Shown: piece after piece, positions 1 to 64,000 of the stretch | How the letters are laid out: every line of letters begins with the position of its first letter | Position numbering within the stretch: the stretch's first letter is position 1 | Notes under the pieces: generated by a model | Told to the model about the DNA's origin: nothing | The model's database searches: none | The model's input: the letters and a program-made list of their open reading frames with translations, nothing else | Made by a program: the position numbers and the translations under genes | Assembly (NCBI GenBank): GCA_030696085.1 | Contig: JAUYNL010000062.1 | Location: forward strand, 62,001 to 126,000 | Direction of reading: 5' to 3' | DNA from: Luteolibacter sp. | GTDB lineage: Bacteria; Verrucomicrobiota; Verrucomicrobiia; Verrucomicrobiales; Akkermansiaceae | DNA: 64,000 nucleotides

Positions 1-167
1 CAGCCGCCAGTTGGGGATCGATCGCCATGCAGGGTGAATATTGATTTCGCGGAAAAACCGTGGCCGTCAGGATGCGGATGCTCTTGCGAAACGGAAGCAG
101 AAAGAACACTTTGGGCGGCAAACAGCAAGAAACGGCGTGAAACCCTCAAAATCCACAGGCCGTTCGA

Positions 168-250
168 TCACAGGTTCACAGAACACCCGCACCACAACCG
201 GGAAGCGGCCAAGGCCAGCAGCGCGTTCACATCAGGAAGAAAGCGTCTGC
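168..250 (-). pseudogene. PIN-domain (VapC-like) toxin, N-terminal remnant
   Basis: On the minus strand, just after and overlapping the antitoxin-like gene, one frame reads FLPDVNALLALA, the first beta strand and first acidic residue typical of VapC/PIN ribonuclease toxins. The frame has no start codon of its own and stops after about 26 residues; no other frame continues a PIN fold. The overlap with the antitoxin is the arrangement expected of a vapBC pair, so this looks like an indel-damaged toxin. The match is short, so the family call is tentative. Confidence 0.4.
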
Positions 251-397
251 CATTACGCTTCTTGGCGCGGCGTCCGGTGTTTCCACCGTGCGCCGCAGCA
301 ATCCGGAAACCACCTCTCCCAGCGGCTTGCGTTGTCGCGCGGCCAGAGCCTTGGCGGTCTCCAACACGTCGGCGTCTAAATTCAAAGTCGTTCTCAT
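227..397 (-). CDS. VapB-like antitoxin, apparently truncated
   Basis: The product of about 56 residues begins MRTTLNLDADVLETAKALA, the ribbon-helix-helix N-terminus common to VapB/CopG-type antitoxins that bind their own promoter as dimers. I chose the third Met because family members begin with this strand. Intact relatives usually have 70-85 residues, with a toxin-binding C-terminus; here the protein runs into the toxin remnant and ends in VMADAFFLM, which looks like out-of-frame reading. It may still bind DNA but probably no longer neutralises a toxin. Two upstream Met codons give an alternative start at 418. Confidence 0.55.
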   Translation of the reverse strand: MRTTLNLDADVLETAKALAARQRKPLGEVVSGLLRRTVETPDAAPRSVMADAFFLM

Positions 398-730
398 GCG
401 GCACGCATCACGCATCATGAGTCAAGGCTGGGGAAACCTCACGGCGGATCAACGATGGAGGGGCGACACTCTTCTCGCACCCTTCCTCTTGTGTGGTGCG
501 TTCTTTTGGAAAAAAGAAAAGGGCAAAGAGCCAGAGGACAAGGTGCAACGCTCTCTAAAGGGTAAAACCCCGTTGGATCGATTTTGTGACAGCAGTGATG
601 GGAGATTTTTGCCAAAAAATCCTCAAGAGGTTGTGGCTACACATCCCGTGTTGCAAAACCGTTGGCAAACGAACAAGCGCCCATCCCTGCGCTCTTGCGC
701 TTCCGGGATTTAGGCCGTTTGATCTCCCGC
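398..730. other. Intergenic region between antitoxin relic and der
   Basis: About 330 bases with no convincing gene. The region is more AT-rich than its surroundings and holds a small AT-only inverted repeat at 604-621 (7-bp arms, 4-nt loop). It must contain the promoters of the divergent der and antitoxin genes, but I see no strong -35/-10 pair. Confidence 0.5.
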
Positions 731-2128
731 ATGCCCACTGTCGCCATCGTCGGACGCCCTAACGTCGGGAAATCCGCGCTCTTCAACCGCCTTGCCGGGC
801 GGAAAATCGCCATCGTCCATGACCAACCGGGCGTCACCCGCGACCGCATTTCCGCGCCCTCCAAGGCCACGCAGGTCGCCTGCACGCTGGTGGATACCGG
901 CGGCATCGGCGGCAATATCGATGATGGCTTCGACGCCCAGGTCACCATCGAGGCGGACATCGCCATGGACACCGCGGATCTGATCCTGTTCGTGGTGGAC
1001 GCCCATGACGGCCTCACCGCCACCGATCAGGCGCTCGCCCAGAAGCTCCGCAAGGCCAAGCCACCCGTGCTGCTGGTCCTCAACAAGGTGGACGATCCCA
1101 AGCACGAAGCCGCTTTTTCCGATTTCGCGCGTCTCGGCTTCAAATCCAGCGTCTTCGTTTCCGCCGAGCACGGCAGGAATTTCGGCCGCCTTTGCGATCA
1201 GATCGACGCCGTGATCGCCCCGCTCGTCTCGGAAATCGAAGCCGTCGCCGAAGTCGCGGAGACCATCGGCATCAAGCTCGCCATCGTCGGCAAGCCCAAC
1301 GCCGGCAAGTCCTCGCTGGTCAACGCCATCCTCAAGGACGAGCGCACCATCGTCTCGGAAATCGCCGGCACCACCCGCGATGCGGTCGATCTCCCCTACT
1401 CGTTCCAAGGCGAGAAATTCACCCTCATCGACACCGCCGGCCTGCGCCCGCGGGCCAAGCGCGACAACTCGGTGGAAGTCTTCTCCGCGATGCGCACCGA
1501 GAAAGCCATCCGCCGCTCGGATCTCTGCGTGCTCGTCATCGATCTCGCCGCGGGCATCACCTCGATGGACCGCAAGATCGCCCAGACGATCGTGGAGGAG
1601 AAAAAACCCTGCCTCATCGTGTTGAACAAATTCGATCTCTATCATCCGGGAGCCAACCGCACCGCGCGGTTAGAGGAGGCGACCGCCCACGTCCGCAAGG
1701 AATTGTTTTTCCTGCACTACGCACCCTTTGTCGCCTGCTCGGCGAAAACCGGTGGTTCGGTCGATCACGTGCTCAAGGAGGCCCTTAAAATCCGCAAGGG
1801 CGCGCAGAACATCCCCGGCACCGGGCTGCTCAACCGCATCCTGCAAACCGCCTTCGAGGACACTCCGCCGCCGATCGACGGCAAGCTCAAGAAGCGCCTC
1901 AAGCTTTATTACGCCACCGCCGCGACCAACGAGAAATACAGCGTCATCCCGGTGCCCACCATCGTGCTTTTCGTCAACGACAAGCGCCTGATGGCCACCA
2001 GCTACGAATCGTATCTCACCAACCGTTTCCGCGCCGCCCACCCCTCGCCGGGCATCCCGATCATCTTCTCGGTGCGCTCCCGCTCCCGCCGCGAGTGGGA
2101 ACCCCGCCAGAAACCCCAGGGGCACTGA
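731..2128 (+). CDS. der: Ribosome biogenesis GTPase Der (EngA)
   Basis: The 465-residue protein is a double-Era GTPase that helps mature the 50S ribosomal subunit. Two G domains are visible: the first has the P-loop GRPNVGKS within the first 15 residues, DTGG and NKVD; the second has GKPNAGKSS, DTAGLRPR and NKFD. A KH-like domain follows at the C-terminus. Its length matches the family's usual 440-500 residues. The reading frame is open upstream to 662, but the ATG at 731 places MPTVAIVGRPNVGKS at the N-terminus exactly as in homologues. The gene lies 16 bases before the rhodanese-like gene and may be cotranscribed with it. Confidence 0.96.
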   Translation: MPTVAIVGRPNVGKSALFNRLAGRKIAIVHDQPGVTRDRISAPSKATQVACTLVDTGGIGGNIDDGFDAQVTIEADIAMDTADLILFVVDAHDGLTATDQALAQKLRKAKPPVLLVLNKVDDPKHEAAFSDFARLGFKSSVFVSAEHGRNFGRLCDQIDAVIAPLVSEIEAVAEVAETIGIKLAIVGKPNAGKSSLVNAILKDERTIVSEIAGTTRDAVDLPYSFQGEKFTLIDTAGLRPRAKRDNSVEVFSAMRTEKAIRRSDLCVLVIDLAAGITSMDRKIAQTIVEEKKPCLIVLNKFDLYHPGANRTARLEEATAHVRKELFFLHYAPFVACSAKTGGSVDHVLKEALKIRKGAQNIPGTGLLNRILQTAFEDTPPPIDGKLKKRLKLYYATAATNEKYSVIPVPTIVLFVNDKRLMATSYESYLTNRFRAAHPSPGIPIIFSVRSRSRREWEPRQKPQGH

Positions 2129-2144
2129 AATCCGGAAGCCCGCC

Positions 2145-2684
2145 ATGCAGCCGACCGATCTAACCGCCGACACGCCGATGGGCATGATCCTGGAAACTCT
2201 TCCCGGCGCGCGCCGGGCGCTTTTCGCACGCTATCATCTCGGCGGTTGCCAGAGTTGTGCGTTTTCCAACGAGGAAACCCTGTCACAACTCTGCGTTAGA
2301 TCCGAACTGCCGGTGCAGGAGGTGCTGAAGCACTTGCTGGCGAGCCACGCCCATGATTCGCAGATGCTGATGGAGCCCGCCGAGGCACGGGAAAAACTCG
2401 CCACGCTGCGCCTGATCGACATCCGCACCCGCGAGGAGCACGAGGCGGTGGCGATTTCCGGCTCCGAATTCTTCACCCAGGACCTCCAGCAGCAACTCTT
2501 CGCCGGCGATCCGGAAACATCCATCCTGCTTTACGACCACAGCGGCCGCAACGCGCTCGACCAGGTCGCCTGGTTCCGCGGTCACGGTTTGAAACAAACC
2601 TTCGCCCTGCGCGGCGGCATCGATGCCTGGAGCCGCGAGATCGATCCCGCACTGCCGCGCTACCGGATCGAAATGGACGCCTAG
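2145..2684 (+). CDS. DUF1858-like domain plus rhodanese-like domain, catalytic Cys replaced
   Basis: The 179-residue cytoplasmic protein has two parts. Residues 1-70 resemble the DUF1858/ScdA N-terminal redox domain and contain GGCQSC. Residues 80-170 form a rhodanese fold, with the IDIRTREEHE strand and a C-terminal RGGIDAW motif. In active rhodaneses the catalytic loop follows a strand and begins with Cys; here it reads LLYDHSGRN, with Asp131 in the Cys position, so sulfur transfer by this domain is unlikely. A role in redox sensing or protein binding is possible but is inference. The gene directly follows der and overlaps the 3' end of ribE, on the other strand, by 4 bases. Confidence 0.75.
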   Translation: MQPTDLTADTPMGMILETLPGARRALFARYHLGGCQSCAFSNEETLSQLCVRSELPVQEVLKHLLASHAHDSQMLMEPAEAREKLATLRLIDIRTREEHEAVAISGSEFFTQDLQQQLFAGDPETSILLYDHSGRNALDQVAWFRGHGLKQTFALRGGIDAWSREIDPALPRYRIEMDA

Positions 2685-3277
2685 CCCGGCAATCTGGCAG
2701 CCAGCAGTTTCGCCACATGTTTCGCCAGCATGTCGGCTTCGAGATTCACGGCCTGGCCGATGCGCGCGGCATGCAGGTGCGTGTGCTCCCATGTGTGCGG
2801 CGTGATCCAGAAAACCGCCTCGTTTTCCGTGAGTTCGGCGATCGTCAGGGAAATTCCATCGATGGCCAGCGAGCCCTTGTCCACGCACAGGCGGTGGATA
2901 TCCGGCGGCAGCGAAACGGCCACGATGTGATCCTGGCCGCTGACCTCGAGCCGCGTGATCGCGCCAGTGGCATCCACATGACCCTGCACGAAGTGCCCGC
3001 CGAATCGATCGCCCATCATCATGGCGCGCTCCAGATTCACGCGGGATCCCGCGGCGAGTCCACCCAGCGAGGTGACGCGCAGCGTCTGGGCCAGCAGATC
3101 GAACGCTGTTTCGTTAGCTAGCAGCTCCGTGACAGTGAGGCAGCATCCGTTGATGGCCACGGAGTCGCCGGACTTGAGCCCGGCGGCGAACGGGATATCA
3201 AGCGTGAGTCTGGCCTGCTCGCCGCGGTTTTCCAGCGCGATGACGGTGCCTACGGCTTCGACGAGTCCGGTGAACAT
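2681..3277 (-). CDS. ribE: Riboflavin synthase, alpha chain
   Basis: The 198-residue protein catalyses dismutation of two 6,7-dimethyl-8-ribityllumazine molecules to riboflavin in the cytoplasm. It starts with MFTGLVEAVGTV, the invariant N-terminus of the family, and has the two internally duplicated lumazine-binding barrels; the family signatures SVAINGCCLTV and SLAIDGISLTI are both present. Length is normal. It is preceded by the antiporter gene with a 6-base gap on the same strand, so the two are probably one transcript, although their functions are unrelated. No FMN riboswitch was recognised upstream. Confidence 0.95.
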   Translation of the reverse strand: MFTGLVEAVGTVIALENRGEQARLTLDIPFAAGLKSGDSVAINGCCLTVTELLANETAFDLLAQTLRVTSLGGLAAGSRVNLERAMMMGDRFGGHFVQGHVDATGAITRLEVSGQDHIVAVSLPPDIHRLCVDKGSLAIDGISLTIAELTENEAVFWITPHTWEHTHLHAARIGQAVNLEADMLAKHVAKLLAARLPG

Positions 3278-3283
3278 GAAGGG

Positions 3284-4912
3284 TCAGTGTGCGGGTTCGA
3301 TTTGCCCAGGCACGGGGGCTGCCGCTTTCGGCAGCTCCGGCTCCCCGTCATGACCGCTGGGCAGCAACATGAAGCACAGGTAGGCGATGATGGTGGGCAG
3401 CAGCGCCCCGAGGAAAAGTCCGAGAGGAGAGATACCGTTCTTGAAGAAGCGCGAGAGAATGCTTTGTCCGGCCGGGTTGGGCGCGTTGGCGATCACCGTC
3501 AGACCGCCGCCGGTGACCGCACCGGCGACCACGGCATACTTGGCGCTCATGCTGATGCCGTCCACCTGCGCGGCGAGATAGGTGATGGCGGCGTTGTCGT
3601 TGAAAGCCGTTAGTATGGTCGCTCCGAGCATCAACAACTGATCCGAGAGCGACTTGATGACCGGCGCGATCCACCATGCCTGGCAGCCGCCATGGATGAC
3701 CAGCGCGGCGAGGAAAAAGCCGACCAAGATCGGGCTGCGCAGGGAGACCTCGTTCTGGTGGTGGCGGGTGGCGATGATGAAGGCCAGGAAGAACAGAAAA
3801 CCGCCGACGAAAAGCACCGGAAAATGACAGGTGTACACCGTCCATAGCAGGAACACGAGGTGGACCGCCGTGATCCACAGCGGGATCGGAGTTTCGCGCT
3901 CCTGCCATGCGGCGGCATCCGCTTTCCCATCCGCCACGCCATCCGCCAGATCCACCACCCTGGCAAGGGCCTTGCGGAAGAATAGATAATACACGGTGCT
4001 GCTGATCAGGATGCTAATCATGGCCTTCCAACCGAAATGCTCGAACATGAACGGGGTGCTCCATTGCCACACGGAGGCCACCATCAACACTGGAGGCGCC
4101 GCAAAGTTCGTCAGGGTGCCGCCGATGGAGATGTTCACAAACAACAGGCCCAGCGTGCCGTAGGCCAGCCGCGCGGGAGGATTGTAGCGGAAGAATTTCT
4201 TGGCCAGCAGCAGTGCGCCGATGGTCATGGCGGCGGGCTCGGTGATGAAGGAGCCGAGCACCGGAGCGATGATCAGCACGCTGAGCCACCATGCGGAGGG
4301 GCTACCCTTGCCGAGTCTCGCGGCCCAGGACATCAGGCTCTCGGCAAAGCGCAGGACCGGCCGGCTCGCCGCGATGGCCATGATGATGACCACGAACACC
4401 GGCTCGGTGAACACCCGGTCGTAACTCAGATACAATTCGAAATCCAGCCATGAATGGAAATAGATCGCCGCGCCCGCCAGCATGATCACCCAAAGGCCGA
4501 ACACGGCTTCGATCTCCCCGAGAAAGTGAAACAAGGTGCCCAGGAAGGAAACTTCCGGAACCCCGTCAGGGTGATCGGCATCGCGCAGGCCGCGTTTTTT
4601 CAAGGCCTCGTCGTGCAGGTGCTCATACTTGTGGGCGAGCTTGATGAAGTATCCGGCCGTGAAGGTGTGGAGGATGGCGAGCAGGAAAATCACGGTGGCC
4701 GCCACGTTGAAGGGATCCGCCTCCGCGCGGGACTTCAATATATCGATGAGTCCACCCTCGATCGCCGGGTATTTTTCCGGAGGGATGGGAAACGAGGCGT
4801 ATTGTTTGCTGCCGTCCGCCAACTCCGGATAGTGCGGCTTGTAGCCCGCGGCCATCGACGACGCCGAAGCGATGAGGCAGACAAATGTGACAAAAAGGAG
4901 GAGTTGTTTCAT
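3284..4912 (-). CDS. Putative Na+/H+ antiporter (ion transporter superfamily)
   Basis: The 542-residue integral membrane protein starts with a signal-like segment MKQLLLFVTFVCLIASASS, then a soluble stretch and about 12 hydrophobic helices. FNDNAAITYL near residue 430 resembles the broken-helix ion-binding segment of NhaD/ArsB-type transporters, and the whole protein resembles the putative Na+/H+ antiporter family found in several Gram-negative phyla. The open frame begins at 5209, but that extension is antisense to the cysteine desulfurase and poor in conserved residues; I chose the Met at 4912 because it begins a signal sequence. The transported ion is not shown by the sequence. Confidence 0.75.
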   Translation of the reverse strand: MKQLLLFVTFVCLIASASSMAAGYKPHYPELADGSKQYASFPIPPEKYPAIEGGLIDILKSRAEADPFNVAATVIFLLAILHTFTAGYFIKLAHKYEHLHDEALKKRGLRDADHPDGVPEVSFLGTLFHFLGEIEAVFGLWVIMLAGAAIYFHSWLDFELYLSYDRVFTEPVFVVIIMAIAASRPVLRFAESLMSWAARLGKGSPSAWWLSVLIIAPVLGSFITEPAAMTIGALLLAKKFFRYNPPARLAYGTLGLLFVNISIGGTLTNFAAPPVLMVASVWQWSTPFMFEHFGWKAMISILISSTVYYLFFRKALARVVDLADGVADGKADAAAWQERETPIPLWITAVHLVFLLWTVYTCHFPVLFVGGFLFFLAFIIATRHHQNEVSLRSPILVGFFLAALVIHGGCQAWWIAPVIKSLSDQLLMLGATILTAFNDNAAITYLAAQVDGISMSAKYAVVAGAVTGGGLTVIANAPNPAGQSILSRFFKNGISPLGLFLGALLPTIIAYLCFMLLPSGHDGEPELPKAAAPVPGQIEPAH

Positions 4913-5046
4913 GGGGTGGGCGGGAGGCTTCTTAGGAGACTCCAGCCACCACGGCAAGGCGAAGTTCAGGGAGCTGAGGGCGCATGTCCCACGCCAGACG
5001 GATATTACGGATTGAATCCGTGGCGGGTTCCCTGAACACTCCGCGC

Positions 5047-6201
5047 ATGATCCATCTGGACGCGAACGCGAGCACCCCCATGCTGCCGGAAGTACTGGAA
5101 GCGATGTTGCCATGGCTGCGGGACGGTCATGCGAATCCCTCCGGCGCCTATGCCGGGGCGCGCCGGGCACGCGCGGCGATCGAGCAGGCGCGGGAGCAAG
5201 TGGCGGCATGGATCGGTGCCGAATCCGATGAAATCATCTTCACCAGCGGCGGCACGGAAAGCGTGAACACCGCGCTCCATTCACTGGACCGCCTCGTCGG
5301 AACGGGCGCGGCCGTGGTTTCCTCGATCGAACACACAGCGGTTCTGCGCTGCGTCGAGGATCTCGCGCGGCTGGTGAAATTCGCTCCGGTGCATCCGGAC
5401 GGCCGCCTGGATCTTGAACAATTCGCCACCCTTCTGCCGGGTGCCGCCATGATTTCGGTGATGGCCTCCAATAACGAGACCGGTGTGATCCAGCCACTGC
5501 GCGAGATTTGCACCATGGCCCGCGAGCGCGGCATTCCCGTCCATTCGGATGCCGTGCAATCCGCCGGAAAAACCGAGCTCAACGTGCGCCATCTCGGCGC
5601 GGATTTCCTCTCATTGTCCGCCCACAAATTCCACGGACCCAAGGGCGTGGGGGCGCTCTATGCCCGCCGTGGCATCCGGTTTTTCCCGTTTCACCATGGG
5701 GGATCGCAGGAAAACGGCCGCCGCGGGGGCACCGAAAACACCCCGGGAATCGTCGGCATGGGAGCGGCCGCAGCCGCTATGCTCCGCCGAGGAAATGACC
5801 ACCGCGCACTCCACCTGATGCGTGACACCTTTGAATCCGCGCTGCTCGATGGGCTGCCAGGAGTGGTCATCAATGGCGATCCCGTCAAGCGCCTGCCCAA
5901 TACCAGTCACCTTTCGTTCGCCGCTTGCGCGGCTGTGGATTTGATCCAATTGCTCGATCAGGCGGGCATCGAATGCTCCGCCGGATCCGCCTGCATGGCC
6001 GGGAAAATCCGCCCGTCCCATGTGCAGCTCGCCATGGGCATCGATGGCGCGCGCGGCCGCGGCAGCCTGCGCTTCAGCTTCTCCATCCTGAACACCGCCG
6101 AAGAGGCGCGCAATGCTGCCGCTATCGTCAAGCAGGCCGTCGAACGGCTGCGCCAGATGAAATCCAGCGCCACCTCGCCCTGCGGCCTGGCGTTTTCGTG
6201 A
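5047..6201 (+). CDS. Cysteine desulfurase (NifS/IscS family)
   Basis: The 384-residue PLP enzyme removes sulfur from cysteine to supply Fe-S cluster or thiolation pathways. The PLP lysine lies in [10 protein letters not shown] (Lys194), and the mobile loop with the persulfide-forming cysteine reads SAGSACMAG (Cys316). N-terminal [11 protein letters not shown] is typical of the family, which is why the ATG at 5047 is preferred to the first Met at 4984. It stands alone here; the NifU-like scaffold of this window is 50 kb away. The 59-base gap to recQ suggests possible cotranscription but no functional link. Confidence 0.93.
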
Positions 6202-6260
6202 TCCGCCCGCCAATCCCCGGGTTGACTCAGCGCATAGTTCCTTGTTCGTTTGCGCACGCA

Positions 6261-8393
6261 ATGTCCGTTCCGCCCGCCACCACGAAACCGCTGGTCATGA
6301 CGCCCCACCAGGCCCTCCAGCAGTATTTCGGCTTCTCGGGTTTTCTGGACGGCCAGGAGGAAGTGATTTCCGAAATCGTCTCCGGCCGCGACGGCTTGGT
6401 GGTGATGCCCACCGGCGGCGGCAAGTCGCTTTGCTTTCAAATCCCCGCGCTGTGTTTCGGTGGCGTCACGCTGGTGATCTCCCCGCTGATCGCACTGATG
6501 AAGGACCAGGTGGACGCGCTCGTCGCCCGCGGCATCGAGGCCACCGTCATCAACTCCACCCTCTCGTGGCCCGAGCAGAAGGAACGCCTCGATGGCATGC
6601 GCTCCGGGAAATACAAACTCGTCTATGTCGCGCCCGAGCGCTTCCGGGCCGAGAGTTTCCTCAAAGCGCTCGACGGCATTGAAATCTCGCTTTTCGCCGT
6701 GGACGAGGCACACTGCCTCAGCCAGTGGGGCCATGATTTCCGGCCCGACTACCTGCGCCTCGGCAAGGCGCTGAAAAAAATCGGCCACCCGCAATGCGTC
6801 GCTCTAACAGCCACGGCCACGCCGATCGTGCGCGAGGACATCACCACGGTGCTGGGCCTGCGCTCGCCCTTCGAGCAGGTCAGCGGATTCTCCCGCCCGA
6901 ATCTCTCGCTCGCCATCTCCGCAGTGGAAAAAACCGTGCATAAGGACGAGCGGATGAAAGCCGTGATCGCCGCACACAAGACCGGCATCGTCTATTGCGC
7001 CACCCGCAGAAAAGTGGAGGCCGTTTCCGAAACCATCGCAAGCTGGGGCATCAAATGCGTGGCTTACCACGGCGGCATGAGCGATCAGGACCGCGTCCGC
7101 GCCCAGGAGGTTTTCATCCGGCGCGAGGCGGATGTCGCCGTGGCCACCAACGCCTTCGGCATGGGCATCGACCGCGCCGACGTGCGATTCGTCATCCATT
7201 ACGAGTTGCCCGGCAGCGTGGAGGCATACTATCAGGAAGCCGGCCGCGCCGGCCGCGATGGCGAGGCCGCCGTCTGCGAGTTGTTGTTCAACTATGCCGA
7301 CACCCGCACCCAGGAGTTCTTCATCGAGGGAGCCAACCCCACGGCCGCGGTGATCCGCGCGCTCTATCAGTATCTGCTTTCCGAAGCCGACCGCGAATAC
7401 GAGGTCCACCGCACGCTGGAGGAAATGGCGGAGGGCTCGGACGTGAAAAACTCGATGTCCGTCGGCAGTGCGCTGACGGTTTTACTGCGCGCCGGATACA
7501 TCGAGCGCTTCGACATCCCCGGCAAGCGCATGAAAGGCACCCGCCTTTTGAAACCCGATGTGCTCGCCCGCCAGCTCCAGCTCGACGAGGCGGCCATCGA
7601 GGAAAAAGACCGGCGCGACCGCGAAAAACTCAAGTCGATGGTCGAGATGTGCTACTCGCGCGTCTGCCGCCAGAAGTGGATCCTCAACTACTTCGGCGAG
7701 GCGGATGCCGGCGTCTGTGGCAATTGCGACGTATGCCGCGAAGAGGGGGCCGGAGACATGCGACCGCCCACTTCGGAGGAGGAAATCACCGTAAAAAAGG
7801 CGCTCAGCGGTGTGGCCCGGATGTCGCGCCGTAGTCGTAATGGCTGGGAACCGCGCTTCGGCCGCGGCCGCATCGTCCAGATGCTGGCCGGCAGCAAGTC
7901 GCAGGAAATCATTTCCGCCGGCCTCGACCAACTCACCACCTACGGCATCCTCAAGGACAAGGGTGCCGGTTATCTCAACGGCCTGATGCGTTCTCTATCA
8001 GACGCCGGACTCGTGCAAACCGTCACTACCGGCGAATATCCGCTCATGACGCTCACGCCGCTGGGCGACAAGGTGATGCGCGGCGAATCCACCTTCCAAC
8101 TCGTCTGGCCGGATCCGGCCACCGGGCGCAAGGAAGTCGCCCTCAAGGATCACGGTCACGACGGCCAACTCTACTCGATGCTGCGCGATCTCCGGGCAAA
8201 AATGGCGAAACGCGACGAGGTGCCGCCCTACGTCATCTTCTCCAACAAAACCATCGAAGCGCTGGCCCGCTACCAACCGGTCAATACCGAGGAAGCCCTC
8301 CACATCCCCGGCATAGGCAGCGCGAAAATCCAGCGCTACGCCGAGCCCTTCCTCGAAGCCATCCGCGTCTGGAAACACTCCCGCCGCATGTGA
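6261..8393 (+). CDS. recQ: ATP-dependent DNA helicase RecQ
   Basis: The 710-residue 3'-5' helicase acts in recombination and replication fork repair. Visible motifs are Walker [11 protein letters not shown] (about residue 51), the DEAH box [16 protein letters not shown], motif [11 protein letters not shown], motif [12 protein letters not shown], the zinc-binding segment with CYSRVCR and CGNCDVC, an RQC winged helix and a C-terminal HRDC domain (about 640-705). The ATG at 6261 is in frame with the rest; ATG 6297 is an alternative. The longer open frame upstream lies inside the desulfurase gene and was discarded. The gene ends 20 bases before a strong hairpin. Confidence 0.95.
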
Positions 8394-8413
8394 TCCTCCC
8401 CGATTTACAAATC

Positions 8414-8433
8414 CCGCGTGCGGCCGCACGCGG
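8414..8433. terminator. GC-rich palindrome between convergent recQ and paaX-like genes
   Basis: A 20-nt perfect palindrome, imperfectly extended to 8411-8436, sits between the stop codons of recQ (plus) and the PaaX-like gene (minus). Its position fits a bidirectional terminator, although neither side has a long T tract. Its 23-nt core is identical to part of the longer palindrome at 9230-9263 on the other side of the PaaX-like gene. Confidence 0.55.
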
Positions 8434-8439
8434 AATCCG

Positions 8440-9210
8440 TCATTTCTCAAGGGCGATTTTCCCGGCGGTCCTGAGAGTTTTCAATCTCTCATGCCATGCG
8501 CGTTCGCCGGGATATGAGTCCGGCCACAGCGGGCGGGGAAGCAGCGGATCGAGCTTCATGCACTTTTCCCAGAGCCTGCGTTCGAGATTGCCCCAAGCCA
8601 TCAATTGGTCCCGCGGATCGGATCCGACGGAAGGCAATGATTTCAAGTGCGCGAGATGTTCCTGATAAGCCGCGTCAATGGCAGCGACGGGCCATGCCGC
8701 TTTCACCAGATCGGCGTCGCTCTCCCCACCGCAAGGTCGACCGGTAAAAAACATCATGGTCCCGCTTTTGACATCGTGTTTTCCAAGCGATGGCAGAACC
8801 CCATCGAGCGCATCCGGCGTGATCCAGACGCTGCCTTGCAGGCACCCGAAGTTTGCCGCCATCAACTCCCTGCGCAGCTTGGACCGGAGTTTGCGCTGTG
8901 TTTCCGGCAAATCAAAGACCGCCATCCGCCAAGCCCCGTCCCACGGGCGCTTCCAGCGCTCCATCGGATCGCAGCCGCCCATCGCGCGCAGCGTGCCCTT
9001 CTCGGTAAGGCGCACCACCCGCTTGGTTCCTTTGTTGCCTTCTTCAGCCTCAAGAAATCCCTGTCTTTCGAGTTCCTGGATTTGTCGGAGAAATCCGCCG
9101 TGATATGCCCACTCCTCGAAGGATTCGCCCATCCGGCGCAGCGACGGTCTCATGGCGTAATCCGCCACCCAGAACATGTGATAGAGAATCAATTCGGTTT
9201 TCGATTTCAT
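8440..9210 (-). CDS. PaaX-like regulator/Cas2-fold family protein
   Basis: The 256-residue protein resembles PaaX, a repressor of phenylacetate catabolism. The N-terminal 70 residues look like a winged helix (LELERQGFLEAEEG-type wing region and a RVVRLTEKGTLRA segment). The centre carries WDGAWRMAVFDLPETQRK and GSVWITPD, the hallmark of the PaaX central domain, which has a Cas2-like ferredoxin fold. No phenylacetate genes lie nearby, so the regulatory target is unknown. The frame is open to 9888, but that part is antisense to recF; Met at 9210 gives a normal N-terminus. The gene is isolated, convergent with recQ, and flanked by related palindromes. Confidence 0.75.
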   Translation of the reverse strand: MKSKTELILYHMFWVADYAMRPSLRRMGESFEEWAYHGGFLRQIQELERQGFLEAEEGNKGTKRVVRLTEKGTLRAMGGCDPMERWKRPWDGAWRMAVFDLPETQRKLRSKLRRELMAANFGCLQGSVWITPDALDGVLPSLGKHDVKSGTMMFFTGRPCGGESDADLVKAAWPVAAIDAAYQEHLAHLKSLPSVGSDPRDQLMAWGNLERRLWEKCMKLDPLLPRPLWPDSYPGERAWHERLKTLRTAGKIALEK

Positions 9211-9229
9211 AATACTCAGGCAACGAATG

Positions 9230-9263
9230 ACAGATCCCGCGTGCGGCCGCACGCGGGATCTGT
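9230..9263. repeat. 34-nt perfect palindrome upstream of the PaaX-like gene
   Basis: This segment equals its own reverse complement across all 34 bases and is centred on GCGGCCGC. A T-rich run (GGTTTTTTT) follows on the plus strand. It lies 19 bases upstream of the PaaX-like start codon, so it could be an operator, a leader hairpin or a plus-strand terminator. It shares a 23-nt core with the hairpin at 8414-8433. Confidence 0.8.
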
Positions 9264-9330
9264 GGTTTTTTTGCGGGGTGGGGGGTGATGAGCGCTTCAC
9301 AGTTGGCGGTTTTCGTCCTAGTTGTCCGCC

Positions 9331-10392
9331 GTGTTGCGCTCGCTGCGATTGATGGATTTCCGCTGCTTCGGGTCGCTCGACCTCGAAGTGCCGCCAGCAG
9401 GCGTCATCCTGACCGGCGACAACGCGCAGGGAAAAACCTCGGTGCTGGAGGCTCTCTGCATGTTGATCCGGCTGCACTCGCCGCGCACCCACCGCATGGG
9501 CCTGCTCGGACGGATCGGCGGCAGCGGTTTCGGCATCGCCGGCGATCCCTGGGATATCGAGCGCCAGGTACGCCACTCGCGCGAGGGCTTGACTTTGAAA
9601 GCCGACGATGAAACCCGCGCTTCCCGCAGCGACTATCTCACGGACGGCGGGCTTGTGGTCTGGATGGGAAACGAGGACCTCGATCTGATTCGCGGCCCTG
9701 GCGAGGGACGGAGGCGCTACCTGGATTTCATCGGTGCGCAAATCTTTCCCGCCTACCGCCGTTCCTGGTCGCGCTACCGCCGCGCCCTGCAGGCGAAAAA
9801 CCTGCTGCTCAAGGAAGGACGCCCGCGCGATGCGGAGATTCTTTCCTACGAGGAAATCCTCGCCGAGCATGGCAGCATCCTCATGCAAACGCGCGCCCGT
9901 CTGGTGGCGGAACTCGCTCCGCTCGCCTCAGAGGCGCAAACCGCCGTGAGTGGCAGGGACGAGGTGCTCGCCCTGCAATACCTCCCCGCCAGCGGACCGG
10001 ACCTGCGCGAGTCGATGCTCCAGGCCCGCGAGCGCGAAATCAGATTGCGCCAGGCCGTTATCGGCCCGCACCGCGATGATCTGTTGTTCCGCCTCCACGG
10101 CCTGCCCGCCTCGGATTTCGCCAGCGAGGGCCAGCAGCGCACGATTGCCCTGGCCCTCAAGCTCGCCCAGGGCAAACTGCTCGAATCCGCGGGCGGCAGG
10201 CCACCGCTCTATCTGATGGACGACATTTTTGGCGAACTCGATCCGGGCCGCCGCAACGCCTTGATGGGCCATCTGCCGCCACTTGCCCAGAAGTGGATCA
10301 CCACCACGCACCTCGGCTGGTTGCGGGAAACGCCGGACCTCGGAAACATAGGTCGTTTTCGCGTGGAGGAGGGAAAATGCCGCGCTTTGTGA
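9331..10392 (+). CDS. recF: DNA replication and repair protein RecF
   Basis: The SMC-like ATPase (about 353 residues) loads RecA at single-strand gaps. It begins LRSLRLMDFRCFGSLDLE, has Walker A TGDNAQGKTS, the ABC signature-like SEGQQRT and Walker B YLMDDIFGELDPGRR, in the usual order. The start is uncertain: GTG at 9331 gives the commonest family N-terminus, TTG at 9322 adds three residues, and the first ATG is at 9352. Unlike the common dnaA-dnaN-recF arrangement, it is followed here by efp, and no replication origin genes are in the window. Confidence 0.92.
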   Translation: MLRSLRLMDFRCFGSLDLEVPPAGVILTGDNAQGKTSVLEALCMLIRLHSPRTHRMGLLGRIGGSGFGIAGDPWDIERQVRHSREGLTLKADDETRASRSDYLTDGGLVVWMGNEDLDLIRGPGEGRRRYLDFIGAQIFPAYRRSWSRYRRALQAKNLLLKEGRPRDAEILSYEEILAEHGSILMQTRARLVAELAPLASEAQTAVSGRDEVLALQYLPASGPDLRESMLQAREREIRLRQAVIGPHRDDLLFRLHGLPASDFASEGQQRTIALALKLAQGKLLESAGGRPPLYLMDDIFGELDPGRRNALMGHLPPLAQKWITTTHLGWLRETPDLGNIGRFRVEEGKCRAL

Positions 10393-10468
10393 CAGACTTC
10401 GGCGCACCCGCCGCGATTCGGCGCTTGCCTCGCCGCGCTCCGCCCCGTATCCCCGCCCCACCAAAATC

Positions 10469-11032
10469 ATGGCCAGCACTCCCGTCATCAACCTCCGCAA
10501 AGGACACGCCGTCCGCCACAACAACGAAGTCTGCCTCGTCACCGAGACCGAACTCAAGACGCCGCCACGCATGGCGTCCTATGTCCAAATGTCCATCCGC
10601 AGCGTGGCGACCAAGAAGGTGTTCAACCTCCGCATGACCTCCAACGACTCGCTGGAAGGTGTCGTGCTGGAGCGCACGCCGCACGAATATTCCTACAAGG
10701 ACAGCAGTGGCTACCATTTCCTCGATCCCAATACCTACGAGGATGCCGTGGTTTACGAGGATCTCATCGAGAACGTGAAAAACTACCTCATCGAGGGCCA
10801 GTCCTACGTCCTGCTCATCGCCGATGGCATCGTGGTCTCCGTAGAACTCCCCTTGAGCATGACCATGACCGTCACAGAATCCTCCGAGGGCGTGAAGGGC
10901 GACTCCGCCAACAATGTTTACAAACCTGCCATCATGGAGACCGGACTCGTAGTCCAGGTCCCGTTGTTCATCAACGTGGGCGAAAAAATCAACGTCAAGA
11001 CCGAAGACAATTCCTATCTCGGGCGCGCCTGA
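10469..11032 (+). CDS. efp: Elongation factor P with arginine at the modification tip
   Basis: The 187-residue, three-domain beta-barrel protein enters the ribosomal E site and rescues stalling at polyproline. Length and the C-terminal ETGLVVQVPLFINVGEKI segment are diagnostic. The domain I loop that reaches the peptidyl transferase centre reads TPPRMASY, with Arg34 where E. coli has the modified Lys34 in PGKGQA. Arginine at this position is known to be rhamnosylated by EarP in some proteobacteria; no EarP, EpmA or EpmB gene is seen here. It follows recF by 76 bases and may share its transcript. Confidence 0.93.
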   Translation: MASTPVINLRKGHAVRHNNEVCLVTETELKTPPRMASYVQMSIRSVATKKVFNLRMTSNDSLEGVVLERTPHEYSYKDSSGYHFLDPNTYEDAVVYEDLIENVKNYLIEGQSYVLLIADGIVVSVELPLSMTMTVTESSEGVKGDSANNVYKPAIMETGLVVQVPLFINVGEKINVKTEDNSYLGRA

Positions 11033-11133
11033 TCCCCTCTCTACCTGGAATCGAAGCAGTTTGATGTGAAATTTTATTAAGAAAGGTTTATTTTTTCTTG
11101 ATTTGAGTCAGAAATTTTGAAAAACAGAGCTGC

Positions 11134-11895
11134 ATGAACACAACCCTACGCCACCTGCTCTGGATGGGGATCTTGTCATGCTCCGTCGCCAGCGGACAAA
11201 CATCCGCGACCTCTCACACGGTCAGACCGGGCGAAAGCCTCGGCAGGATTGCCCGTAATAGCGGCTGCACTACGAAGGAACTCGCAAAGGCAAACAACCT
11301 GAAACCCAACGCGGTAATCCACCCGGGGCAGAGGCTGAAATTGCCGGGAAAAGCCGACGCCGCGAGGAGCACCGAGACCAGCGTCGTCGAACCTGCCGCC
11401 CTGGTGGGCAAAACCCACACAATCAAGGCGGGTGACACCTACAGCTCCATTTCCCGCAAGTACGGCGTATCCGTCGCCTCATTGCAGACCGCCAATCCCG
11501 GCGTGAAAGCAACCGCGCTGCGTCCCGGACAGACCATCCAATTGTCCGCCAGAAAGGCTGCGGCACCCGCTCCAAGCACGACTCCCGCATCCAAAGCGCC
11601 CGCCGTCCCGGTCCCTGCTCCTGCTCCCGGCAGCACTCCCGCACCGCCGGCCGTCGCCTCCAACGCCATGCCCGTGCCTGCCCCTGCCGCCAATGCTCCA
11701 GGGCCGCAAACCCCGGACACTGTGGTTGAAAAGAGAATCCGCACCGTGATGGTGGATACGGAAATGACCTTCGGGGAATTCGCCACCATGTATGGCACCG
11801 ACACCGCACGTCTCAATGATCTCAACGGCCTGGACCTCAACAGCGCCACCGTTCTGGCCAAAGGATCGGAACTCTACGTACCCGCCCAGCCATAA
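11134..11895 (+). CDS. Secreted LysM-repeat protein
   Basis: The 253-residue protein has a signal peptide (residues 1-22, cleavage near SGQT). Two clear LysM peptidoglycan-binding repeats follow (about 27-70, HTVRPGESLGRIAR; and about 94-138, HTIKAGDTYSSISRKYG). A Pro/Ala-rich linker (about 142-192) leads to a third, degenerate LysM-like module ending KGSELYVP. There is no catalytic domain, so it probably anchors or spaces something on the cell wall. It is preceded by about 100 bases of AT-rich DNA and followed by a strong terminator, so it is likely a single-gene transcript. Confidence 0.8.
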   Translation: MNTTLRHLLWMGILSCSVASGQTSATSHTVRPGESLGRIARNSGCTTKELAKANNLKPNAVIHPGQRLKLPGKADAARSTETSVVEPAALVGKTHTIKAGDTYSSISRKYGVSVASLQTANPGVKATALRPGQTIQLSARKAAAPAPSTTPASKAPAVPVPAPAPGSTPAPPAVASNAMPVPAPAANAPGPQTPDTVVEKRIRTVMVDTEMTFGEFATMYGTDTARLNDLNGLDLNSATVLAKGSELYVPAQP

Positions 11896-11928
11896 GCGCC
11901 CGGTATTCCCGATCCCTCAGGAACGAAG

Positions 11929-11962
11929 AAAACCCGGCCGGAACAGACTCCGGACGGGTTTT
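11929..11962 (+). terminator. Rho-independent terminator after the LysM gene
   Basis: The inverted repeat has outer arms AAAACCCG and CGGGTTTT and inner arms CCGGA and TCCGG. It ends in TTTT and lies 34 bases after the LysM stop codon. Confidence 0.8.
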
Positions 11963-12002
11963 ACGTTTCCAGCAGGAAAGATAAAAAAATATTACGGATC
12001 CT

Positions 12003-12030
12003 TTGACTTTCTGTGTTTTTTGACTATTTT
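12003..12030 (+). promoter_or_regulatory. Candidate sigma-70-type promoter for the PEP-CTERM gene
   Basis: TTGACT (12003-12008) and TATTTT (12025-12030) are separated by 16 bases in an AT-rich stretch, about 58 bases before the chosen ATG and after the preceding terminator. Confidence 0.45.
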
Positions 12031-12087
12031 TTCAGCGTATTGATTTTCGGACGGCGCTGCAAAGCCGGTCGCTTCACTTCTCCCCGA

Positions 12088-12951
12088 ATGAATTCCCTCA
12101 CATCCGGCATGATTGCGTGCTCCTTGTACACCGCATGGTCCCATGCGGCGGTCTCGGTGTCCGATCCTAGCACCGCATGGACTCCCATGATCGGCGAATA
12201 CGACTATTTTGCCGACCAACAGACCGGGGATCCGGCCAGTGATATCGTCGGAGCCGGAATCAACTACGGGATGTTTTCGACCTTCAACGACAACGGTTCG
12301 GCCAGTGCCACGGACGGCACCTTGGGTTTCCGCCTGCGCCTGGACGACCGCGGCGGCAACAAGAACGTGATCGAATTCCGGCGGAACGCCTGGATCGGAA
12401 TCGATGCGGACATGAGCGGCAGCATCGACGTGTTTCTCGGCCTGAACTTGCAGGGAAACGCCGCCACTTTGGGGATTTTCGCTCCCGGCAGCGGGACGAA
12501 CCATTCGCCAAACAAAACCACGGTTTCCTCCACTGCCTACATCACCTACGCCTTGAGCGCAGCGAACTATGACTACCGGCCGGTGGACTATCTCACCGAC
12601 GGCGGAACCACCAATGACGTGACGCCTTCGACCAGCGGAGACCCGGACTACTATGTCTCGTTCATGATTCCCTTCGCCGACGTGGTTTCGTTTCTAGCGG
12701 GCAGATCGATCCAGATCAACGACGAGACGCCACTGCGCTATATTTCCGCCACCACGACCCAAGGCAACCGGCTGAATCAAGATCTGGGAGGAGTGAATGG
12801 AGGCGTGACCTCCAATTCCGCATGGACGGATCTGGGAGCTTTCACCCCCCCTGCCACGATCAGAGGAAACTTGATCCCGGAACCATCCGGCAGCATCCTG
12901 ATGCTTGCTTCGCTTGCCGCAGGCTGTTTCATCCGCAGGCGCCAGGCGTAA
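12088..12951 (+). CDS. PEP-CTERM sorted exported protein of unknown function
   Basis: The 287-residue protein has a signal peptide (MNSLTSGMIACSLYTAWSHA) and ends with a PEP-CTERM sorting signal: IPEPSG, then a hydrophobic helix (SILMLASLAAG) and a basic tail (IRRRQA). Such tails are recognised by the exosortase system of EPS-producing Gram-negative bacteria. The body is rich in Gly, Ser, Thr and Asp and has no domain I recognise; aromatic beta-rich segments suggest an extracellular beta fold. ATG 12088 is chosen because it starts the signal peptide. The partner exosortase gene is not in the window. Confidence 0.75.
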   Translation: MNSLTSGMIACSLYTAWSHAAVSVSDPSTAWTPMIGEYDYFADQQTGDPASDIVGAGINYGMFSTFNDNGSASATDGTLGFRLRLDDRGGNKNVIEFRRNAWIGIDADMSGSIDVFLGLNLQGNAATLGIFAPGSGTNHSPNKTTVSSTAYITYALSAANYDYRPVDYLTDGGTTNDVTPSTSGDPDYYVSFMIPFADVVSFLAGRSIQINDETPLRYISATTTQGNRLNQDLGGVNGGVTSNSAWTDLGAFTPPATIRGNLIPEPSGSILMLASLAAGCFIRRRQA

Positions 12952-12965
12952 ACGCGGCGGCATTT

Positions 12966-13649
12966 TCAATACGCCTCATTGGGGCCAAGCGGCCGGGTTT
13001 TCACCACCCGGTAGTCTCCCGTGATTTGAGGCGGAGGCATGGGTTGCGACTGCGGACCCTGTCGGCTGCTTTCCCGGGTGATGGTGACGGGCGTCCCCAC
13101 ATCCACCGAATCGAACAAGACCGGCACAAACTCCTTGGGCAGGCGGATGCAGCCGTGGGACGCCGGTTTCCCCGGCTCCGGGATGAAGCCGCCATGCATG
13201 CCGATCCCATGCGAGGTGAGCCTCATCCAATAGGGCATCGGAGCCGGCACATAGACCATTCCCTCGGGCACGCGATCCCCCGCTTTGGCGTCACCATCCA
13301 CCACATTGCCAAACTCATCCTCGATCCATCCGTAGCGGTTGGAATACTTGTCCACGATCTTCTCCGTGATTCGATAGTTTCCGGGACTGGTCCCATGCCC
13401 CTCCTTGCCGGTGGCCACGAAGCACCAACCTATCGGCCGACCGCCGCGTTCGAATTCGGCGATCTGGTCGGGCAGGCTGATGCGGATTTCCACCTTCCCG
13501 GGGCCGCCATCATCGTGCCAGCGGTGCAGCACCCGCTCCGCCCGCCTCGGGGATCTTACCTCCTGCACGCCGCAGGAAACCGTGATCCAGCAACAGACCA
13601 ACGAAATAAGGAGATTCTGGAAATTCAGGGCGGCACGCATAACTAACAT
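12966..13649 (-). CDS. L,D-transpeptidase (YkuD domain)
   Basis: The 227-residue cell-envelope enzyme likely crosslinks peptidoglycan stem peptides or attaches proteins to them. A hydrophobic N-terminus (about residues 9-26, ending near a Cys) suggests a signal peptide or lipoprotein anchor. The YkuD catalytic motif is complete: MHGGF (His152) and SHGCIRL with His165 and Cys167. Met at 13640 is an alternative start. It is convergent with the PEP-CTERM gene with only 14 bases between stops. The Pro/Gln-rich C-terminus (about residues 195-227) is probably disordered. Confidence 0.88.
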   Translation of the reverse strand: MLVMRAALNFQNLLISLVCCWITVSCGVQEVRSPRRAERVLHRWHDDGGPGKVEIRISLPDQIAEFERGGRPIGWCFVATGKEGHGTSPGNYRITEKIVDKYSNRYGWIEDEFGNVVDGDAKAGDRVPEGMVYVPAPMPYWMRLTSHGIGMHGGFIPEPGKPASHGCIRLPKEFVPVLFDSVDVGTPVTITRESSRQGPQSQPMPPPQITGDYRVVKTRPLGPNEAY

Positions 13650-13828
13650 CGATCAATCGGCCCCGGTAATTCGGCGACCCTACCGGCTCTTGGGCGGCAA
13701 TTCTATATCCGGCGATCCTCCCGCGGTCAACACCCGTCAGACTCCCAAACGCAATTCCACTCAGGATTTCAAAACTACGCGAACGCGTGATCCCAACACC
13801 AGATATTCATGATATTCTGACTATCTCC

Positions 13829-14530
13829 ATGACTGAAAAAGAAAAACTACAGCAACTGTTCGAGGCCGCGCTCAAATCGCCCACGGATTTCAGCGCGGGT
13901 CCGCCGAAACGCGCGTTTCCGTCCCCCGCACCCGCCACCAGGTCTGAGGTTCAGACTGACATTCCGGGATCTTCGACGCTGACCGCCCCCGCTGATTCCA
14001 AGATGGCAAGCGAGGCCGCACCAACCACAAGCCCGGTTCTGACTGATGCCGCTTCCACCGAGTTAGCCGTATTGCTCGACGAGCAACTCCGGCGGAAAGC
14101 CCGCAAACACCGGATCGAGGCCATGGTGACCGCCATCGTGTTTTTCGGACTGAGCGGCGGCGGAGTTGCCTGGTTCGTGCAATCCTCCTCCCGAGTCGAG
14201 GCGTTCACTTCGGCCATGCGAGAAATCCGCTCGGTGGGCGATGTGAAGTCGATCATCGCCAATTACCAGGTTGCCCTGGACCAGATCGCCGTTCGCAGCC
14301 AACAGATCGACCACGCTTCCGAGATGATGGAAGTCTCACCTTCCAAAGGGGATGAGAAGGATCCTCACTTCAATGCGGAGATGAAGGAGATGATGGGGGG
14401 CGAGGGCAAGACCGCCGGCGAACGCGGCGAGCAGGTCCGAAAAGCCTTCGGCCATATGCAAAAACATGATGGCCAGGTCGCCAAAACAGTGCCCTCCCTG
14501 AGCAAGGAGAAATCCGTGACTTGGGAGTAA
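13829..14530 (+). CDS. Hypothetical protein with one transmembrane helix
   Basis: I do not recognise this 233-residue protein. It has a Pro/Thr/Ala-rich, probably disordered N-terminal part (about 15-75), a basic segment (RRKARKHRIEAM), one membrane helix (about 107-124, AIVFFGLSGGGVAWFV) and a charged C-terminal region that may form a coiled coil. ATG 13829 begins MTEKEKLQQLFEAAL; an in-frame Met at 13787 is less likely. It lies 63 bases before the site-2 protease gene on the same strand, so the two may be cotranscribed; it could be a regulated membrane substrate, but this is speculation. Confidence 0.6.
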   Translation: MTEKEKLQQLFEAALKSPTDFSAGPPKRAFPSPAPATRSEVQTDIPGSSTLTAPADSKMASEAAPTTSPVLTDAASTELAVLLDEQLRRKARKHRIEAMVTAIVFFGLSGGGVAWFVQSSSRVEAFTSAMREIRSVGDVKSIIANYQVALDQIAVRSQQIDHASEMMEVSPSKGDEKDPHFNAEMKEMMGGEGKTAGERGEQVRKAFGHMQKHDGQVAKTVPSLSKEKSVTWE

Positions 14531-14593
14531 GAACCGCCATCGAAGCGGCCCGGCCTTGCGCCCGCCGGACTTCTCGCTTACCAAAGCCGCCAC

Positions 14594-15223
14594 ATGGTTC
14601 GCTTTTCAATTTTCGGCATCCCGGTGCGGGTGCATCCCTTCTTCTGGATCACCCTCGCCCTCATCGGTGGAGCCCTCGGTGCGAATTCCGCGTCCGCCAT
14701 TCTCGGAGTCTGCCTGTTCCTGCTCGCGGGCTTCATTTCCGTGCTCATTCACGAACTCGGCCATGCCCTCACCGCGCGGAAATTCGGCGCGCACAGTGAA
14801 ATCGTGCTCGAGGCATTCGGCGGATACGCCGCGTATTCCGGAGTCAGGCTCACCCGCCCGCAGACCTTCGCCGTCACCGCGGCGGGACCTGCCGTGCAAA
14901 TCCTGTTAGGCATCGCGCTGTGGCTCGCCCTCCCCCATCTGCCGGAGATGTCACCCTATGGCATGCATTTCCTCAAGACCCTGATGTGGATCAGCCTGGT
15001 CTGGGCGCTGCTCAATCTGCTGCCGGTGCTGCCGCTGGATGGCGGCCGCATGCTCGATTCCATCCTCGGACCGGAACGCATCCGCGTCACCCTCTGGGTC
15101 ACCATCATCGTGGCCTCGCTGCTCGCCATCATCGCGTTGAAGGCCACCAGCAGCATCCTGCTGCCCATCTTCCTGGGCATGTTCGCCTGGCAGGCATGGC
15201 AGGCGCTCCGCCAGCATCCCTGA
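14594..15223 (+). CDS. Site-2 protease family intramembrane metalloprotease (M50)
   Basis: The 209-residue multi-pass protein has the zinc motif HELGH (His53, Glu54, His57) inside a membrane helix. The third ligand motif LPLDGGRML lies about residue 147-155, preceded by NLLPV. About five or six membrane helices are visible and no PDZ or CBS domain is present, so this is a minimal member of the family. Relatives cleave membrane-bound regulators or peptides. The short single-membrane-span gene just upstream is a possible cofactor or substrate, which is inference from position only. Confidence 0.88.
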   Translation: MVRFSIFGIPVRVHPFFWITLALIGGALGANSASAILGVCLFLLAGFISVLIHELGHALTARKFGAHSEIVLEAFGGYAAYSGVRLTRPQTFAVTAAGPAVQILLGIALWLALPHLPEMSPYGMHFLKTLMWISLVWALLNLLPVLPLDGGRMLDSILGPERIRVTLWVTIIVASLLAIIALKATSSILLPIFLGMFAWQAWQALRQHP

Positions 15224-15235
15224 GTCCCTGGTTTC

Positions 15236-15967
15236 TCACCAGAAAAGCAGTCTCAGCCCGGCCAGCGCGGAAAACACCACGATCATCCACTCGAAGGCGG
15301 CCTGCGGCACATGCCGGATCAACCAGCGACCGCCGAAAATCCCCAGCACCACGCCCGGCAGCAGGCGCGCATTCTCCAGCAGGCTGTCCGGCGTGATCAG
15401 AGCGAGGCGCGCGTTGAGCGGCACCTTGAGCAGATTGACCAGCAGGAAAAAGCGCGCGCCGATGCCGATGAGCTCCATTTTCGGAATCTTGCGGGCCATC
15501 AGGTAGAGCTGGATCACCGGCCCTGCGGCATTCGCCAACATCGTCGCAAAACCACCCAGAATCCCGGCCCCCATGCCGAAGCCCCGCGATTCCACCCAGC
15601 GGTCGAACATCCGCGGCTTCCAGCGCCTCGAAACCTGCAAAACAACCATCAGCAGCACACAGCCGCCGATCACCCGCCGCGCAGCCGCATCCGGAATCCA
15701 GCCCAGCAGCCACCAACCCAGCCCCAGCCCGACCAGCGTCGGCCCTAACAAACGCCACACCGGCCGCCACGATCCGTGATTGCGAAACGCCGGCCAGGCC
15801 ATCAGGTCCGCCGCGATCAACAAGGGCAGCGCCAGGCCCACCGAGGTCTTCGCGCCATACAGATCCGCCAACAACACCACCGACACCATCGATATGCCGC
15901 TGAAGCCCGCTTTTGAAAGCCCGATGCAAAAGGCGGCCAGCAGCGCGATGAGATAAAACGACGACAT
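15236..15967 (-). CDS. TauE/SafE family permease
   Basis: The product (about 243 residues) has eight or so hydrophobic helices in two halves. It starts MSSFYLIALLAAFCIGLSKAGFSG, close to the family pattern in which GxxKxGF follows the first helix; a second such half is recognisable around GFATMLANAAGPVIQLYLMA. TauE/SafE proteins export sulfite or sulfonate-like anions, but many members are uncharacterised. Met at 15994 is an upstream alternative. It is convergent with the site-2 protease gene, with 12 bases between the stop codons. Confidence 0.82.
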   Translation of the reverse strand: MSSFYLIALLAAFCIGLSKAGFSGISMVSVVLLADLYGAKTSVGLALPLLIAADLMAWPAFRNHGSWRPVWRLLGPTLVGLGLGWWLLGWIPDAAARRVIGGCVLLMVVLQVSRRWKPRMFDRWVESRGFGMGAGILGGFATMLANAAGPVIQLYLMARKIPKMELIGIGARFFLLVNLLKVPLNARLALITPDSLLENARLLPGVVLGIFGGRWLIRHVPQAAFEWMIVVFSALAGLRLLFW

Positions 15968-16053
15968 CCCGGCGCAGACCATCCCCGCACACACGCCGCC
16001 ATCAAGAACAAAGCCGCTTTTCCCTTTTCACCGGCCGCCGCCCGCTCCGCGGG

Positions 16054-17271
16054 TTAGTTTAAAGCCGCCTGTTGACGGCGGATGAATTCACCAAGCAGCG
16101 GAACGGCAAAGGCGTATTTCCCGTAGCGGTTTTTGTACGCCAAGCCGCTGTCGCTCAGAGTTGCGAGCATTTGGTTCACATGGCTGTTGCTGAAAGGCTT
16201 CAGGCCGGACACCTTGGACTTGGCGACGATTTCGCTCACCGCGAACTCATCGTCGCAGTTAGGCAGCATCGCGACGACCGACAGAAGCTCCCGTTGGCGG
16301 TCGGTGACGCGGTTCCAGCGACCTGCGAAGAAATCGGTATCCAGTTTTCGAACGACCTGATTGACGGTAACGACCGGGTCAAGAACGCCGGAAGCCTTTT
16401 GCTGCAGGTAGGAATCGTAAATCTCGCGGCAAAGAAACTGCACGAAGTAGGGATAGCCGCCGGAGCTTTTCGTGATGGCCTCGATGGCGGGTTCGGTGAT
16501 GGTCACGGGGCAGTTTTTTTGTTCCACGGGAATCGTGATCGCCTGCCGACATTCCTTTTCATTCAGGCGGCCCAGTGTCACAACATGAAACATGCGCTCG
16601 GCGAATGTTCGTGCCTCCACCAGCTTCGGAAACAGGGTGGGAAGGCCAGTGAAGACCAACAGGAAGGGCAGGCCCTTTTTCTGGATCGACTGGAACACGT
16701 CAAGGAGCAGCGAGAGCGGGTATTGGTTGCGCTCCGCCTGATCGCCGAGATTCTGCGCTTCGTCATATGCCAGCACGATGCCTTTGCAGGACGTGGCGGA
16801 CAGGCAGCTCCAAACCAGTTCCAGCACCGCTTTCAGTTTATCCGCGGACAAGCCTGGCGTGGTGTCATAGATGCGTTTCAGCAGATCGAAATCGAGCAGG
16901 ACCTGGATTTTCTCAGGCTGGGCACCGAAGCCGAGTTTTTCGCGTTCGATCTCTTGCGCCACCACGCCCGCGACCAGCGGGGAAAGGTCGGCCAGAATGC
17001 GGATGGCGATGTTGTCCTCGCTCACGCTGGCGGATTCCGAGAGATCGGTGCCAGCCCAAAGCCAGCCCGCTTGGACGGCGATGGGCTTGAAGGTCTCGAG
17101 CAAAACGGTTTTTCCAACTCCGCGAAGACCGGTAAGCACCATATTGGTCATCACCGGACTCTGGGTGAGCAGCTTCGTGAATTCGGCCTTTTCGTCCTCG
17201 CGGCCCGCCAGGTAGGGTGGCGGGTGGCCCGCTCCCGGGCGGAATGGATTTGGAAATGGGACGGCTTTCAT
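16054..17271 (-). CDS. Solitary AAA/ORC-like ATPase with C-terminal winged-helix region
   Basis: The 405-residue protein begins NPFRPGAGHPPPYLAGRE, a pattern seen in sporadically distributed ATP-binding proteins. It has Walker A GLRGVGKT (about 48-55), Walker B IVLAYDEAQN (about 165-174) and a lid/sensor region. The C-terminal 90 residues look like a winged helix (VNQMLATLSDSGLAYKNRYGKYAF). The architecture resembles Orc1/Cdc6 and STAND-type ATPases. No partner gene is present. Its upstream DNA is AT-rich with paired palindromic sites, which suggests autoregulation. A mobile or defence-related role is possible but unproven. Confidence 0.7.
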   Translation of the reverse strand: MKAVPFPNPFRPGAGHPPPYLAGREDEKAEFTKLLTQSPVMTNMVLTGLRGVGKTVLLETFKPIAVQAGWLWAGTDLSESASVSEDNIAIRILADLSPLVAGVVAQEIEREKLGFGAQPEKIQVLLDFDLLKRIYDTTPGLSADKLKAVLELVWSCLSATSCKGIVLAYDEAQNLGDQAERNQYPLSLLLDVFQSIQKKGLPFLLVFTGLPTLFPKLVEARTFAERMFHVVTLGRLNEKECRQAITIPVEQKNCPVTITEPAIEAITKSSGGYPYFVQFLCREIYDSYLQQKASGVLDPVVTVNQVVRKLDTDFFAGRWNRVTDRQRELLSVVAMLPNCDDEFAVSEIVAKSKVSGLKPFSNSHVNQMLATLSDSGLAYKNRYGKYAFAVPLLGEFIRRQQAALN

Positions 17272-17297
17272 TGTTTCAGTCGGAATTTGTCATAGGA

Positions 17298-17325
17298 CTA
17301 AAATTAGTGCAATGGCTAAATTTAG
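17298..17325. promoter_or_regulatory. Paired operator-like repeats upstream of the AAA ATPase
   Basis: Two related near-palindromes, CTAAAATTAG (17298-17307) and CTAAATTTAG (17316-17325), are spaced 18 bases apart; a third degenerate half lies at 17326-17334. They lie 27-54 bases upstream of the minus-strand ATPase start and before the divergent ABC exporter. The spacing and symmetry fit cooperative binding of a dimeric regulator. Confidence 0.5.
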
Positions 17326-17488
17326 TAATTTTTAGAAAACTTTGTATATTCTTCGCAACAGCCCCCCCGGCCCATCACCTTCGATGCCGTCCCTGCCGCA
17401 TTCGCCGCGCCCATGCCCGGACCGCCGCCACTTGATCGCAGCCGCTTTTCCCTTTCCACCGGTCCGCAATCCCTATCCAATTTCCAGC

Positions 17489-19225
17489 ATGTCCATCCTC
17501 ATCCGGATTCTGCGCCACACCTTCCGGTTTCCGTTGAAAAGCGCGCTCTCGCTGCTGCTGGCCGTGCTCTGCACCACGCTGGTGCTGGTGCTGCCAGGAG
17601 TGACGATGCGTTTCATCGATGTGATCATCGGCCAAAAGCGCCCGGACCTGATCCTCGGCACCGCCGCCATCGGCATCGCCGCCATCCTCGCGCGTCAATT
17701 CCTTTTCACCCTGCGCACCTACGTCAACAACGCGCTCGAACTCGAACTCACCCACATCGTCCGCGTCGAGCTCTACGACAAACTCCAGCGCCTGCCCGTC
17801 AAGTGGTTCGACTCGAATGCATCGGGTGAAATCATGTCGCGCGTGGCGGAGGACGTGCCTGCCATGGACCGCGTGATGATCGAGGGCGTGGACCAGGCTA
17901 TCGCCGCGCTGCTCCAGTTCCTCATCGTGATGGGATACATGCTCTATCATTCGTGGGCGCTCACCCTGGTGACCCTGGCGCCGCTGCCATTCATCGGACT
18001 TCTAACCAACTGGTGGGCGCGCCGCTCCGAACCGATGTGGCGCGCCTCCTCCGAGGCCTCGTCCGCGCTCAACGCCATCCTCCACGACCACCTCGCCGGC
18101 ATCCGCCAGATCAAGGCCTATACCGTGGAGCCCAAGGCTCTCGAAACCTTCGGCAAGGCATCGCAGAACGTCGGGGATACACGCATGAACGTCATGCGCG
18201 GCCAGGCGATCGTCTGGCCGGCGGTCTCTTTCATCGCCGAGTCCGGCATCATCCTGATGGTCGCCTTCGGAGCCTACTGGGCGCTCAACGGGAAAATCTC
18301 GCCCGGCGTGGTCATTTCATTCCTCGTCGCCTGGGGTTTCCTCTTCGATCCGATCTCGCGCATCAATCCGCTCTCACAAACCTTCACCCGCGGCATCGTA
18401 GCCGCCAAGCGCGTGTTCGCGATCATCGATACTCCGGATGAAACGCACATCACCACGGGCATCCGCCCGGAACATCTGCGCGGCCATGTGCGCTTCGAAA
18501 ATGTTTCATTCGATTATGCCGACGACTCCCCCGCCATCCGCGATCTCAGCTTCGCGGCGAATCCCGGCGAGACCATCGCGCTGGTCGGCGCCACCGGAGC
18601 CGGCAAATCCACCGTGCTCAACCTGCTCACCCGTTTTTACGAACCTAACAACGGTCGCGTCCTCATCGATGGCATCCCACTGGCGGAAATCTCCAAGGAA
18701 TGGCTGCGCGACCAGCTCGGCTACGTCACCCAGGAGAGCTTCCTCTTCAACACCACGCTGCGCGAAAACCTGCTGCTCGCGAAACACGACGCCACCGATG
18801 AGGAGCTCTGGGCCGCACTCGAGGCCGCCAACGCCGCCTGCTTCGTCCGCGCCCATGCCGAAGGTCTCGACATCCTCGCCGGCGAACGCGGCGGACGTTT
18901 TTCCGGCGGCGAAAAACAACGCCTGTCCATCGCGCGCGCCCTGCTCAAGAACCCTCCGCTTCTTTTGTTAGACGAAGCCACCTCCGCGCTCGACAACCGC
19001 ACCGAGCGCCTCGTCCAGCAGGCGCTCGAAACACTGCGCGCGGATCGCACCTGCTTCGTCATCGCCCACCGGCTCTCCACGGTGCGGCAGGCGGATCGCA
19101 TCTGCGTGCTCGACCGCGGCCGGCTTGTCGAACAAGGAGCGCATGCGGAACTCATCGCGCACGGCGGAGCCTACGCGAAACTTTGTGAGGCCGGTTTTGC
19201 AATCGATCCTAGACCTGCCGCATGA
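17489..19225 (+). CDS. ABC exporter, fused membrane and ATPase domains (MsbA-like)
   Basis: The 578-residue half-transporter has an ABC exporter membrane domain with six helices (about residues 15-320). The ATPase domain has Walker A GATGAGKST, the Q-loop YVTQES, signature SGGEKQRLS, Walker B LLLDEATSALD and the H-loop AHRLST. It should act as a homodimer exporting a lipid, lipopolysaccharide precursor or hydrophobic compound; the substrate cannot be read from sequence. ATG 17489 begins MSILIRILRHTFRF; the upstream open frame is low-quality. The stop codon overlaps an ATG (ATGA) of the next frame. Confidence 0.9.
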   Translation: MSILIRILRHTFRFPLKSALSLLLAVLCTTLVLVLPGVTMRFIDVIIGQKRPDLILGTAAIGIAAILARQFLFTLRTYVNNALELELTHIVRVELYDKLQRLPVKWFDSNASGEIMSRVAEDVPAMDRVMIEGVDQAIAALLQFLIVMGYMLYHSWALTLVTLAPLPFIGLLTNWWARRSEPMWRASSEASSALNAILHDHLAGIRQIKAYTVEPKALETFGKASQNVGDTRMNVMRGQAIVWPAVSFIAESGIILMVAFGAYWALNGKISPGVVISFLVAWGFLFDPISRINPLSQTFTRGIVAAKRVFAIIDTPDETHITTGIRPEHLRGHVRFENVSFDYADDSPAIRDLSFAANPGETIALVGATGAGKSTVLNLLTRFYEPNNGRVLIDGIPLAEISKEWLRDQLGYVTQESFLFNTTLRENLLLAKHDATDEELWAALEAANAACFVRAHAEGLDILAGERGGRFSGGEKQRLSIARALLKNPPLLLLDEATSALDNRTERLVQQALETLRADRTCFVIAHRLSTVRQADRICVLDRGRLVEQGAHAELIAHGGAYAKLCEAGFAIDPRPAA

Positions 19226-19272
19226 ATGCGTACATCTTGCCAAAGGTTGCTTTGCCTTCCCTCCACTTTTCA

Positions 19273-19575
19273 ATGGAAACCATCGTCAGACTCCCCGAAT
19301 CCACCGCTCCCAGCACGCTGGTTGAAGTCCTTGCCGCATTGCGCAAGGAACACCTCGATCCACGCCACGAATCCAAATCATGGGGCGATTGGATCTACCT
19401 CGAATGTTACAACACCGTCATCAGCATCGAGGCGAATCATGGCCTCAGCAGCTCCGCCACCATCGAACATGGCGAAGGAGAGGAAGATGGAGAACCCGTC
19501 GTTTCCATCCTCCGCGCCTTCGGCAAACTTGGCTGGCACGGCGTCGATAACGATGGGGAATTCCGGCTCCTGTAG
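19273..19575 (+). CDS. Small conserved-looking hypothetical protein
   Basis: I do not recognise the family. The product of about 100 residues starts METIVRLPESTAPSTLVEVL and is acidic, with a GEGEEDGEP stretch and an SWGDWIYLE strand, suggesting a small alpha/beta soluble protein. The same frame also has an ATG at 19222 that overlaps the ABC exporter stop codon as ATGA, which would couple translation and add 17 residues. I prefer 19273 because the upstream residues look unlike a protein start. No regulatory signal is evident. Confidence 0.6.
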   Translation: METIVRLPESTAPSTLVEVLAALRKEHLDPRHESKSWGDWIYLECYNTVISIEANHGLSSSATIEHGEGEEDGEPVVSILRAFGKLGWHGVDNDGEFRLL

Positions 19576-19755
19576 CGTACTTTGCCTGCACGCATATTTT
19601 TACGCTCACGATCCCGGACTTCCCCTGGAGATCCCGGACGCAGCCTGTGATGACGAAAAAATCCCGGTGTCCCATGATTGTTTGGGCGGCCCGGTTTCTG
19701 GAAAAAGCATCTCGGCAGCCTTGCATGACGCGTCCCACAGGACTACTGCTTGACC

Positions 19756-20391
19756 ATGGATCTGGCAGAATTCCGCAAAGAATACTCCAGCCGCGGTCTG
19801 CGGCGCGAGGAACTGAACCCGGACCCGGTGGCGCAATTCTCCCAGTGGTTCATCCAGGCCACCGAGCTGGAGGTGCATGAACCCAACGCGATGACGCTGG
19901 CCACCGTGGACGGGACCGGCATGCCCTATCAGCGCACGGTGCTGCTGAAATATTATGATAAGGACGGCTTCGTGTTCTTCACCAACTACAGCAGCCGCAA
20001 GGCAACGCAGATCGCCGCCAATCCGAAATGCTCGCTGCTCTTTCCGTGGATCACCCTGGAACGCCAGGTCATCATCCAGGGCCACGCGGAAAAAATCAGC
20101 ACGGCGGAGTCGCTGCGCTACTTCGCATCTCGTCCACGCGATTCGCAGATCGGCGCATGGGTTTCCAACCAAAGTGAAGTGATCACCTCACGGAAATTCC
20201 TGATGCAGAAACTCTCCGAAATCCGCGAAAAATTCCACCACGGAGAGATTCCCCTGCCCTCTTTCTGGGGCGGCTACCGCGTCGTCCCCGAGGCCATCGA
20301 ATTCTGGCAGGGCGGCCCCGCCCGCCTGCACGACCGTTTTCTCTATCGAAAACACGGCAGTGACTGGGCGATCGAGCGGCTCTCGCCGTAA
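19756..20391 (+). CDS. pdxH: Pyridoxamine 5'-phosphate oxidase
   Basis: The 211-residue FMN enzyme converts pyridoxine or pyridoxamine 5'-phosphate to PLP in the cytoplasm. It starts DLAEFRKEYSSRGLRREEL and contains the FMN-binding strands with RTVLLKYYDKDGFVFFTNY, SRKATQIAANP and the C-terminal WGGYRVVPEAIEFWQ and RLHDRFLYR, all family hallmarks. Length is normal. ATG 19756 is preferred to TTG 19750. It stands alone, about 180 bases after the small hypothetical gene, in a gap with no recognised element. Confidence 0.95.
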   Translation: MDLAEFRKEYSSRGLRREELNPDPVAQFSQWFIQATELEVHEPNAMTLATVDGTGMPYQRTVLLKYYDKDGFVFFTNYSSRKATQIAANPKCSLLFPWITLERQVIIQGHAEKISTAESLRYFASRPRDSQIGAWVSNQSEVITSRKFLMQKLSEIREKFHHGEIPLPSFWGGYRVVPEAIEFWQGGPARLHDRFLYRKHGSDWAIERLSP

Positions 20392-20468
20392 GAAGGAAAT
20401 TTCGATGAATCCGGTTTGGCTTGTTATGTCGGCGCTTGCCAACCCCTTGGACCGCATCCAGCAGAGAC

Positions 20469-21845
20469 TCATCCGATGAAGCGAAGGATGCGTTTGAGCG
20501 TGTCCAGCGGTGTGCGGGGCGGCGGATAACGGAATCCGGGGTCAGTTGCCAGCGCGCGGGTCATGATCGTCCGCTGATGGGAGAAACACTCGAAGCCCGC
20601 CCGTCCATGGCAAGCTCCCATTCCGCTGTCTCCCACACCTCCGAAGGGCAGATCGGCACCAAGAATCTGGAGCATCGTGTCATTGATGCACACACCGCCG
20701 GATTCCGTCCCGGCCAGCACGCGTTCCCGCAGGGCGCGATCCCTTGCAAACAGATAGACCGCCAGCGGCTTCGGTCTTTCGCGGAGCGTTTGCAGAACTT
20801 CACCAATGTCGGAGAACCCGATGACCGGGAGAATCGGCCCGAAAATCTCATCCGTCATCACGGGCGAATCCAAGCGCGGCCGTGTGAGGATGGTGGGGGC
20901 GAGATACAAGGCGGCCGGGTCGCATTCACCCCCACATGTGATTTTCCCATCCTTCAGATAGCTCGTCAATCGTTCGAGATGCGCGGTGTTGATGATCCGT
21001 CCATAGTTGGGACTGTCCTTGGGAGACGATCCATAAAACTCCACCAAGGTGCGCCTCATCGCCTCCACCAGCGCCGGGACGATCCGCTGGTGCGCCCAGA
21101 CATGATCGGGTGCGACACATGTCTGGCCGGCGTTCATGAATTTCCCCCAGACGATGCGGCGTGCGGTGAGGTCCACGGGTGCATCCTCGCCAACGATGCA
21201 CGGGCACTTTCCGCCGAGCTCCAGCGTGACCGGAGTGAGGTGACGCGCAGCAGCCGCCATCACCGCGCGGCCGGTCCGGGTGCTGCCGGTGAAAAATATG
21301 GTGTCGAACTTTTCGCCGAGCAGCGCCTCCGCGGTTTCGCGTCCGCCTTGGATCGAGGTGATGAATTCCTCGGGAAATGTCGAGCGGATCAGCCGATCAA
21401 GTAGTCCGGCCGTGTGCGGTGCCATTTCGGATGGCTTGAGGATCGCGCAGTTTCCCGCGGCGATCGCCCCGACGAGCGGGGAAAGCAGCAATTGGAGCGG
21501 GTAGTTCCACGGGCCGATGATCAGGGCGACACCGAACGGCTCCCGCCGCACGATGCTTTTTGCCGGCCATGCGATCAGCGGTGATTTGCGACTTTCGGGC
21601 TTCACCCAGGATGGCAAGTGACGGATCGCATGGCGGATCTCGCCGAGCACGAAGGCGATTTCCGACGTGTACGCCTCGTGTGCGCTCTTTCCCAGGTCGG
21701 CATGAAGCGCCGCGAGCAGCTCCGCATCATTGGACTCCAACAGATTGTTGAGATTCCTCAACTGCGTGAGCCGGAAGTCCGTGGAACGCGTCGCCCCGGA
21801 CTGGAAAAACGCCCTCTGGCGCGCAATGATCGACCCAAACTCCAT
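20469..21845 (-). CDS. aldH: Aldehyde dehydrogenase, probable carotenoid aldehyde to acid step
   Basis: The 458-residue NAD(P)-dependent dehydrogenase belongs to the class 3-like aldehyde dehydrogenases. GPWNYPLQL binds the cofactor, Glu209 lies in LELGGKCP and the nucleophile Cys243 in GQTCVAPDHV. A hydrophobic C-terminus (LDTLKRILRFI) could peripherally anchor it to membrane, as in related fatty aldehyde enzymes. It is divergent from crtP, whose product makes C30 carotenoid aldehydes, and in Staphylococcus an AldH oxidises diaponeurosporenal to the acid used by CrtQ. I therefore infer a carotenoid role; a general aldehyde substrate remains possible. Confidence 0.8.
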   Translation of the reverse strand: MEFGSIIARQRAFFQSGATRSTDFRLTQLRNLNNLLESNDAELLAALHADLGKSAHEAYTSEIAFVLGEIRHAIRHLPSWVKPESRKSPLIAWPAKSIVRREPFGVALIIGPWNYPLQLLLSPLVGAIAAGNCAILKPSEMAPHTAGLLDRLIRSTFPEEFITSIQGGRETAEALLGEKFDTIFFTGSTRTGRAVMAAAARHLTPVTLELGGKCPCIVGEDAPVDLTARRIVWGKFMNAGQTCVAPDHVWAHQRIVPALVEAMRRTLVEFYGSSPKDSPNYGRIINTAHLERLTSYLKDGKITCGGECDPAALYLAPTILTRPRLDSPVMTDEIFGPILPVIGFSDIGEVLQTLRERPKPLAVYLFARDRALRERVLAGTESGGVCINDTMLQILGADLPFGGVGDSGMGACHGRAGFECFSHQRTIMTRALATDPGFRYPPPRTPLDTLKRILRFIG

Positions 21846-21921
21846 TTTTCTTTGCGCAATCCTGTCGCTGGGTTAACGGTCGGTCAAACGATGATTGGAA
21901 AATCGGCATGCGCGTTTCTGC

Positions 21922-21942
21922 CCCTGACAATGTCTGTCAGGG
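21922..21942. promoter_or_regulatory. Inverted repeat between aldH and crtP
   Basis: The arms CCCTGACA and TGTCAGGG are perfect over 8 bases and are separated by 5 bases. The repeat is centred in the 191-base divergent intergenic region, so a bound dimer could control both directions. There is no T tract, so an operator is likelier than a terminator. Confidence 0.5.
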
Positions 21943-21985
21943 CGCATGAAGCGCTGAAATGCGGTGCGGCCAATCCCCGCATGCG

Positions 21986-22025
21986 CTATTTGCTGGGGGC
22001 GGCCCAGCTTCACACCCCCAAATAG
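21986..22025 (+). promoter_or_regulatory. Leader hairpin directly upstream of crtP
   Basis: The arms CTATTT/AAATAG and GGGGG/CCCCC pair across a 15-nt loop with one 3-nt bulge. The structure ends 11 bases before the crtP ATG, where it would cover the ribosome-binding region in the mRNA. A regulatory role is inference. Confidence 0.4.
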
Positions 22026-22036
22026 ACCAGCCGGAC

Positions 22037-23518
22037 ATGGAAGGAAAACACATCATCGTAATCGGGTCGGGACTCGGTGGAATCTCAGCAGCCATCTCGC
22101 TGGCCCAGGAGGGATACAAGGTCACGATCCACGAGAAGAATCCGCAGATCGGCGGCAAGCTCAACGTGCTCAAACAGCAGGGTTATACTTTTGATCTCGG
22201 CCCCTCGATCCTCACCCTGCCCCATATCTTCGAGCGCTTGTTCACACGATCCGGCCGCGAGATGAAGAATTACATTCCAATCCGCCCGGTGCGCCCCCAC
22301 TGGCGGAATTTTTTCGAGGACGGCAAGGTGGTCGATCTCGATCCGGACCCCGAACAGATGGCTGCCGAGGCCCGCAATGTGGGTGAGGACCCGGAAAACG
22401 TGCGCCGCTTCCTCAAGTATTCCGCCGATCTCTACGACCTGGTCAATGCCGGATACTTCGAACAGGGACTCGATAACTCCGCGGATTTCAGGCGCTTCTA
22501 CGGCCTTGGGAACTTCCTGAAGTTCGATCTCTTCCGGACCATGCACGGCGGAGTGAAACGTTTCCTCAAGACCCGCCACATGCGGGATATCTTCGATTAT
22601 TTCATCAAGTATGTCGGTTCGTCCGCCTACCATTCGCCCGCGTTCATGAACTGCATGGCCACCATCCAGTTCCGCTACGACCTCTGGTATGTTGACGGCG
22701 GATTGTACCATATCGCCCTCGGCCTCCAGCGCTTGATGGACGAGCTCGGCATAGAAGTGCGCCTCAATAGCGAGGTCACCGAAGTGCGCAAGCAGGACGG
22801 GCGTGTCACCGGCATCGTCACCAAGGACGGGGCGTTCCATGCGGCGGACATCATTGTTTCCAACATGGAGGTCATTCCCGCCTACGAAAAACTGCTGCGG
22901 GAGGATGGTGACATGATGCGCAGCCTCGAGAAGTATGAACCGTCCTGCTCCGGCCTGGTGCTGGAGCTCGGCCTCGACCGGAAATACCCGCAACTCGCGC
23001 ATCACAATTTCTTTTTCTCCGATCACCAGCGCGAGCATTTCCATACCGTCTTCCGCAAGCGCCAGTTGCCGCCGGACCCCACGATTTATCTCGTCGCCGC
23101 CTCCAGGACCGATCCGACCGTGGCTCCGGAGGGTTGCGATTGCCTCAAAATCCTTCCCCACATCCCGCACATTGATGATGACAAGCCTCTCACCAGGGAG
23201 GATTACCTGGTTTTCAAGGAGCGAATCATCGACAAGCTCGAACGCATGGGTCTCACGGATCTGCGCAAGCATGTGGTCTTCGAGCATTGCTGGACTCCCA
23301 TCGACATCCGCGAGCAGTATTATTCCAACAAAGGCTCGATTTATGGCGTGGTCAGCGATCGTTTCAAGAACCTCGCTTTCAAGGCGCCGAAACAAAGCAC
23401 GAAGTATCCCAATCTGTTCTTCGTCGGCGGCTCGGTGAACCCCGGCGGGGGGATGCCGATGGTGGTTCTGTGCGGGCAGAACGTCGCGAAGAAGGTCGTC
23501 AACTGGGACCGCCCATGA
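22037..23518 (+). CDS. crtP: CrtP-type C30 carotenoid oxygenase (diaponeurosporene oxidase)
   Basis: The 493-residue FAD flavoprotein begins MEGKHIIVIGSGLGGISAAI (dinucleotide fold). From recall of the Staphylococcus aureus CrtP sequence it matches in many blocks: FDLGPSILT, FIKYVGSSAY, SNMEVIPAY, YPQLAHHNFFF, KLERMGLTDLRKH and FVGGSVNPGGGMPMV. CrtP oxidises the terminal methyl group of 4,4'-diaponeurosporene to an aldehyde at the membrane. These CrtP-like blocks separate it from the CrtN-like protein of this locus. Its stop overlaps the crtQ start (ATGA), so the two are translationally coupled. Confidence 0.88.
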   Translation: MEGKHIIVIGSGLGGISAAISLAQEGYKVTIHEKNPQIGGKLNVLKQQGYTFDLGPSILTLPHIFERLFTRSGREMKNYIPIRPVRPHWRNFFEDGKVVDLDPDPEQMAAEARNVGEDPENVRRFLKYSADLYDLVNAGYFEQGLDNSADFRRFYGLGNFLKFDLFRTMHGGVKRFLKTRHMRDIFDYFIKYVGSSAYHSPAFMNCMATIQFRYDLWYVDGGLYHIALGLQRLMDELGIEVRLNSEVTEVRKQDGRVTGIVTKDGAFHAADIIVSNMEVIPAYEKLLREDGDMMRSLEKYEPSCSGLVLELGLDRKYPQLAHHNFFFSDHQREHFHTVFRKRQLPPDPTIYLVAASRTDPTVAPEGCDCLKILPHIPHIDDDKPLTREDYLVFKERIIDKLERMGLTDLRKHVVFEHCWTPIDIREQYYSNKGSIYGVVSDRFKNLAFKAPKQSTKYPNLFFVGGSVNPGGGMPMVVLCGQNVAKKVVNWDRP

Positions 23519-24546
23519 TCTACGTGTTCACAGTGCTCTGGCTGGCGGGTTGGGTGCTGGCCTATCGTTTCCGGCGGCCTTTGCCGGCGGCGATTCCCGG
23601 AAACCTGATCGAGCCGAGCATCATCATTCCCGCCCGTAACGAGGCGCACAATCTGCCGAAACTGTTGGATTCCCTGAACTGTCAACCGGTGAAGCCCCGG
23701 GAGATCCTGGTGGTGGACGATGGCTCCACCGACCGCACCGCGGAGATCGCCAGCGGGATGGGAGCCCGGGTGATCGCCTCGCAGCCATTGCCACCGGGTT
23801 GGCGTGGAAAAACATGGGCCTGCCATCAGGGAGCGCTCGCGGCGAACGGCGACTGGTTGTTGTTCATGGATGCGGACACTTGGTTCAAACCCGGCGGGCT
23901 CGAGCGGGTTTTGTCGCCGGAGCATCCGGGAGCCCTGTCGGTCGTCCCCTATCATTCCGTTAGGAAGCCATATGAGGATCTCTCGTTGTTCTTCAATGTC
24001 TGCATGACGGCGGGCACGGTGCCCGATGGTTTGGCCGGCCAGTTCCTGCTGGTGCGCCGCGACCACTATCAACTCGCGGGCGGCCATGAATCGGTGCACG
24101 GGCGGGTTCTGGAGAATTTCCGTCTTGCCGAACATCTCCGAGATGCGGGGGTGCCATTGCGAAGCCTCACCGGGAAGGGGATTCTATCATTCAGCATGTA
24201 TCCCGAGGGCTTCCGCGACATGATCCAGGGCTGGACCAAGGGTTTCGCAGCCGGAGCGGGTGGAACCTCGCGGGGCACCCTCATGCTGGTCATCGCATGG
24301 ATGATCGGGCTGATGATCGCCCCGTTGGCCGGATGCATCACCGGCGATTGGCTGACCTGGGGGATCGCCTGCGGATCTTGCTCGCTGCAGGTGGTGTGGA
24401 TTGGAAGAAAGCTCGGATCTTTCGGCTGGTGGCTGATGTTGCTCTATCCGCTGCCGCTGTTGTTTTTCTTTGGTCTGTTCGGGTGGTCCGCCATCCGGTC
24501 CGGCAGGAAAGTAACGTGGAAAGGACGGGAAATCCATGCCGATTGA
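23515..24546 (+). CDS. crtQ: CrtQ-type carotenoid acid glycosyltransferase
   Basis: The 343-residue family 2 glycosyltransferase has an N-terminal membrane helix, IIIPARNE, VVDDGSTD (about 66-73), FMDADTWF (the DxD metal site), and two or three C-terminal membrane helices. EGFRDMIQGWTKGFAAGAGGT and VTWKGREI match the corresponding regions of Staphylococcus CrtQ (GWTK...GAGGT, VEWKGRQ), which glucosylates diaponeurosporenoic acid. The start is fixed by the ATGA overlap with crtP and the end overlaps crtO by 11 bases, so crtP-crtQ-crtO form one operon. Confidence 0.87.
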   Translation: MIYVFTVLWLAGWVLAYRFRRPLPAAIPGNLIEPSIIIPARNEAHNLPKLLDSLNCQPVKPREILVVDDGSTDRTAEIASGMGARVIASQPLPPGWRGKTWACHQGALAANGDWLLFMDADTWFKPGGLERVLSPEHPGALSVVPYHSVRKPYEDLSLFFNVCMTAGTVPDGLAGQFLLVRRDHYQLAGGHESVHGRVLENFRLAEHLRDAGVPLRSLTGKGILSFSMYPEGFRDMIQGWTKGFAAGAGGTSRGTLMLVIAWMIGLMIAPLAGCITGDWLTWGIACGSCSLQVVWIGRKLGSFGWWLMLLYPLPLLFFFGLFGWSAIRSGRKVTWKGREIHAD

Positions 24547-25006
24547 GTTGCCGGTCATTTGGATCGTGATCCTCAATGTGGCGCTCTGGCCGCTGATCCA
24601 GATCGTCCTGGCGTGGAGTTTCATCCGCATGCCGACAGCTTGGTTCAATCCGCCGGCTTCAGGTGAATCCGCGCGTTTCCATGAGAAATACCTCGGCATC
24701 AAGCATTGGAAGGACCGCTTGCCGGATGGCGGCAGCTGGTTCGGCGGCGGCTTCGCCAAGAGCGGGATGAAAACCACGGATCCCGCCTATCTCCAGCGCT
24801 TCATCGTGGAAACCTGGCGCGGCGAGTTGTGCCATTATTGCGCGTTCCTCTTCGTGCCGGTGTTTTTCCTGTGGAATCCCTGGTGGGGGAACCTGGTGAT
24901 GGTTGGTTATGCCATCACCGCCAACGCACCCTGCATCATCGCTCAGCGCTACAACCGCATCCGGTTGCGGCGCCTGTTGGTGAGGCATCACGCGTCGCGC
25001 AGATAG
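24536..25006 (+). CDS. crtO: CrtO-type glycosyl carotenoate acyltransferase
   Basis: The 156-residue membrane protein has an N-terminal helix (about 6-28) and further hydrophobic segments (about 98-130). The conserved core FIVETWRGELCHYC, YAITANAPCIIAQRYNR and IRLRRLL aligns with Staphylococcus CrtO (IIETKRAELIHW, MIANVPIIIVQRYNR), which esterifies the glucose of staphyloxanthin with a fatty acid. This is a rare, narrow family, so the match is a strong sign of a staphyloxanthin-like end product. Its 3' end overlaps convergent crtN by 19 bases. Confidence 0.85.
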   Translation: MPIELPVIWIVILNVALWPLIQIVLAWSFIRMPTAWFNPPASGESARFHEKYLGIKHWKDRLPDGGSWFGGGFAKSGMKTTDPAYLQRFIVETWRGELCHYCAFLFVPVFFLWNPWWGNLVMVGYAITANAPCIIAQRYNRIRLRRLLVRHHASRR

Positions 25007-26517
25007 TCCGACGCGAGATCGACCACCTGATAAGGCATGCCGAATTGTTCGCAGATCAGATTCGCGCTGATGCGGCCGGATTCGTAGATGGTCGGCAGCC
25101 CGCTTCCCGGGTGGGTGCCGCCGCCGACGAGGTAACAGTTGTTGTATCCCTGATAGCGGTTGTGGGGGCGCATGTAGAGCATCTGCCCGAGCGTGTGGGC
25201 GAGATTGAAGGTGGCGCCCATGAAGATTGAGCCGCTCTGCCAGTCGGCGGGAGAAATGATCTTCTTGGTGATGATGCGGCTGCGCAGATCCCTCATCGAG
25301 GTGCGTTGTTCGATGCGTTTGAGCACCTTGTCCGCATATTCCTCCTTGTGGCTGTCCCAATCGAATCCGTGGCGGGTGTTGATGGTGGGAACCAGAATAT
25401 ACAATCCGGACTGGCCGGCCGGGGCCACGCCCGGATCGGTGACGCAGGAGTTCCTTACATAGACCGACATGTCGTCGGAAACCAGCCGCTCGCTCTGGAT
25501 CTCGGACACGTTCGCCTTATAGTCATCGGCGAACAGGATGTGGTGGTGCGGCTCGTTTTCGTAAAGTTTGTCCACGCCGGCATAGATCATGAAGGTCGAG
25601 CAGGAGAACTTTTTGGAGCGCATCTTTTCCTCGGAAACATTGCGATCGCCGAAAAGGCTTGTCGCGGCATGGCCGTAGTCCGAGTTGACCACGACGGCGT
25701 CGGCATTGATGCGCTCGCCGCTTTCAAGGATCGCGCCCGTCAGGTTGCTCCCGCTGGTGAGGAGTTGTTTGACGGGCGACTGGAGTCTGAGTTCGCCGCC
25801 GAGTTTTTCGAACGAATCCGCCATGGCTTGGGAGATCCGGTTCAGGCCGCCCTGCACGTGGAAGACCCCGTAACGGTATTCGGTGAAGGACAGGATGCTG
25901 AAAAGTGCGGGACAATGCCATGGCGACATGCCGAGGTATTTCGCCTGGAAGGTGAAGGCCAGCTTGAGGCGTTCCTCGTCGAAGTAATCGCCCAGCACGT
26001 CATGCACGCTGCGGGTGGTGAGCACATGCGGCAGCGCCTTGAGCAGGCTCATGCTCAGGTAGGAACTGAGCTTGTGGTAGGGCCGCTGGAGACACGGATA
26101 GATGCTGCGGAATTTCACCGCGTGATCGCGCATGTAGCGTTCGAATCCGCTGCTGCTTCCCGGAAACACCCGCTCGATCTCGGCGGACATCCTCCCGGTG
26201 TTGCTGTAGGTGTGCAGCGAGGTGTCTCCCCAGCTCAGGCGGGTCATCGGATTGAGGTCCACAAAATCCAGGTGGTCCTCGCTCTTGCCACCGATCTCCG
26301 CGAAGATCTCATCCAGGCAGAATTTCTGATGAAGGAATGTCGGGCCGAGGTCGAACGAGAAACCATCGAGATTGACCTCCGCATTGCGTCCCCCGACACG
26401 GTCGTTTTTCTCGACGATGGTGACGCGGAATCCGCGGTGGGCTAGCAGCATTCCGGCGGTGAGGCCGCCGGGTCCGGCTCCGACGACGAGGATGTGTTTC
26501 TTGTTTCCAGCAGGCAT
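24988..26517 (-). CDS. crtN: CrtN-type dehydrosqualene/squalene desaturase
   Basis: The 509-residue CrtI-family FAD desaturase begins NKKHILVVGAGPGGLTAGMLL, followed by the second FAD contact VGGRNAEV and FDLGPTFLH. The C-terminal motif YLVGGGTHPGSGLPTIYESGR is typical of phytoene/squalene desaturases. In a C30 pathway it would introduce the conjugated double bonds before CrtP acts. Met at 26517 is preferred; an upstream Met at 26565 adds 16 residues. It is on the strand opposite crtPQO, unlike Staphylococcus where all are collinear. No crtM-like synthase is adjacent. Confidence 0.85.
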   Translation of the reverse strand: MPAGNKKHILVVGAGPGGLTAGMLLAHRGFRVTIVEKNDRVGGRNAEVNLDGFSFDLGPTFLHQKFCLDEIFAEIGGKSEDHLDFVDLNPMTRLSWGDTSLHTYSNTGRMSAEIERVFPGSSSGFERYMRDHAVKFRSIYPCLQRPYHKLSSYLSMSLLKALPHVLTTRSVHDVLGDYFDEERLKLAFTFQAKYLGMSPWHCPALFSILSFTEYRYGVFHVQGGLNRISQAMADSFEKLGGELRLQSPVKQLLTSGSNLTGAILESGERINADAVVVNSDYGHAATSLFGDRNVSEEKMRSKKFSCSTFMIYAGVDKLYENEPHHHILFADDYKANVSEIQSERLVSDDMSVYVRNSCVTDPGVAPAGQSGLYILVPTINTRHGFDWDSHKEEYADKVLKRIEQRTSMRDLRSRIITKKIISPADWQSGSIFMGATFNLAHTLGQMLYMRPHNRYQGYNNCYLVGGGTHPGSGLPTIYESGRISANLICEQFGMPYQVVDLASDYLRDA

Positions 26518-26635
26518 GAATCGTTCGATTTCGGCCGACTCTATCCCTTTCCTGCGGGAAAGCAAACGCCTGCAACCATTTTCCCAACCGGGCAGGCTGA
26601 GATCATCCCGAGCCGTGAAATGGCCCTAAAAAACC

Positions 26636-27436
26636 TCACCAGGCCGGCAGGCCGAGCATTTCAGGCAGCGCCTCGCGCGGACGCCAGGTGAGGATCTCCG
26701 GATCCCCGGAGGTGACCAGCACCGTGTGTTCATAGTGCGCGGATGGTTTGCGATCCTCGGTGATGACGGTCCAGCCGTCGTCGAGAATTCTAACCGAAGG
26801 AACGCCTGCATTGACCATTGGTTCGATGGCGAGCGTCATGCCGGGCATCAGGATCGGAGTCTTGCCGTGCGGCCGGTAGTTCGGAACCTGAGGCTCCTCA
26901 TGCAGACGGCGGCCAACACCATGGCCGACGAATTCCCGCACCACGGTGAAGCCCCGGGGAGCGACGAATTCCTCCACCGCACCACAAAGATCCGCCAGAC
27001 GCCGGCCCGCCCGGGCGTGGGAAATGGCTTCGAAAAGAGATTGCTCGGTGGCGGCTAACAGCCTCTTTGTTTCCAGCGGAATATCGCCGGCCGCCACGGT
27101 GGTGGCGTTGTCGCCGATGAAGCCACTTTTGATGATACCGACATCGATCTTCACAATATCACCCGGCATGATGCGGCGCGGACCGCCGATCCCGTGGACG
27201 ACCTCCTCATTGACGGAAATGCAGATCTGGCCGGTAAAACCGCGGTAATTGAGAAACGCGCTGCGGCAGTCGTATTCGCGCATCAACTCGGCGGCGAGAT
27301 GATCGATCTCACCAGTGGTCCTGCCGGGCGCGACCTCGCGGGCGAGTGCCTGGAGAATGGTGGAGGCGATGCCACCCGCGGTGCGCATGAATTCGATCTC
27401 GCGGGGCGATTTGATGGGGATGCGGGAGCGGCGCAT
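26636..27436 (-). CDS. map: Methionine aminopeptidase type I
   Basis: The 266-residue metalloprotease removes initiator methionine from nascent proteins. Metal ligands are visible in KIDVGIIKSGFIGDNATT (two Asp), GHGVGRRLHEEP (His), LAIEPMVNAG (Glu) and YEHTVLV (Glu). It is the last gene of the ribosomal superoperon, 56 bases after adk, the order found in many bacterial spc operons. Met at 27436 (MRRSRIPIKSPREI) is preferred to 27451. infA, rpmJ and rpsM, which often follow, are absent; crtN comes next. Confidence 0.95.
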   Translation of the reverse strand: MRRSRIPIKSPREIEFMRTAGGIASTILQALAREVAPGRTTGEIDHLAAELMREYDCRSAFLNYRGFTGQICISVNEEVVHGIGGPRRIMPGDIVKIDVGIIKSGFIGDNATTVAAGDIPLETKRLLAATEQSLFEAISHARAGRRLADLCGAVEEFVAPRGFTVVREFVGHGVGRRLHEEPQVPNYRPHGKTPILMPGMTLAIEPMVNAGVPSVRILDDGWTVITEDRKPSAHYEHTVLVTSGDPEILTWRPREALPEMLGLPAW

Positions 27437-27492
27437 GATGGGAAAAAGCACTGGTTTTCAAGCACGAAATTCGAAACAACCCATGACATCCA

Positions 27493-28149
27493 TCATTGGA
27501 CGAGGAGCTGGAGTAGTTTTGCGGAAACCTCGTCCTGCGGCGCGGTGGCGTCGCAGCGGATGAGCAGATCCGAATCCTGATAGAAACTGATGGCCGGCTG
27601 GGTGTGGCGCATGAACTCCTGATGGCGCCTGGCGAAATTTTGTTCGCTGTCATCAGCGCGAGGCACGGCGGGGGTGGCGCAGACCGGACACCGGTCATCC
27701 CGGACGGTTTGATGGTCCTGGCCGGACCAGCGGCAATCCGGGCATTCCACGCGATGGCGAATGCGGGATGCCAGCTCCTCGTAGGGAACATCCAGCAGGA
27801 CTGCGGCATCGAGTTGCTGATGATGCGCGGCCAGCCACTCGCCGAGAAACAGCGCCTGGGGCAGGCTGCGCGGGAAGCCATCAAGCACCCAGCCGCCTGT
27901 CTGGCGCTCCAGCCAGCCGGCGAGGATGCGGCACATCAAGTCGTCGGGCAGGTATTCGCCGCGCTCGAGGATGGGGCCGGCGATTTTTCCCAGAGGAGTC
28001 GTGTTTTCAACCTGCTCGCGGAGCAGAGCGCCCGTGCTGAAATAGCCAAGACCGAAATTCGCCGCCAAACGCCGTCCCTGAGTGCCCTTGCCGGATGCCG
28101 GTGGCCCGAGCAGGACAATGCGGATCGATCTGGCCTTGGATTCGCTCAA
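27493..28149 (-). CDS. adk: Adenylate kinase with zinc-type LID
   Basis: The 218-residue enzyme interconverts ATP + AMP and 2 ADP. The P-loop GPPASGKGTQ (about 15-24), the AMP site FSTGALLRE and DGFPRSLPQA are present. The LID domain has CPDC and CPVC, a four-cysteine zinc site common in Gram-positive and some other lineages. Its start overlaps the secY stop by 4 bases, so translation is coupled within the spc part of the operon. Confidence 0.95.
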   Translation of the reverse strand: MSESKARSIRIVLLGPPASGKGTQGRRLAANFGLGYFSTGALLREQVENTTPLGKIAGPILERGEYLPDDLMCRILAGWLERQTGGWVLDGFPRSLPQALFLGEWLAAHHQQLDAAVLLDVPYEELASRIRHRVECPDCRWSGQDHQTVRDDRCPVCATPAVPRADDSEQNFARRHQEFMRHTQPAISFYQDSDLLIRCDATAPQDEVSAKLLQLLVQ

Positions 28150-29648
28150 TGGTTGCTTTTGTAGATATAGGCCGTGATGCCGATCACGATGAGCACCGCA
28201 ATGACCGTCCAGAGATAGACAATGGCGGTGCGCGGCGCGGCGTTGTTGCCTTGGGAAAGGCGATCATAGCGACCCTTCAGCTTGCCCTTGCGCAGAAAAC
28301 CGTCGTAGTGTTTTTGCAACAGTTGGGTCTCCACCTGGCGCATCACGTCGAGCACGACACCCACCATGATGAGCAGCGAGGTGCCGCCGAAGAACTGGAG
28401 AACCAGCGAACCGGGCGGCAGCCCCACCAGCTTCCCGGTGAGCACCGGGAGAATGAACAATGCCGTTAGAAAGACCGCACCAGCGAAGGTGAGACGGGTC
28501 ATGGTGAAATCGAGGAAATCCGCAGTAGGCTTGCCGGGGCGCACGCCGGGGATATAACCGCCGTTGCGCTTGAGGTCCTCGGCGATTTGCGAGGGCTGGA
28601 ACATCATGGCGACCCAGAAATAGGAGAAGAGGAAGATGCCGATGCCACCAAGAATGTAATACCAGGTGCCGCCGCCCACGAGTTCACCATAAATCTTGGT
28701 AGCCCACGGTTGGCCGGCGAAGAACCATTGCAGCATCATCGGAGGAAGAGAAAGCACCGCGGAGGCGAAGATGATCGGCATCACGCCGGCGTAGTTCACC
28801 TTGAGCGGCAGATACTGGGTCTGGCCGCCGAATTGTTTGCGCCCGACGACACGCTTGGCGTATTGCACCGCGATTCGCCGCTGGGCCTGGGTGATGGAGA
28901 TGGTGGCGGCGATGACGATCAGGAGCAGCGCGATCATGACGACCATCATGATGGCGTTGTATTTGCTGACGCCCTCACCGGTGACAAAATATTTCCATGC
29001 CTGGATGAGCGCACCGGGCAACGCGGAGATGATATTGACGGTAATGATGATGGACGTGCCGTTACCGATGCCTTTCTCGGTGATTTGATCGCCCAGCCAC
29101 ATCAGCAGCACGGTACCGGCGACAATGGTGGTCACCGTGAGAGCCATCCACAAGACCGAGGGATCGGGCACAAGATTGCCGAAGCGTTCAATACCGGACA
29201 TGTAGGGGATGCTGCCGGGATTGGTGAGCGATTTCGCGACGAAGAAACCCTGGACCAAGGCGATGCCGATGGTGATGTAGCGGGTGTATTGGGTGATTTT
29301 CTGACGACCGCCGTCCTCACGGGCGAGGCGGGAAAGCTTGGGCACCACTGCCGTCATGAGCTGCACCATGATGGAGGCGGAAATATAGGGCATGATCCCC
29401 AGCGCGAATATGCCAGCCTGTTGGAGGCCGCCGCCGGAGAACACGGTGAGCAGCGCGGTGATGCCGCCGGTGGGACTTGTGGGATCCTGCTTCTGCACAT
29501 CGTCCAGCCAGGCCTTGATAACGGTGGCGTCCACGCCGGGAAGCGTGATGTGCACGCCGAGGCGGATGATGACAATGAGCGCTAGGGTGAAAAGAATGCG
29601 GTCCCGGAGCTCCGGGATTTTCCAAGTGTTGGCGAAGGCGGATATCAT
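28146..29648 (-). CDS. secY: Preprotein translocase subunit SecY
   Basis: The 500-residue protein forms the channel of the Sec translocon in the cytoplasmic membrane. Ten hydrophobic helices are present; GIMPYISASIMVQLMT, the cytosolic loop QRRIAVQYAKRVVGR and GGYIPGVRPGKPT are family signatures. It is somewhat longer than the E. coli protein (443), mainly in the first periplasmic region (after IKAWLDDVQKQDP). It follows rplO in the usual spc order, with a 106-base spacer that could hold a secondary signal but shows nothing definite. Confidence 0.96.
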   Translation of the reverse strand: MISAFANTWKIPELRDRILFTLALIVIIRLGVHITLPGVDATVIKAWLDDVQKQDPTSPTGGITALLTVFSGGGLQQAGIFALGIMPYISASIMVQLMTAVVPKLSRLAREDGGRQKITQYTRYITIGIALVQGFFVAKSLTNPGSIPYMSGIERFGNLVPDPSVLWMALTVTTIVAGTVLLMWLGDQITEKGIGNGTSIIITVNIISALPGALIQAWKYFVTGEGVSKYNAIMMVVMIALLLIVIAATISITQAQRRIAVQYAKRVVGRKQFGGQTQYLPLKVNYAGVMPIIFASAVLSLPPMMLQWFFAGQPWATKIYGELVGGGTWYYILGGIGIFLFSYFWVAMMFQPSQIAEDLKRNGGYIPGVRPGKPTADFLDFTMTRLTFAGAVFLTALFILPVLTGKLVGLPPGSLVLQFFGGTSLLIMVGVVLDVMRQVETQLLQKHYDGFLRKGKLKGRYDRLSQGNNAAPRTAIVYLWTVIAVLIVIGITAYIYKSNH

Positions 29649-29754
29649 GGCGGGTGATGGAAGGAAAAGACGCGCGTTTTATATACACGATGAGGAAGCG
29701 CGCAAGCGCTTCCTCACCGGAAATCAGGATCTGGAACCAGGGAGTTTCAAGTGC

Positions 29755-30198
29755 TTACGCCTTGATCGTGCCACCGGCTTTTTCAATTTTCACGCGGGCG
29801 GTGGCGCTCACTTTGTCAAGCTCGATGGTGAAAGCCTTTTCAACCTCGCCATCGGCCAGCAGTTTGACCTTGTCGCAGCGGTTGTTGAGCAGGCCGACCT
29901 TGCGGAGGGACTCCTCATTGATCACTGCACCGGCTTCGAAGCGACCGTCGAGATCACCGACATTGACGGTGCCCACGACATCACGGAAGTCGAAATTATT
30001 GAATCCGCGCTTCGGAAGTCGGCGGTGAAGAGGCATCTGGCCGCCTTCGAAACCGACGCGGGTGCCGCTGCCGGAACGGGCTTTCTGCCCCTTGTTGCCT
30101 TTGCAGGAGGTCTTGCCATGGCCGGAACTCTCGCCGCAGCCGAGGCGCTTGATACCGCGCTTGGCCCCCGGATTGGGGCTGTAGTTGTGAAGTTGCAT
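29755..30198 (-). CDS. rplO: 50S ribosomal protein L15
   Basis: The 147-residue protein binds 23S rRNA during 50S assembly. The basic N-terminal extension with RLGCGESSGHGKTSCKGNKG and the FEGGQMPLHRRLPKRGF signature identify it. It follows rpsE, but the rpmD (L30) gene normally found between them is absent and its place is taken by a 68-base spacer with 7-nt repeats. Confidence 0.96.
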   Translation of the reverse strand: MQLHNYSPNPGAKRGIKRLGCGESSGHGKTSCKGNKGQKARSGSGTRVGFEGGQMPLHRRLPKRGFNNFDFRDVVGTVNVGDLDGRFEAGAVINEESLRKVGLLNNRCDKVKLLADGEVEKAFTIELDKVSATARVKIEKAGGTIKA

Positions 30199-30212
30199 GA
30201 TATTGAAAGGTA

Positions 30213-30267
30213 ATTGGATATTGGTGATTGGAAATTCGGGAAGTCCCTAATCTCCAATCTCTAATCT
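30213..30267. repeat. Inverted 7-nt repeat arrays between rpsE and rplO
   Basis: ATTGGAT, ATTGGTG, ATTGGAA, ATTCGGG run in tandem (30213-30240), then after 6 bases CTAATCT, CCAATCT, CTAATCT (30247-30267), roughly the reverse complement. The two halves can pair into a weak hairpin. The array has the same period and composition as the spacers at 33651 and 39488. Confidence 0.6.
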
Positions 30268-30968
30268 CAAATGGCTTTTTCTTTTTTCTTTTTTCCGCGG
30301 CTGGAAAGAACCTGGTCGCGGGTGCGGAGTTGGGAGAGGGCCTTAAGAGTGGCTTTGACGACGTTGGCGTGATTTGAGGAACCCATCGACTTGGCGAGGA
30401 TGTCGCGGATGCCGACCGCTTCGCAGACGGCGCGGACACCGCCACCGGCGATGATGCCCGTTCCCGGTGATGCGGGCTTGAGCAGCACCTTTCCGCCGCC
30501 GTATTCGGCGTAGATTTCATGAGGGATGGTTCCATCAACGATGCTCATTGGCTTGAGCACCTTGCGGGCGCCCTCGCTGGCTTTCTTGATGGCATCGGCT
30601 ACTTCATTGGCCTTGCCGAAGCCAAGACCGACCTTGCCGATTTTGTCGCCGGAGACAACGAGAGCGGAGAAACTGAAGCGACGGCCACCCTTGACGACCT
30701 TGGCGCATCGGTTGATGAAGACGACCTTTTCGGAGAGTTCATTGCCTTCGGCATCGGTAGGAGCCTGGCGCTCTTCACGGCGTGGACCGCCACGGCCGCG
30801 ACCACCGCCACCACCGCCTTGATAGCCACCGCCGCCTTGGCCGCGATTGCCTTGATAGCCGCCCTGTTGGGGTGCGGAGTTGGGCACGGGACCCAGTGCT
30901 TGCGGCGTGGCCGCCGTCACAGCGGCGGGCTCTTGAGCGGGCGTTTCGTTTTCTGGAATTGTTACCAT
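30267..30968 (-). CDS. rpsE: 30S ribosomal protein S5 with glycine-rich N-terminal extension
   Basis: The 233-residue protein contributes to decoding fidelity and mRNA unwinding at the entry tunnel. The conserved body starts near residue 78 ([19 protein letters not shown]) and includes [13 protein letters not shown] and [13 protein letters not shown]. The first 70 residues are a low-complexity extension rich in Gly, Gln and Arg (about 36-65, GGYQG-type units and GRGRGG) absent from E. coli S5 (167 residues). The C-terminus ends in GKKKKEKAI. The Met at 30968 is the only sensible start. Confidence 0.94.
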
Positions 30969-30989
30969 GATGTGTGTCTGGTCAGAGCG

Positions 30990-31346
30990 TTAGAATTGGA
31001 GGCCGGCTTCACGCGCTGCATCCGCGAGGGCTTTTACTTTCCCGTGATAGAGATGACCGCCGCGGTCGAAGACCACTGCGCTGATGTTGGAGCCCTTGGC
31101 GCGCTCCGCGAGGAGTTGGCCTACTTTTTGGGCGCTCTCGACGTTGGCGGAAGCTTTCTCGAAACTCTTGTCCATGGTGGACGCGGAGATGAGGGTCTTG
31201 CCGGCCGAATCGTCGATGACCTGGGCGTAGATGTGTTGGTTCGAGTAGTGGACGGCGAGACGCGGGCGTTCCGCGGTGCCGGTGACTTTGCGGCGGATGC
31301 GTTTGTGGATGCGCTGGCGGATCGTCTTGCGATTGATGGTGCTCAT
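30990..31346 (-). CDS. rplR: 50S ribosomal protein L18
   Basis: The 118-residue 5S rRNA-binding protein has the typical basic N-terminus ([18 protein letters not shown]), [20 protein letters not shown] and a C-terminal [24 protein letters not shown]. It sits between rplF and rpsE in standard spc order with 21-base spacers. Confidence 0.96.
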
Positions 31347-31367
31347 GGTGCCGAAGATGGTTAGTAG

Positions 31368-31907
31368 TTATTTGCCGACGCTCTTGCCTTCCTTGCGGCG
31401 GACGTGTTCACCGACATAGCGGACACCCTTGCCCTTGTAGGGCTCCGGCGGATAGAAGCTGCGGACTTCCGCGGCGAATTGGCCGACCACTTGCTTGTCA
31501 ATGCCTTCCACCTTGATTTTGGTATTTTCCACGACCGTGACGTTGAGGCCGGAAGGAATCGGGTGAAGCAGCGGATGGGAACGACCGAGTGAAAGGTCGA
31601 GATCCGATCCCTTGACAGCGGCACGAAGACCGACGCCGTGGATTTCAAGATCCTTCACGAAGCCTTGGGAGACTCCGATGATCATGTTCTGGACGAGGCT
31701 GCGTGCAGTGCCGTGAAGGGCGCGATGCTGGCGCAGTTCCGAAGCGCGGGAGACGACGACATTGCCGTCCTCACTGCTGAGCGAGATGCCTTCGGGAAGG
31801 TTGAAGTCGAGCTTGCCCTTGGGGCCTTCGACGATGACGGTGCGGCCGTCCAGTTTGACGGCGACTTTTTCCGGAAGAGAGATTGGTTTGAGACCTACTC
31901 GTGACAT
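31368..31907 (-). CDS. rplF: 50S ribosomal protein L6
   Basis: The 179-residue protein lies near the GTPase centre of the 50S subunit. It begins MSRVGLKPISLPEKV, shows the duplicated L6 fold, and ends with the family signature PEPYKGKGVRYVGEHVRRKEG (only the first 20 residues matter for the call). Length and position after rpsH are normal. Confidence 0.96.
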   Translation of the reverse strand: MSRVGLKPISLPEKVAVKLDGRTVIVEGPKGKLDFNLPEGISLSSEDGNVVVSRASELRQHRALHGTARSLVQNMIIGVSQGFVKDLEIHGVGLRAAVKGSDLDLSLGRSHPLLHPIPSGLNVTVVENTKIKVEGIDKQVVGQFAAEVRSFYPPEPYKGKGVRYVGEHVRRKEGKSVGK

Positions 31908-31937
31908 GGTAGTGTTTTCCTTTCGCGAGTTATGGGT

Positions 31938-32333
31938 TTACCAGACGTTGGCGAGGAGTTCGCCGCCGAGTTTGTGACGTTTTGCATTACCGCCGGACAT
32001 GACGCCTTTCGAAGTGGAAAGGATCGAGATGCCGAGGCCGGACATGACGCGCGGGATCTCGGTCGAGCCGACATAGTGGCGGCGGCCGGGCGAGGAGACG
32101 CGCTTGAGATCGGTGAGGACGGCACGGCCATCGATGAACTTCGGCTTGACCTTGATTTCGGTGCGCTTTCCGGTGACGACTTCGTAGGTCCAGATGTAAC
32201 CTTCCTCTTTAAGGATGTTGGCGATATCCGCCTTGATCTTGGAATACGGGGCGGAGAATTCCTCATTACCGGCGCGGGCGGCGTTTTTGAAACGCGTGAG
32301 GAAATCGGCGATTGGATCGGTGAGAACTGCCAT
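31938..32333 (-). CDS. rpsH: 30S ribosomal protein S8
   Basis: The 131-residue protein binds the central domain of 16S rRNA. It begins MAVLTDPIADFLTRFKNAA and carries the C-terminal signature ILSTSKGVMSGGNAKRHKLG. In many bacteria rpsN (S14) lies between rplE and rpsH; here the gap is only 38 bases, so S14 must be encoded elsewhere. In E. coli S8 represses the spc operon by binding near rplE mRNA; I did not identify such a site. Confidence 0.96.
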   Translation of the reverse strand: MAVLTDPIADFLTRFKNAARAGNEEFSAPYSKIKADIANILKEEGYIWTYEVVTGKRTEIKVKPKFIDGRAVLTDLKRVSSPGRRHYVGSTEIPRVMSGLGISILSTSKGVMSGGNAKRHKLGGELLANVW

Positions 32334-32371
32334 GGTGGTGATTCTATAAAAGTTTCGTTGTGGTTGGCAGA

Positions 32372-32956
32372 TCAGACTGCGGCGGCCTCTTCGACTTCGT
32401 TGGCTTTTTTCATGTCGCGGAACGGCATGCCAAGCTCCATGAGCAGGGCGCGTCCTTCGGCATCGGTCGGGGCGGAGGTGACGAAGATCAGGTCAAAGCC
32501 GATCGGTCGTTTGATTTGATCAATCTCGATTTCCGGGAAAATCGATTGTTCCTGGACACCACAAGCGTAATTGCCGCGACCGTCAAAGGATTTCGAGGAG
32601 ATTCCGCGGAAGTCGCGGATGTTCGGAGCGGTGACGTTGATGAAGCGGTGGAGGAATTCCCACATGCGGGCTCCACGCAGCGTGACGCGGGCTCCAAGGA
32701 CTTCGTTCTCGCGCAGTTTGAAGTTGGCGACGGACTTTTTCGAATAGGTGATCGATGGTTTCTGACCGGTGATCTTGGTGATCTCGTTGACGGCATCATC
32801 GACGGCGACCTTGCGGTCCGGGGCCTTGCCCATGCAGGAGGTGACCACGATTTTCTCGAGGCGGGGAACCTGATGGAGGTTGGTGTATCCGAGCTTCTTG
32901 GAAAGAGCCGGGACAACCTTGTCCTTATAATGTTGTAGTAGTGCTGGTGTGCTCAT
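32372..32956 (-). CDS. rplE: 50S ribosomal protein L5
   Basis: The 194-residue 5S rRNA-binding protein has the signature region NLHQVPRLEKIVVTSCMG, GARVTLRGARMWEFLHRF and FPEIEIDQI. The C-terminal 15 residues (KKANEVEEAAAV) are a short acidic tail. It lies 59 bases after rplX and precedes rpsH directly because rpsN is missing. Confidence 0.95.
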   Translation of the reverse strand: MSTPALLQHYKDKVVPALSKKLGYTNLHQVPRLEKIVVTSCMGKAPDRKVAVDDAVNEITKITGQKPSITYSKKSVANFKLRENEVLGARVTLRGARMWEFLHRFINVTAPNIRDFRGISSKSFDGRGNYACGVQEQSIFPEIEIDQIKRPIGFDLIFVTSAPTDAEGRALLMELGMPFRDMKKANEVEEAAAV

Positions 32957-33015
32957 TGGTTTCGCGGGTCAGCGCGGTTGGTGTGGCGCTTAAGCGCGGG
33001 CGAAGACGGAATGTC

Positions 33016-33249
33016 TCAGCCCACTTTCTTGACGTTGGAGATGTGGATGGGGCCATCGATGGTCCTGATGCCACCGGCGGAATCGGCCTCGGTGGGCTTG
33101 GTGGCTTTTTTGATCGGGCGGACGCCTTCGACGACGACGCGACCCTTGACGGCATTCACAAGGAGCACGGTGCCGCGCCTGCCTTTGTGATTGCCTGTGA
33201 TGACTTCGACTTCGTCGCCTTTTTTGACGTGGGTCTTGATGCGGCTCAT
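33016..33249 (-). CDS. rplX: 50S ribosomal protein L24, compact form
   Basis: The 77-residue protein carries the KOW motif [19 protein letters not shown] near its N-terminus and [12 protein letters not shown] at the C-terminus. It initiates 50S assembly by binding the 5' end of 23S rRNA. It is shorter than the 104-residue E. coli protein but within the range of bacterial L24. Confidence 0.94.
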
Positions 33250-33283
33250 GGGAATGAAAAGTTGCGGGGTGGAGATTGGCGGT

Positions 33284-33649
33284 TCAGAGCACTTCGGGAG
33301 CGAGGGAGACGATTTTCATGAACGACTTTTCGCGAAGTTCACGGGCAACGGGGCCGAAGATACGGGTTCCGCGCGGGTTATTGTCCTTGTCGATGATGAC
33401 GATGGCATTGGAATCGAAACGCAGGATCGAGCCGTCGGCGCGACGGATCGGATAGGCGGTGCGGACGACCACGGCCTTGACCACGCTGCCTTTTTTAACG
33501 GCGGCGGTTGGGATGGAATCGCGGATGTGGCAGGTGATGACGTCACCGATACATGCGGTGCGGCTGCGTTTGCCGAGCACGCCGATCATTTTTGCGCTGC
33601 GGGCACCGGTATTATCGGCGACGGCGAGCATGGTTTCCATCTGGATCAT
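33284..33649 (-). CDS. rplN: 50S ribosomal protein L14
   Basis: The 121-residue protein forms an intersubunit bridge. It begins [17 protein letters not shown] and contains the family signature [18 protein letters not shown] and [13 protein letters not shown]. Gene order rpsQ-rplN-rplX is standard; the 56-base spacer to rpsQ contains a 7-nt repeat array. Confidence 0.97.
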
Positions 33650-33650
33650 G

Positions 33651-33692
33651 ACAATTTGAAATTAGAGATTTAAGATTTGAAATTTGAGATTC
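33651..33692. repeat. 7-nt tandem repeat array between rpsQ and rplN
   Basis: Six consecutive heptads: ACAATTT, GAAATTA, GAGATTT, AAGATTT, GAAATTT, GAGATTC, with consensus GARATTT on the plus strand. It fills most of the 56-base spacer, immediately upstream of rplN in the transcribed direction. Confidence 0.7.
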
Positions 33693-33705
33693 GGCGTAGC
33701 CGGTC

Positions 33706-33975
33706 TCAGTGCGAGAGCACTTCGGCGAGGGTCCAACGTTTCAATTTGGAAAGCGGCTTGGTTTCGACGATGCGAACGCGGTCGCCGACCTTGGCCTGGC
33801 TGCTTTCGTCGTGAACGTAGTATTTCTTGGAGCGTTTGACGATTTTGTTGAAGCGCGGATGGGGAACGCGGGCAACGTGCTCGACGACAAGGGTCTTGTC
33901 CATCTTGTCGGAGATAACCACGCCAACGCGGGTCTTGCGGAGGTGGACTTGAGTGTCCGGTGAAGTATCGCTCAT
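33706..33975 (-). CDS. rpsQ: 30S ribosomal protein S17
   Basis: The 89-residue OB-fold protein binds the 5' domain of 16S rRNA. RKTRVGVVISDKMDKTLVV and the signature VGDRVRIVETKPLSKLKRW identify it. It follows rpmC by 31 bases. Confidence 0.97.
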   Translation of the reverse strand: MSDTSPDTQVHLRKTRVGVVISDKMDKTLVVEHVARVPHPRFNKIVKRSKKYYVHDESSQAKVGDRVRIVETKPLSKLKRWTLAEVLSH

Positions 33976-34006
33976 GGTAGGAATAAGTGTGCGTGGGTGG
34001 CTGGCA

Positions 34007-34213
34007 TCAGGCGAGGGACTTCGCTGTGATGGCGGTCATGACTTGGGCGGTCTCGCGGCGCACCTGGCGGATGCGGGCGGAGTTTTCAAGCTGACCGGTG
34101 GCTTTCTGGAGCCTGAGATTGAGGGCTTCCTGCTTCAGCTCGCGGAGCTGGAGTTGGAGATCGTCGGCGGAGAGTTCGCCGATCACTTGGGCTTTGGCTG
34201 AGGTTTTGGCCAT
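34007..34213 (-). CDS. rpmC: 50S ribosomal protein L29
   Basis: The 68-residue helical hairpin protein sits at the peptide exit tunnel, near where trigger factor and SRP bind. LSADDLQLQLRELKQEALNL and LENSARIRQVRRETAQVMT match the family. The frame is open to 34333 but that part overlaps rplP; Met at 34213 gives the normal length. Confidence 0.93.
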   Translation of the reverse strand: MAKTSAKAQVIGELSADDLQLQLRELKQEALNLRLQKATGQLENSARIRQVRRETAQVMTAITAKSLA

Positions 34214-34238
34214 GGTTGGGAAAGTGGTGAGGAGTGGA

Positions 34239-34658
34239 TCAGGCGTGCGGATTGCGTGTAACGAGGCGGGTGCGGATGCCGAGCTTGTAGGAAGCGAGGC
34301 GCATGGCCTCCTTCGCTGCGGATTCAGGCACACCCCCGACTTCGAAGAGAATGTTGCCGGGGCGAATCACGGCCACCCAGCCTTCGACGGCACCCTTGCC
34401 CTTACCCATCCGGGTTTCCGGCGGGCGGGAGGTGATCGACTTGTGTGGGAAAATACGGATCCAGACTTTGCCTTTCCGTTTCAGCGAGCGATTGATCGCG
34501 ATACGGCAGGCTTCGATCTGACGATTGCTCATCCAGCCGCGGTCAAGGGTTTGCAGTCCGAAGTCACCGAAGGCGACAGTGGTACCACGCTGGGCGTTTC
34601 CAGAGCGGCTTCCGCGGTGGCTCTTGCGGAACTTGGTTCGTTTGGGCATCAAAGGCAT
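34239..34658 (-). CDS. rplP: 50S ribosomal protein L16
   Basis: The 139-residue protein organises the A site of the 50S subunit. [32 protein letters not shown] and [19 protein letters not shown] are diagnostic. Two Met codons (34658 and 34649) are possible starts three residues apart. Confidence 0.96.
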
Positions 34659-34713
34659 GGCTCGGTCCTCCTTGGAAAAGTGTTAAGTGTAAGTTTGTGA
34701 AGTTTTAATAATA

Positions 34714-35466
34714 TCAGTTGCGGTTAGGAGGACGGCGATCACCGCCGCCGTTGCCACCGCGATCACCACCGCCGCGGCGATCACCACCACGGCCGCCGCG
34801 ATCACCGCGATCACCCTGGGGTCTGCCAGCACCAGTGCCGTCGTCTTCCTTCTTGTTGACCCAGCACTTCACGCCAATGATGCCGTAAACGGTGCGGGCT
34901 TCGGCGAAGCCGTAATCGAGAGGAACGCGGAGCGTTTGAAGAGGCACCTTGCCTTCACGATAACCTTCCGCGCGGGCGATGTCCGCACCGCCGAGGCGAC
35001 CGGCGCAACGGAGACGGATGCCCTCGGCACCGAATTCCATGGCGGTTTGCAGCGCGCGCTTCATGGCGCGGCGGAAGGAAATCCGCCGCTCAAGCTGCAC
35101 GGCGATCTGTTCGGCGACGAGTTGGGCATCCAGCTCAGGCTTGCGGATTTCGATGATGTCGATCTTGACCTGGGCACCTTTGCAAAAATCGGTGATCTCC
35201 TTGGTCATCACTTCGATTTCCTTGCCCTGGCGGCCGATGATCAGCCCGGGACGGGAGGTGTGAAGGGTGACGCGGACGCTGTTCCAGGCACGCTCGATGA
35301 CCACACGGGACAGGCCGGCGTTCTGGAGCTTGTTCTTCAGATAGCCGCGGATCGCGAGGTCTTCGTGAAGCTTGTCGGTGTAGTCTTTGCCACTGGCATA
35401 CCACTTCGAGCGCCAGTCTTTATTGACTGCGAGACGGAATGCGATCGGATTTACTTTCTGGCCCAT
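34714..35466 (-). CDS. rpsC: 30S ribosomal protein S3 with RG-rich C-terminal tail
   Basis: The 250-residue protein lines the mRNA entry channel. It begins MGQKVNPIAFRLAVNKDWRS, contains the KH region (LIIGRQGKEIEVMTKE) and VPLQTLRVPLDYGFAEA. After about residue 208 it ends in a 40-residue low-complexity tail of Gly, Arg and Asp (GDRGGRGGDRRGGG-type) not found in E. coli S3 (233 residues). S5 of the same operon has a comparable extension at its N-terminus. Confidence 0.95.
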   Translation of the reverse strand: MGQKVNPIAFRLAVNKDWRSKWYASGKDYTDKLHEDLAIRGYLKNKLQNAGLSRVVIERAWNSVRVTLHTSRPGLIIGRQGKEIEVMTKEITDFCKGAQVKIDIIEIRKPELDAQLVAEQIAVQLERRISFRRAMKRALQTAMEFGAEGIRLRCAGRLGGADIARAEGYREGKVPLQTLRVPLDYGFAEARTVYGIIGVKCWVNKKEDDGTGAGRPQGDRGDRGGRGGDRRGGGDRGGNGGGDRRPPNRN

Positions 35467-35496
35467 GTTGAGTGAGGGATGTTAGAAGGGAATGGT

Positions 35497-35925
35497 TCAG
35501 GCTTGATCTTCCACTGCGGCAGGAGCGGCGGCGGGAGCTTCTTCGGTTTTTTTGGAGACTGCCTTGCGGGCGATCTTCTTTTTCTTCTCGGGAGCGGAGC
35601 CCACGAGAGTGATGGAGATGTGACTGGAGCGACGGATGATCGGACCGGCGGATCCCTTTGCGCGGGGCTTGAAGCGGCGCTGGGTAGGAGCGGCACCGAT
35701 GACGGCTTCCTTGATAACCAGGGTTCCGGTATCCAGGGAGAAATTGTTTTCGGCGTCGGCGATCGCTGTTTTGAGAGTCTTGCCGATCAATTGGGCGGCC
35801 TTCTTGGGCGTGAAGGTGAGAATATCAAGGGCGCTCGATACCGGCAGACCTTGGATTTCCCGGGCGACGTCTCGCGCTTTCTTGGGCGAGAGACGAACGT
35901 ATTTACTGGTGCTTTTGACTTCCAT
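35497..35925 (-). CDS. rplV: 50S ribosomal protein L22 with Lys/Ala-rich tail
   Basis: The 142-residue protein reaches into the peptide exit tunnel and is a macrolide-resistance locus in other bacteria. STSKYVRLSPKKARDVAREI and RFKPRAKGSAGPIIRRSSHI identify it; the body ends near residue 110 and is followed by a KKKKIARKAV and Ala/Pro/Glu-rich tail. It lies 20 bases after the inserted non-ribosomal gene. Confidence 0.95.
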   Translation of the reverse strand: MEVKSTSKYVRLSPKKARDVAREIQGLPVSSALDILTFTPKKAAQLIGKTLKTAIADAENNFSLDTGTLVIKEAVIGAAPTQRRFKPRAKGSAGPIIRRSSHISITLVGSAPEKKKKIARKAVSKKTEEAPAAAPAAVEDQA

Positions 35926-35945
35926 AAGGAGGAGGACGTGAGGAG

Positions 35946-36671
35946 TTACTGCGCTGAGGCTTGTGTTTCGAGTATGGCGAGATCGCCGGGACGTGGTGTT
36001 TCGGCGGGATTGTCGAGGTTTTCGACAAACACACCGCTGACGCCCTTGCGGACATCTGCGAGAATTGCTTTTCCATAGGGCTGTTGCCCGCGGGAGAGTT
36101 GGAAGGTCATGCCGATTCTGGCACCCTGGCTTTCGCCAATATTGAGAACCAACATGCCACTTTCCTGATCGAGGCTGACGATCCGGGCCTGCTGGAGGGT
36201 ACCGGACCGGACATCGGGCCGGGGCTTTTGCCGCAGTCCCAGGACAGCGTCAAGCTCTCTTAGTGAAGTTTCGACGCGAAGTCTTGCATCCGGATCGGAA
36301 ATCACCGCCTGGCGGAGGTAATCGTTGACCGAAGCAGCGAGACGGGTGGCCGAGCCTTCAAGTTCGATCATGCGTTCGTTGGCGAGTTGCAGGTCCCCGG
36401 CAGCCTGGATGAGACGGTCATCGCCGCCATCAAGCAGGTTTTTGCCAAGCGCTTCGAGGCGTTCGCGGACTTGGGCGAGTTGCCCGGACGCTTGTTTTTC
36501 CCCGCGGTTGGCCTCGACGAGGCTGCGCCGGAGGGTCTGGTTTTGCGCCTGTAGTTCGATAATGACCTCCTGGAGCTTCTCGGGTCCCGGCGCTTGCGCG
36601 GCGCACACTCCAGCACCAGCCAGCAACCCGAGGGCGGCGGCAAAAGTTTTGGAATGGAAGATGCGACACAT
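35946..36671 (-). CDS. Exported coiled-coil protein inserted between rpsS and rplV
   Basis: I do not recognise the family. The 241-residue protein has a signal peptide (MCRIFHSKTFAAALGLLAGAGVCAAQA, about 27 residues with an AQA cleavage site). Residues 30-150 are a charged, Gln/Glu/Leu-rich coiled coil (LQEVIIELQAQNQTLRRSLV and following), and the C-terminal half is beta-rich (ARIVSLDQESGMLVLNIGES, GMTFQLSRGQQPYGKAILA). The latter resembles the C-terminal beta domain of flagellar or MreC-like coiled-coil proteins, only loosely. Its reading direction and tight spacing (28 bases from rpsS, 20 to rplV) make it part of the ribosomal transcript. Met at 36671 is chosen for the signal peptide. Confidence 0.75.
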   Translation of the reverse strand: MCRIFHSKTFAAALGLLAGAGVCAAQAPGPEKLQEVIIELQAQNQTLRRSLVEANRGEKQASGQLAQVRERLEALGKNLLDGGDDRLIQAAGDLQLANERMIELEGSATRLAASVNDYLRQAVISDPDARLRVETSLRELDAVLGLRQKPRPDVRSGTLQQARIVSLDQESGMLVLNIGESQGARIGMTFQLSRGQQPYGKAILADVRKGVSGVFVENLDNPAETPRPGDLAILETQASAQ

Positions 36672-36699
36672 AAAAGCGCGAGGGGAAACTGCGAGAGTC

Positions 36700-36972
36700 T
36701 TACTTTTTGCCGATCCCGCCGTGCTGGCGGAAGATTCGGGTCGGGGCGAATTCACCGAGCTTGTGACCGACCATGTTTTCCGTAACATACACGGGAACGA
36801 AGGTCTTGCCATTGTGCACGGCGAAGTTGTGGCTTACGAAGTCCGGCGTGATCATCGACTTGCGGCTCCAGGTTTTGATGGGCTTGCGGTCGGTTCCTGC
36901 GTCGGCGACAGCGTCAATCTTGGCGAGAAGCTTTTGATCAACGTAGGGGCCTTTCTTGAGGGAGCGTGGCAT
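36700..36972 (-). CDS. rpsS: 30S ribosomal protein S19
   Basis: The 90-residue protein contacts the 16S rRNA head and the A-site finger. [29 protein letters not shown] and [18 protein letters not shown] are the family signatures. It follows rplB by 30 bases. Normally rplV follows it directly; here an exported protein gene intervenes. Confidence 0.97.
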
Positions 36973-37002
36973 ATATGAAGTGCGTTGGATGCTGGTTGAA
37001 AC

Positions 37003-37842
37003 TTACTTCCGCTTGTGGCGGGACTCGACGATGAAGACGCTGGTGGTCTTCTTCTTGTTCCGGGTTTTCTCGCCCTTCGCGTGGCCCCATGGGCTGAGAA
37101 GGTGCTGGCGACCACCACCGGATTTGGACTTGCCCTCGCCACCACCGTTCGGGTGGTCGACCGGGTTCATCGTCATGCCGCGGACGGTCGGACGAACGCC
37201 CTGCCAGCGGGTACGGCCCGCTTTGCCGGAGGTTTCGTTCATGTGGTCGCGGTTGCCGACCTGGCCGATGGTGCAGAAGCAACGATCATTGAAGCGGCGG
37301 ATTTCACCGGAAGGCATTTTCACAAGTGCCCAGCCGCCATCGCGGTTGGAAAGCACGGCGAGCTGGCCGGCGGCACGGGCGACCTTGCCGCCATTGCCCG
37401 GGATGAGCTCGATGTTGTGAATGGAAGTTCCAAGCGGCACGGCGCTGAGTGGCATCGCGTTGCCGGTCTTCGGGGCGACGGATGCACCAGAAATGACAGT
37501 CTGACCGACTTCGAGGCCGAGCGGGGCGAGGATGTAGGATTTCTGGCCGTCCTCATACTGGATGAGGGCGATGCGGCAGGTGCGGTTCGGATCGTATTCG
37601 ATGCCGACGACGGTGGCTGGCACGTCCTGTTTGCCGCGCTTGAAGTCGATCAGACGGTAGTGGCGCTTGTGGCCGCCGCCGATGTGACGGCAGGTGATGC
37701 GGCCGGTATTGTTGCGGCCGCCGCTACGCTTCAAGGGCGTGAGAAGACTCTTCTCAGGCTTGCTTTTGGTAATCTCCTCGAATGAGGGGAGATTCTTGTA
37801 GCGCGCGGATGGGGTGATGGGCTTGAAATTTTTCAGTGGCAT
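37003..37842 (-). CDS. rplB: 50S ribosomal protein L2
   Basis: The 279-residue protein is needed for peptidyl transferase activity and subunit joining. [38 protein letters not shown]-like basic motifs and [15 protein letters not shown] with the functionally important His are visible. Length and position are normal. Confidence 0.97.
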
Positions 37843-37888
37843 GACTCGCGGAACTGTGAAGTTTTACGTTTGGAACTGCTGGAATCGC

Positions 37889-38173
37889 TTAGACCAGGTC
37901 TAGCGACTCGCCTTCTTTCAGACGAACAATGGCTTTTTTCCAGTGATTGGTGCGGCCGGCATCAGCGCGGCGTTTACGGCGGAGCTTCCCGTCATAATTG
38001 GCGGTGCGGACTCCCACGACGGTTTTTCCGAAGAGCTGCTCGACGGCTTGTTTGATCTCCAGCTTGTTGGCCTTGCGATCGACTTCGAGAGTGACTTCGT
38101 TGTTCGTCTCCTGGAGAAGGGTGGCCTTCTCGCTCAGGCGGACGTTTTTAATGACCTGGTAAATGTCTTTCAT
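37889..38173 (-). CDS. rplW: 50S ribosomal protein L23
   Basis: The 94-residue protein at the tunnel exit is the docking site of trigger factor. The start MKDIYQVIKNVRLSEKATLL and VDRKANKLEIKQAVEQLFG with VVGVRTANYDGKLRRK identify it. Confidence 0.95.
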   Translation of the reverse strand: MKDIYQVIKNVRLSEKATLLQETNNEVTLEVDRKANKLEIKQAVEQLFGKTVVGVRTANYDGKLRRKRRADAGRTNHWKKAIVRLKEGESLDLV

Positions 38174-38196
38174 GATCTCGGTGTGGGGTCCGGGGT

Positions 38197-38805
38197 TCAG
38201 GCGCTGCGCTGCGCAAGAGTTTGAAGCGCGTCACCGACGAGGATGACGGAGTTCGCAAGGAGGAGTTGTTCGACGTTGACGTCGGAACCGGTGACGAGCT
38301 GCACATGGGCGACGTTGCGACCGGCCAGGTAGGTGGAATCGTCGAAGGAGTTGGAAACCACGAGGATCTTGCCCGGCTGGGTGATCGCGTTGATCGCGGC
38401 GAGGAAGGATTTCGTCTTGCCATCAGCGATGATGAAAGAAGGAACCGTCTGGATCTTGCCACCGGCGACGAGGTCACCGAGGACGCGGCGCAGGGCCAGC
38501 TTGCGGACGGTCTTGGTGACCTTCTTCGAATAATCGCGGGGACGCGGGCCGAAGACCACACCACCACCGACGAAGATGGGGGCGCGCTTGTCACCGTGAC
38601 GCGCGTTGCCGGTGCCCTTCTGCTTGAAGATCTTCTTGTTGTTTCCGGAAACCTCGCCGCGGGTTTTGGTGCAGGCGGAGCCGGTGCGGCGGTTGGCGCG
38701 GTAGGCGGTCACGAGATCGTGAACTGCCTGGCGTCCTTTTTCCGGACCGACCAGCACGAGGTTGGCGGCCTGGGCGTCTTCGACGGTGAGTGACTTGGCG
38801 GACAT
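38197..38805 (-). CDS. rplD: 50S ribosomal protein L4
   Basis: The 202-residue protein lines the exit tunnel and in E. coli also autoregulates the S10 operon. The tunnel-loop segment GSACTKTRGEVSGNNKKIFK and QKGTGNARHGDKRAPIFVGG are present. I found no obvious attenuator-like leader before rpsJ, because rpsJ here follows fusA closely. Confidence 0.95.
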   Translation of the reverse strand: MSAKSLTVEDAQAANLVLVGPEKGRQAVHDLVTAYRANRRTGSACTKTRGEVSGNNKKIFKQKGTGNARHGDKRAPIFVGGGVVFGPRPRDYSKKVTKTVRKLALRRVLGDLVAGGKIQTVPSFIIADGKTKSFLAAINAITQPGKILVVSNSFDDSTYLAGRNVAHVQLVTGSDVNVEQLLLANSVILVGDALQTLAQRSA

Positions 38806-38842
38806 GACTTGGAATCTTGAGAGTTAAACGAGTGCCCTGATA

Positions 38843-39478
38843 TCAGGCGGTCTTTTTCTTGGCGGCGCGCACGGTGACATAACTGCCCTTGGTGCCCGGG
38901 ATCGCTCCGGAAATGAGGATGACGCCATCTTCCGGGCGGACGGCGACGACTTTGAGATTCTGCACGGTGGTGCGGGTGGTGCCCATGTGACCGGGCATCT
39001 TCTGGTTCTTCCAAACGCGGCCTGGTGTGGAACGACAGCCAATGGCTCCCGTCCGGCGGTGCATCATGGATCCGTGGGTCATCTTGAGGCCACCGAAACC
39101 GTGGCGTTTGACGGCGCCTTGGAAGCCCTTGCCCTTGGATTCACCGATCACGTCCACCCATTGGCCGGCGGTGAATGTTTCCAAACCGGTGTGGCTTTCC
39201 GGAACGGCGGCTCCGGTTTCGAAACGGAATTCCTTCACGAAGCGCTTCGGAGTGGAACCGGCTTTCTTGAAGCGGCCGAGATCCGGCTTGATCGAGCGGT
39301 GTTCCTTCTGGTCGCCATAGCCAACCTGCACGGCGGTGTATCCGTCCTTCTCAGGGGTCTTGGTTTGAAGGATGGTGTTGCCGGATACGTCGATGACGGT
39401 GACGGGAATCATGATCCCGGCCTGTTGGTCGAACAGGCGGGTCATACCGAGTTTTTTGCCGAGAAGGCCGAGTGACAT
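38843..39478 (-). CDS. rplC: 50S ribosomal protein L3
   Basis: The 211-residue protein sits near the peptidyl transferase centre. GKKLGMTRLFDQQAG at the N-terminus and GFGGLKMTHGSMMHRRTGAI identify it. A 58-base spacer with a 7-nt repeat array separates it from rpsJ. Confidence 0.97.
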   Translation of the reverse strand: MSLGLLGKKLGMTRLFDQQAGIMIPVTVIDVSGNTILQTKTPEKDGYTAVQVGYGDQKEHRSIKPDLGRFKKAGSTPKRFVKEFRFETGAAVPESHTGLETFTAGQWVDVIGESKGKGFQGAVKRHGFGGLKMTHGSMMHRRTGAIGCRSTPGRVWKNQKMPGHMGTTRTTVQNLKVVAVRPEDGVILISGAIPGTKGSYVTVRAAKKKTA

Positions 39479-39487
39479 GGCGGTGGA

Positions 39488-39529
39488 AGAATTAGAGATT
39501 GGAAATTTGAGATATGAGATTCGGAATTA
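39488..39529. repeat. 7-nt tandem repeat array between rpsJ and rplC
   Basis: Heptads AGAATTA, GAGATTG, GAAATTT, GAGATAT, GAGATTC, GGAATTA follow one another, with nearly the same consensus (GARATTN) and orientation as the array at 33651. Confidence 0.7.
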
Positions 39530-39536
39530 GCGAAAC

Positions 39537-39845
39537 TCAGATGCGGATAGTGATGTCAACACCGGCGGGCAGGTTGAGCTTCTTGAGCTCGTCCACGGTG
39601 CGGGCGGTCGGATCGACGATGTCGAGCAGGCGCTTGTGGGTGCGGATTTCGAATTGTTCGGCGGACTTCTTGTTGACGTGGACCGAACGGTTGACGCTGA
39701 ACTTCTCGATGCGGGTCGGAAGCGGAATCGGGCCGGCGACGCGGGCGCCAGTGCGCTTGGCGGTCTCCACGATTTCCTGGGCGGAGCGGTCGATGGCGCG
39801 ATGGTCGAAGGCGCGCAGGCGGATGCGTATTTTCTGATTTTCCAT
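39537..39845 (-). CDS. rpsJ: 30S ribosomal protein S10
   Basis: The 102-residue protein also acts as the antitermination factor Nus[21 protein letters not shown] and [20 protein letters not shown] are diagnostic. It follows fusA by 51 bases; the tuf gene often found between them is missing. Confidence 0.97.
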
Positions 39846-39896
39846 GGTGGAGAAGGTTGTTGGACGGTTTACGTGGTGGGTCTACAGGGCGAGAAA

Positions 39897-42038
39897 TCAG
39901 CCTAAGCGGTCGCTGACGATTTCTTCGACGATATTGTTCGGGACTTGCTCGAAGTGCGATGGAGTCATCGCATACGAAGCGCGGCCCGAGGAGAGAGTGC
40001 GGACGGCTGTCGAGTAGCCGAACATTTCCTTGAGAGGCACATTGGCATGCACGATGGAGAGCTTGCCTTTCATTTCAGTGTTCTGGATCTGTCCGCGGCG
40101 GCGGCTCAGATCGCCCATCACGTCGCCCTGATAGTCATCCGGAGTGGAGACTTCGACGGCCATGATCGGCTCTAACAAAATGGACTTGGCCTTCTTGAAA
40201 CCATCCTTCATCGCGAAGATCGCGGCCATGGTGAAGGCGTTTTCGTTGGAATCCACATCGTGGTAGGAGCCATCGAGGATCTCGACATGCACGTCGATGA
40301 CCGGGTAGCCGGCGATGATGCCGTTGGTCATCGCTTCGTTCACGCCTTTGAGAACGGCGCTGATGTATTCCTTCGGAATGGTGCCACCGACGACCTTGTT
40401 TTCGATCGTCAGGCCCTTGCCCTTTTCGTTGGGCTTCATCGAGAGGATGACATGTCCGTATTGGCCGCGGCCGCCGGATTGTTTGACCAGTTTTCCTTCG
40501 CCGCCAGCGGCTTTGGTGATGGTCTCGCGGTAGGCGATCTGTGGAGCGCCGGTATTGGCTTCCACTTTGAACTCGCGGCGGATGCGATCGATGATGATTT
40601 CCAGATGAAGCTCACCCATGCCGGAGATAATGGTTTGACCGGTTTCCTCGTCGGTCTTGACCATGAAGGTCGGGTCCTCTTCGGACAGGCGGCTCAGAGC
40701 AAGAGCGAGTTTCTCCTGATCGGCCTTGGTTTTCGGCTCAACAGCCATCGAAATGACCGGTTCCGGGAAAGTTGGGGGTTCGAGAACGACGTCGTGTTTT
40801 TCGGCGGCCAATGTGTCACCAGTGGTGACGTTTTTGAGACCCACCATGGCGGCGATGTCTCCGGCGTAACAAGCATCGATGTCCTTGTGCTCGCTGGCCT
40901 GGATTTGGATCAAACGACCGACTCGCTCGGATCGTCGGGTGCGGGGATTGTAAACCGTGTCGCCCTTTTTGATGACACCGGAATAGACGCGGAAGAAAAC
41001 GAGTTTGCCGACATATTTGTCAGCCCAGAGTTTGAATGCGAGAGCGGTGAACTTCTCGTGGTCCGATGTCTTGACCTCGATTTGATGCTCGGCGTTGTCG
41101 GGGTCCATGCCGATCGCTGATGGAATGTCGAGCGGGCTCGGAAGGTAATCGACGACGGCATCCAGCAGATATTGCACGCCTTTGTTTTTGAAAGCCGACC
41201 CACCGGCGACGGGGATCAGCCTGTTGGCGATGGTGGCGCGGCGGATGCCTTGTTTCAGTTCCTCTAACGAAACCGGCTCTTCCAGCAGGAATTTCTCGCC
41301 GACTTGGTCATCCACATCGGCGACGGCGTGAACGAGTTCTTCGTAAGCTTCCTTCGCGATGTCAACGAGCTCGCCTTCGAGTTCCTTGATCGTGTAGGTG
41401 GAACCATACTTTTCGTCGTCCGAGAAATAAACGGCTCGTTGGTTGACGACGTCGATCTGGCCGATGAGGTGGTCCTCACAACCGATCGGGATCAGGATTC
41501 GAACGGCGTTGGCACCGAGCTTTTCCTTCACCTCGTTGAAGACGTTTTGGAAATCAGCACCCGTGCGGTCCATCTTGTTGACGAACACGATGCGCGGCAC
41601 GTTGTATTTCGTCGCCTGTCTCCAAACGGTCTCGGACTGCGGTTGGACGCCTGCAACTCCGCAGAAAACGACAATCGCACCATCCAGCACCCGGAGCGAA
41701 CGCTCCACCTCGGCGGTGAAGTCCACGTGGCCGGGAGTGTCGATGATGTTGATGCGTTGTTTCTGCTCGGGGAAGAGTTTCACAGTCCCCTCTTCGGTGC
41801 GCTGCCACCATTCGGTGGTCACGGCGGCGGAGGTGATGGTGATTCCACGCTCGCGCTCCTGCTCCATCCAGTCGGTCGTGGCGGCACCGTCGTGTACCTC
41901 GCCGATTTTGTGGATCATTCCCGTGTAAAACAGAATCCGCTCGGTGAGCGTCGTCTTGCCCGCGTCAATGTGCGCGGCGATCCCGATATTCCGGGTGCGC
42001 TCGAGCACATATTGGCGGTTTGGACTGTTCGGATTCAC
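39897..42038 (-). CDS. fusA: Elongation factor G
   Basis: The 713-residue translational GTPase drives ribosomal translocation. G1 [10 protein letters not shown]3 DTPGHVDFT and G4 NKMDRTGAD are in the first 150 residues, followed by domains II-V (for example [12 protein letters not shown] and [12 protein letters not shown]). It is of normal length and lies between rpsG and rpsJ as in a classic str operon. Confidence 0.97.
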
Positions 42039-42068
42039 GGACGGAAAAGTGCGGAGCGCGTATCGATA

Positions 42069-42542
42069 TTAGAAACGGAAGTGGGCGAAGGCGCGGTTGG
42101 CCTGGGCCATCTTGTGAACGTCGTCACGCTTGCGGACGGCGGCACCCTGGTTGTTGGCGGCGTCCTTGATCTCGTTGGCGAGAGCGACGTGCATAGGGGT
42201 GCCCTTGCGGTTGCGGGCGTAGTTGACGAGCCAGCGCATGGAGAGCGACTCGGAACGGTCCGGAGCCACTTCAAGCGGCACCTGATAGGTCGCACCACCG
42301 ACGCGGCGGGATTTCACTTCCACGCGCGGCTTGGAGTTTTCCACCGCACGGGTGATGACTTCCAGCGGATCGACGGTGTCGATTCCTTCGTTGGCGCGTT
42401 CGATCGCGGCGTAAACGATGCGTTGTGCGAGGGAGCGCTTGCCATCGGTCATCACCTTGCTGATGAGGTGACCGACGAGGGCGCTGTCGTAACGGGGATC
42501 GCGGCGATCCGGCTTTTCAAAAACTCGCTTGCGGCGTGGCAT
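42069..42542 (-). CDS. rpsG: 30S ribosomal protein S7
   Basis: The 157-residue protein nucleates assembly of the 30S head. MPRRKRVFEKPDRRDPRYDS, the KVMTDGKRSLAQRIVYAA segment and the RWLVNYARNRKGTPM motif identify it. It follows rpsL by 35 bases. Confidence 0.97.
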   Translation of the reverse strand: MPRRKRVFEKPDRRDPRYDSALVGHLISKVMTDGKRSLAQRIVYAAIERANEGIDTVDPLEVITRAVENSKPRVEVKSRRVGGATYQVPLEVAPDRSESLSMRWLVNYARNRKGTPMHVALANEIKDAANNQGAAVRKRDDVHKMAQANRAFAHFRF

Positions 42543-42577
42543 GGCGTTGAGTGGGTAAAGTTAGGATTGAGTGGGGA

Positions 42578-42991
42578 TTACTTCTTCCCGCCTTTTTTGG
42601 CAGGAGCGGCGGCGGCACCGGGTTTCGGACGCTTCGCACCGTATTTCGAACGGGATTGACGGCGCTTATCGACTCCGAGGGTGTCGAGCGAACCACGGAC
42701 GATGTGGTAGCGGACACCAGGAAGGTCCTTCACCCGGCCACCGCGAACGAGCACGATCGAGTGTTCCTGGAGGTTGTGGCCTTCGCCGCCGATGTAGGCG
42801 ATGACTTCGAATCCGTTGGTAAGGCGCACCTTGGCCACTTTACGGAGAGCCGAGTTCGGCTTCTTGGGCGTGCGGGTCATCACTTGAAGACAAACTCCGC
42901 GGCGCTGTGGACAGTTCACGAGAGCGGGTGACTTCGACTTTTCGGCCGGAGTGTGGCGTCCCTTGCGAACGAGCTGATTGATGGTCGGCAT
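42578..42991 (-). CDS. rpsL: 30S ribosomal protein S12
   Basis: The 137-residue decoding-centre protein begins [15 protein letters not shown] and contains [15 protein letters not shown] and [17 protein letters not shown], regions where streptomycin-resistance mutations occur in other bacteria. The tail is Ala/Lys-rich. The open frame extends to 43078 but Met at 42991 is the universal start. It is the first gene of the superoperon. Confidence 0.97.
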
Positions 42992-43148
42992 GATTTCCTG
43001 CGTGGTTCTGGTTTTGCATGGGTGCAAACCGGCGCGACGACAAGGAGACCTTGCTGAAGCTTTTTTCCGGAGCTGCACCCGATAAATTTTCCCTATGTAA
43101 AATGATCCACCTCTTCAAAAGTCGGCAGACCGCATTGCGGGGGCGGCG

Positions 43149-43176
43149 AATCTAGGCAGCGAAGGGGACCTGACAA
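43149..43176 (-). promoter_or_regulatory. Candidate promoter of the ribosomal superoperon
   Basis: On the minus strand TTGTCA (43176-43171) and TAGATT (43154-43149) are separated by 16 bases, about 160 bases upstream of rpsL. It is the best sigma-70-like pair in the region; the transcription start is unproven. Confidence 0.5.
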
Positions 43177-43284
43177 GCCCTATTTTGCCTTTTCTTGAAA
43201 ATTTTCCCCAGAGTCCGCCAAAACCAGCCGGCGATTTGCGAAACGACCCATTTATGAGTGGTGGCGGGCGCCTGCTTTCCTGCA

Positions 43285-43339
43285 AAAGCAGCCCGCAGAA
43301 ATAAATCGTGGCGACAGGGAAGACTCCATGCCACGATTT
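43285..43339 (+). repeat. Dispersed hairpin repeat, copy A
   Basis: This segment matches copy B at 52887-52939 at 50 of 53 positions, in the same orientation. It contains a 10-bp stem (AAATCGTGGC with GCCACGATTT) around a 17-nt loop, preceded by AGCAGCCCGCAG. It lies 60 bases upstream of the phosphodiesterase ATG. Confidence 0.85.
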
Positions 43340-43399
43340 GCGTGGAAAAGAGTGATAGCCGCGACCGAGCGAGCTGCGAGGGTCCATGACACTCCCGAC

Positions 43400-45160
43400 A
43401 TGAAGACAACGACAATTCTTACGATGGCGTTCTGTGCTTTTGCCAGTGCGGAGCCGGTTTCCGTGCGCTGGAGTAGCAACCCGGAAGCGGTTGATGGATA
43501 CCGGATCTACAAAGGCGATGCAAACGGCAGGGTGTTCATTAAGGCAACGACAGATACCAAGGCGTTTGTTGACATCGCGGATGGGGATTCACTCTTTGTG
43601 GCCGCGTCTCGCGGTGTGCTGGAGAGTCAGCCGTCCGAAGCCTTGGTTTTCAAGTTACAGGAATCCAACGACTTGCGTCACTGGGACCCTGTCGCGCAGC
43701 CGAGCCCGAGTGGGGCGCAATATTTCACTCGATTCAAGGTTCAAACAGTGGCGCAAACAGTATTACCCACGCCAACAAATGCGGCGATCCTGCCACAGAA
43801 ACCACTCGATCCTGGAGTGAATCCGGCCCCCGGATCCACTCCACCACCGGATCAAATGGAGATTCAGGCACCCGGCATTCGTGACTTGCCGACGCCTTGG
43901 ATCATCGCCCATCGAGGAGGGTGGAATGTCGCGCCGGAACACACGTTGGAGGCATACCGAATGTGTGTCGCAAGCGGCATCAAGTTCATTGAGCCGGATG
44001 TTCAGATCTTGCCGGATGGGACCGCCGTAGTGATGCACGACAGCATGATCGACCGTACCACTACAGGGACGGGAAACGTAACGAACCAGACGGGAGATTC
44101 ATGGCAATCGCTGGTGAACGACGACGGGAAACGACTTCAAGGATGGGCGACAAACCTCAGATGCCCGACATTTGACGATGTGTTAAAGGAGTTTGGCAAC
44201 AGGGTGGTCATTGTCCCGGAAGCCAAGAGCGCGGGAGCCGGAGCCGCCATCGTGCTCAAACTGCAGGAATTCAAGATCAGGCAGGACATGGTGATCATTC
44301 AGTCGCCATCCCTCTCCGAGCTGGCTGCCGGAGTGGCTGCGGGATACCCGTGCATGCGAATGTCGAATACCAACTACGCGGAGACGTCGGCAGCTGGTAT
44401 CGAGTTCACGGGTTTTGGATGGAACGAAACAGCCAAGATCGAGGCGGCAACCGCGGCAGGCCTGAAGGTGATTGTGTGGACTACAAAACGGAACGTGGAC
44501 CTGGATTCCGCCCTGGCTGCTGGAGCCATCGCGGCGTTTTCCGATGATCCGGTTTATCAGGCGGGCTTGCACAGAACCAACCATGACCCATACGGAAGCA
44601 AGGCGATCTATCATGGTGATCTTCGCGAGCCATCGGTTGCCGTGACGCTGGACACCGCGGAGTCCGCCATCATGGTCCCTACAAAAACGCTCCCACATCA
44701 GGATACGATCTTATTGGGTTGGGCCTCTCCTGTGGTGAATCCCGAGAACTTCGTCTTGGACTTCAGCATGAAGTTTGCCGCCGTGTCGTCCGATTCAGGG
44801 TATGGCTTGATCGCGACCCAGACCACGGACAGAGCGATAACCAATGACAATCCCGAAGCCGGAAAAATTTCCATGAATATGATCCTGCGTCGTGACGGAC
44901 GAATCGGGCTTTATGTATTCGATGGCGCGGCTGGTGGGCCTGGCGCTGTGAGTTCCGAGTCACCCGTGCCCGCTGAGTTGATTCCGTTGGATACTTGGGT
45001 GCCCTGCCGCTTGGCGGTGACACCGACGCAAATCACCCTTCAGCGTCTGGATACGGCCGTATCAGCAACCATCGCGAACAGACAAATCCGTGGCGCTTAT
45101 CTGTTTGCGGGAGCCAAGAACGCGGATGTGAAATTCAAGTCCATGACTCTGACCGAGTGA
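43400..45160 (+). CDS. Secreted glycerophosphodiester phosphodiesterase-family protein, multidomain
   Basis: The 586-residue protein has a short signal peptide (about 17 residues, ending FASA) and a fibronectin III-like module (about 18-95, VRWSSNPEAVDGYRIYKG). After a Pro-rich linker comes a GDPD domain (about 168-400): WIIAHRGGW, PEHTLEAYR, IEPDVQILPDGT and VMHDSMIDRTT give the catalytic His/Glu/Asp set. The last 180 residues look like a concanavalin-type beta sandwich. It may release glycerol phosphate or act on another phosphodiester outside the cytoplasm. The upstream Met at 43328 lies within the hairpin repeat and is rejected. Confidence 0.8.
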   Translation: MKTTTILTMAFCAFASAEPVSVRWSSNPEAVDGYRIYKGDANGRVFIKATTDTKAFVDIADGDSLFVAASRGVLESQPSEALVFKLQESNDLRHWDPVAQPSPSGAQYFTRFKVQTVAQTVLPTPTNAAILPQKPLDPGVNPAPGSTPPPDQMEIQAPGIRDLPTPWIIAHRGGWNVAPEHTLEAYRMCVASGIKFIEPDVQILPDGTAVVMHDSMIDRTTTGTGNVTNQTGDSWQSLVNDDGKRLQGWATNLRCPTFDDVLKEFGNRVVIVPEAKSAGAGAAIVLKLQEFKIRQDMVIIQSPSLSELAAGVAAGYPCMRMSNTNYAETSAAGIEFTGFGWNETAKIEAATAAGLKVIVWTTKRNVDLDSALAAGAIAAFSDDPVYQAGLHRTNHDPYGSKAIYHGDLREPSVAVTLDTAESAIMVPTKTLPHQDTILLGWASPVVNPENFVLDFSMKFAAVSSDSGYGLIATQTTDRAITNDNPEAGKISMNMILRRDGRIGLYVFDGAAGGPGAVSSESPVPAELIPLDTWVPCRLAVTPTQITLQRLDTAVSATIANRQIRGAYLFAGAKNADVKFKSMTLTE

Positions 45161-45354
45161 TTCCCGCGCCGCTCCGGACAGTGCCCGTATTTGCCTGTCG
45201 GACGCTTGCCCGGTTTCCTGCTATAGTTCAGCGAATAGAATGTTGAAAATCTGAAAGCCTGGGCATGATTACCCTCTCATGGGCAACTCGCGCCGCTGGC
45301 GGAACGTGGGCCAGGAATCACTTTCGCGGTTCCTTGCCATCACTTGTTTCACCG

Positions 45355-45372
45355 CCTGCCGCAGCGGGCAGG
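45355..45372 (-). terminator. Possible hairpin terminator after the aldolase gene
   Basis: CCTGCC and GGCAGG flank a 6-nt loop just 3 bases after the stop of the minus-strand aldolase, at the end of the catabolic operon. There is no T tract, so the call is weak. Confidence 0.35.
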
Positions 45373-45375
45373 GTC

Positions 45376-46389
45376 TCAGTGGTTGAGCCGCTCCAACACG
45401 GCGCGCACAATGGAGTCCACGTCCGCCTGCTGTGGCAGATTGGAACCCCGCCGCAGTTCACACTCGCGGGCCGCGTCGGCGTATCCGCACTCGCCTAGCA
45501 GGCAGGCGAGTTTGCCCTTGGCGGCCTCGAGGTGGACGAGTTCCGCCGGACTCAGCGGGAAACGCGGTGGTCCGGGATCGAAGCCGCGCAAGCCCACCGC
45601 CGCGCGGAAGCCCTCCGGGAAATTGCCCGCCGCAAACATCTCGGAAATGAGTCCCTGGATGCTGAGTTGCACGCGCCGGCACTCGTCATGTTTGCCAGCG
45701 AGAAAATCCCGATAGAGCTTGGAAATGACTTCCGGGATCACCCCGGAGGTGGCGATCGTGCCACCGTCGGCTCCCATCATCAGCGTTGGATAGAGAATCT
45801 CCTCGGTGCCGGTGAAACACACGAAGTCCGACCGCTGCGGCTTGATCTGCGCGAGCATGGTGCAAAACCGCGGAAAATCACGGCTGGAATCCTTGATGCC
45901 TACGATGCGCGGGCAATCCAGTGCCAAACGCTTCACCACCGGTAGGCTGATCTCGTTGGAAAACTGGGGAATGTTGTAGAGCAGGATGTCGATCGGCGAC
46001 TTCGCCGCAATGTCGCGAAAGTAACTCTCGATGCTTTCCTGGCTGACTTTGAAATAGTATGGCCCGGTCAGACTCACCGCCCGGCAACCGAGATCCGCGT
46101 AATATTTGCAAGCCTTCAACACTTGGTCGGAGTTCGACTCGGAGGCACCCGCGAGAATCGGCACGCGGCCGTTGGTTTCCTCCGCCATGATTTTCACCAC
46201 GCGCAGGCGGTCCTCGAAGCTCAGGCGGATGAACTCACCGGTGCTGCCGTTCGGATAGAGTCCGTTGATGCCCTTCTCGATGAGCCACGATGTCATGCGC
46301 CGCAATTCGCCTTCATGGAGCGAATGGTCGGCGTGAAACGGGACGATGTTCGGCGTGTAGATGCCGGAGATTTTCGGTTGCGCACTCAT
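45376..46389 (-). CDS. DapA-family aldolase/lyase, probable 2-keto-3-deoxy sugar acid aldolase
   Basis: The 337-residue class I aldolase of the dihydrodipicolinate synthase/N-acetylneuraminate lyase family has the GxxGE motif NGSTGEF, the catalytic Tyr in LLYNIPQFS and the Schiff-base Lys in IVGIKDSSRD. The neighbours make sugar acids and dehydrate them, so cleavage of a 2-keto-3-deoxy acid is the likely role. A lyase for an N-acylated acid sugar cannot be excluded. Its start overlaps the stop of the enolase-family gene by 4 bases (ATGA). It is the last gene of the operon; the region to the phosphodiesterase stop holds only a weak hairpin. Confidence 0.85.
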   Translation of the reverse strand: MSAQPKISGIYTPNIVPFHADHSLHEGELRRMTSWLIEKGINGLYPNGSTGEFIRLSFEDRLRVVKIMAEETNGRVPILAGASESNSDQVLKACKYYADLGCRAVSLTGPYYFKVSQESIESYFRDIAAKSPIDILLYNIPQFSNEISLPVVKRLALDCPRIVGIKDSSRDFPRFCTMLAQIKPQRSDFVCFTGTEEILYPTLMMGADGGTIATSGVIPEVISKLYRDFLAGKHDECRRVQLSIQGLISEMFAAGNFPEGFRAAVGLRGFDPGPPRFPLSPAELVHLEAAKGKLACLLGECGYADAARECELRRGSNLPQQADVDSIVRAVLERLNH

Positions 46390-47570
46390 GGGATCGGTTT
46401 GAAATTCGGATAGATCGTTTTTCCGGCGACTCTGATTTCCACGTCCACCCGGTATTTCTCCAGCGCGGCGAGGTCCGGCTCGATGCCCAGGCCCGGCTGC
46501 TCCGGAAGGCGGATGAATCCGTCCGCATCGGGTAGAAGTTTGCTGGTGGTGAACGAGTCCGCCAACAACGAAGGCTCGCACGGATATTCACACAACGAAT
46601 CCTCTGCCGAACCGGCGTAGGGTTGCAGGGACGCGCAGAGCGCGAGGTGAGTGGTGAAGGTGTGATTCACAAAACGCGTGCCGTGAACCCGCGCGTGGTC
46701 GGCCACTTGTTTGGCGCTGGTGATGCCGCCGATGCGACCGGTGTCAATCTGGACGAAACCCAACCCGGCGTGTTGAATCATGCTGATCGCTTGATGGGCA
46801 TGATGACAACCCTCACCACCGGCCATTTTCACCGCGCCACTCATGGCCGCGAGGCGGGCATAGGCGTCCAGTGCGCCGGAAACAAACGGTTCTTCCAGCC
46901 ATAGCGCCCGGGCGGATTGCAACGCAGGAAGCCGCAGCGCCGCCGCCTCCACGTCATCTCCGAAAACCGTTCCGGCATCGACTAGCAGGTTAGCGTCCGC
47001 GCCGAGACCCTCGCGGGCGGCGTGAACCAGATCCGCATCCCGCGCGACGGTGCCGCGTCCGTACGGACCCCAGCCGAATTTGGCGGCCTTGAACCCGGCA
47101 TCAGCCACGCGCCGCGCCTTCGCAAAGGTGGCGGCCGCGTCGTCGCCGAAAAGTTGTGAGGCATAGGCGGTTTTCGGATAGGCCCGCTCAGAACCGAGCA
47201 ACCGAAAAACCGGCGCGTCCAACGCTTTTCCCAACAGATCCCAAAGCGCAATATCGATGCCCGAGAGTGCGTGATCGGCCTGGAGCAAATCAAGGCTGTT
47301 GGCGCGGACGAGATCATGAATCCGCCGGATGTCGGCCACGGTTTCGAGTTTCTGCCCGAGAACGGAAGCACTCACTGGCTTGCACGCGCTATGAGACATC
47401 GGGCAACACCACGCGGCGATGGTGACCAGCGGCGAGGCCTCGCATTCGCCCCATCCCACCAGCCCGTTGTCCGTGCGAACGCTGACTAACAACGCGTCCT
47501 GGCTGCCATCGCCGATGTCATGGATGACCGGCATGGAGAGATAGTGGAAATCGACGGATTCAATCTTCAT
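46386..47570 (-). CDS. Enolase-superfamily (mandelate racemase-like) sugar acid dehydratase 1
   Basis: The 394-residue enzyme has the N-terminal capping domain (WGECEASP) and a barrel with the three metal ligands in LLVDAG, LWLEEPF and AGGEGCHH. Possible acid/base residues are the Lys in AAKFGWGPYG and the His in VNHTFTTH. Such enzymes abstract a proton alpha to a carboxylate, usually dehydrating an aldonate. Its operon contains a second family member, so the two may act on different epimers or successive steps. It overlaps both neighbours (4 and 11 bases), indicating coupled translation. Confidence 0.85.
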   Translation of the reverse strand: MKIESVDFHYLSMPVIHDIGDGSQDALLVSVRTDNGLVGWGECEASPLVTIAAWCCPMSHSACKPVSASVLGQKLETVADIRRIHDLVRANSLDLLQADHALSGIDIALWDLLGKALDAPVFRLLGSERAYPKTAYASQLFGDDAAATFAKARRVADAGFKAAKFGWGPYGRGTVARDADLVHAAREGLGADANLLVDAGTVFGDDVEAAALRLPALQSARALWLEEPFVSGALDAYARLAAMSGAVKMAGGEGCHHAHQAISMIQHAGLGFVQIDTGRIGGITSAKQVADHARVHGTRFVNHTFTTHLALCASLQPYAGSAEDSLCEYPCEPSLLADSFTTSKLLPDADGFIRLPEQPGLGIEPDLAALEKYRVDVEIRVAGKTIYPNFKPIP

Positions 47571-48462
47571 GCGTGAATTGTGCCTGGTATTCGGGGCGAC
47601 CCTGGATTTCCAGCCGGGCGCGGTAGAGCGAGCCACCCATCGGACCGGCGGGATCGAAGGACGCAGGGGCATATTCGCTCGGCCATGCCTCGTTGGCACT
47701 GGTGATATGGAGATCGGTCCAATCAGGTCCGCCGAATCCCATGCTGCTGACTTGTTGCACCGGCAAACTCAGGCGGCGCTCGATTTTCCCGTCCGGATCA
47801 TGGCGCGTGACTTCGCCGCCATACCAACGCGCACTCCAAACAAAGCCCCCGGCGTCCACCGTCAGCCCGTCCGGCAGTCCTTCGTCGCACGGAATGTCCA
47901 CGAATACACGGCGGTTCCGCAATCCGCCGGTGAAGCCGTCCACGTCATAGATATATATTTTCCGGGCGGTGGAGTCGGCGAAATAAAGCGCCCGCCCGTC
48001 GGGGCTGAATGCCAGGCCGTTGGCCAGCTCGAATCCATCGTCCATGATGTCGGCGGTGCCGTCCGGGCGGATCAGATAGAGTTTTCCAAGACGCTCCCGC
48101 CCGTTTGCTCCCCAGTAACAGGTGCCGCCATAGAGACTCCCGAGCGGGCCGGCGATGATGTCGTTGAAATTCAATTCCTCTCCATCATAAGAGGCAAGCA
48201 CGGTCGATGTTTCCCCGGAGGCGTGCCGCAGGAGGATGCCTTTGTATCCGCCGATCACCAGGCGGCCATCGTGATTCAAGGCGAGGCCGGATAGTGGCAA
48301 CTCGCGGGCAAGCACGGTGGTTTTTCCATCCGCCGGCCGATGTTCGAAAAGTGTTCCGACCGCATTGTCCACCCACAACAGGCGTTGCCGGGCGGCATCC
48401 CACAGCGGGGACTCGCCGCACAGGTTGCGGTCATTGGCGATTTCTTTCACTCGGAACTTCAT
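47560..48462 (-). CDS. SMP-30/gluconolactonase-family lactonase
   Basis: The 300-residue six-bladed propeller hydrolyses sugar lactones to aldonates. The metal ligands are apparent: Glu in LCGESPLWD, Asn in ELANGLAFSPDG and Asp in GLPDGLTVDAGG. It links the dehydrogenase (which makes lactone) to the dehydratases (which use aldonate) of the operon. Met at 48462 (MKFRVKEIAND) is preferred to the upstream Met at 48561. Confidence 0.88.
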   Translation of the reverse strand: MKFRVKEIANDRNLCGESPLWDAARQRLLWVDNAVGTLFEHRPADGKTTVLARELPLSGLALNHDGRLVIGGYKGILLRHASGETSTVLASYDGEELNFNDIIAGPLGSLYGGTCYWGANGRERLGKLYLIRPDGTADIMDDGFELANGLAFSPDGRALYFADSTARKIYIYDVDGFTGGLRNRRVFVDIPCDEGLPDGLTVDAGGFVWSARWYGGEVTRHDPDGKIERRLSLPVQQVSSMGFGGPDWTDLHITSANEAWPSEYAPASFDPAGPMGGSLYRARLEIQGRPEYQAQFTHED

Positions 48463-48485
48463 TTTTCGGGATGTGAAATTTCCAA

Positions 48486-50084
48486 TCACCAGAAGCGCCA
48501 ATACAGATAGACCCAGCCGACGATATATATGGACCACCACAGCAGCACGCTTTGATACCATGGCCGCCGCACGCCATCGTCATATTCCTTGAGTGCCGAG
48601 AGCGTCCAATGGAATGGCTTCCATTGTTCTTCCGGAGGTGGCGGCGTGTAGAGGGAAACGATTACCATACCGAGCATCGTGATTGCCTGGGCGATGGCTC
48701 CAAGATAGAGCCAATGCAACGTGACACCCAGCGCTGGCGCACCGATTGCCAACACCAGCGTGATCACCGAGCCGCCGATCAGGCCGAAGAGCGCACCCTG
48801 GCGATTGGCACGTTTCCACAACAGCCCGAGCAGCATCACTGAGATGAACGGCGTGGCGAGATAGGTCACACCGTTTTGAAAGTATTTGAACACGCCACCC
48901 AGATGCGCCACCGACGGTGCCACCAGCGCGGCGATCGACAAGGAGGCCAATGATGCGATTCTCCCCATCCTCACCAACCGGGCGTCGTCCGCAGCGGGAT
49001 TGATTTTCTGTTTATAGACATCAAGGCTGAAAATCGTCGCCGTCGAGTTGGCTAATGCGCTGATGGTGGACATGACCGCCGCGAGGAAACCGGCGAGGAT
49101 GATGCCGCGCAGGCCCCAGTCTGGTGCGAGGTGGCGCAGCGCGAAGGGGAACGCCTCGTCCGGGTTTTGCAATGCGGGTGCGGCGTGCATCACATTGATC
49201 CAGTGGAAAACAATCAGCCCGATAAAACAGGTCACCAGCGGTCGGAGCAGGTTGATCACTCCCGCCCATAACACGCCGATCTGGCCGTCCCATGTCGAGC
49301 GTGCGCCGAGGATGCGCTGCGCCATCACCTGATTCCCGGCGGAATAAAAAATAAATACTCCGAAGGTGGCGAGGAGGATGCCCAGAAATGGTGCCGCCGG
49401 ATCGGAGGGAGGACGATAGAGGTGGAACCGTTCCGGGTTCGCCGCCTCCATCGCGGCCCAGCCACCCGGCACCTTATCCAATGCCACGAAAAACAGAATG
49501 ACTCCGCCGCCCACCAGCATCACGCATTGCAATGCATCCGACCAAATGACCGACGCGAGACCGCCCTTGGTCGTGTAGAGCGCAACCAACAGGACGGTTC
49601 CCCACAGGACGACGTGGAAATTCCAGCGCGTCAAGTCGGACAGCGCGAGGCTGCCGCTGTAGAGGACGGGAACGAGAAACACAAAGACATAAGCCACCAG
49701 CATCACCCAACTATAGATGTCTCCGCACAGGGAGCCGAAGCGTTTCGTGAGGAACTCCGGCACGGTGGTGACGCGGTTGCGCAGCCACATCGGGACAAAC
49801 ACCACGGTGAGCAATCCATACACAGGCACCAGCCACCATTCCCAGTTGGCGATGCCCATGCCGTATTTGTAGGTCGCGCCGACGGTGCCGACGATTTGCT
49901 CGCTCGATACGCTGGTGGAAACGAAGGCCGCGCCGATGATGTACCATGGCAGCTTGCCCGAGGCGAGGAAGTAGCCGCGTGCCGTTTTCTCCTGATTTCT
50001 TCCGGCCCACAGCCCTACTCCCACCACGGCGAGCAGCGAACCGATGATGATGGCGATGTCCAGATGGCTCAGTGCGAAGTTCAT
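48486..50084 (-). CDS. Sodium/solute symporter (SSS family)
   Basis: The 532-residue membrane protein has about 14 hydrophobic helices. GYFLASGKLPWYIIGAAFVS with SVSSEQIVG, and the region ISALANSTATIFSLDVYK, are typical of SSS sugar/solute:Na+ symporters such as SGLT-type carriers. In this operon it presumably imports the sugar or sugar acid. Its start overlaps the deacetylase stop by 4 bases. Confidence 0.92.
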   Translation of the reverse strand: MNFALSHLDIAIIIGSLLAVVGVGLWAGRNQEKTARGYFLASGKLPWYIIGAAFVSTSVSSEQIVGTVGATYKYGMGIANWEWWLVPVYGLLTVVFVPMWLRNRVTTVPEFLTKRFGSLCGDIYSWVMLVAYVFVFLVPVLYSGSLALSDLTRWNFHVVLWGTVLLVALYTTKGGLASVIWSDALQCVMLVGGGVILFFVALDKVPGGWAAMEAANPERFHLYRPPSDPAAPFLGILLATFGVFIFYSAGNQVMAQRILGARSTWDGQIGVLWAGVINLLRPLVTCFIGLIVFHWINVMHAAPALQNPDEAFPFALRHLAPDWGLRGIILAGFLAAVMSTISALANSTATIFSLDVYKQKINPAADDARLVRMGRIASLASLSIAALVAPSVAHLGGVFKYFQNGVTYLATPFISVMLLGLLWKRANRQGALFGLIGGSVITLVLAIGAPALGVTLHWLYLGAIAQAITMLGMVIVSLYTPPPPEEQWKPFHWTLSALKEYDDGVRRPWYQSVLLWWSIYIVGWVYLYWRFW

Positions 50085-50878
50085 GGAAAAACGGGATTTA
50101 CGGTGGAGGCAGGGTGGAATTCGAGGCAGGCATCGCCGAGCAATTGTTTCAAAATATTATCCTGGGGATGGCCCTCGCCGAGATGTTGGATGTAGCCTTC
50201 CGCATAGCCAAATCCCGCCGCGCGGCCTTCCGCCTCCGTCGCGCGTTGCATCATTTCCAAATAGTCGTCACACTCCAACACGCAGCGCAGCCATTCGCGT
50301 TGCGAAGCATGGCAAGCGAGCATCCGCGTCTTGGTTTCCATCACGGGAGAAACATCCACCGCGCAGGTCAGCGGCAGCGGTCGGCCGAAAATGTCTCTCC
50401 GCCCGATGGCGTTCGCATAATATAAGTGCGGGATTTTCGAAGTCGGCGGAACGGCCGCGCCGCAATCATAGTTCGGCACGATGCCGATGAACGCGGCATT
50501 GCGCACCAGGCGCGAGGTTTCCTCGTGATCGATCAAGTAATCCATCGGCGAATGGGTGAGAACAATGTCGGGATTGACCTCGCGCATGACGCGCACGGCG
50601 CGGCGGCGATAGGCATCGTTGTATTCCACTTCGAGATCTTCTCCGCCGGCGAAGTGAAACTGTGCGCCGATGATGTCTGCGGCGGCCTGCCCTTCTTTCA
50701 GGCGTTGCTCGCGGATCACAAAGCGCGGCAACACGGGTGAGCCGACATCGCCTCCCGCCATCACGGCGATATGGATGTCACAGTCGAGACGGGCCAGCAA
50801 CGCGAGCGTGCCGCCACAGAGGATTTCCACGTCGTCGGGGTGACAGCCGAAGGCCAGGATCTTGGGATTGGGTTTCAT
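50081..50878 (-). CDS. PIG-L family deacetylase
   Basis: The 265-residue zinc hydrolase carries the PIG-L motif CHPDDVEILCGGTL and the HSPMDYLIDHEETS region that supplies metal ligands and base. Family members remove acetyl groups from GlcNAc-type sugars, but many act on other amides. Its place among sugar acid genes suggests the substrate is N-acylated or otherwise esterified before catabolism, which is inference. Met at 50878 begins MKPNPKILAFGCHPDD, the normal start. Confidence 0.88.
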   Translation of the reverse strand: MKPNPKILAFGCHPDDVEILCGGTLALLARLDCDIHIAVMAGGDVGSPVLPRFVIREQRLKEGQAAADIIGAQFHFAGGEDLEVEYNDAYRRRAVRVMREVNPDIVLTHSPMDYLIDHEETSRLVRNAAFIGIVPNYDCGAAVPPTSKIPHLYYANAIGRRDIFGRPLPLTCAVDVSPVMETKTRMLACHASQREWLRCVLECDDYLEMMQRATEAEGRAAGFGYAEGYIQHLGEGHPQDNILKQLLGDACLEFHPASTVNPVFP

Positions 50879-50888
50879 GGAGTGGCTT

Positions 50889-52040
50889 TTACAAGATCGA
50901 GTCGGTGAGCCGAATGCCTTTGGAAAGCCGGGCGATGCCGTCCACGCTCCATTGGAAGCCGTAGCCCGGGCCGTCCGGCACGCGCAGGTAGCCGTCTTCA
51001 TCGAGGTTGATCGGATCGGCGAAGACATCGTCCATGTAGGGCTCTGGTGTTAGAAACTCGACCCATTTGGCGTTTCCCGCGGCGGCCACCAGGTGGAGAT
51101 CCGCCGCCAGTCCCACGCCGGTGTTCCAGCCGTGAGGCACGACCATGATCGAGTGATCGTCTGCATATTGGCCGATGCGGTGTTGTTCGGAGAGGCCGCC
51201 GACTTTGGTGACATCGGGCTGGATGTAGTCCACGGCGCGGCGTTCGATCCACGGGATGAAGCTTTGGCGGCGGGTGAGGCATTCGCAGCCGGAAATCCTG
51301 ACCGGTGAATGGCGGGTGAGTTCGATATAGCCTTCGAGATCATCCGGGCGGAGAGGTTCTTCAAACCAGACCACGTCATAGTCGGCGAGCATCCGGGATT
51401 TGTTCAAGGCCCACTTGTAGTTATGGGGCCAGTAGGCGTCTGAGCCGCCGGCATCGACCATCAATTCGCAATCCGGGCCGATGGCCTCGCGTGCGGCACG
51501 GACGATTTCCTGGTCGATCCGGTCGTGATGTCTGCCGAATGGGCCCCAGCCGATTTTGAAGGACCGGAAGCCGCGGGCGTGGGCGGCCTGCAGTTTGTCG
51601 GTGAGTTTGGCGGGTTCCTCCATCAGCATGGAGGCGTAGGGTTTGATGCGGTCGCGGTAGCGTCCGCCGAGCAAGCGCCAGATGGGCTGTCCGGTGACTT
51701 TGCCGAGGATGTCCCAGAGCGCCATGTCGATGCCGCTGATGGCATGGGTGACGGCACCGCCGCGGCCTTGCCAGAAGGTGTTTTGGTGGAGGACTTCGCA
51801 AGTGGCGGCGGGATCGATGGCGGAAAGTCCGGTGTAGAGCGGTTCTAGCAGATGGAGTGCGGCCTCGACAAGCGGGGCGGAGGTATAGACGCTGCCGAGG
51901 CTGGCGATGCCGTTGTCGGTAACAACTTCGACGAGGGTGCGGGTTTGCTCGACGTCTGAAAAACGACTGGGCCAATCGACATAAGCTTTTCCATAAAGCG
52001 GGATGGCGCGGATTTTAGCGATGCGGACGGGTTCTGACAT
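50889..52040 (-). CDS. Enolase-superfamily (mandelate racemase-like) sugar acid dehydratase 2
   Basis: The 383-residue protein has metal ligands in LMVDAGGSD, VWFEEPLRP and SGCECLTR, a Lys in FKIGWGPFGR and a His in VPHGWNTG. It is clearly related to dehydratase 1 of the same operon but diverged, with different residues after each metal ligand. The pair may reflect duplication followed by specialisation. It follows the dehydrogenase gene by 26 bases and precedes the deacetylase by 10. Confidence 0.86.
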   Translation of the reverse strand: MSEPVRIAKIRAIPLYGKAYVDWPSRFSDVEQTRTLVEVVTDNGIASLGSVYTSAPLVEAALHLLEPLYTGLSAIDPAATCEVLHQNTFWQGRGGAVTHAISGIDMALWDILGKVTGQPIWRLLGGRYRDRIKPYASMLMEEPAKLTDKLQAAHARGFRSFKIGWGPFGRHHDRIDQEIVRAAREAIGPDCELMVDAGGSDAYWPHNYKWALNKSRMLADYDVVWFEEPLRPDDLEGYIELTRHSPVRISGCECLTRRQSFIPWIERRAVDYIQPDVTKVGGLSEQHRIGQYADDHSIMVVPHGWNTGVGLAADLHLVAAAGNAKWVEFLTPEPYMDDVFADPINLDEDGYLRVPDGPGYGFQWSVDGIARLSKGIRLTDSIL

Positions 52041-52066
52041 GGTGGGCTGGGTGGTGTGGTTCGGGT

Positions 52067-52822
52067 TTAAAACTTGGCGCTCAACCCGCCATCGACGGTG
52101 AGAACCGCGCCGGTGCAGTAGGAGTTGGCGGGATGGGCGAAGAACAGGACGGCCTCGGCGATTTCCTCGCTGCGTCCGGGGCGTTGCAGCGGGATGCGGG
52201 GCCGCTCGGGGGCGATGAAGAATTTGTGAAACCACTCGCTTTCAAATTCGTTAGAGCCACTCACGAAGCTCATCGGGGTTTCCACGCAACCGGGGGCCAC
52301 GGTGTTCACGAGGATGCCGTGGGGCGCCCATTCCACGGCGAGTTGGCGGCCGAGTTGATTGAGCGCGGCTTTGGCCATGCCGTAGGGCGTGCTGCCGGCT
52401 TCGGCGAGTTCCGCGAGGATCGAGGAGACGATCACGATGCGCCCGCCGGTTTTCTGGTGGACCATCGCTTCGCCCGCCGCGCGGCAGGTGTGGACGGCTC
52501 CCCACAAATTGATCTCGACCATTTCCCGCCAGCGCTCGATCCCGTCCGCCAGCGGATCGATGGCGAAACTCACCGCGGCATTGGAAACCACCACGTCCAG
52601 CGTGCCGATTTCCGCCACCACGGCACGGACGCGCTCCGCATTGGTGACATCGCAAACCCGCGCCTGGCAGCCGATTTCGCGGGCGACGGCGGCGAGTTCC
52701 GCCTCACGGCGACCGACGATCCACACGGTTGCGCCTTCTTCGACCATCCGTTTTGCGGTGGCTCGCCCGATTCCAGAGCCGCCACCCGTCACCAAACACG
52801 TTTTTCCTTCGAGCGATTTCAT
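52067..52822 (-). CDS. Short-chain dehydrogenase/reductase
   Basis: The 251-residue NAD(P)-dependent enzyme has the cofactor motif TGGGSGIG (about 12-19), VSNAAV, catalytic Ser in IVIVSSI and the YGMAK pair (Tyr and Lys). The C-terminal AVLTVDGGL is classical. As first gene of the operon it probably oxidises the aldose or its lactol to the lactone. It is not possible to read substrate or cofactor preference with confidence. Confidence 0.9.
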   Translation of the reverse strand: MKSLEGKTCLVTGGGSGIGRATAKRMVEEGATVWIVGRREAELAAVAREIGCQARVCDVTNAERVRAVVAEIGTLDVVVSNAAVSFAIDPLADGIERWREMVEINLWGAVHTCRAAGEAMVHQKTGGRIVIVSSILAELAEAGSTPYGMAKAALNQLGRQLAVEWAPHGILVNTVAPGCVETPMSFVSGSNEFESEWFHKFFIAPERPRIPLQRPGRSEEIAEAVLFFAHPANSYCTGAVLTVDGGLSAKF

Positions 52823-52886
52823 TGTTGGCTGGTTTCGGAACATCGATATCAGAATCGTCGCCCGGATTGCTAGGAATAGTTTGCCG

Positions 52887-52939
52887 AAAGCAGCCCGCAG
52901 GAAAAAATCGTGGCGACCGGGAAGACTCCATGCCACGAT
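52887..52939 (+). repeat. Dispersed hairpin repeat, copy B
   Basis: The 53-nt segment differs from copy A (43285) at 3 positions and has the same orientation. Its stem is 8 bp (ATCGTGGC with GCCACGAT). It lies between the divergent dehydrogenase and HAD phosphatase genes, ending 19 bases before the GTG start of the latter. Confidence 0.85.
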
Positions 52940-52958
52940 CCGGCCAAGACCGAAGCCC

Positions 52959-53720
52959 GTGGCCGCACCCCTTTCCGACACACCGCCCGTAGGCATTGCC
53001 CTGTTTGATCTCGATGGCACCTTGCTGGCTTGGGACTGCCAGTTGCTGTTCCGGCATTTCGTCTTGCGCCGGGAGCCGTGGCGGATCGTTTTCCTGCCGG
53101 TTTTCCTGAGTTTCCTGCCGCTGGCTGGACTGCTCGGGGCGGGTCGAATGAAACGGATTTTCCTATGTTTCCTGTGGCGGATGCATCCGGAAAAACTGGC
53201 GGATTATTCCAGGAATTTCGCCAAATCCCTGATGCCGGCGATCTACCCGGAGATGCGCGATGAACTCGAACGCCGGCGGGCCGCCGGGGATTTCCTGATC
53301 CTCGCATCCGCCAGTCCCGAATTCTACGTTTCGGATATCGGACGGGAACTCGGCTTTCATCTCACTCTCGGCACGGTGGTGGAAACCGGGCGCTTTTTCC
53401 CTCGTTTGGTGAATCACAAGGGCGCGGCGAAGGTCACACGCCTGAAACACGAACTTCCCACATCTTATTTTGAAAACGGACAACTCCGCCGCTGTCATGG
53501 CTTCACCGATAGCCGTGCGGACCTGCCGATGCTTGAGCTCTGTCAAGCTGCCACCGTGGTGAATCCCCCACCCCGTCTCGCCGCGCTTGCGGATCAATCC
53601 GGTTGGCGGATCGTCCGCCCGGCTCGCCCATGGAGCAGCCGTCTCGGTTTCGCCTTGCGGGTACTCGCGCTCCTGACCGGCCTCGGCCGCGATCCGGCGG
53701 GGCTCACAGCAGGACCCTGA
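52959..53720 (+). CDS. HAD-IB family phosphatase
   Basis: The 253-residue phosphatase has motif I LFDLDGTLL (two Asp), motif II LASASPEFY, Lys in NHKGAAK and motif IV FTDSRADLPML. It is related to SerB- and CicA-like enzymes; the substrate is unknown. A hydrophobic stretch (about 47-66, IVFLPVFLSFLPLAGLL) forms the cap. The only reasonable start is GTG 52959; no ATG lies in frame near motif I. The first codons lie next to the dispersed repeat. Its 3' end overlaps the convergent Nudix gene by 17 bases. Confidence 0.85.
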   Translation: MAAPLSDTPPVGIALFDLDGTLLAWDCQLLFRHFVLRREPWRIVFLPVFLSFLPLAGLLGAGRMKRIFLCFLWRMHPEKLADYSRNFAKSLMPAIYPEMRDELERRRAAGDFLILASASPEFYVSDIGRELGFHLTLGTVVETGRFFPRLVNHKGAAKVTRLKHELPTSYFENGQLRRCHGFTDSRADLPMLELCQAATVVNPPPRLAALADQSGWRIVRPARPWSSRLGFALRVLALLTGLGRDPAGLTAGP

Positions 53721-54198
53721 AAAAATCGCGCATAACCTCGCGGTAAACGTCCCGTTTGAACTCAGGCAGCCAATCGAGGTCGAACTCCTCAGGCGGAATC
53801 CATCGGTATGCCCGGAATTCACGGGCTTTCTGATCCACATTCACCGCAGGGGCGCCCAGTTTCAGGTGGCAGAGAAAATAGGTTTGTTCCTGGCCGTGGC
53901 TGCCGTGCTTGCGGAGTTTCTTTCCCCTCGATCCCTGCGGATAAAGGTAACGATAGCCTTCGCGGCGGTCGATCACCTCATAGTGCTGCGAATCCAGGCC
54001 CACTTCCTCGCGCACCTCCCGAAACAAGGCCTGCTCCACGGTTTCCCCGGAATCCACGCCGCCTTGTGGAAACTGCCATGCTCCGGGAATCGTCGCCCGC
54101 TCGCAAATCAGCAGGCTACCCGCTGGATTGACGATCAGCGCGGCGACGTTGGCGCGGTAGCGAACCATGCGCACAGTCTGCAATTCCCCCACTTTCAT
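53704..54198 (-). CDS. RppH-like Nudix hydrolase
   Basis: The 164-residue protein matches RNA pyrophosphohydrolases: MVRYRANVAALIVN, AWQFPQGGVDSGE and the Nudix box GETVEQALFREVREEVGL (G-E-R-E-E residues). It ends with RWIPPEEFDLDWLPEFKRD, typical of RppH, which removes pyrophosphate from mRNA 5' ends. Met at 54198 is preferred to 54243. Confidence 0.88.
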   Translation of the reverse strand: MKVGELQTVRMVRYRANVAALIVNPAGSLLICERATIPGAWQFPQGGVDSGETVEQALFREVREEVGLDSQHYEVIDRREGYRYLYPQGSRGKKLRKHGSHGQEQTYFLCHLKLGAPAVNVDQKAREFRAYRWIPPEEFDLDWLPEFKRDVYREVMRDFFRVLL

Positions 54199-54271
54199 GG
54201 CAATACTTAACTTTTCCGAATCTTCGCGCCGGATGCTGGCCAAGTTCCGAAAAACCTGCCACCCTCACAGC

Positions 54272-54820
54272 ATGTGGAACAAAACCCTGCTCACCCTCCC
54301 GGCGTTTTGCTTGATGGCAGCACTCCAGGCCACTGCGCAGAATCCGCCGAACGACCCTGCGGATTCCCAGAAAACTCAGGATACACAGCAATCTAACCGC
54401 TTCTGGCAGGCATCGCTACCTGGCGGCCATTACATGGTGGCGCTCGATCGGATCTCGGCCGTCAGCCGCCACCGCTACGTGCTTGATGGCGCGGTCATCG
54501 TCGATGAAGTCACCGTCGATGCCCTCGGGCAGGCTCTGGCGCGATTTTACTTCATCGCCCCCATCACCGATGCCGCCACTGGCAGTGCCGCGGGCGCGGC
54601 CGCCTCCCGCCTCGCCGAGCGTGGCACCGATCTCCTCGACAAGGCGGCCCGCACCGCCGGCACCGACGTCCACCAGATGGTCATCAAGAAATTTCCTGAA
54701 ACCACCCACGCCCGCACCATCGAATACCGCCTGCTTTCCGCCGAGGAACTCACCGCCCTGCACAGCAGCGTTCGCACTGCCTGGGAGAGCGGCAAGGGAC
54801 GGAAGTTCGCCATCAAATAG
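54272..54820 (+). CDS. Exported protein of unknown function
   Basis: I do not recognise this 182-residue protein. It has a signal peptide (MWNKTLLTLPAFCLMAALQA, cleavage near TAQ), then a polar linker and a globular part with SLPGGHYMVALDRISAVSRH and VDEVTVDALGQALARFYFI. It contains an Ala-rich helix (SAAGAAASRLAERG). It is divergent from the Nudix gene and followed by about 160 bases with no recognised feature. Confidence 0.6.
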   Translation: MWNKTLLTLPAFCLMAALQATAQNPPNDPADSQKTQDTQQSNRFWQASLPGGHYMVALDRISAVSRHRYVLDGAVIVDEVTVDALGQALARFYFIAPITDAATGSAAGAAASRLAERGTDLLDKAARTAGTDVHQMVIKKFPETTHARTIEYRLLSAEELTALHSSVRTAWESGKGRKFAIK

Positions 54821-54981
54821 GCGGGGACCCCGGCGGCGTGCAGCGATGTCAGACACCCCCGTAGCGCGATGTCCGGGCGCTTGCCATGGCGTCACAGCGC
54901 ACGGTTCAAGGGAAAGGCCGCTGATACATCGCGGGATAGTATTTCCACTCCGCCGCCGATTCGTTAGCCTTCCCGCAATTC

Positions 54982-55095
54982 ATGACCCCACGCCAGCAGA
55001 TCCTCGCCGCCTACCGCGCCACCTCCCAGACCGAGCGCGAAAAAGGCACCTACTTCGAGGAACTCATCCGCACTTACTTCCATTTCGAGAATAGG
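54982..55095 (+). pseudogene. Fragment of a large restriction/helicase gene (N-terminus only)
   Basis: The first 38 codons read MTPRQQILAAYRATSQTERE, then KGTYFEELIRTYF, closely matching the conserved start of large DEAD-box helicase or type ISP restriction-modification proteins. After that the frame diverges and stops within 75 codons, and no helicase motif follows. This looks like the 5' stub left after a deletion. The chance that it is a real small protein is low. Confidence 0.55.
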
Positions 55096-55193
55096 AAAAG
55101 TGGCGGAGCAAATCACCGTTCAAGGAGAATAATTTCAATCCTTACGGTCTCGTGCAAATCCCGCTTGGCGATTGGCGATCCGGGTGATGGGAT

Positions 55194-55787
55194 ATGGCCG
55201 CGATGAGAGCATTCATGGGTTTCCTGACGATGTTGATTTTCTCCTGGGCGGGTGTTTCACAAGCGGCCGGGATTGATGAACTGCTGGCCAAGGCGGATGG
55301 CGGTGACGCCGCCGCGCAGGTTCAGGTGGCGGAGATGCATGCCAAGGGCAATGGCGTTGCAAGGGACATGCGGAAGGCTGTGGAATGGTTCACGAAAGCC
55401 GCGGAGCAAGGAAATGCCGACGCACAGATGCGGCTCGGAGCGCTATACCTCGGCGGCAGGGGATTGAAAAAGGACGGCTTGGAGGCCGCCAAGTGGTTCG
55501 GCATGGCTGCGGATCAGGGTGTGGCTGCGGCGCAAATCCAGTTGGCAAGAATGCATCTTGCGGGCACCGGCGTGGCGAAGGACGAGGTGGAGGCTTACAA
55601 ATGGGCCACTCTGGCGCAGAAACTGGGCGACAAACAGGCCGGACCGATCCTGACTTACCTGCGGAAACGCATGACCGCCGAGGAAATCACCGCCGGAGCG
55701 GAGTTCGCTCGGGATTTCAACGCACCAAAAATCGAGCCCGATCCCGCAAGCGGAATCCCGCCTGTCGCCCCGCCACTCGAAGAGTGA
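55194..55787 (+). CDS. Secreted Sel1-repeat protein
   Basis: The 197-residue protein has a signal peptide (cleavage near SQAAG, about residue 25) and three Sel1/TPR-like repeats: AQVQVAEMHAKGNGVARDMR, AQMRLGALYLGGRGLKKDGL and AQIQLARMHLAGTGVAKDEV. These 36-residue repeats form a superhelical protein-binding surface. A Pro-rich acidic tail follows. Met at 55203 is an alternative start. The gene lies just after the helicase fragment. Confidence 0.85.
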   Translation: MAAMRAFMGFLTMLIFSWAGVSQAAGIDELLAKADGGDAAAQVQVAEMHAKGNGVARDMRKAVEWFTKAAEQGNADAQMRLGALYLGGRGLKKDGLEAAKWFGMAADQGVAAAQIQLARMHLAGTGVAKDEVEAYKWATLAQKLGDKQAGPILTYLRKRMTAEEITAGAEFARDFNAPKIEPDPASGIPPVAPPLEE

Positions 55788-55896
55788 GGCTGGAGCTCAG
55801 AGACCGTGACCCCTTGCTTGATGTGTCTGTCACCTGCGCTTACGCTTCCACACCCGGCACGCTTTCCGGGAATCCACACACCCACCCTTCGCCTTC

Positions 55897-56361
55897 ATGA
55901 GTTCCTTCGAAAACAAAGTCCAGGAAGCCCTCGCCAATCCGAAAAACCAAGGCGAAATCCCGGATGCGGACGCCGTGGGTACCGTCGGCTCGCCCGAATG
56001 CGGCGACATGCTGCGGATGTGGCTGAAGTTCACCGAAAAGGACGGCAAGCGCGTGATTGATCGCGCCTCGTTCCAGGCCTTCGGCTGCCAAACGGCCATC
56101 GCCGTCGCCTCGATGGCCACCGAGTTGCTCAAAGGCAAAACCGCCGAGGAGGCGCGGGACCTCAGCGCCCGGGACCTAGCCGGAGATCTGGGTGCGCTGC
56201 CGCCCATGAAAATCCACTGCGGCCAACTCGTCGAGGGAGCCCTGCGCAACGCACTCGATAACACCGCCCCTGCCGCCCCTTCGCCCGCCATGGCACCCAC
56301 CCTGGCTTCCGACCTGCACCGCAAGCCCGCCGGAACGATCCGCATCGTTCCCATCGAGTGA
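55897..56361 (+). CDS. NifU/IscU-like Fe-S scaffold protein
   Basis: The 154-residue protein has the three cluster-ligand cysteines of NifU N-terminal/IscU scaffolds: GSPECGDML, FGCQTAIA and KIHCGQLVEGAL. The Asp next to the first Cys, typical of the family, is also present. The last 30 residues are a Pro/Ala linker and a basic tail. It would assemble clusters with sulfur from a cysteine desulfurase; the desulfurase of this window lies at 5047-6201, far away. Confidence 0.88.
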   Translation: MSSFENKVQEALANPKNQGEIPDADAVGTVGSPECGDMLRMWLKFTEKDGKRVIDRASFQAFGCQTAIAVASMATELLKGKTAEEARDLSARDLAGDLGALPPMKIHCGQLVEGALRNALDNTAPAAPSPAMAPTLASDLHRKPAGTIRIVPIE

Positions 56362-56438
56362 GCGTGACGCCCATTCCCAGCCGTGGCGCTGGAAACGCAG
56401 GCATCGCCCCGTTTGATTCACATCCACAATCCTGATCC

Positions 56439-58202
56439 GTGTTAGAACTCAAGGAAGTCAGTTTCACCATCCGCAAGGACGGCGATCAAATCCCGTTGGT
56501 GGACAGGGCGTCGTTCAAGGTGCCCAAGGGCCACTTCATGGCCATCGTAGGCCCGTCGGGCTGCGGCAAGACCACCTTGCTCAAGACCATTGCCGGCCTC
56601 AATCCCGAGACCGATGGAGCCTTGTTCTGGGACGGACGCAATCTATCCGAGGACGGCGACTTCTCCCCCACCGAGATCGGTTACGTGCCACAGTTCTCGA
56701 TCGCCTACGATCCGCTGACCATCGATGAATCGGTGGAGACCGCCACCCGCCTGCGCGTTCGTTCCCGCAGCAACGGGGAACTCGACCGACGCATCGACCG
56801 CGTGCTCGAGGAAACCGGGCTGACCGCCATCAGCGAGCGCCATGTGAAGGTGCTCTCCGGTGGCCAGAAACGCCGGCTCGGCCTGGCGATGGAGCTGGTT
56901 TCCGATCCGAAAATCCTGCTTTGCGACGAGGTCACCTCCGGCCTCGATCCGCGCTCGGAGCGCGAAATCGTCAGCCTGCTCCACGAGCTCTCGCGAAAGG
57001 ACGGCCGCATCGTGCTCTCGGTCACCCATTCGCTCTCGCACCTCGAGTTATATGATTCGATCCTCGTGCTGCACGAAGGACGCATCGCCTTCCACGGCCC
57101 GCCGGAAAAACTGACCCACTACTTCTCCGTACACGACACCGAGGAGGTCTATCCGCGGCTCGCCTCCCAGGCGTCCACAAGCTGGCAGGCCTCATGGTGC
57201 AAACACAGCGTGTCCTATCAGAAAATGCTCGACCGCAACCGCGAGCGCCTCATCGCCAGCGGCGGCCTGGTCGTCCCGGTGGAAATCCCGCCCGCTACGG
57301 AAACATCGGAAGCCACGGATCAAATCCAGGCAGAGCCCGAAGTCCTGCGTCTGCCGGGATTTTTCAGCCAGTTCGCCACCCTGCTCTCCCGCCGCTGGCG
57401 CATCTTCTCGCGTGATCGCGGCCAGGTCCTCCTGCAAGTGGCGATCCTGCTTTGTTTCCCGATTCTGGTCACGATTTTCAGCGACAAGGCATCGGGCAAC
57501 ATCCGCCGCTTTTCCGACACGCGCTCTACGGACTTCGTCGCGGAAATCCAGGAAATCCAGAGCGTGCGCGCGGACCAGGCAAAGGTCGGCTCCGCCGTTT
57601 CCGGCATCATCATGTTCCAGGTGGTGCTGCTCTCGCTGATGGGCTCTAACAATTCGGCGCGCGAGATCGCGGGCGAACGACCGATCTATGAGAAGGAGAA
57701 ATTCGGCGGGCTGCGGCCATCCGCCTATCTCGCGTCCAAAGTCGCGTTTCTCGCCTGTCTGGTGATCACCCAGTCCTTGTGGATGGCCTTCTTCGTGAAT
57801 TTCTTCGGCGCGTTCCGCGGCGATTTCATCCAGCACGCCGGATTCCTACTGCTGGTCAACGCGGCCATGACCTCCATCTGCCTCGCCATTTCCGCACTGA
57901 TGCGCACGGCCGAGCAGGCGTCGCTGCTTTCCATCTATCTCGTCGGCTTCCAACTCCCGCTCTCCGGCGCGGTGCTCGCCCTGCCGGAAAAAATCGAAGT
58001 CTTCACCAGGCCATTCATTTCCGCCTACTGGGCGTGGTCCGGCTCCGTCGAGGCGCTGCAAACCCAGGTCCATTCCGCCGTCAAATCCGTGATCGACACC
58101 GGGCTTTCCGCTCAGGAAATCTGCATCTACGCCCTGGCCGCCCACATCGGCGTGGGCCTGGCCGCCGCATGGATCGGCGCTTCGCGTCCACAGTGGGACT
58201 GA
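56439..58202 (+). CDS. ABCG-type half ABC transporter (ATPase fused to ABC-2 permease)
   Basis: The 587-residue protein begins with an ATPase (Walker A GPSGCGKTT, signature LSGGQKRRL, Walker B ILLCDEVTSGLDP, H-loop VTHSLSH) and continues after about residue 310 with an ABC-2 type membrane domain of six helices. This domain order is that of the ABCG/White family. The substrate is unknown. The start is GTG 56439, giving MLELKEVSFTI; no ATG is available. It follows the NifU-like gene by 77 bases but has no evident link to Fe-S assembly. Confidence 0.88.
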   Translation: MLELKEVSFTIRKDGDQIPLVDRASFKVPKGHFMAIVGPSGCGKTTLLKTIAGLNPETDGALFWDGRNLSEDGDFSPTEIGYVPQFSIAYDPLTIDESVETATRLRVRSRSNGELDRRIDRVLEETGLTAISERHVKVLSGGQKRRLGLAMELVSDPKILLCDEVTSGLDPRSEREIVSLLHELSRKDGRIVLSVTHSLSHLELYDSILVLHEGRIAFHGPPEKLTHYFSVHDTEEVYPRLASQASTSWQASWCKHSVSYQKMLDRNRERLIASGGLVVPVEIPPATETSEATDQIQAEPEVLRLPGFFSQFATLLSRRWRIFSRDRGQVLLQVAILLCFPILVTIFSDKASGNIRRFSDTRSTDFVAEIQEIQSVRADQAKVGSAVSGIIMFQVVLLSLMGSNNSAREIAGERPIYEKEKFGGLRPSAYLASKVAFLACLVITQSLWMAFFVNFFGAFRGDFIQHAGFLLLVNAAMTSICLAISALMRTAEQASLLSIYLVGFQLPLSGAVLALPEKIEVFTRPFISAYWAWSGSVEALQTQVHSAVKSVIDTGLSAQEICIYALAAHIGVGLAAAWIGASRPQWD

Positions 58203-58212
58203 GCCGGGCGAC

Positions 58213-58782
58213 TCACCGCTGCCAGATCCCGCGCAGATCCTCCGCCCCCAGCACCCGCCACGCGCCGGGTGTTAGACGACTATCCTGAAAACGCCCGATC
58301 GCCACGCGGATCAGCCGCAGGGTGGGCAGGCCGACCGCCGCAGTCATGCGCCGCACCTGGCGGTTTTTGCCTTCGATCAACTCCATCTCCAGCCATGCGG
58401 TGGGAATGACCTTGCGGAAACGCACCGGCGGATCGCGCGGCGGCACCACCGGCGCGGGATCCGGCAGCGTCACCCGGCATGGCCGCGTGCGGTGCCCCTG
58501 GATCACCAGTCCGCCGCGTGCCAGCGCCGCGAGCTGATCCTCGCCGGGCGCACCCTCCACTTGCACCCGATAGGTGCGCGGATGAGACATCGCCGGATCC
58601 AACAAACGATGGTTGAAGCCCGCTTCGTCGCTGAGCAGGAGCAGTCCCTCCGAGTCCATGTCCAGCCGGCCGACCGGATAAACCGCGGCGGGAAACCCGG
58701 CTTCCGCAAGCGTCCGCTGCCCCGTTTGATCGGGAGTGAACTGGCAGAGCACGCCATAGGGCTTGTAATAGGCGATGACCAT
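58213..58782 (-). CDS. rluE: 23S rRNA pseudouridine synthase, RluE-like
   Basis: The 189-residue protein lacks an S4 domain and starts directly with YYKPYGVLCQFT, as in RluE. The catalytic Asp is in the GRLDMDSEGLLLL motif; HPRTYRVQV and EGKNRQVRRM complete the family signatures. RluE isomerises a uridine in the 23S rRNA of E. coli; the exact target here is inferred. It is convergent with the ABC transporter (10 bases between stops). Confidence 0.88.
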   Translation of the reverse strand: MVIAYYKPYGVLCQFTPDQTGQRTLAEAGFPAAVYPVGRLDMDSEGLLLLSDEAGFNHRLLDPAMSHPRTYRVQVEGAPGEDQLAALARGGLVIQGHRTRPCRVTLPDPAPVVPPRDPPVRFRKVIPTAWLEMELIEGKNRQVRRMTAAVGLPTLRLIRVAIGRFQDSRLTPGAWRVLGAEDLRGIWQR

Positions 58783-58867
58783 GGTGGTGATATTTGAGAG
58801 CGGCGGCTTTCTCAGCGGTGACGCCAGCGCCTTGGAGAATTTCCCGGATCAGCAGGATGCAGGTGGT

Positions 58868-58918
58868 ATTTCGATCCGCTACTGCGATCACTTCCTCGCC
58901 CTGCTCCACTTTCCGGAA
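58868..58918 (-). other. Possible Phd/YefM antitoxin relic
   Basis: A short minus-strand stretch translates to FRKVEQGEEVIAVADRN, like the VExGEEV core of Phd-type antitoxins. No start codon, full domain or toxin accompanies it. It lies between rluE and the HU terminator. The match covers only about 16 residues and may be chance. Confidence 0.2.
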
Positions 58919-58930
58919 TATTTTGAAATG

Positions 58931-58956
58931 AAAAACGCCCGCGCAGGGCGGGCGTT
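58931..58956 (-). terminator. Rho-independent terminator of the HU gene
   Basis: A 9-bp stem (AACGCCCGC with GCGGGCGTT, 58934-58956) with a 5-nt loop is followed on the minus strand by a T run (TTTTT, 58935-58931). It lies about 60 bases after the HU stop codon. Confidence 0.85.
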
Positions 58957-59017
58957 GATTTTTGGAATATGCGCGCGCCGCGCTTTCACGCGGCCGGCGA
59001 AGATCAGACGATCTCAA

Positions 59018-59347
59018 TCAGATAGCAAAGTCCTTGAGCTTCTTCAAGGGACGCACCTTGACCGCCGTGGAAGCGGGCTTGGCCTTGAACGTCACTTCCT
59101 CCTTGGTGAAGGGGTTGATACCCTTGCGTGCCTTGACCGCCGGCTTGCGCACGGTGCTGATCTTGAGCAGGCCGGGAAGGACAAACTCGCCAACAGCATT
59201 CTTCTTGATGTGTGCTTCGATCACGTCGCTCAAACTGTCCAGGACAGCCGCAACTTGCTTGCGGGTGAGCTCGGTGTCTCCGGCGATCTGATCTACGATC
59301 TGGGTCTTGGAGAGCCTGTCTTTAACGGGTGTGATTTTCTTAGCCAT
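59018..59347 (-). CDS. HU/IHF-family DNA-binding protein
   Basis: The 109-residue nucleoid protein has the HU dimer helices (LSKTQIVDQIAGDTELTRKQ) and the beta-arm region with LPGLLKISTVRKPAVKARKG and INPFTKEEVTFKAKPA. It ends in a Lys-rich helix. Its N-terminus MAKKITPVKDRL is longer than E. coli HU by about ten basic residues, and the C-terminus is also extended, giving 109 rather than 90 residues. Met at 59347 is used; an upstream frame to 59431 is discarded. A clear terminator follows. Confidence 0.92.
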   Translation of the reverse strand: MAKKITPVKDRLSKTQIVDQIAGDTELTRKQVAAVLDSLSDVIEAHIKKNAVGEFVLPGLLKISTVRKPAVKARKGINPFTKEEVTFKAKPASTAVKVRPLKKLKDFAI

Positions 59348-59532
59348 GCGCGGATGCTTTCGGAGCCCGACCGGATTGTCAAGACCCCCAAGCACATTTT
59401 CTCGGGAAATATTCAGTAAAACACAACGCACGCCCGGCTCCCGTTATGTCTTCTTGTATCCGGCCGCACGATGCGGAGCTTGTCAGCTCCTGGATTTTTT
59501 CGGAGCTTCCTGGCGGATCACAAGCACGTTTT

Positions 59533-60000
59533 TTGAAAATTCAACTCACAGCCATAGTAGCCATGACCGCGGACCGGATCATCGGACGGTCCGGCAGCCT
59601 GCCATGGCACCTGCCGGAGGATCTGGCGTTTTTCAAGCGCGTGACTTCCGGCCATCCGGTGGTGATGGGACGCAGGACTTTCAAATCCATCGGCCGGCCA
59701 CTGCCGGGACGCCGCAACATCGTGCTGTCGCGGGACGCCACATGGTCGGTTCCGGGCGTGGAGGTGATCCACCGGCCGGAAGATCTGCACGCGCTGCCGG
59801 ACCTTGAGGGCCGTGTATTCATCATCGGCGGCTCGGAAATCTATGCGGCCTTCCTGCCGCGAACCGACGACCTGTTAATAAGTCATGTGTTCGCGAATCA
59901 TGAAGGGGACACGCGTTTCCCGGAGTTCGCGCGGGATTTTCCAGAGTCCGAATTATTGGAAAGCCATGAAGCCTTCGAAGTGAGGCGCTGGCATCGATGA
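59533..60000 (+). CDS. folA: Dihydrofolate reductase
   Basis: The 155-residue enzyme reduces dihydrofolate to tetrahydrofolate. LTAIVAMTADRIIGRSGSLPW, HLPEDLAFFKRVTSGHPVVMG, the Arg-Thr pair GRRTFKSIGRPLPGR and FIIGGSEIY are the classic motifs. The start is probably TTG 59533, which gives KIQLTAIVAM as in homologues; the first ATG in frame after it (59563) would remove the first beta strand. An upstream ATG at 59446 adds 29 unlikely residues. No thyA gene is adjacent. Confidence 0.93.
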   Translation: MKIQLTAIVAMTADRIIGRSGSLPWHLPEDLAFFKRVTSGHPVVMGRRTFKSIGRPLPGRRNIVLSRDATWSVPGVEVIHRPEDLHALPDLEGRVFIIGGSEIYAAFLPRTDDLLISHVFANHEGDTRFPEFARDFPESELLESHEAFEVRRWHR

Positions 60001-60016
60001 GCGGATGAACTCCGGA

Positions 60017-60856
60017 TCACCGGTTCTCCGGCAGGTGCCAGGGAGGATTCTTTTCGAAATGCTCCCGGAGCGCGGGGAAGGTTTTGTGCATGTTCTCCAT
60101 CACAAAGGGCGCTACCACAATCAACTGGAGTTGAAGCGCGGCGAAGAGCCCGATCACATAGGCCGTGAGGCGCAGGGGACTGAGCGGTGCGGAAGCCAGG
60201 CGGTGGCCGCCCGCGTGATCCCAGAGCGGACGGCCCAGGCGCCTCGTGGTGAAGTAAGCCATGATCTGGCAGATCAGCGCGAGCACCCCCCAGCCGAATC
60301 CGATGCCAAGGAACAAGACGCGCCCCGAGCGCCGGATGGCCTCGTTGAGACTGAGGAGCGAGCCGTCGTCGTTGACCACCCGCAGACCTAACAACCACTT
60401 TCCGGGAGTGGTGCCCGCGCGGTGCAGCAGGACGGATTCCAGGATGAACCATGGGATGTATTGGAACAGGATGATCCAAGGATTGTTGAGCGTCTCACCG
60501 ATGTCCCGCCCGATGGCCCACATCGTGATCCACCATACGCCGGCAAACAGATAGAGGTCGAACCAGCGCGCCCAGAAGCGACGGATCAGATGCGGCTGCA
60601 CGGGCGGTGGCGGAGGACCGTCCGGCTCCTCCTGCGCGTCATCTCCGAATATCGCGCCGGGCTTCTCATGGCTCTCTATCGGCCGATCGAACTCGCGGGA
60701 AAATAGGTCGATCTCGACCAAGGGCCGCCATACCGTGAGGCCCTCGTGCCAGGCGGGAGTGTCGGCGGGCAGTTCGCCGGCTTCAATTTTCCTGCGAATC
60801 TCAAAGTCGTGAAGCGGGCCTGTTTTCTCGCCGTGTTGAATGATCCAGATGTCCAT
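60017..60856 (-). CDS. GYF-like plus RDD-family membrane protein
   Basis: The 279-residue protein has an N-terminal GYF_2-like domain (about 1-50): MDIWIIQHGEKTGPLHDFEI and PAWHEGLTVWRPL are typical of these peptide-binding modules. After a proline-rich linker (GPPPPPVQPH) comes an RDD-type membrane domain of about five helices starting RFWARWFDLYLF, with the second signature GTTPGKWLLGLRV. The function of such fusions is unknown. The gene starts 3 bases after the stop of the LolC/E-like gene, so the two are coexpressed. Confidence 0.85.
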   Translation of the reverse strand: MDIWIIQHGEKTGPLHDFEIRRKIEAGELPADTPAWHEGLTVWRPLVEIDLFSREFDRPIESHEKPGAIFGDDAQEEPDGPPPPPVQPHLIRRFWARWFDLYLFAGVWWITMWAIGRDIGETLNNPWIILFQYIPWFILESVLLHRAGTTPGKWLLGLRVVNDDGSLLSLNEAIRRSGRVLFLGIGFGWGVLALICQIMAYFTTRRLGRPLWDHAGGHRLASAPLSPLRLTAYVIGLFAALQLQLIVVAPFVMENMHKTFPALREHFEKNPPWHLPENR

Positions 60857-60859
60857 GAT

Positions 60860-62527
60860 TCAGAGATTGCGAAGGGATTTTGCGGCATCGCTGCGGGCGG
60901 CGAAAAACGCGGGAACAAGGGCGGCCAGCGAGCAAAGCACGAAGGCCAGAAAGCCGATGACCGCCTGCTCGACGGGATTGTTATGGGCCGGCAACACACC
61001 GAAACCGGTGAATGACGCCGCGAAGGGATCAAATCCAAGCGATCTGAAAATCCCCTGGATGGGCCCGCGGAAATGAATCACCACGCGGCCGAGACCAACG
61101 CCGAGCACGGCCCCGGCCAGTCCGAGGATCATGCCCTGATAGAGAAACACCCGCACGATCTGGCCGGGCGCGGCTCCCAGTGCCTTCATCACCCCGATCT
61201 CGCGGCGCTTCTGGATGGTCACGGTGAACATCACGGCCATCATCGAGAATGCCGAGACCAGTACGATGAAGGATAGCGCGAAATACATCATCACGCGCTG
61301 CTGGTTGATGAGTGCGAAGAAAGTCTGATATTGGTCTCCCCATGTGAGCAGCGACCAGTCCGGTCCCAGCGTCTTGCGCCCCTGCGCGGCCACTTCCTCG
61401 GCGGCGTAGGCGTCGTCGAGCCGCAGGGCGATGCCCTGCACCGCCTCGCCAAGACCGGCGAGATCCTGGGCGAGCGGCAGCGGCACGAAGATGTCCGGAG
61501 TGACCGCCATCTGCGACGCCTGATAGACGCCGGTCACCACGGCCTCCTTGGGCAGCACGATTTGTTTCAGTCCCTTGAGCGTCTCGCCGTCCATTTTTTC
61601 GGCATCGGACGAACTGAGCGCGGCGATGGATTCCTCAATGGCCGCCGCCTTTTCCGCATCGAAGAGAAACACGCCCGCGGCCTCGTCCTTGATGCCGGAC
61701 TCCATGGAAACGAGAAGTTCCTCCAGCATGTCGAGCTCCGGCACGCGGATATCCTCGGTGCGGATGCCGTCGAGCTTTTGATAGATATCGGTCAGCGCGT
61801 CGATGGCCACGGCGCGTTTCTCGCCGGCGGGTTTCCATGCGGCGGCGAGCGCGGTGGTGGCGGCGTTCCAATCCGAGGCGAAGGCCACGCGCATGGGTGG
61901 CTTCTCGGTGGCCTTGTAGGCGCGCATGACTTCCTCGAAATTGCGCGTCGAGTAGAGCCGGATCGTATCGCCCACATGCAGGGCGAGTTGCTCGGCGAGG
62001 ATGGAGGAAACCACCGCGCGGTCATCGATGCCGAGGTCCGCGGAGGAATCCGGATGGTTTTCGCGGTCGAGCATGCCCGCGATGCCCTCGACTTGCGCGG
62101 GGTCCGAAGTGTCGATGCCGCGGAACATGACGGGCCGCTGCCAGGAGGCGACGTCGATGATCACATTGTCCGAGACAAAAGCGGTGGCGGCCGCCACGCG
62201 CGGGAGTTTTTTCGCGTTGGCGGCGGCATCCTGCCAGTTGGAAAGCGGCAGCGTGCCAAAGCCGCCTGGCTCGTGGCGCAACAGGATGTGCGGCGTGAAT
62301 CCGAGCAGACGGCTTTTCACATCACGCTCCAGGCCGGCGTACACCGCCATCACCACCACCAGCACGAGCACGCCAAGCATCACGCCGACCAGTGAGATGA
62401 GCGTGAACGAGGACAGCACCGCGCGGCGGGGGTTGAGATACCGCCGGGCGAGGAGAAGGCTGAAGGAACGTCTTTTGATGCCGCTTGCTACCGCCTCAAA
62501 CGCACTTCGGCAAGGGGAAGTCGGCAA
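60860..62527 (-). CDS. LolC/LolE-like ABC permease with a large periplasmic insertion
   Basis: The permease (about 555 residues) has a first membrane helix (about 39-63, after LLLARRYLNPRRA), a long periplasmic region and three C-terminal helices with QKRREIGVMKALGAAPGQI, as in LolC/LolE/FtsX-type proteins. Family members of the lipoprotein-releasing type have about 400-415 residues; the surplus lies at about 195-325, a helical, acidic block between GDTIRLYSTR and LPKEAVVTGVYQ. No ABC ATPase gene is adjacent. No ATG precedes the first helix; TTG 62527 is the best start, which is uncertain. It follows katG by about 30 bases. Confidence 0.78.
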   Translation of the reverse strand: MPTSPCRSAFEAVASGIKRRSFSLLLARRYLNPRRAVLSSFTLISLVGVMLGVLVLVVVMAVYAGLERDVKSRLLGFTPHILLRHEPGGFGTLPLSNWQDAAANAKKLPRVAAATAFVSDNVIIDVASWQRPVMFRGIDTSDPAQVEGIAGMLDRENHPDSSADLGIDDRAVVSSILAEQLALHVGDTIRLYSTRNFEEVMRAYKATEKPPMRVAFASDWNAATTALAAAWKPAGEKRAVAIDALTDIYQKLDGIRTEDIRVPELDMLEELLVSMESGIKDEAAGVFLFDAEKAAAIEESIAALSSSDAEKMDGETLKGLKQIVLPKEAVVTGVYQASQMAVTPDIFVPLPLAQDLAGLGEAVQGIALRLDDAYAAEEVAAQGRKTLGPDWSLLTWGDQYQTFFALINQQRVMMYFALSFIVLVSAFSMMAVMFTVTIQKRREIGVMKALGAAPGQIVRVFLYQGMILGLAGAVLGVGLGRVVIHFRGPIQGIFRSLGFDPFAASFTGFGVLPAHNNPVEQAVIGFLAFVLCSLAALVPAFFAARSDAAKSLRNL

Positions 62528-62556
62528 GCGGGCGCTTTCAGGCGGATCCTCCGGAA

Positions 62557-64000
<1,444 letters not shown>

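Follow-up and report, generated by a model that had tools for sequence, protein, structure and literature searches.

A gene for a predicted exported coiled-coil and barrel protein lies directly upstream of rplV in many Verrucomicrobiota

The small β-barrels that are relevant to this work take part in rings: the crown of F1-ATPase, the flagellar T/H ring, and TsaP at the pilus secretin. FlgT, of the Vibrio H/T ring, ends in a small C-terminal β-barrel (FlgT_C, PF16538), for which membership is set by a curated cut-off of 27 bits. TsaP, a secretin-associated LysM protein of the type IV pilus machine, is recognised by its LysM domain together with a C-terminal FlgT-like domain. An N-terminal barrel is also found in subunits of F1- and V1-ATPases, which are cytoplasmic and carry a nucleotide-binding domain. 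A further point of comparison is MreC (PF04085), a cell-shape protein that works with the elongation machinery, and in which an anchor is followed by a coiled coil and a β domain.

The S10 operon is among the most conserved gene orders in bacteria. In nearly all bacteria, to our knowledge, rpsS and rplV are direct neighbours. Here we describe a gene that lies between them in Luteolibacter sp., within a window of 64,000 nucleotides (the whole stretch of DNA analysed). The protein is of a known kind, a coiled coil with a FlgT/TsaP-like barrel; the unusual part is its place in the S10 operon. The titles and opening lines of abstracts found by searching an open-licence library describe no gene between rpsS and rplV in Verrucomicrobiota, and the parts of PMC2474590 covered here contain nothing relevant to a gene in this slot. 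That the family, its location and its export topology are, taken together, as described below is almost certain.

The order of genes on the minus strand of the window is S10, L3, L4, L23, L2, S19, the gene described here, L22, S3, L16, L29, S17, L14, L24, L5 and S8, with EF-G upstream of S10 in the same cluster. S19, L22 and S3 were checked with Pfam, and the remaining genes were named by reading. An earlier, sequence-only reading of this DNA had placed the gene between rpsS and rplV, with spacings of 28 and 20 bases. Both the position and the spacings are borne out, Pfam identifying S19 upstream and L22 downstream on one strand (Table 1). A mechanical open reading frame would allow an alternative start upstream at 36812, inside rpsS. 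The proposed start at 36671 is supported by its M1, which is invariant across the 36 aligned homologues of alignment A1 (the window protein and 35 of the 43 related loci described below).

Table 1. Coordinates of the gene, its parts and its neighbours in the window.
Feature	Position (nt)	Strand	Basis
rpsS (S19), upstream neighbour	36700..36972	-	Pfam S19, E 4.7e-36
Spacer between rpsS and the gene, 28 nt	36672..36699	-	
Gene for exported protein, 241 aa	35946..36671	-	ORF; signal-peptide-like N-terminus, long helix, C-terminal barrel
Residues 1-26, predicted signal peptide	36594..36671	-	A1 alignment, hydropathy test
Residues 30-144, predicted helices 30-125 and 127-144; most conserved stretch LEALGKNLLDGGDDR	36240..36584	-	AlphaFold model (helices), A1 (conservation)
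Residues 157-237, predicted six-stranded barrel of F1-ATPase N-terminal / FlgT type	35961..36203	-	AlphaFold model, structure searches, A2
Spacer between the gene and rplV, 20 nt	35926..35945	-	
rplV (L22), downstream neighbour; linked to the gene in many lineages	35497..35925	-	Pfam L22, E 5.3e-33

A scan of public genomes for relatives of the window protein gave 43 loci, with identities of 63–86% over the best segment. All 43 have the order S19, gene, L22 on a single strand; a contig end cuts S19 in L007 and L018, and L22 in L009. One of them (L037) comes from a strain record, Luteolibacter pohnpeiensis KCTC 22041, which is not labelled as a metagenome-assembled genome, and the gene order is therefore no artefact of metagenome assembly. 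The sequence-only reading had named a frame not conserved in relatives as a refutation. The frame is kept at all 43 loci, so that this refutation fails, and dN/dS (Nei-Gojobori) is 0.10–0.27 between the window gene and 20 of them. The gene is real and under purifying selection. Of the loci omitted from A1, L010 has a stop within the matched stretch, which is probably the true end of the gene, and L009, L017, L020, L023, L031, L035 and L044 were left out for a shorter set.

Export was assessed by a crude hydropathy test, used in place of a trained predictor, which requires a 12-residue stretch of mean hydropathy at least 1.8 within the first 60 residues. The threshold is passed by 30 of the 36 A1 homologues and by 66 of 69 slot proteins (a set that includes L094, which is no family member), against one of 15 controls. 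These controls are ribosomal or EF-G proteins, among them an L5 cut from inside its own gene; the single one to pass is L3. A test for a cleavage motif did not discriminate, as 13 of the 15 controls also passed it. Reading of A1 suggests that the signal peptide is perhaps cut after the small residue in C-x-A/G, before Q.

AlphaFold predicts a short N-terminal helix, a 96-residue helix, a second short helix and six strands. The confidence is moderate (mean pLDDT 75.8, pTM 0.34), with three of the five models at only 52–56, and the relative placement of the parts is for this reason unreliable. Residues 30–144 of the model probably form a coiled coil. The Pfam matches to this helical part, Phage_scaffold (E 0.0056) and ZapB (E 0.092), are below the cut-off and were taken as coiled-coil noise. 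The signal-like N-terminus and the long predicted helix support the proposal, made from the sequence, of an exported coiled-coil protein in the S10 operon, and the β-rich C-terminus that it included is also found in the model.

Foldseek gave no match with E below 0.001 (the best is 1.8e-3). On realignment of the top 1000 Foldseek chains, residues 148–238, or part of them, superimpose on N-terminal barrels from F1 and V1 ATPases, and also on one chain from the LPHT ring of Vibrio. These matches are tied, with Z of 9.4–9.9 over 66–78 residues. Structure prediction and search thus point to a six-stranded barrel, with its nearest structures tied and with a model of moderate confidence. The ATPase barrels reach Z 9.9 over 69 residues with the same barrel arrangement, at 6–17% identity in the rows shown; they differ in being cytoplasmic, and their nucleotide-binding domain is absent from the window protein. 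The LPHT ring chain (8z5n_0), which we infer to be FlgT, gives Z 9.6 and an rmsd of 2.3 over 77 aligned residues; this Z is tied with those of the ATPase barrels and was obtained with the same moderate-confidence model.

Sequence comparisons used a second alignment, A2, made from the last 85 residues of 39 slot proteins. PF16538 touches 9 of the 39 domain sequences (best E 0.0023); in that table unrelated families have isolated matches that are at least as good. The window domain lies below the FlgT_C cut-off. Unlike FlgT, the window protein has no other FlgT family match, and has a long helix before the barrel; the one PF16538 match in its own genome is below the cut-off and at another gene. 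HupF_HypC touches 7 of the 39 domain sequences, which was read as a chance match between small barrels. A2 also matches the C-terminal part of TsaP, with a whole-chain E of 2.4e-4 and a best single stretch of E 0.018 covering 40 of 84 A2 positions. Pfam finds no LysM in the window protein at E up to 10, which places it outside TsaP as defined above. The window protein is not assigned to any family by Pfam or NCBIfam: Pfam has no family for the domain at E up to 1, NCBIfam gives nothing, and phmmer against the PDB returned chance matches only.

The A1 profile matches in 49 of 288 genomes of the phylum, the window's own included. These comprise 32/32 genomes of the window's own family (f1), 6/6 of a second family in the same order (f2) and 11 others. 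All 22 genomes present of one genus (g2, probably Akkermansia) have a match. The rpsS–rplV slot, which the sequence-only reading had singled out for comparison across Verrucomicrobiota, holds the gene not only in the 43 loci but also in 48 of the 49 A1-positive genomes. The remaining match (L093, genome G181) has no S19 or L22 nearby and is taken as a chance match; this genome was counted as a miss on the position of that match alone.

The A2 domain profile, for which about the best 150 places were listed, matches in 214 of the 288 genomes, paralogues included. From the genomes missed by A1 and having a listed S19 place, 80 were chosen by hand for spread over families, and were scored for an A2 domain that lies in the orientation of L22 and no more than 400 nt upstream of it. 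At least 38 of the 80 have the domain there. In the other 42 it is absent upstream of rplV, among the matches listed, and there is therefore no universal need for the gene. Of the 80 genomes, 48 have S19 and L22 no more than 3 kb from each other on one strand, with the domain upstream of L22 in at least 14 and none in 34, among the matches listed. In the other 32 genomes S19 and L22 are apart or on different contigs (the latter being possible assembly breaks), and here the domain is upstream of L22 in 24, 16 by automatic comparison and 8 by hand (G083, G061, G037, G025, G079, G224, G055 and G129). The hand count comes from rechecking 30 of the 50 genomes initially without a domain upstream of rplV, including all 16 in the 'apart' class.

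A detailed reading covered ten genomes in which S19 and L22 are apart; eight have the gene upstream of rplV, the exceptions being G046 and G186. Separation on one contig is certain in six genomes (G150, G117, G046, G006, G083 and G186), with the gene upstream of rplV in four. In these six (L114–L125) the S10 operon is broken after rpsS and before rplV, at the slot of the gene. At L115 the frame of the gene overlaps the start of rplV, as placed by tblastn. Seven extra genomes, picked because they had a domain hit (G260, G085, G140, G045, G160, G121 and G206), all have the domain upstream of rplV. Overall, the place of the gene was examined in 136 of the 288 genomes and is directly upstream of rplV in at least 93 (48/49, 38/80 and 7/7), which is a count and no estimate of frequency, since genomes were selected by hand and seven of them for a domain hit. 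Among the matches listed, a genome that bears the domain has between one and four copies of it in a sequence of millions of bases, and a chance link to rplV is thus no serious option.

Slots lacking the gene were also seen. Those of five fetched genomes (L109–L113), of 143–313 nt, hold no such ORF. The 552-nt slot of G257 (L094) holds an ORF without the domain, in a genome without a domain hit among the matches listed; this ORF is perhaps a copy that has decayed or diverged strongly.

These observations establish a gene family that is spread over many families of Verrucomicrobiota and lies directly upstream of rplV, whether or not rpsS is on its other side. The linkage is to rplV and not to rpsS, a point that the sequence-only reading did not contain. 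The window protein, with its hydrophobic N-terminus, its A2 barrel and its place directly upstream of rplV, is a member of this family.

A tree of 68 domains (FastTree) has the 48 tips of the slot family on one side and 20 paralogues from elsewhere on the other, with support of 0.90 for the split. The deeper branches are unresolved because the domain is short. The slot clade contains the 42 slot proteins entered and six more, four of which proved to be beside rplV. The remaining two (L142 and L143, from G016 and G173, of one genus) are away from rplV and are apparent relocations. The stretches fetched for the 20 paralogue domains have no match to L2, S19, L22 or S3. Paralogues in the phylum resemble the gene in having an N-terminal anchor, a coiled coil and a related domain, and differ in their place in the tree and in lacking adjoining ribosomal genes. 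A tandem pair of this type is found in the window's own genome, on contig C4 (L138, 5023–5832 and 5873–7504), and further pairs are present in L144, L146, L147 and L150. Comparison of A1 with one of the L138 paralogues by hhalign gave E 0.0016, at a probability of only 16%.

Members of the family begin with a hydrophobic segment and end in a barrel domain, the latter by construction, as it was the search key. In most of those read there is a coiled-coil-like stretch between the two. Seven loci read from families f3 and f12 (L090–L092 and L095–L098) encode proteins of 122–130 residues with a signal-like N-terminus and a barrel, without the helix, in the same place, and the same short form occurs, again in the same place, at L155 and L156 (f5). 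These short forms indicate that the barrel is the lasting core and that the stalk is not essential. In f30, f48 and f20 the N-terminus resembles, by reading, a charged segment followed by a membrane anchor.

Between positions 34600 and 38000, a scan for terminator-like sites was negative on the minus (coding) strand, and both spacers were free of promoter-like sites; a single such site, inside rpsC, is about what chance would give. Given these results and the 28- and 20-nt spacers, the gene is quite likely to be cotranscribed with rpsS and rplV, as judged from the sequence. A Shine-Dalgarno-like sequence is present at one of the 17 starts listed on the minus strand between 31938 and 42038, that of L16 (the start of L29 was placed roughly). 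The related loci have none: 0 of 39–43 for L2, S19, L22 and S3, and 0 of 27 where the gene itself was scored. With such sites missing from nearly all of the operon, their absence before rplV is uninformative as to translational coupling.

Because similar barrels form rings, and because the helix would provide a second surface for oligomerisation, we propose a periplasmic scaffold or assembly role for the protein. It would be made from ribosomal-protein mRNA, exported to the periplasm, and there oligomerise through barrel and helix, so as to support or help assemble an envelope structure. A place on ribosomal mRNA would tie the amount of protein to ribosomes, so that its supply from the operon would rise and fall with them and hence with growth. 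As a whole, this reading, of a periplasmic scaffold produced in step with ribosomes, is tentatively the best explanation, and the scaffold role itself is put forward with similar reserve. A secretin is a possible partner, as the genome has four secretin-domain matches; contact of the mature exported protein with the ribosome is unlikely. Counting against a scaffold are the occurrence of the same barrel fold in cytoplasmic ATPases, the lack of any Foldseek match below E 0.001 (the best is 1.8e-3) for a model of moderate confidence, the loss of the stalk in the short forms (f3, f12, L155 and L156) and the 42 of 80 genomes in which, among the matches listed, rplV is not preceded by the gene. Among the matches from all searches there is no homologue with a tested function.

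Alternatively, the place in the operon may be meaningless for function: an envelope gene would have landed upstream of rplV in an early ancestor, and would have stayed there for the strong, constant promoter and because its excision would disturb the expression of rplV. We regard this as possible but rather doubtful. It fits the frequent absence of the gene just noted (among the matches listed), the two slot-clade proteins away from rplV in G016 and G173, which show that the gene can live elsewhere, and the paralogues of the same layout at loci without L2, S19, L22 or S3 matches. It fits less well with the retention of the link to rplV in 24 of the 32 genomes in which rpsS and rplV are apart or on different contigs, and in four of the six where separation on one contig is certain. 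Inertia on the rpsS side does not explain these retained links, although inertia on the rplV side could.

It is improbable that the protein is an MreC-like cell-shape protein, despite sharing with MreC the general order of anchor, coiled coil and β domain. NCBIfam MreC models do match 4 of the 39 domain sequences (best E 1.5e-4, in a table without a cut-off), and an MreC chain is the second hit of the PDB profile search (E 0.71). However, the window protein itself matches no MreC model in Pfam (PF04085) or NCBIfam, the genome has its own MreC, a different gene next to mreB and the sole PF04085 match, and the domain profile finds nothing in that protein (E 0.34, probability 0.2%).

A SecM-like regulator, whose exported nascent chain would sense secretion and tune translation of rplV, the product of which lines the exit tunnel, would account for the signal-like N-terminus, for the position immediately upstream of rplV even where rpsS is elsewhere and for the overlap at L115, but is very improbable, given that the last four columns of A1 vary (0.47–0.50, with gaps), that a pure sensor would not require a folded barrel under purifying selection, and that nothing marks the rplV start in an operon where 16 of the 17 starts listed lack a Shine-Dalgarno sequence. 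The motif PRxGDxAxL(E)T is nearly invariant just before those four columns, which fits the last strand of the barrel; a motif at that point is also possible.

Returning to a periplasmic scaffold supplied with the ribosomes, a bolder form would be an ancestral, hard-wired link between ribosome and envelope in Verrucomicrobiota, in which an exported ring or scaffold protein on the L22 mRNA makes assembly capacity scale with ribosome number. We consider this unlikely. The retention of an exported-protein gene beside rplV across many branches of the phylum, even with rpsS apart, is a strong evolutionary signal. With this gene one can test how bacteria adjust the growth of their envelope to the synthesis of ribosomes, and it is a possible marker gene. 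Its product is a candidate envelope protein in gut bacteria, through the genus that is probably Akkermansia.
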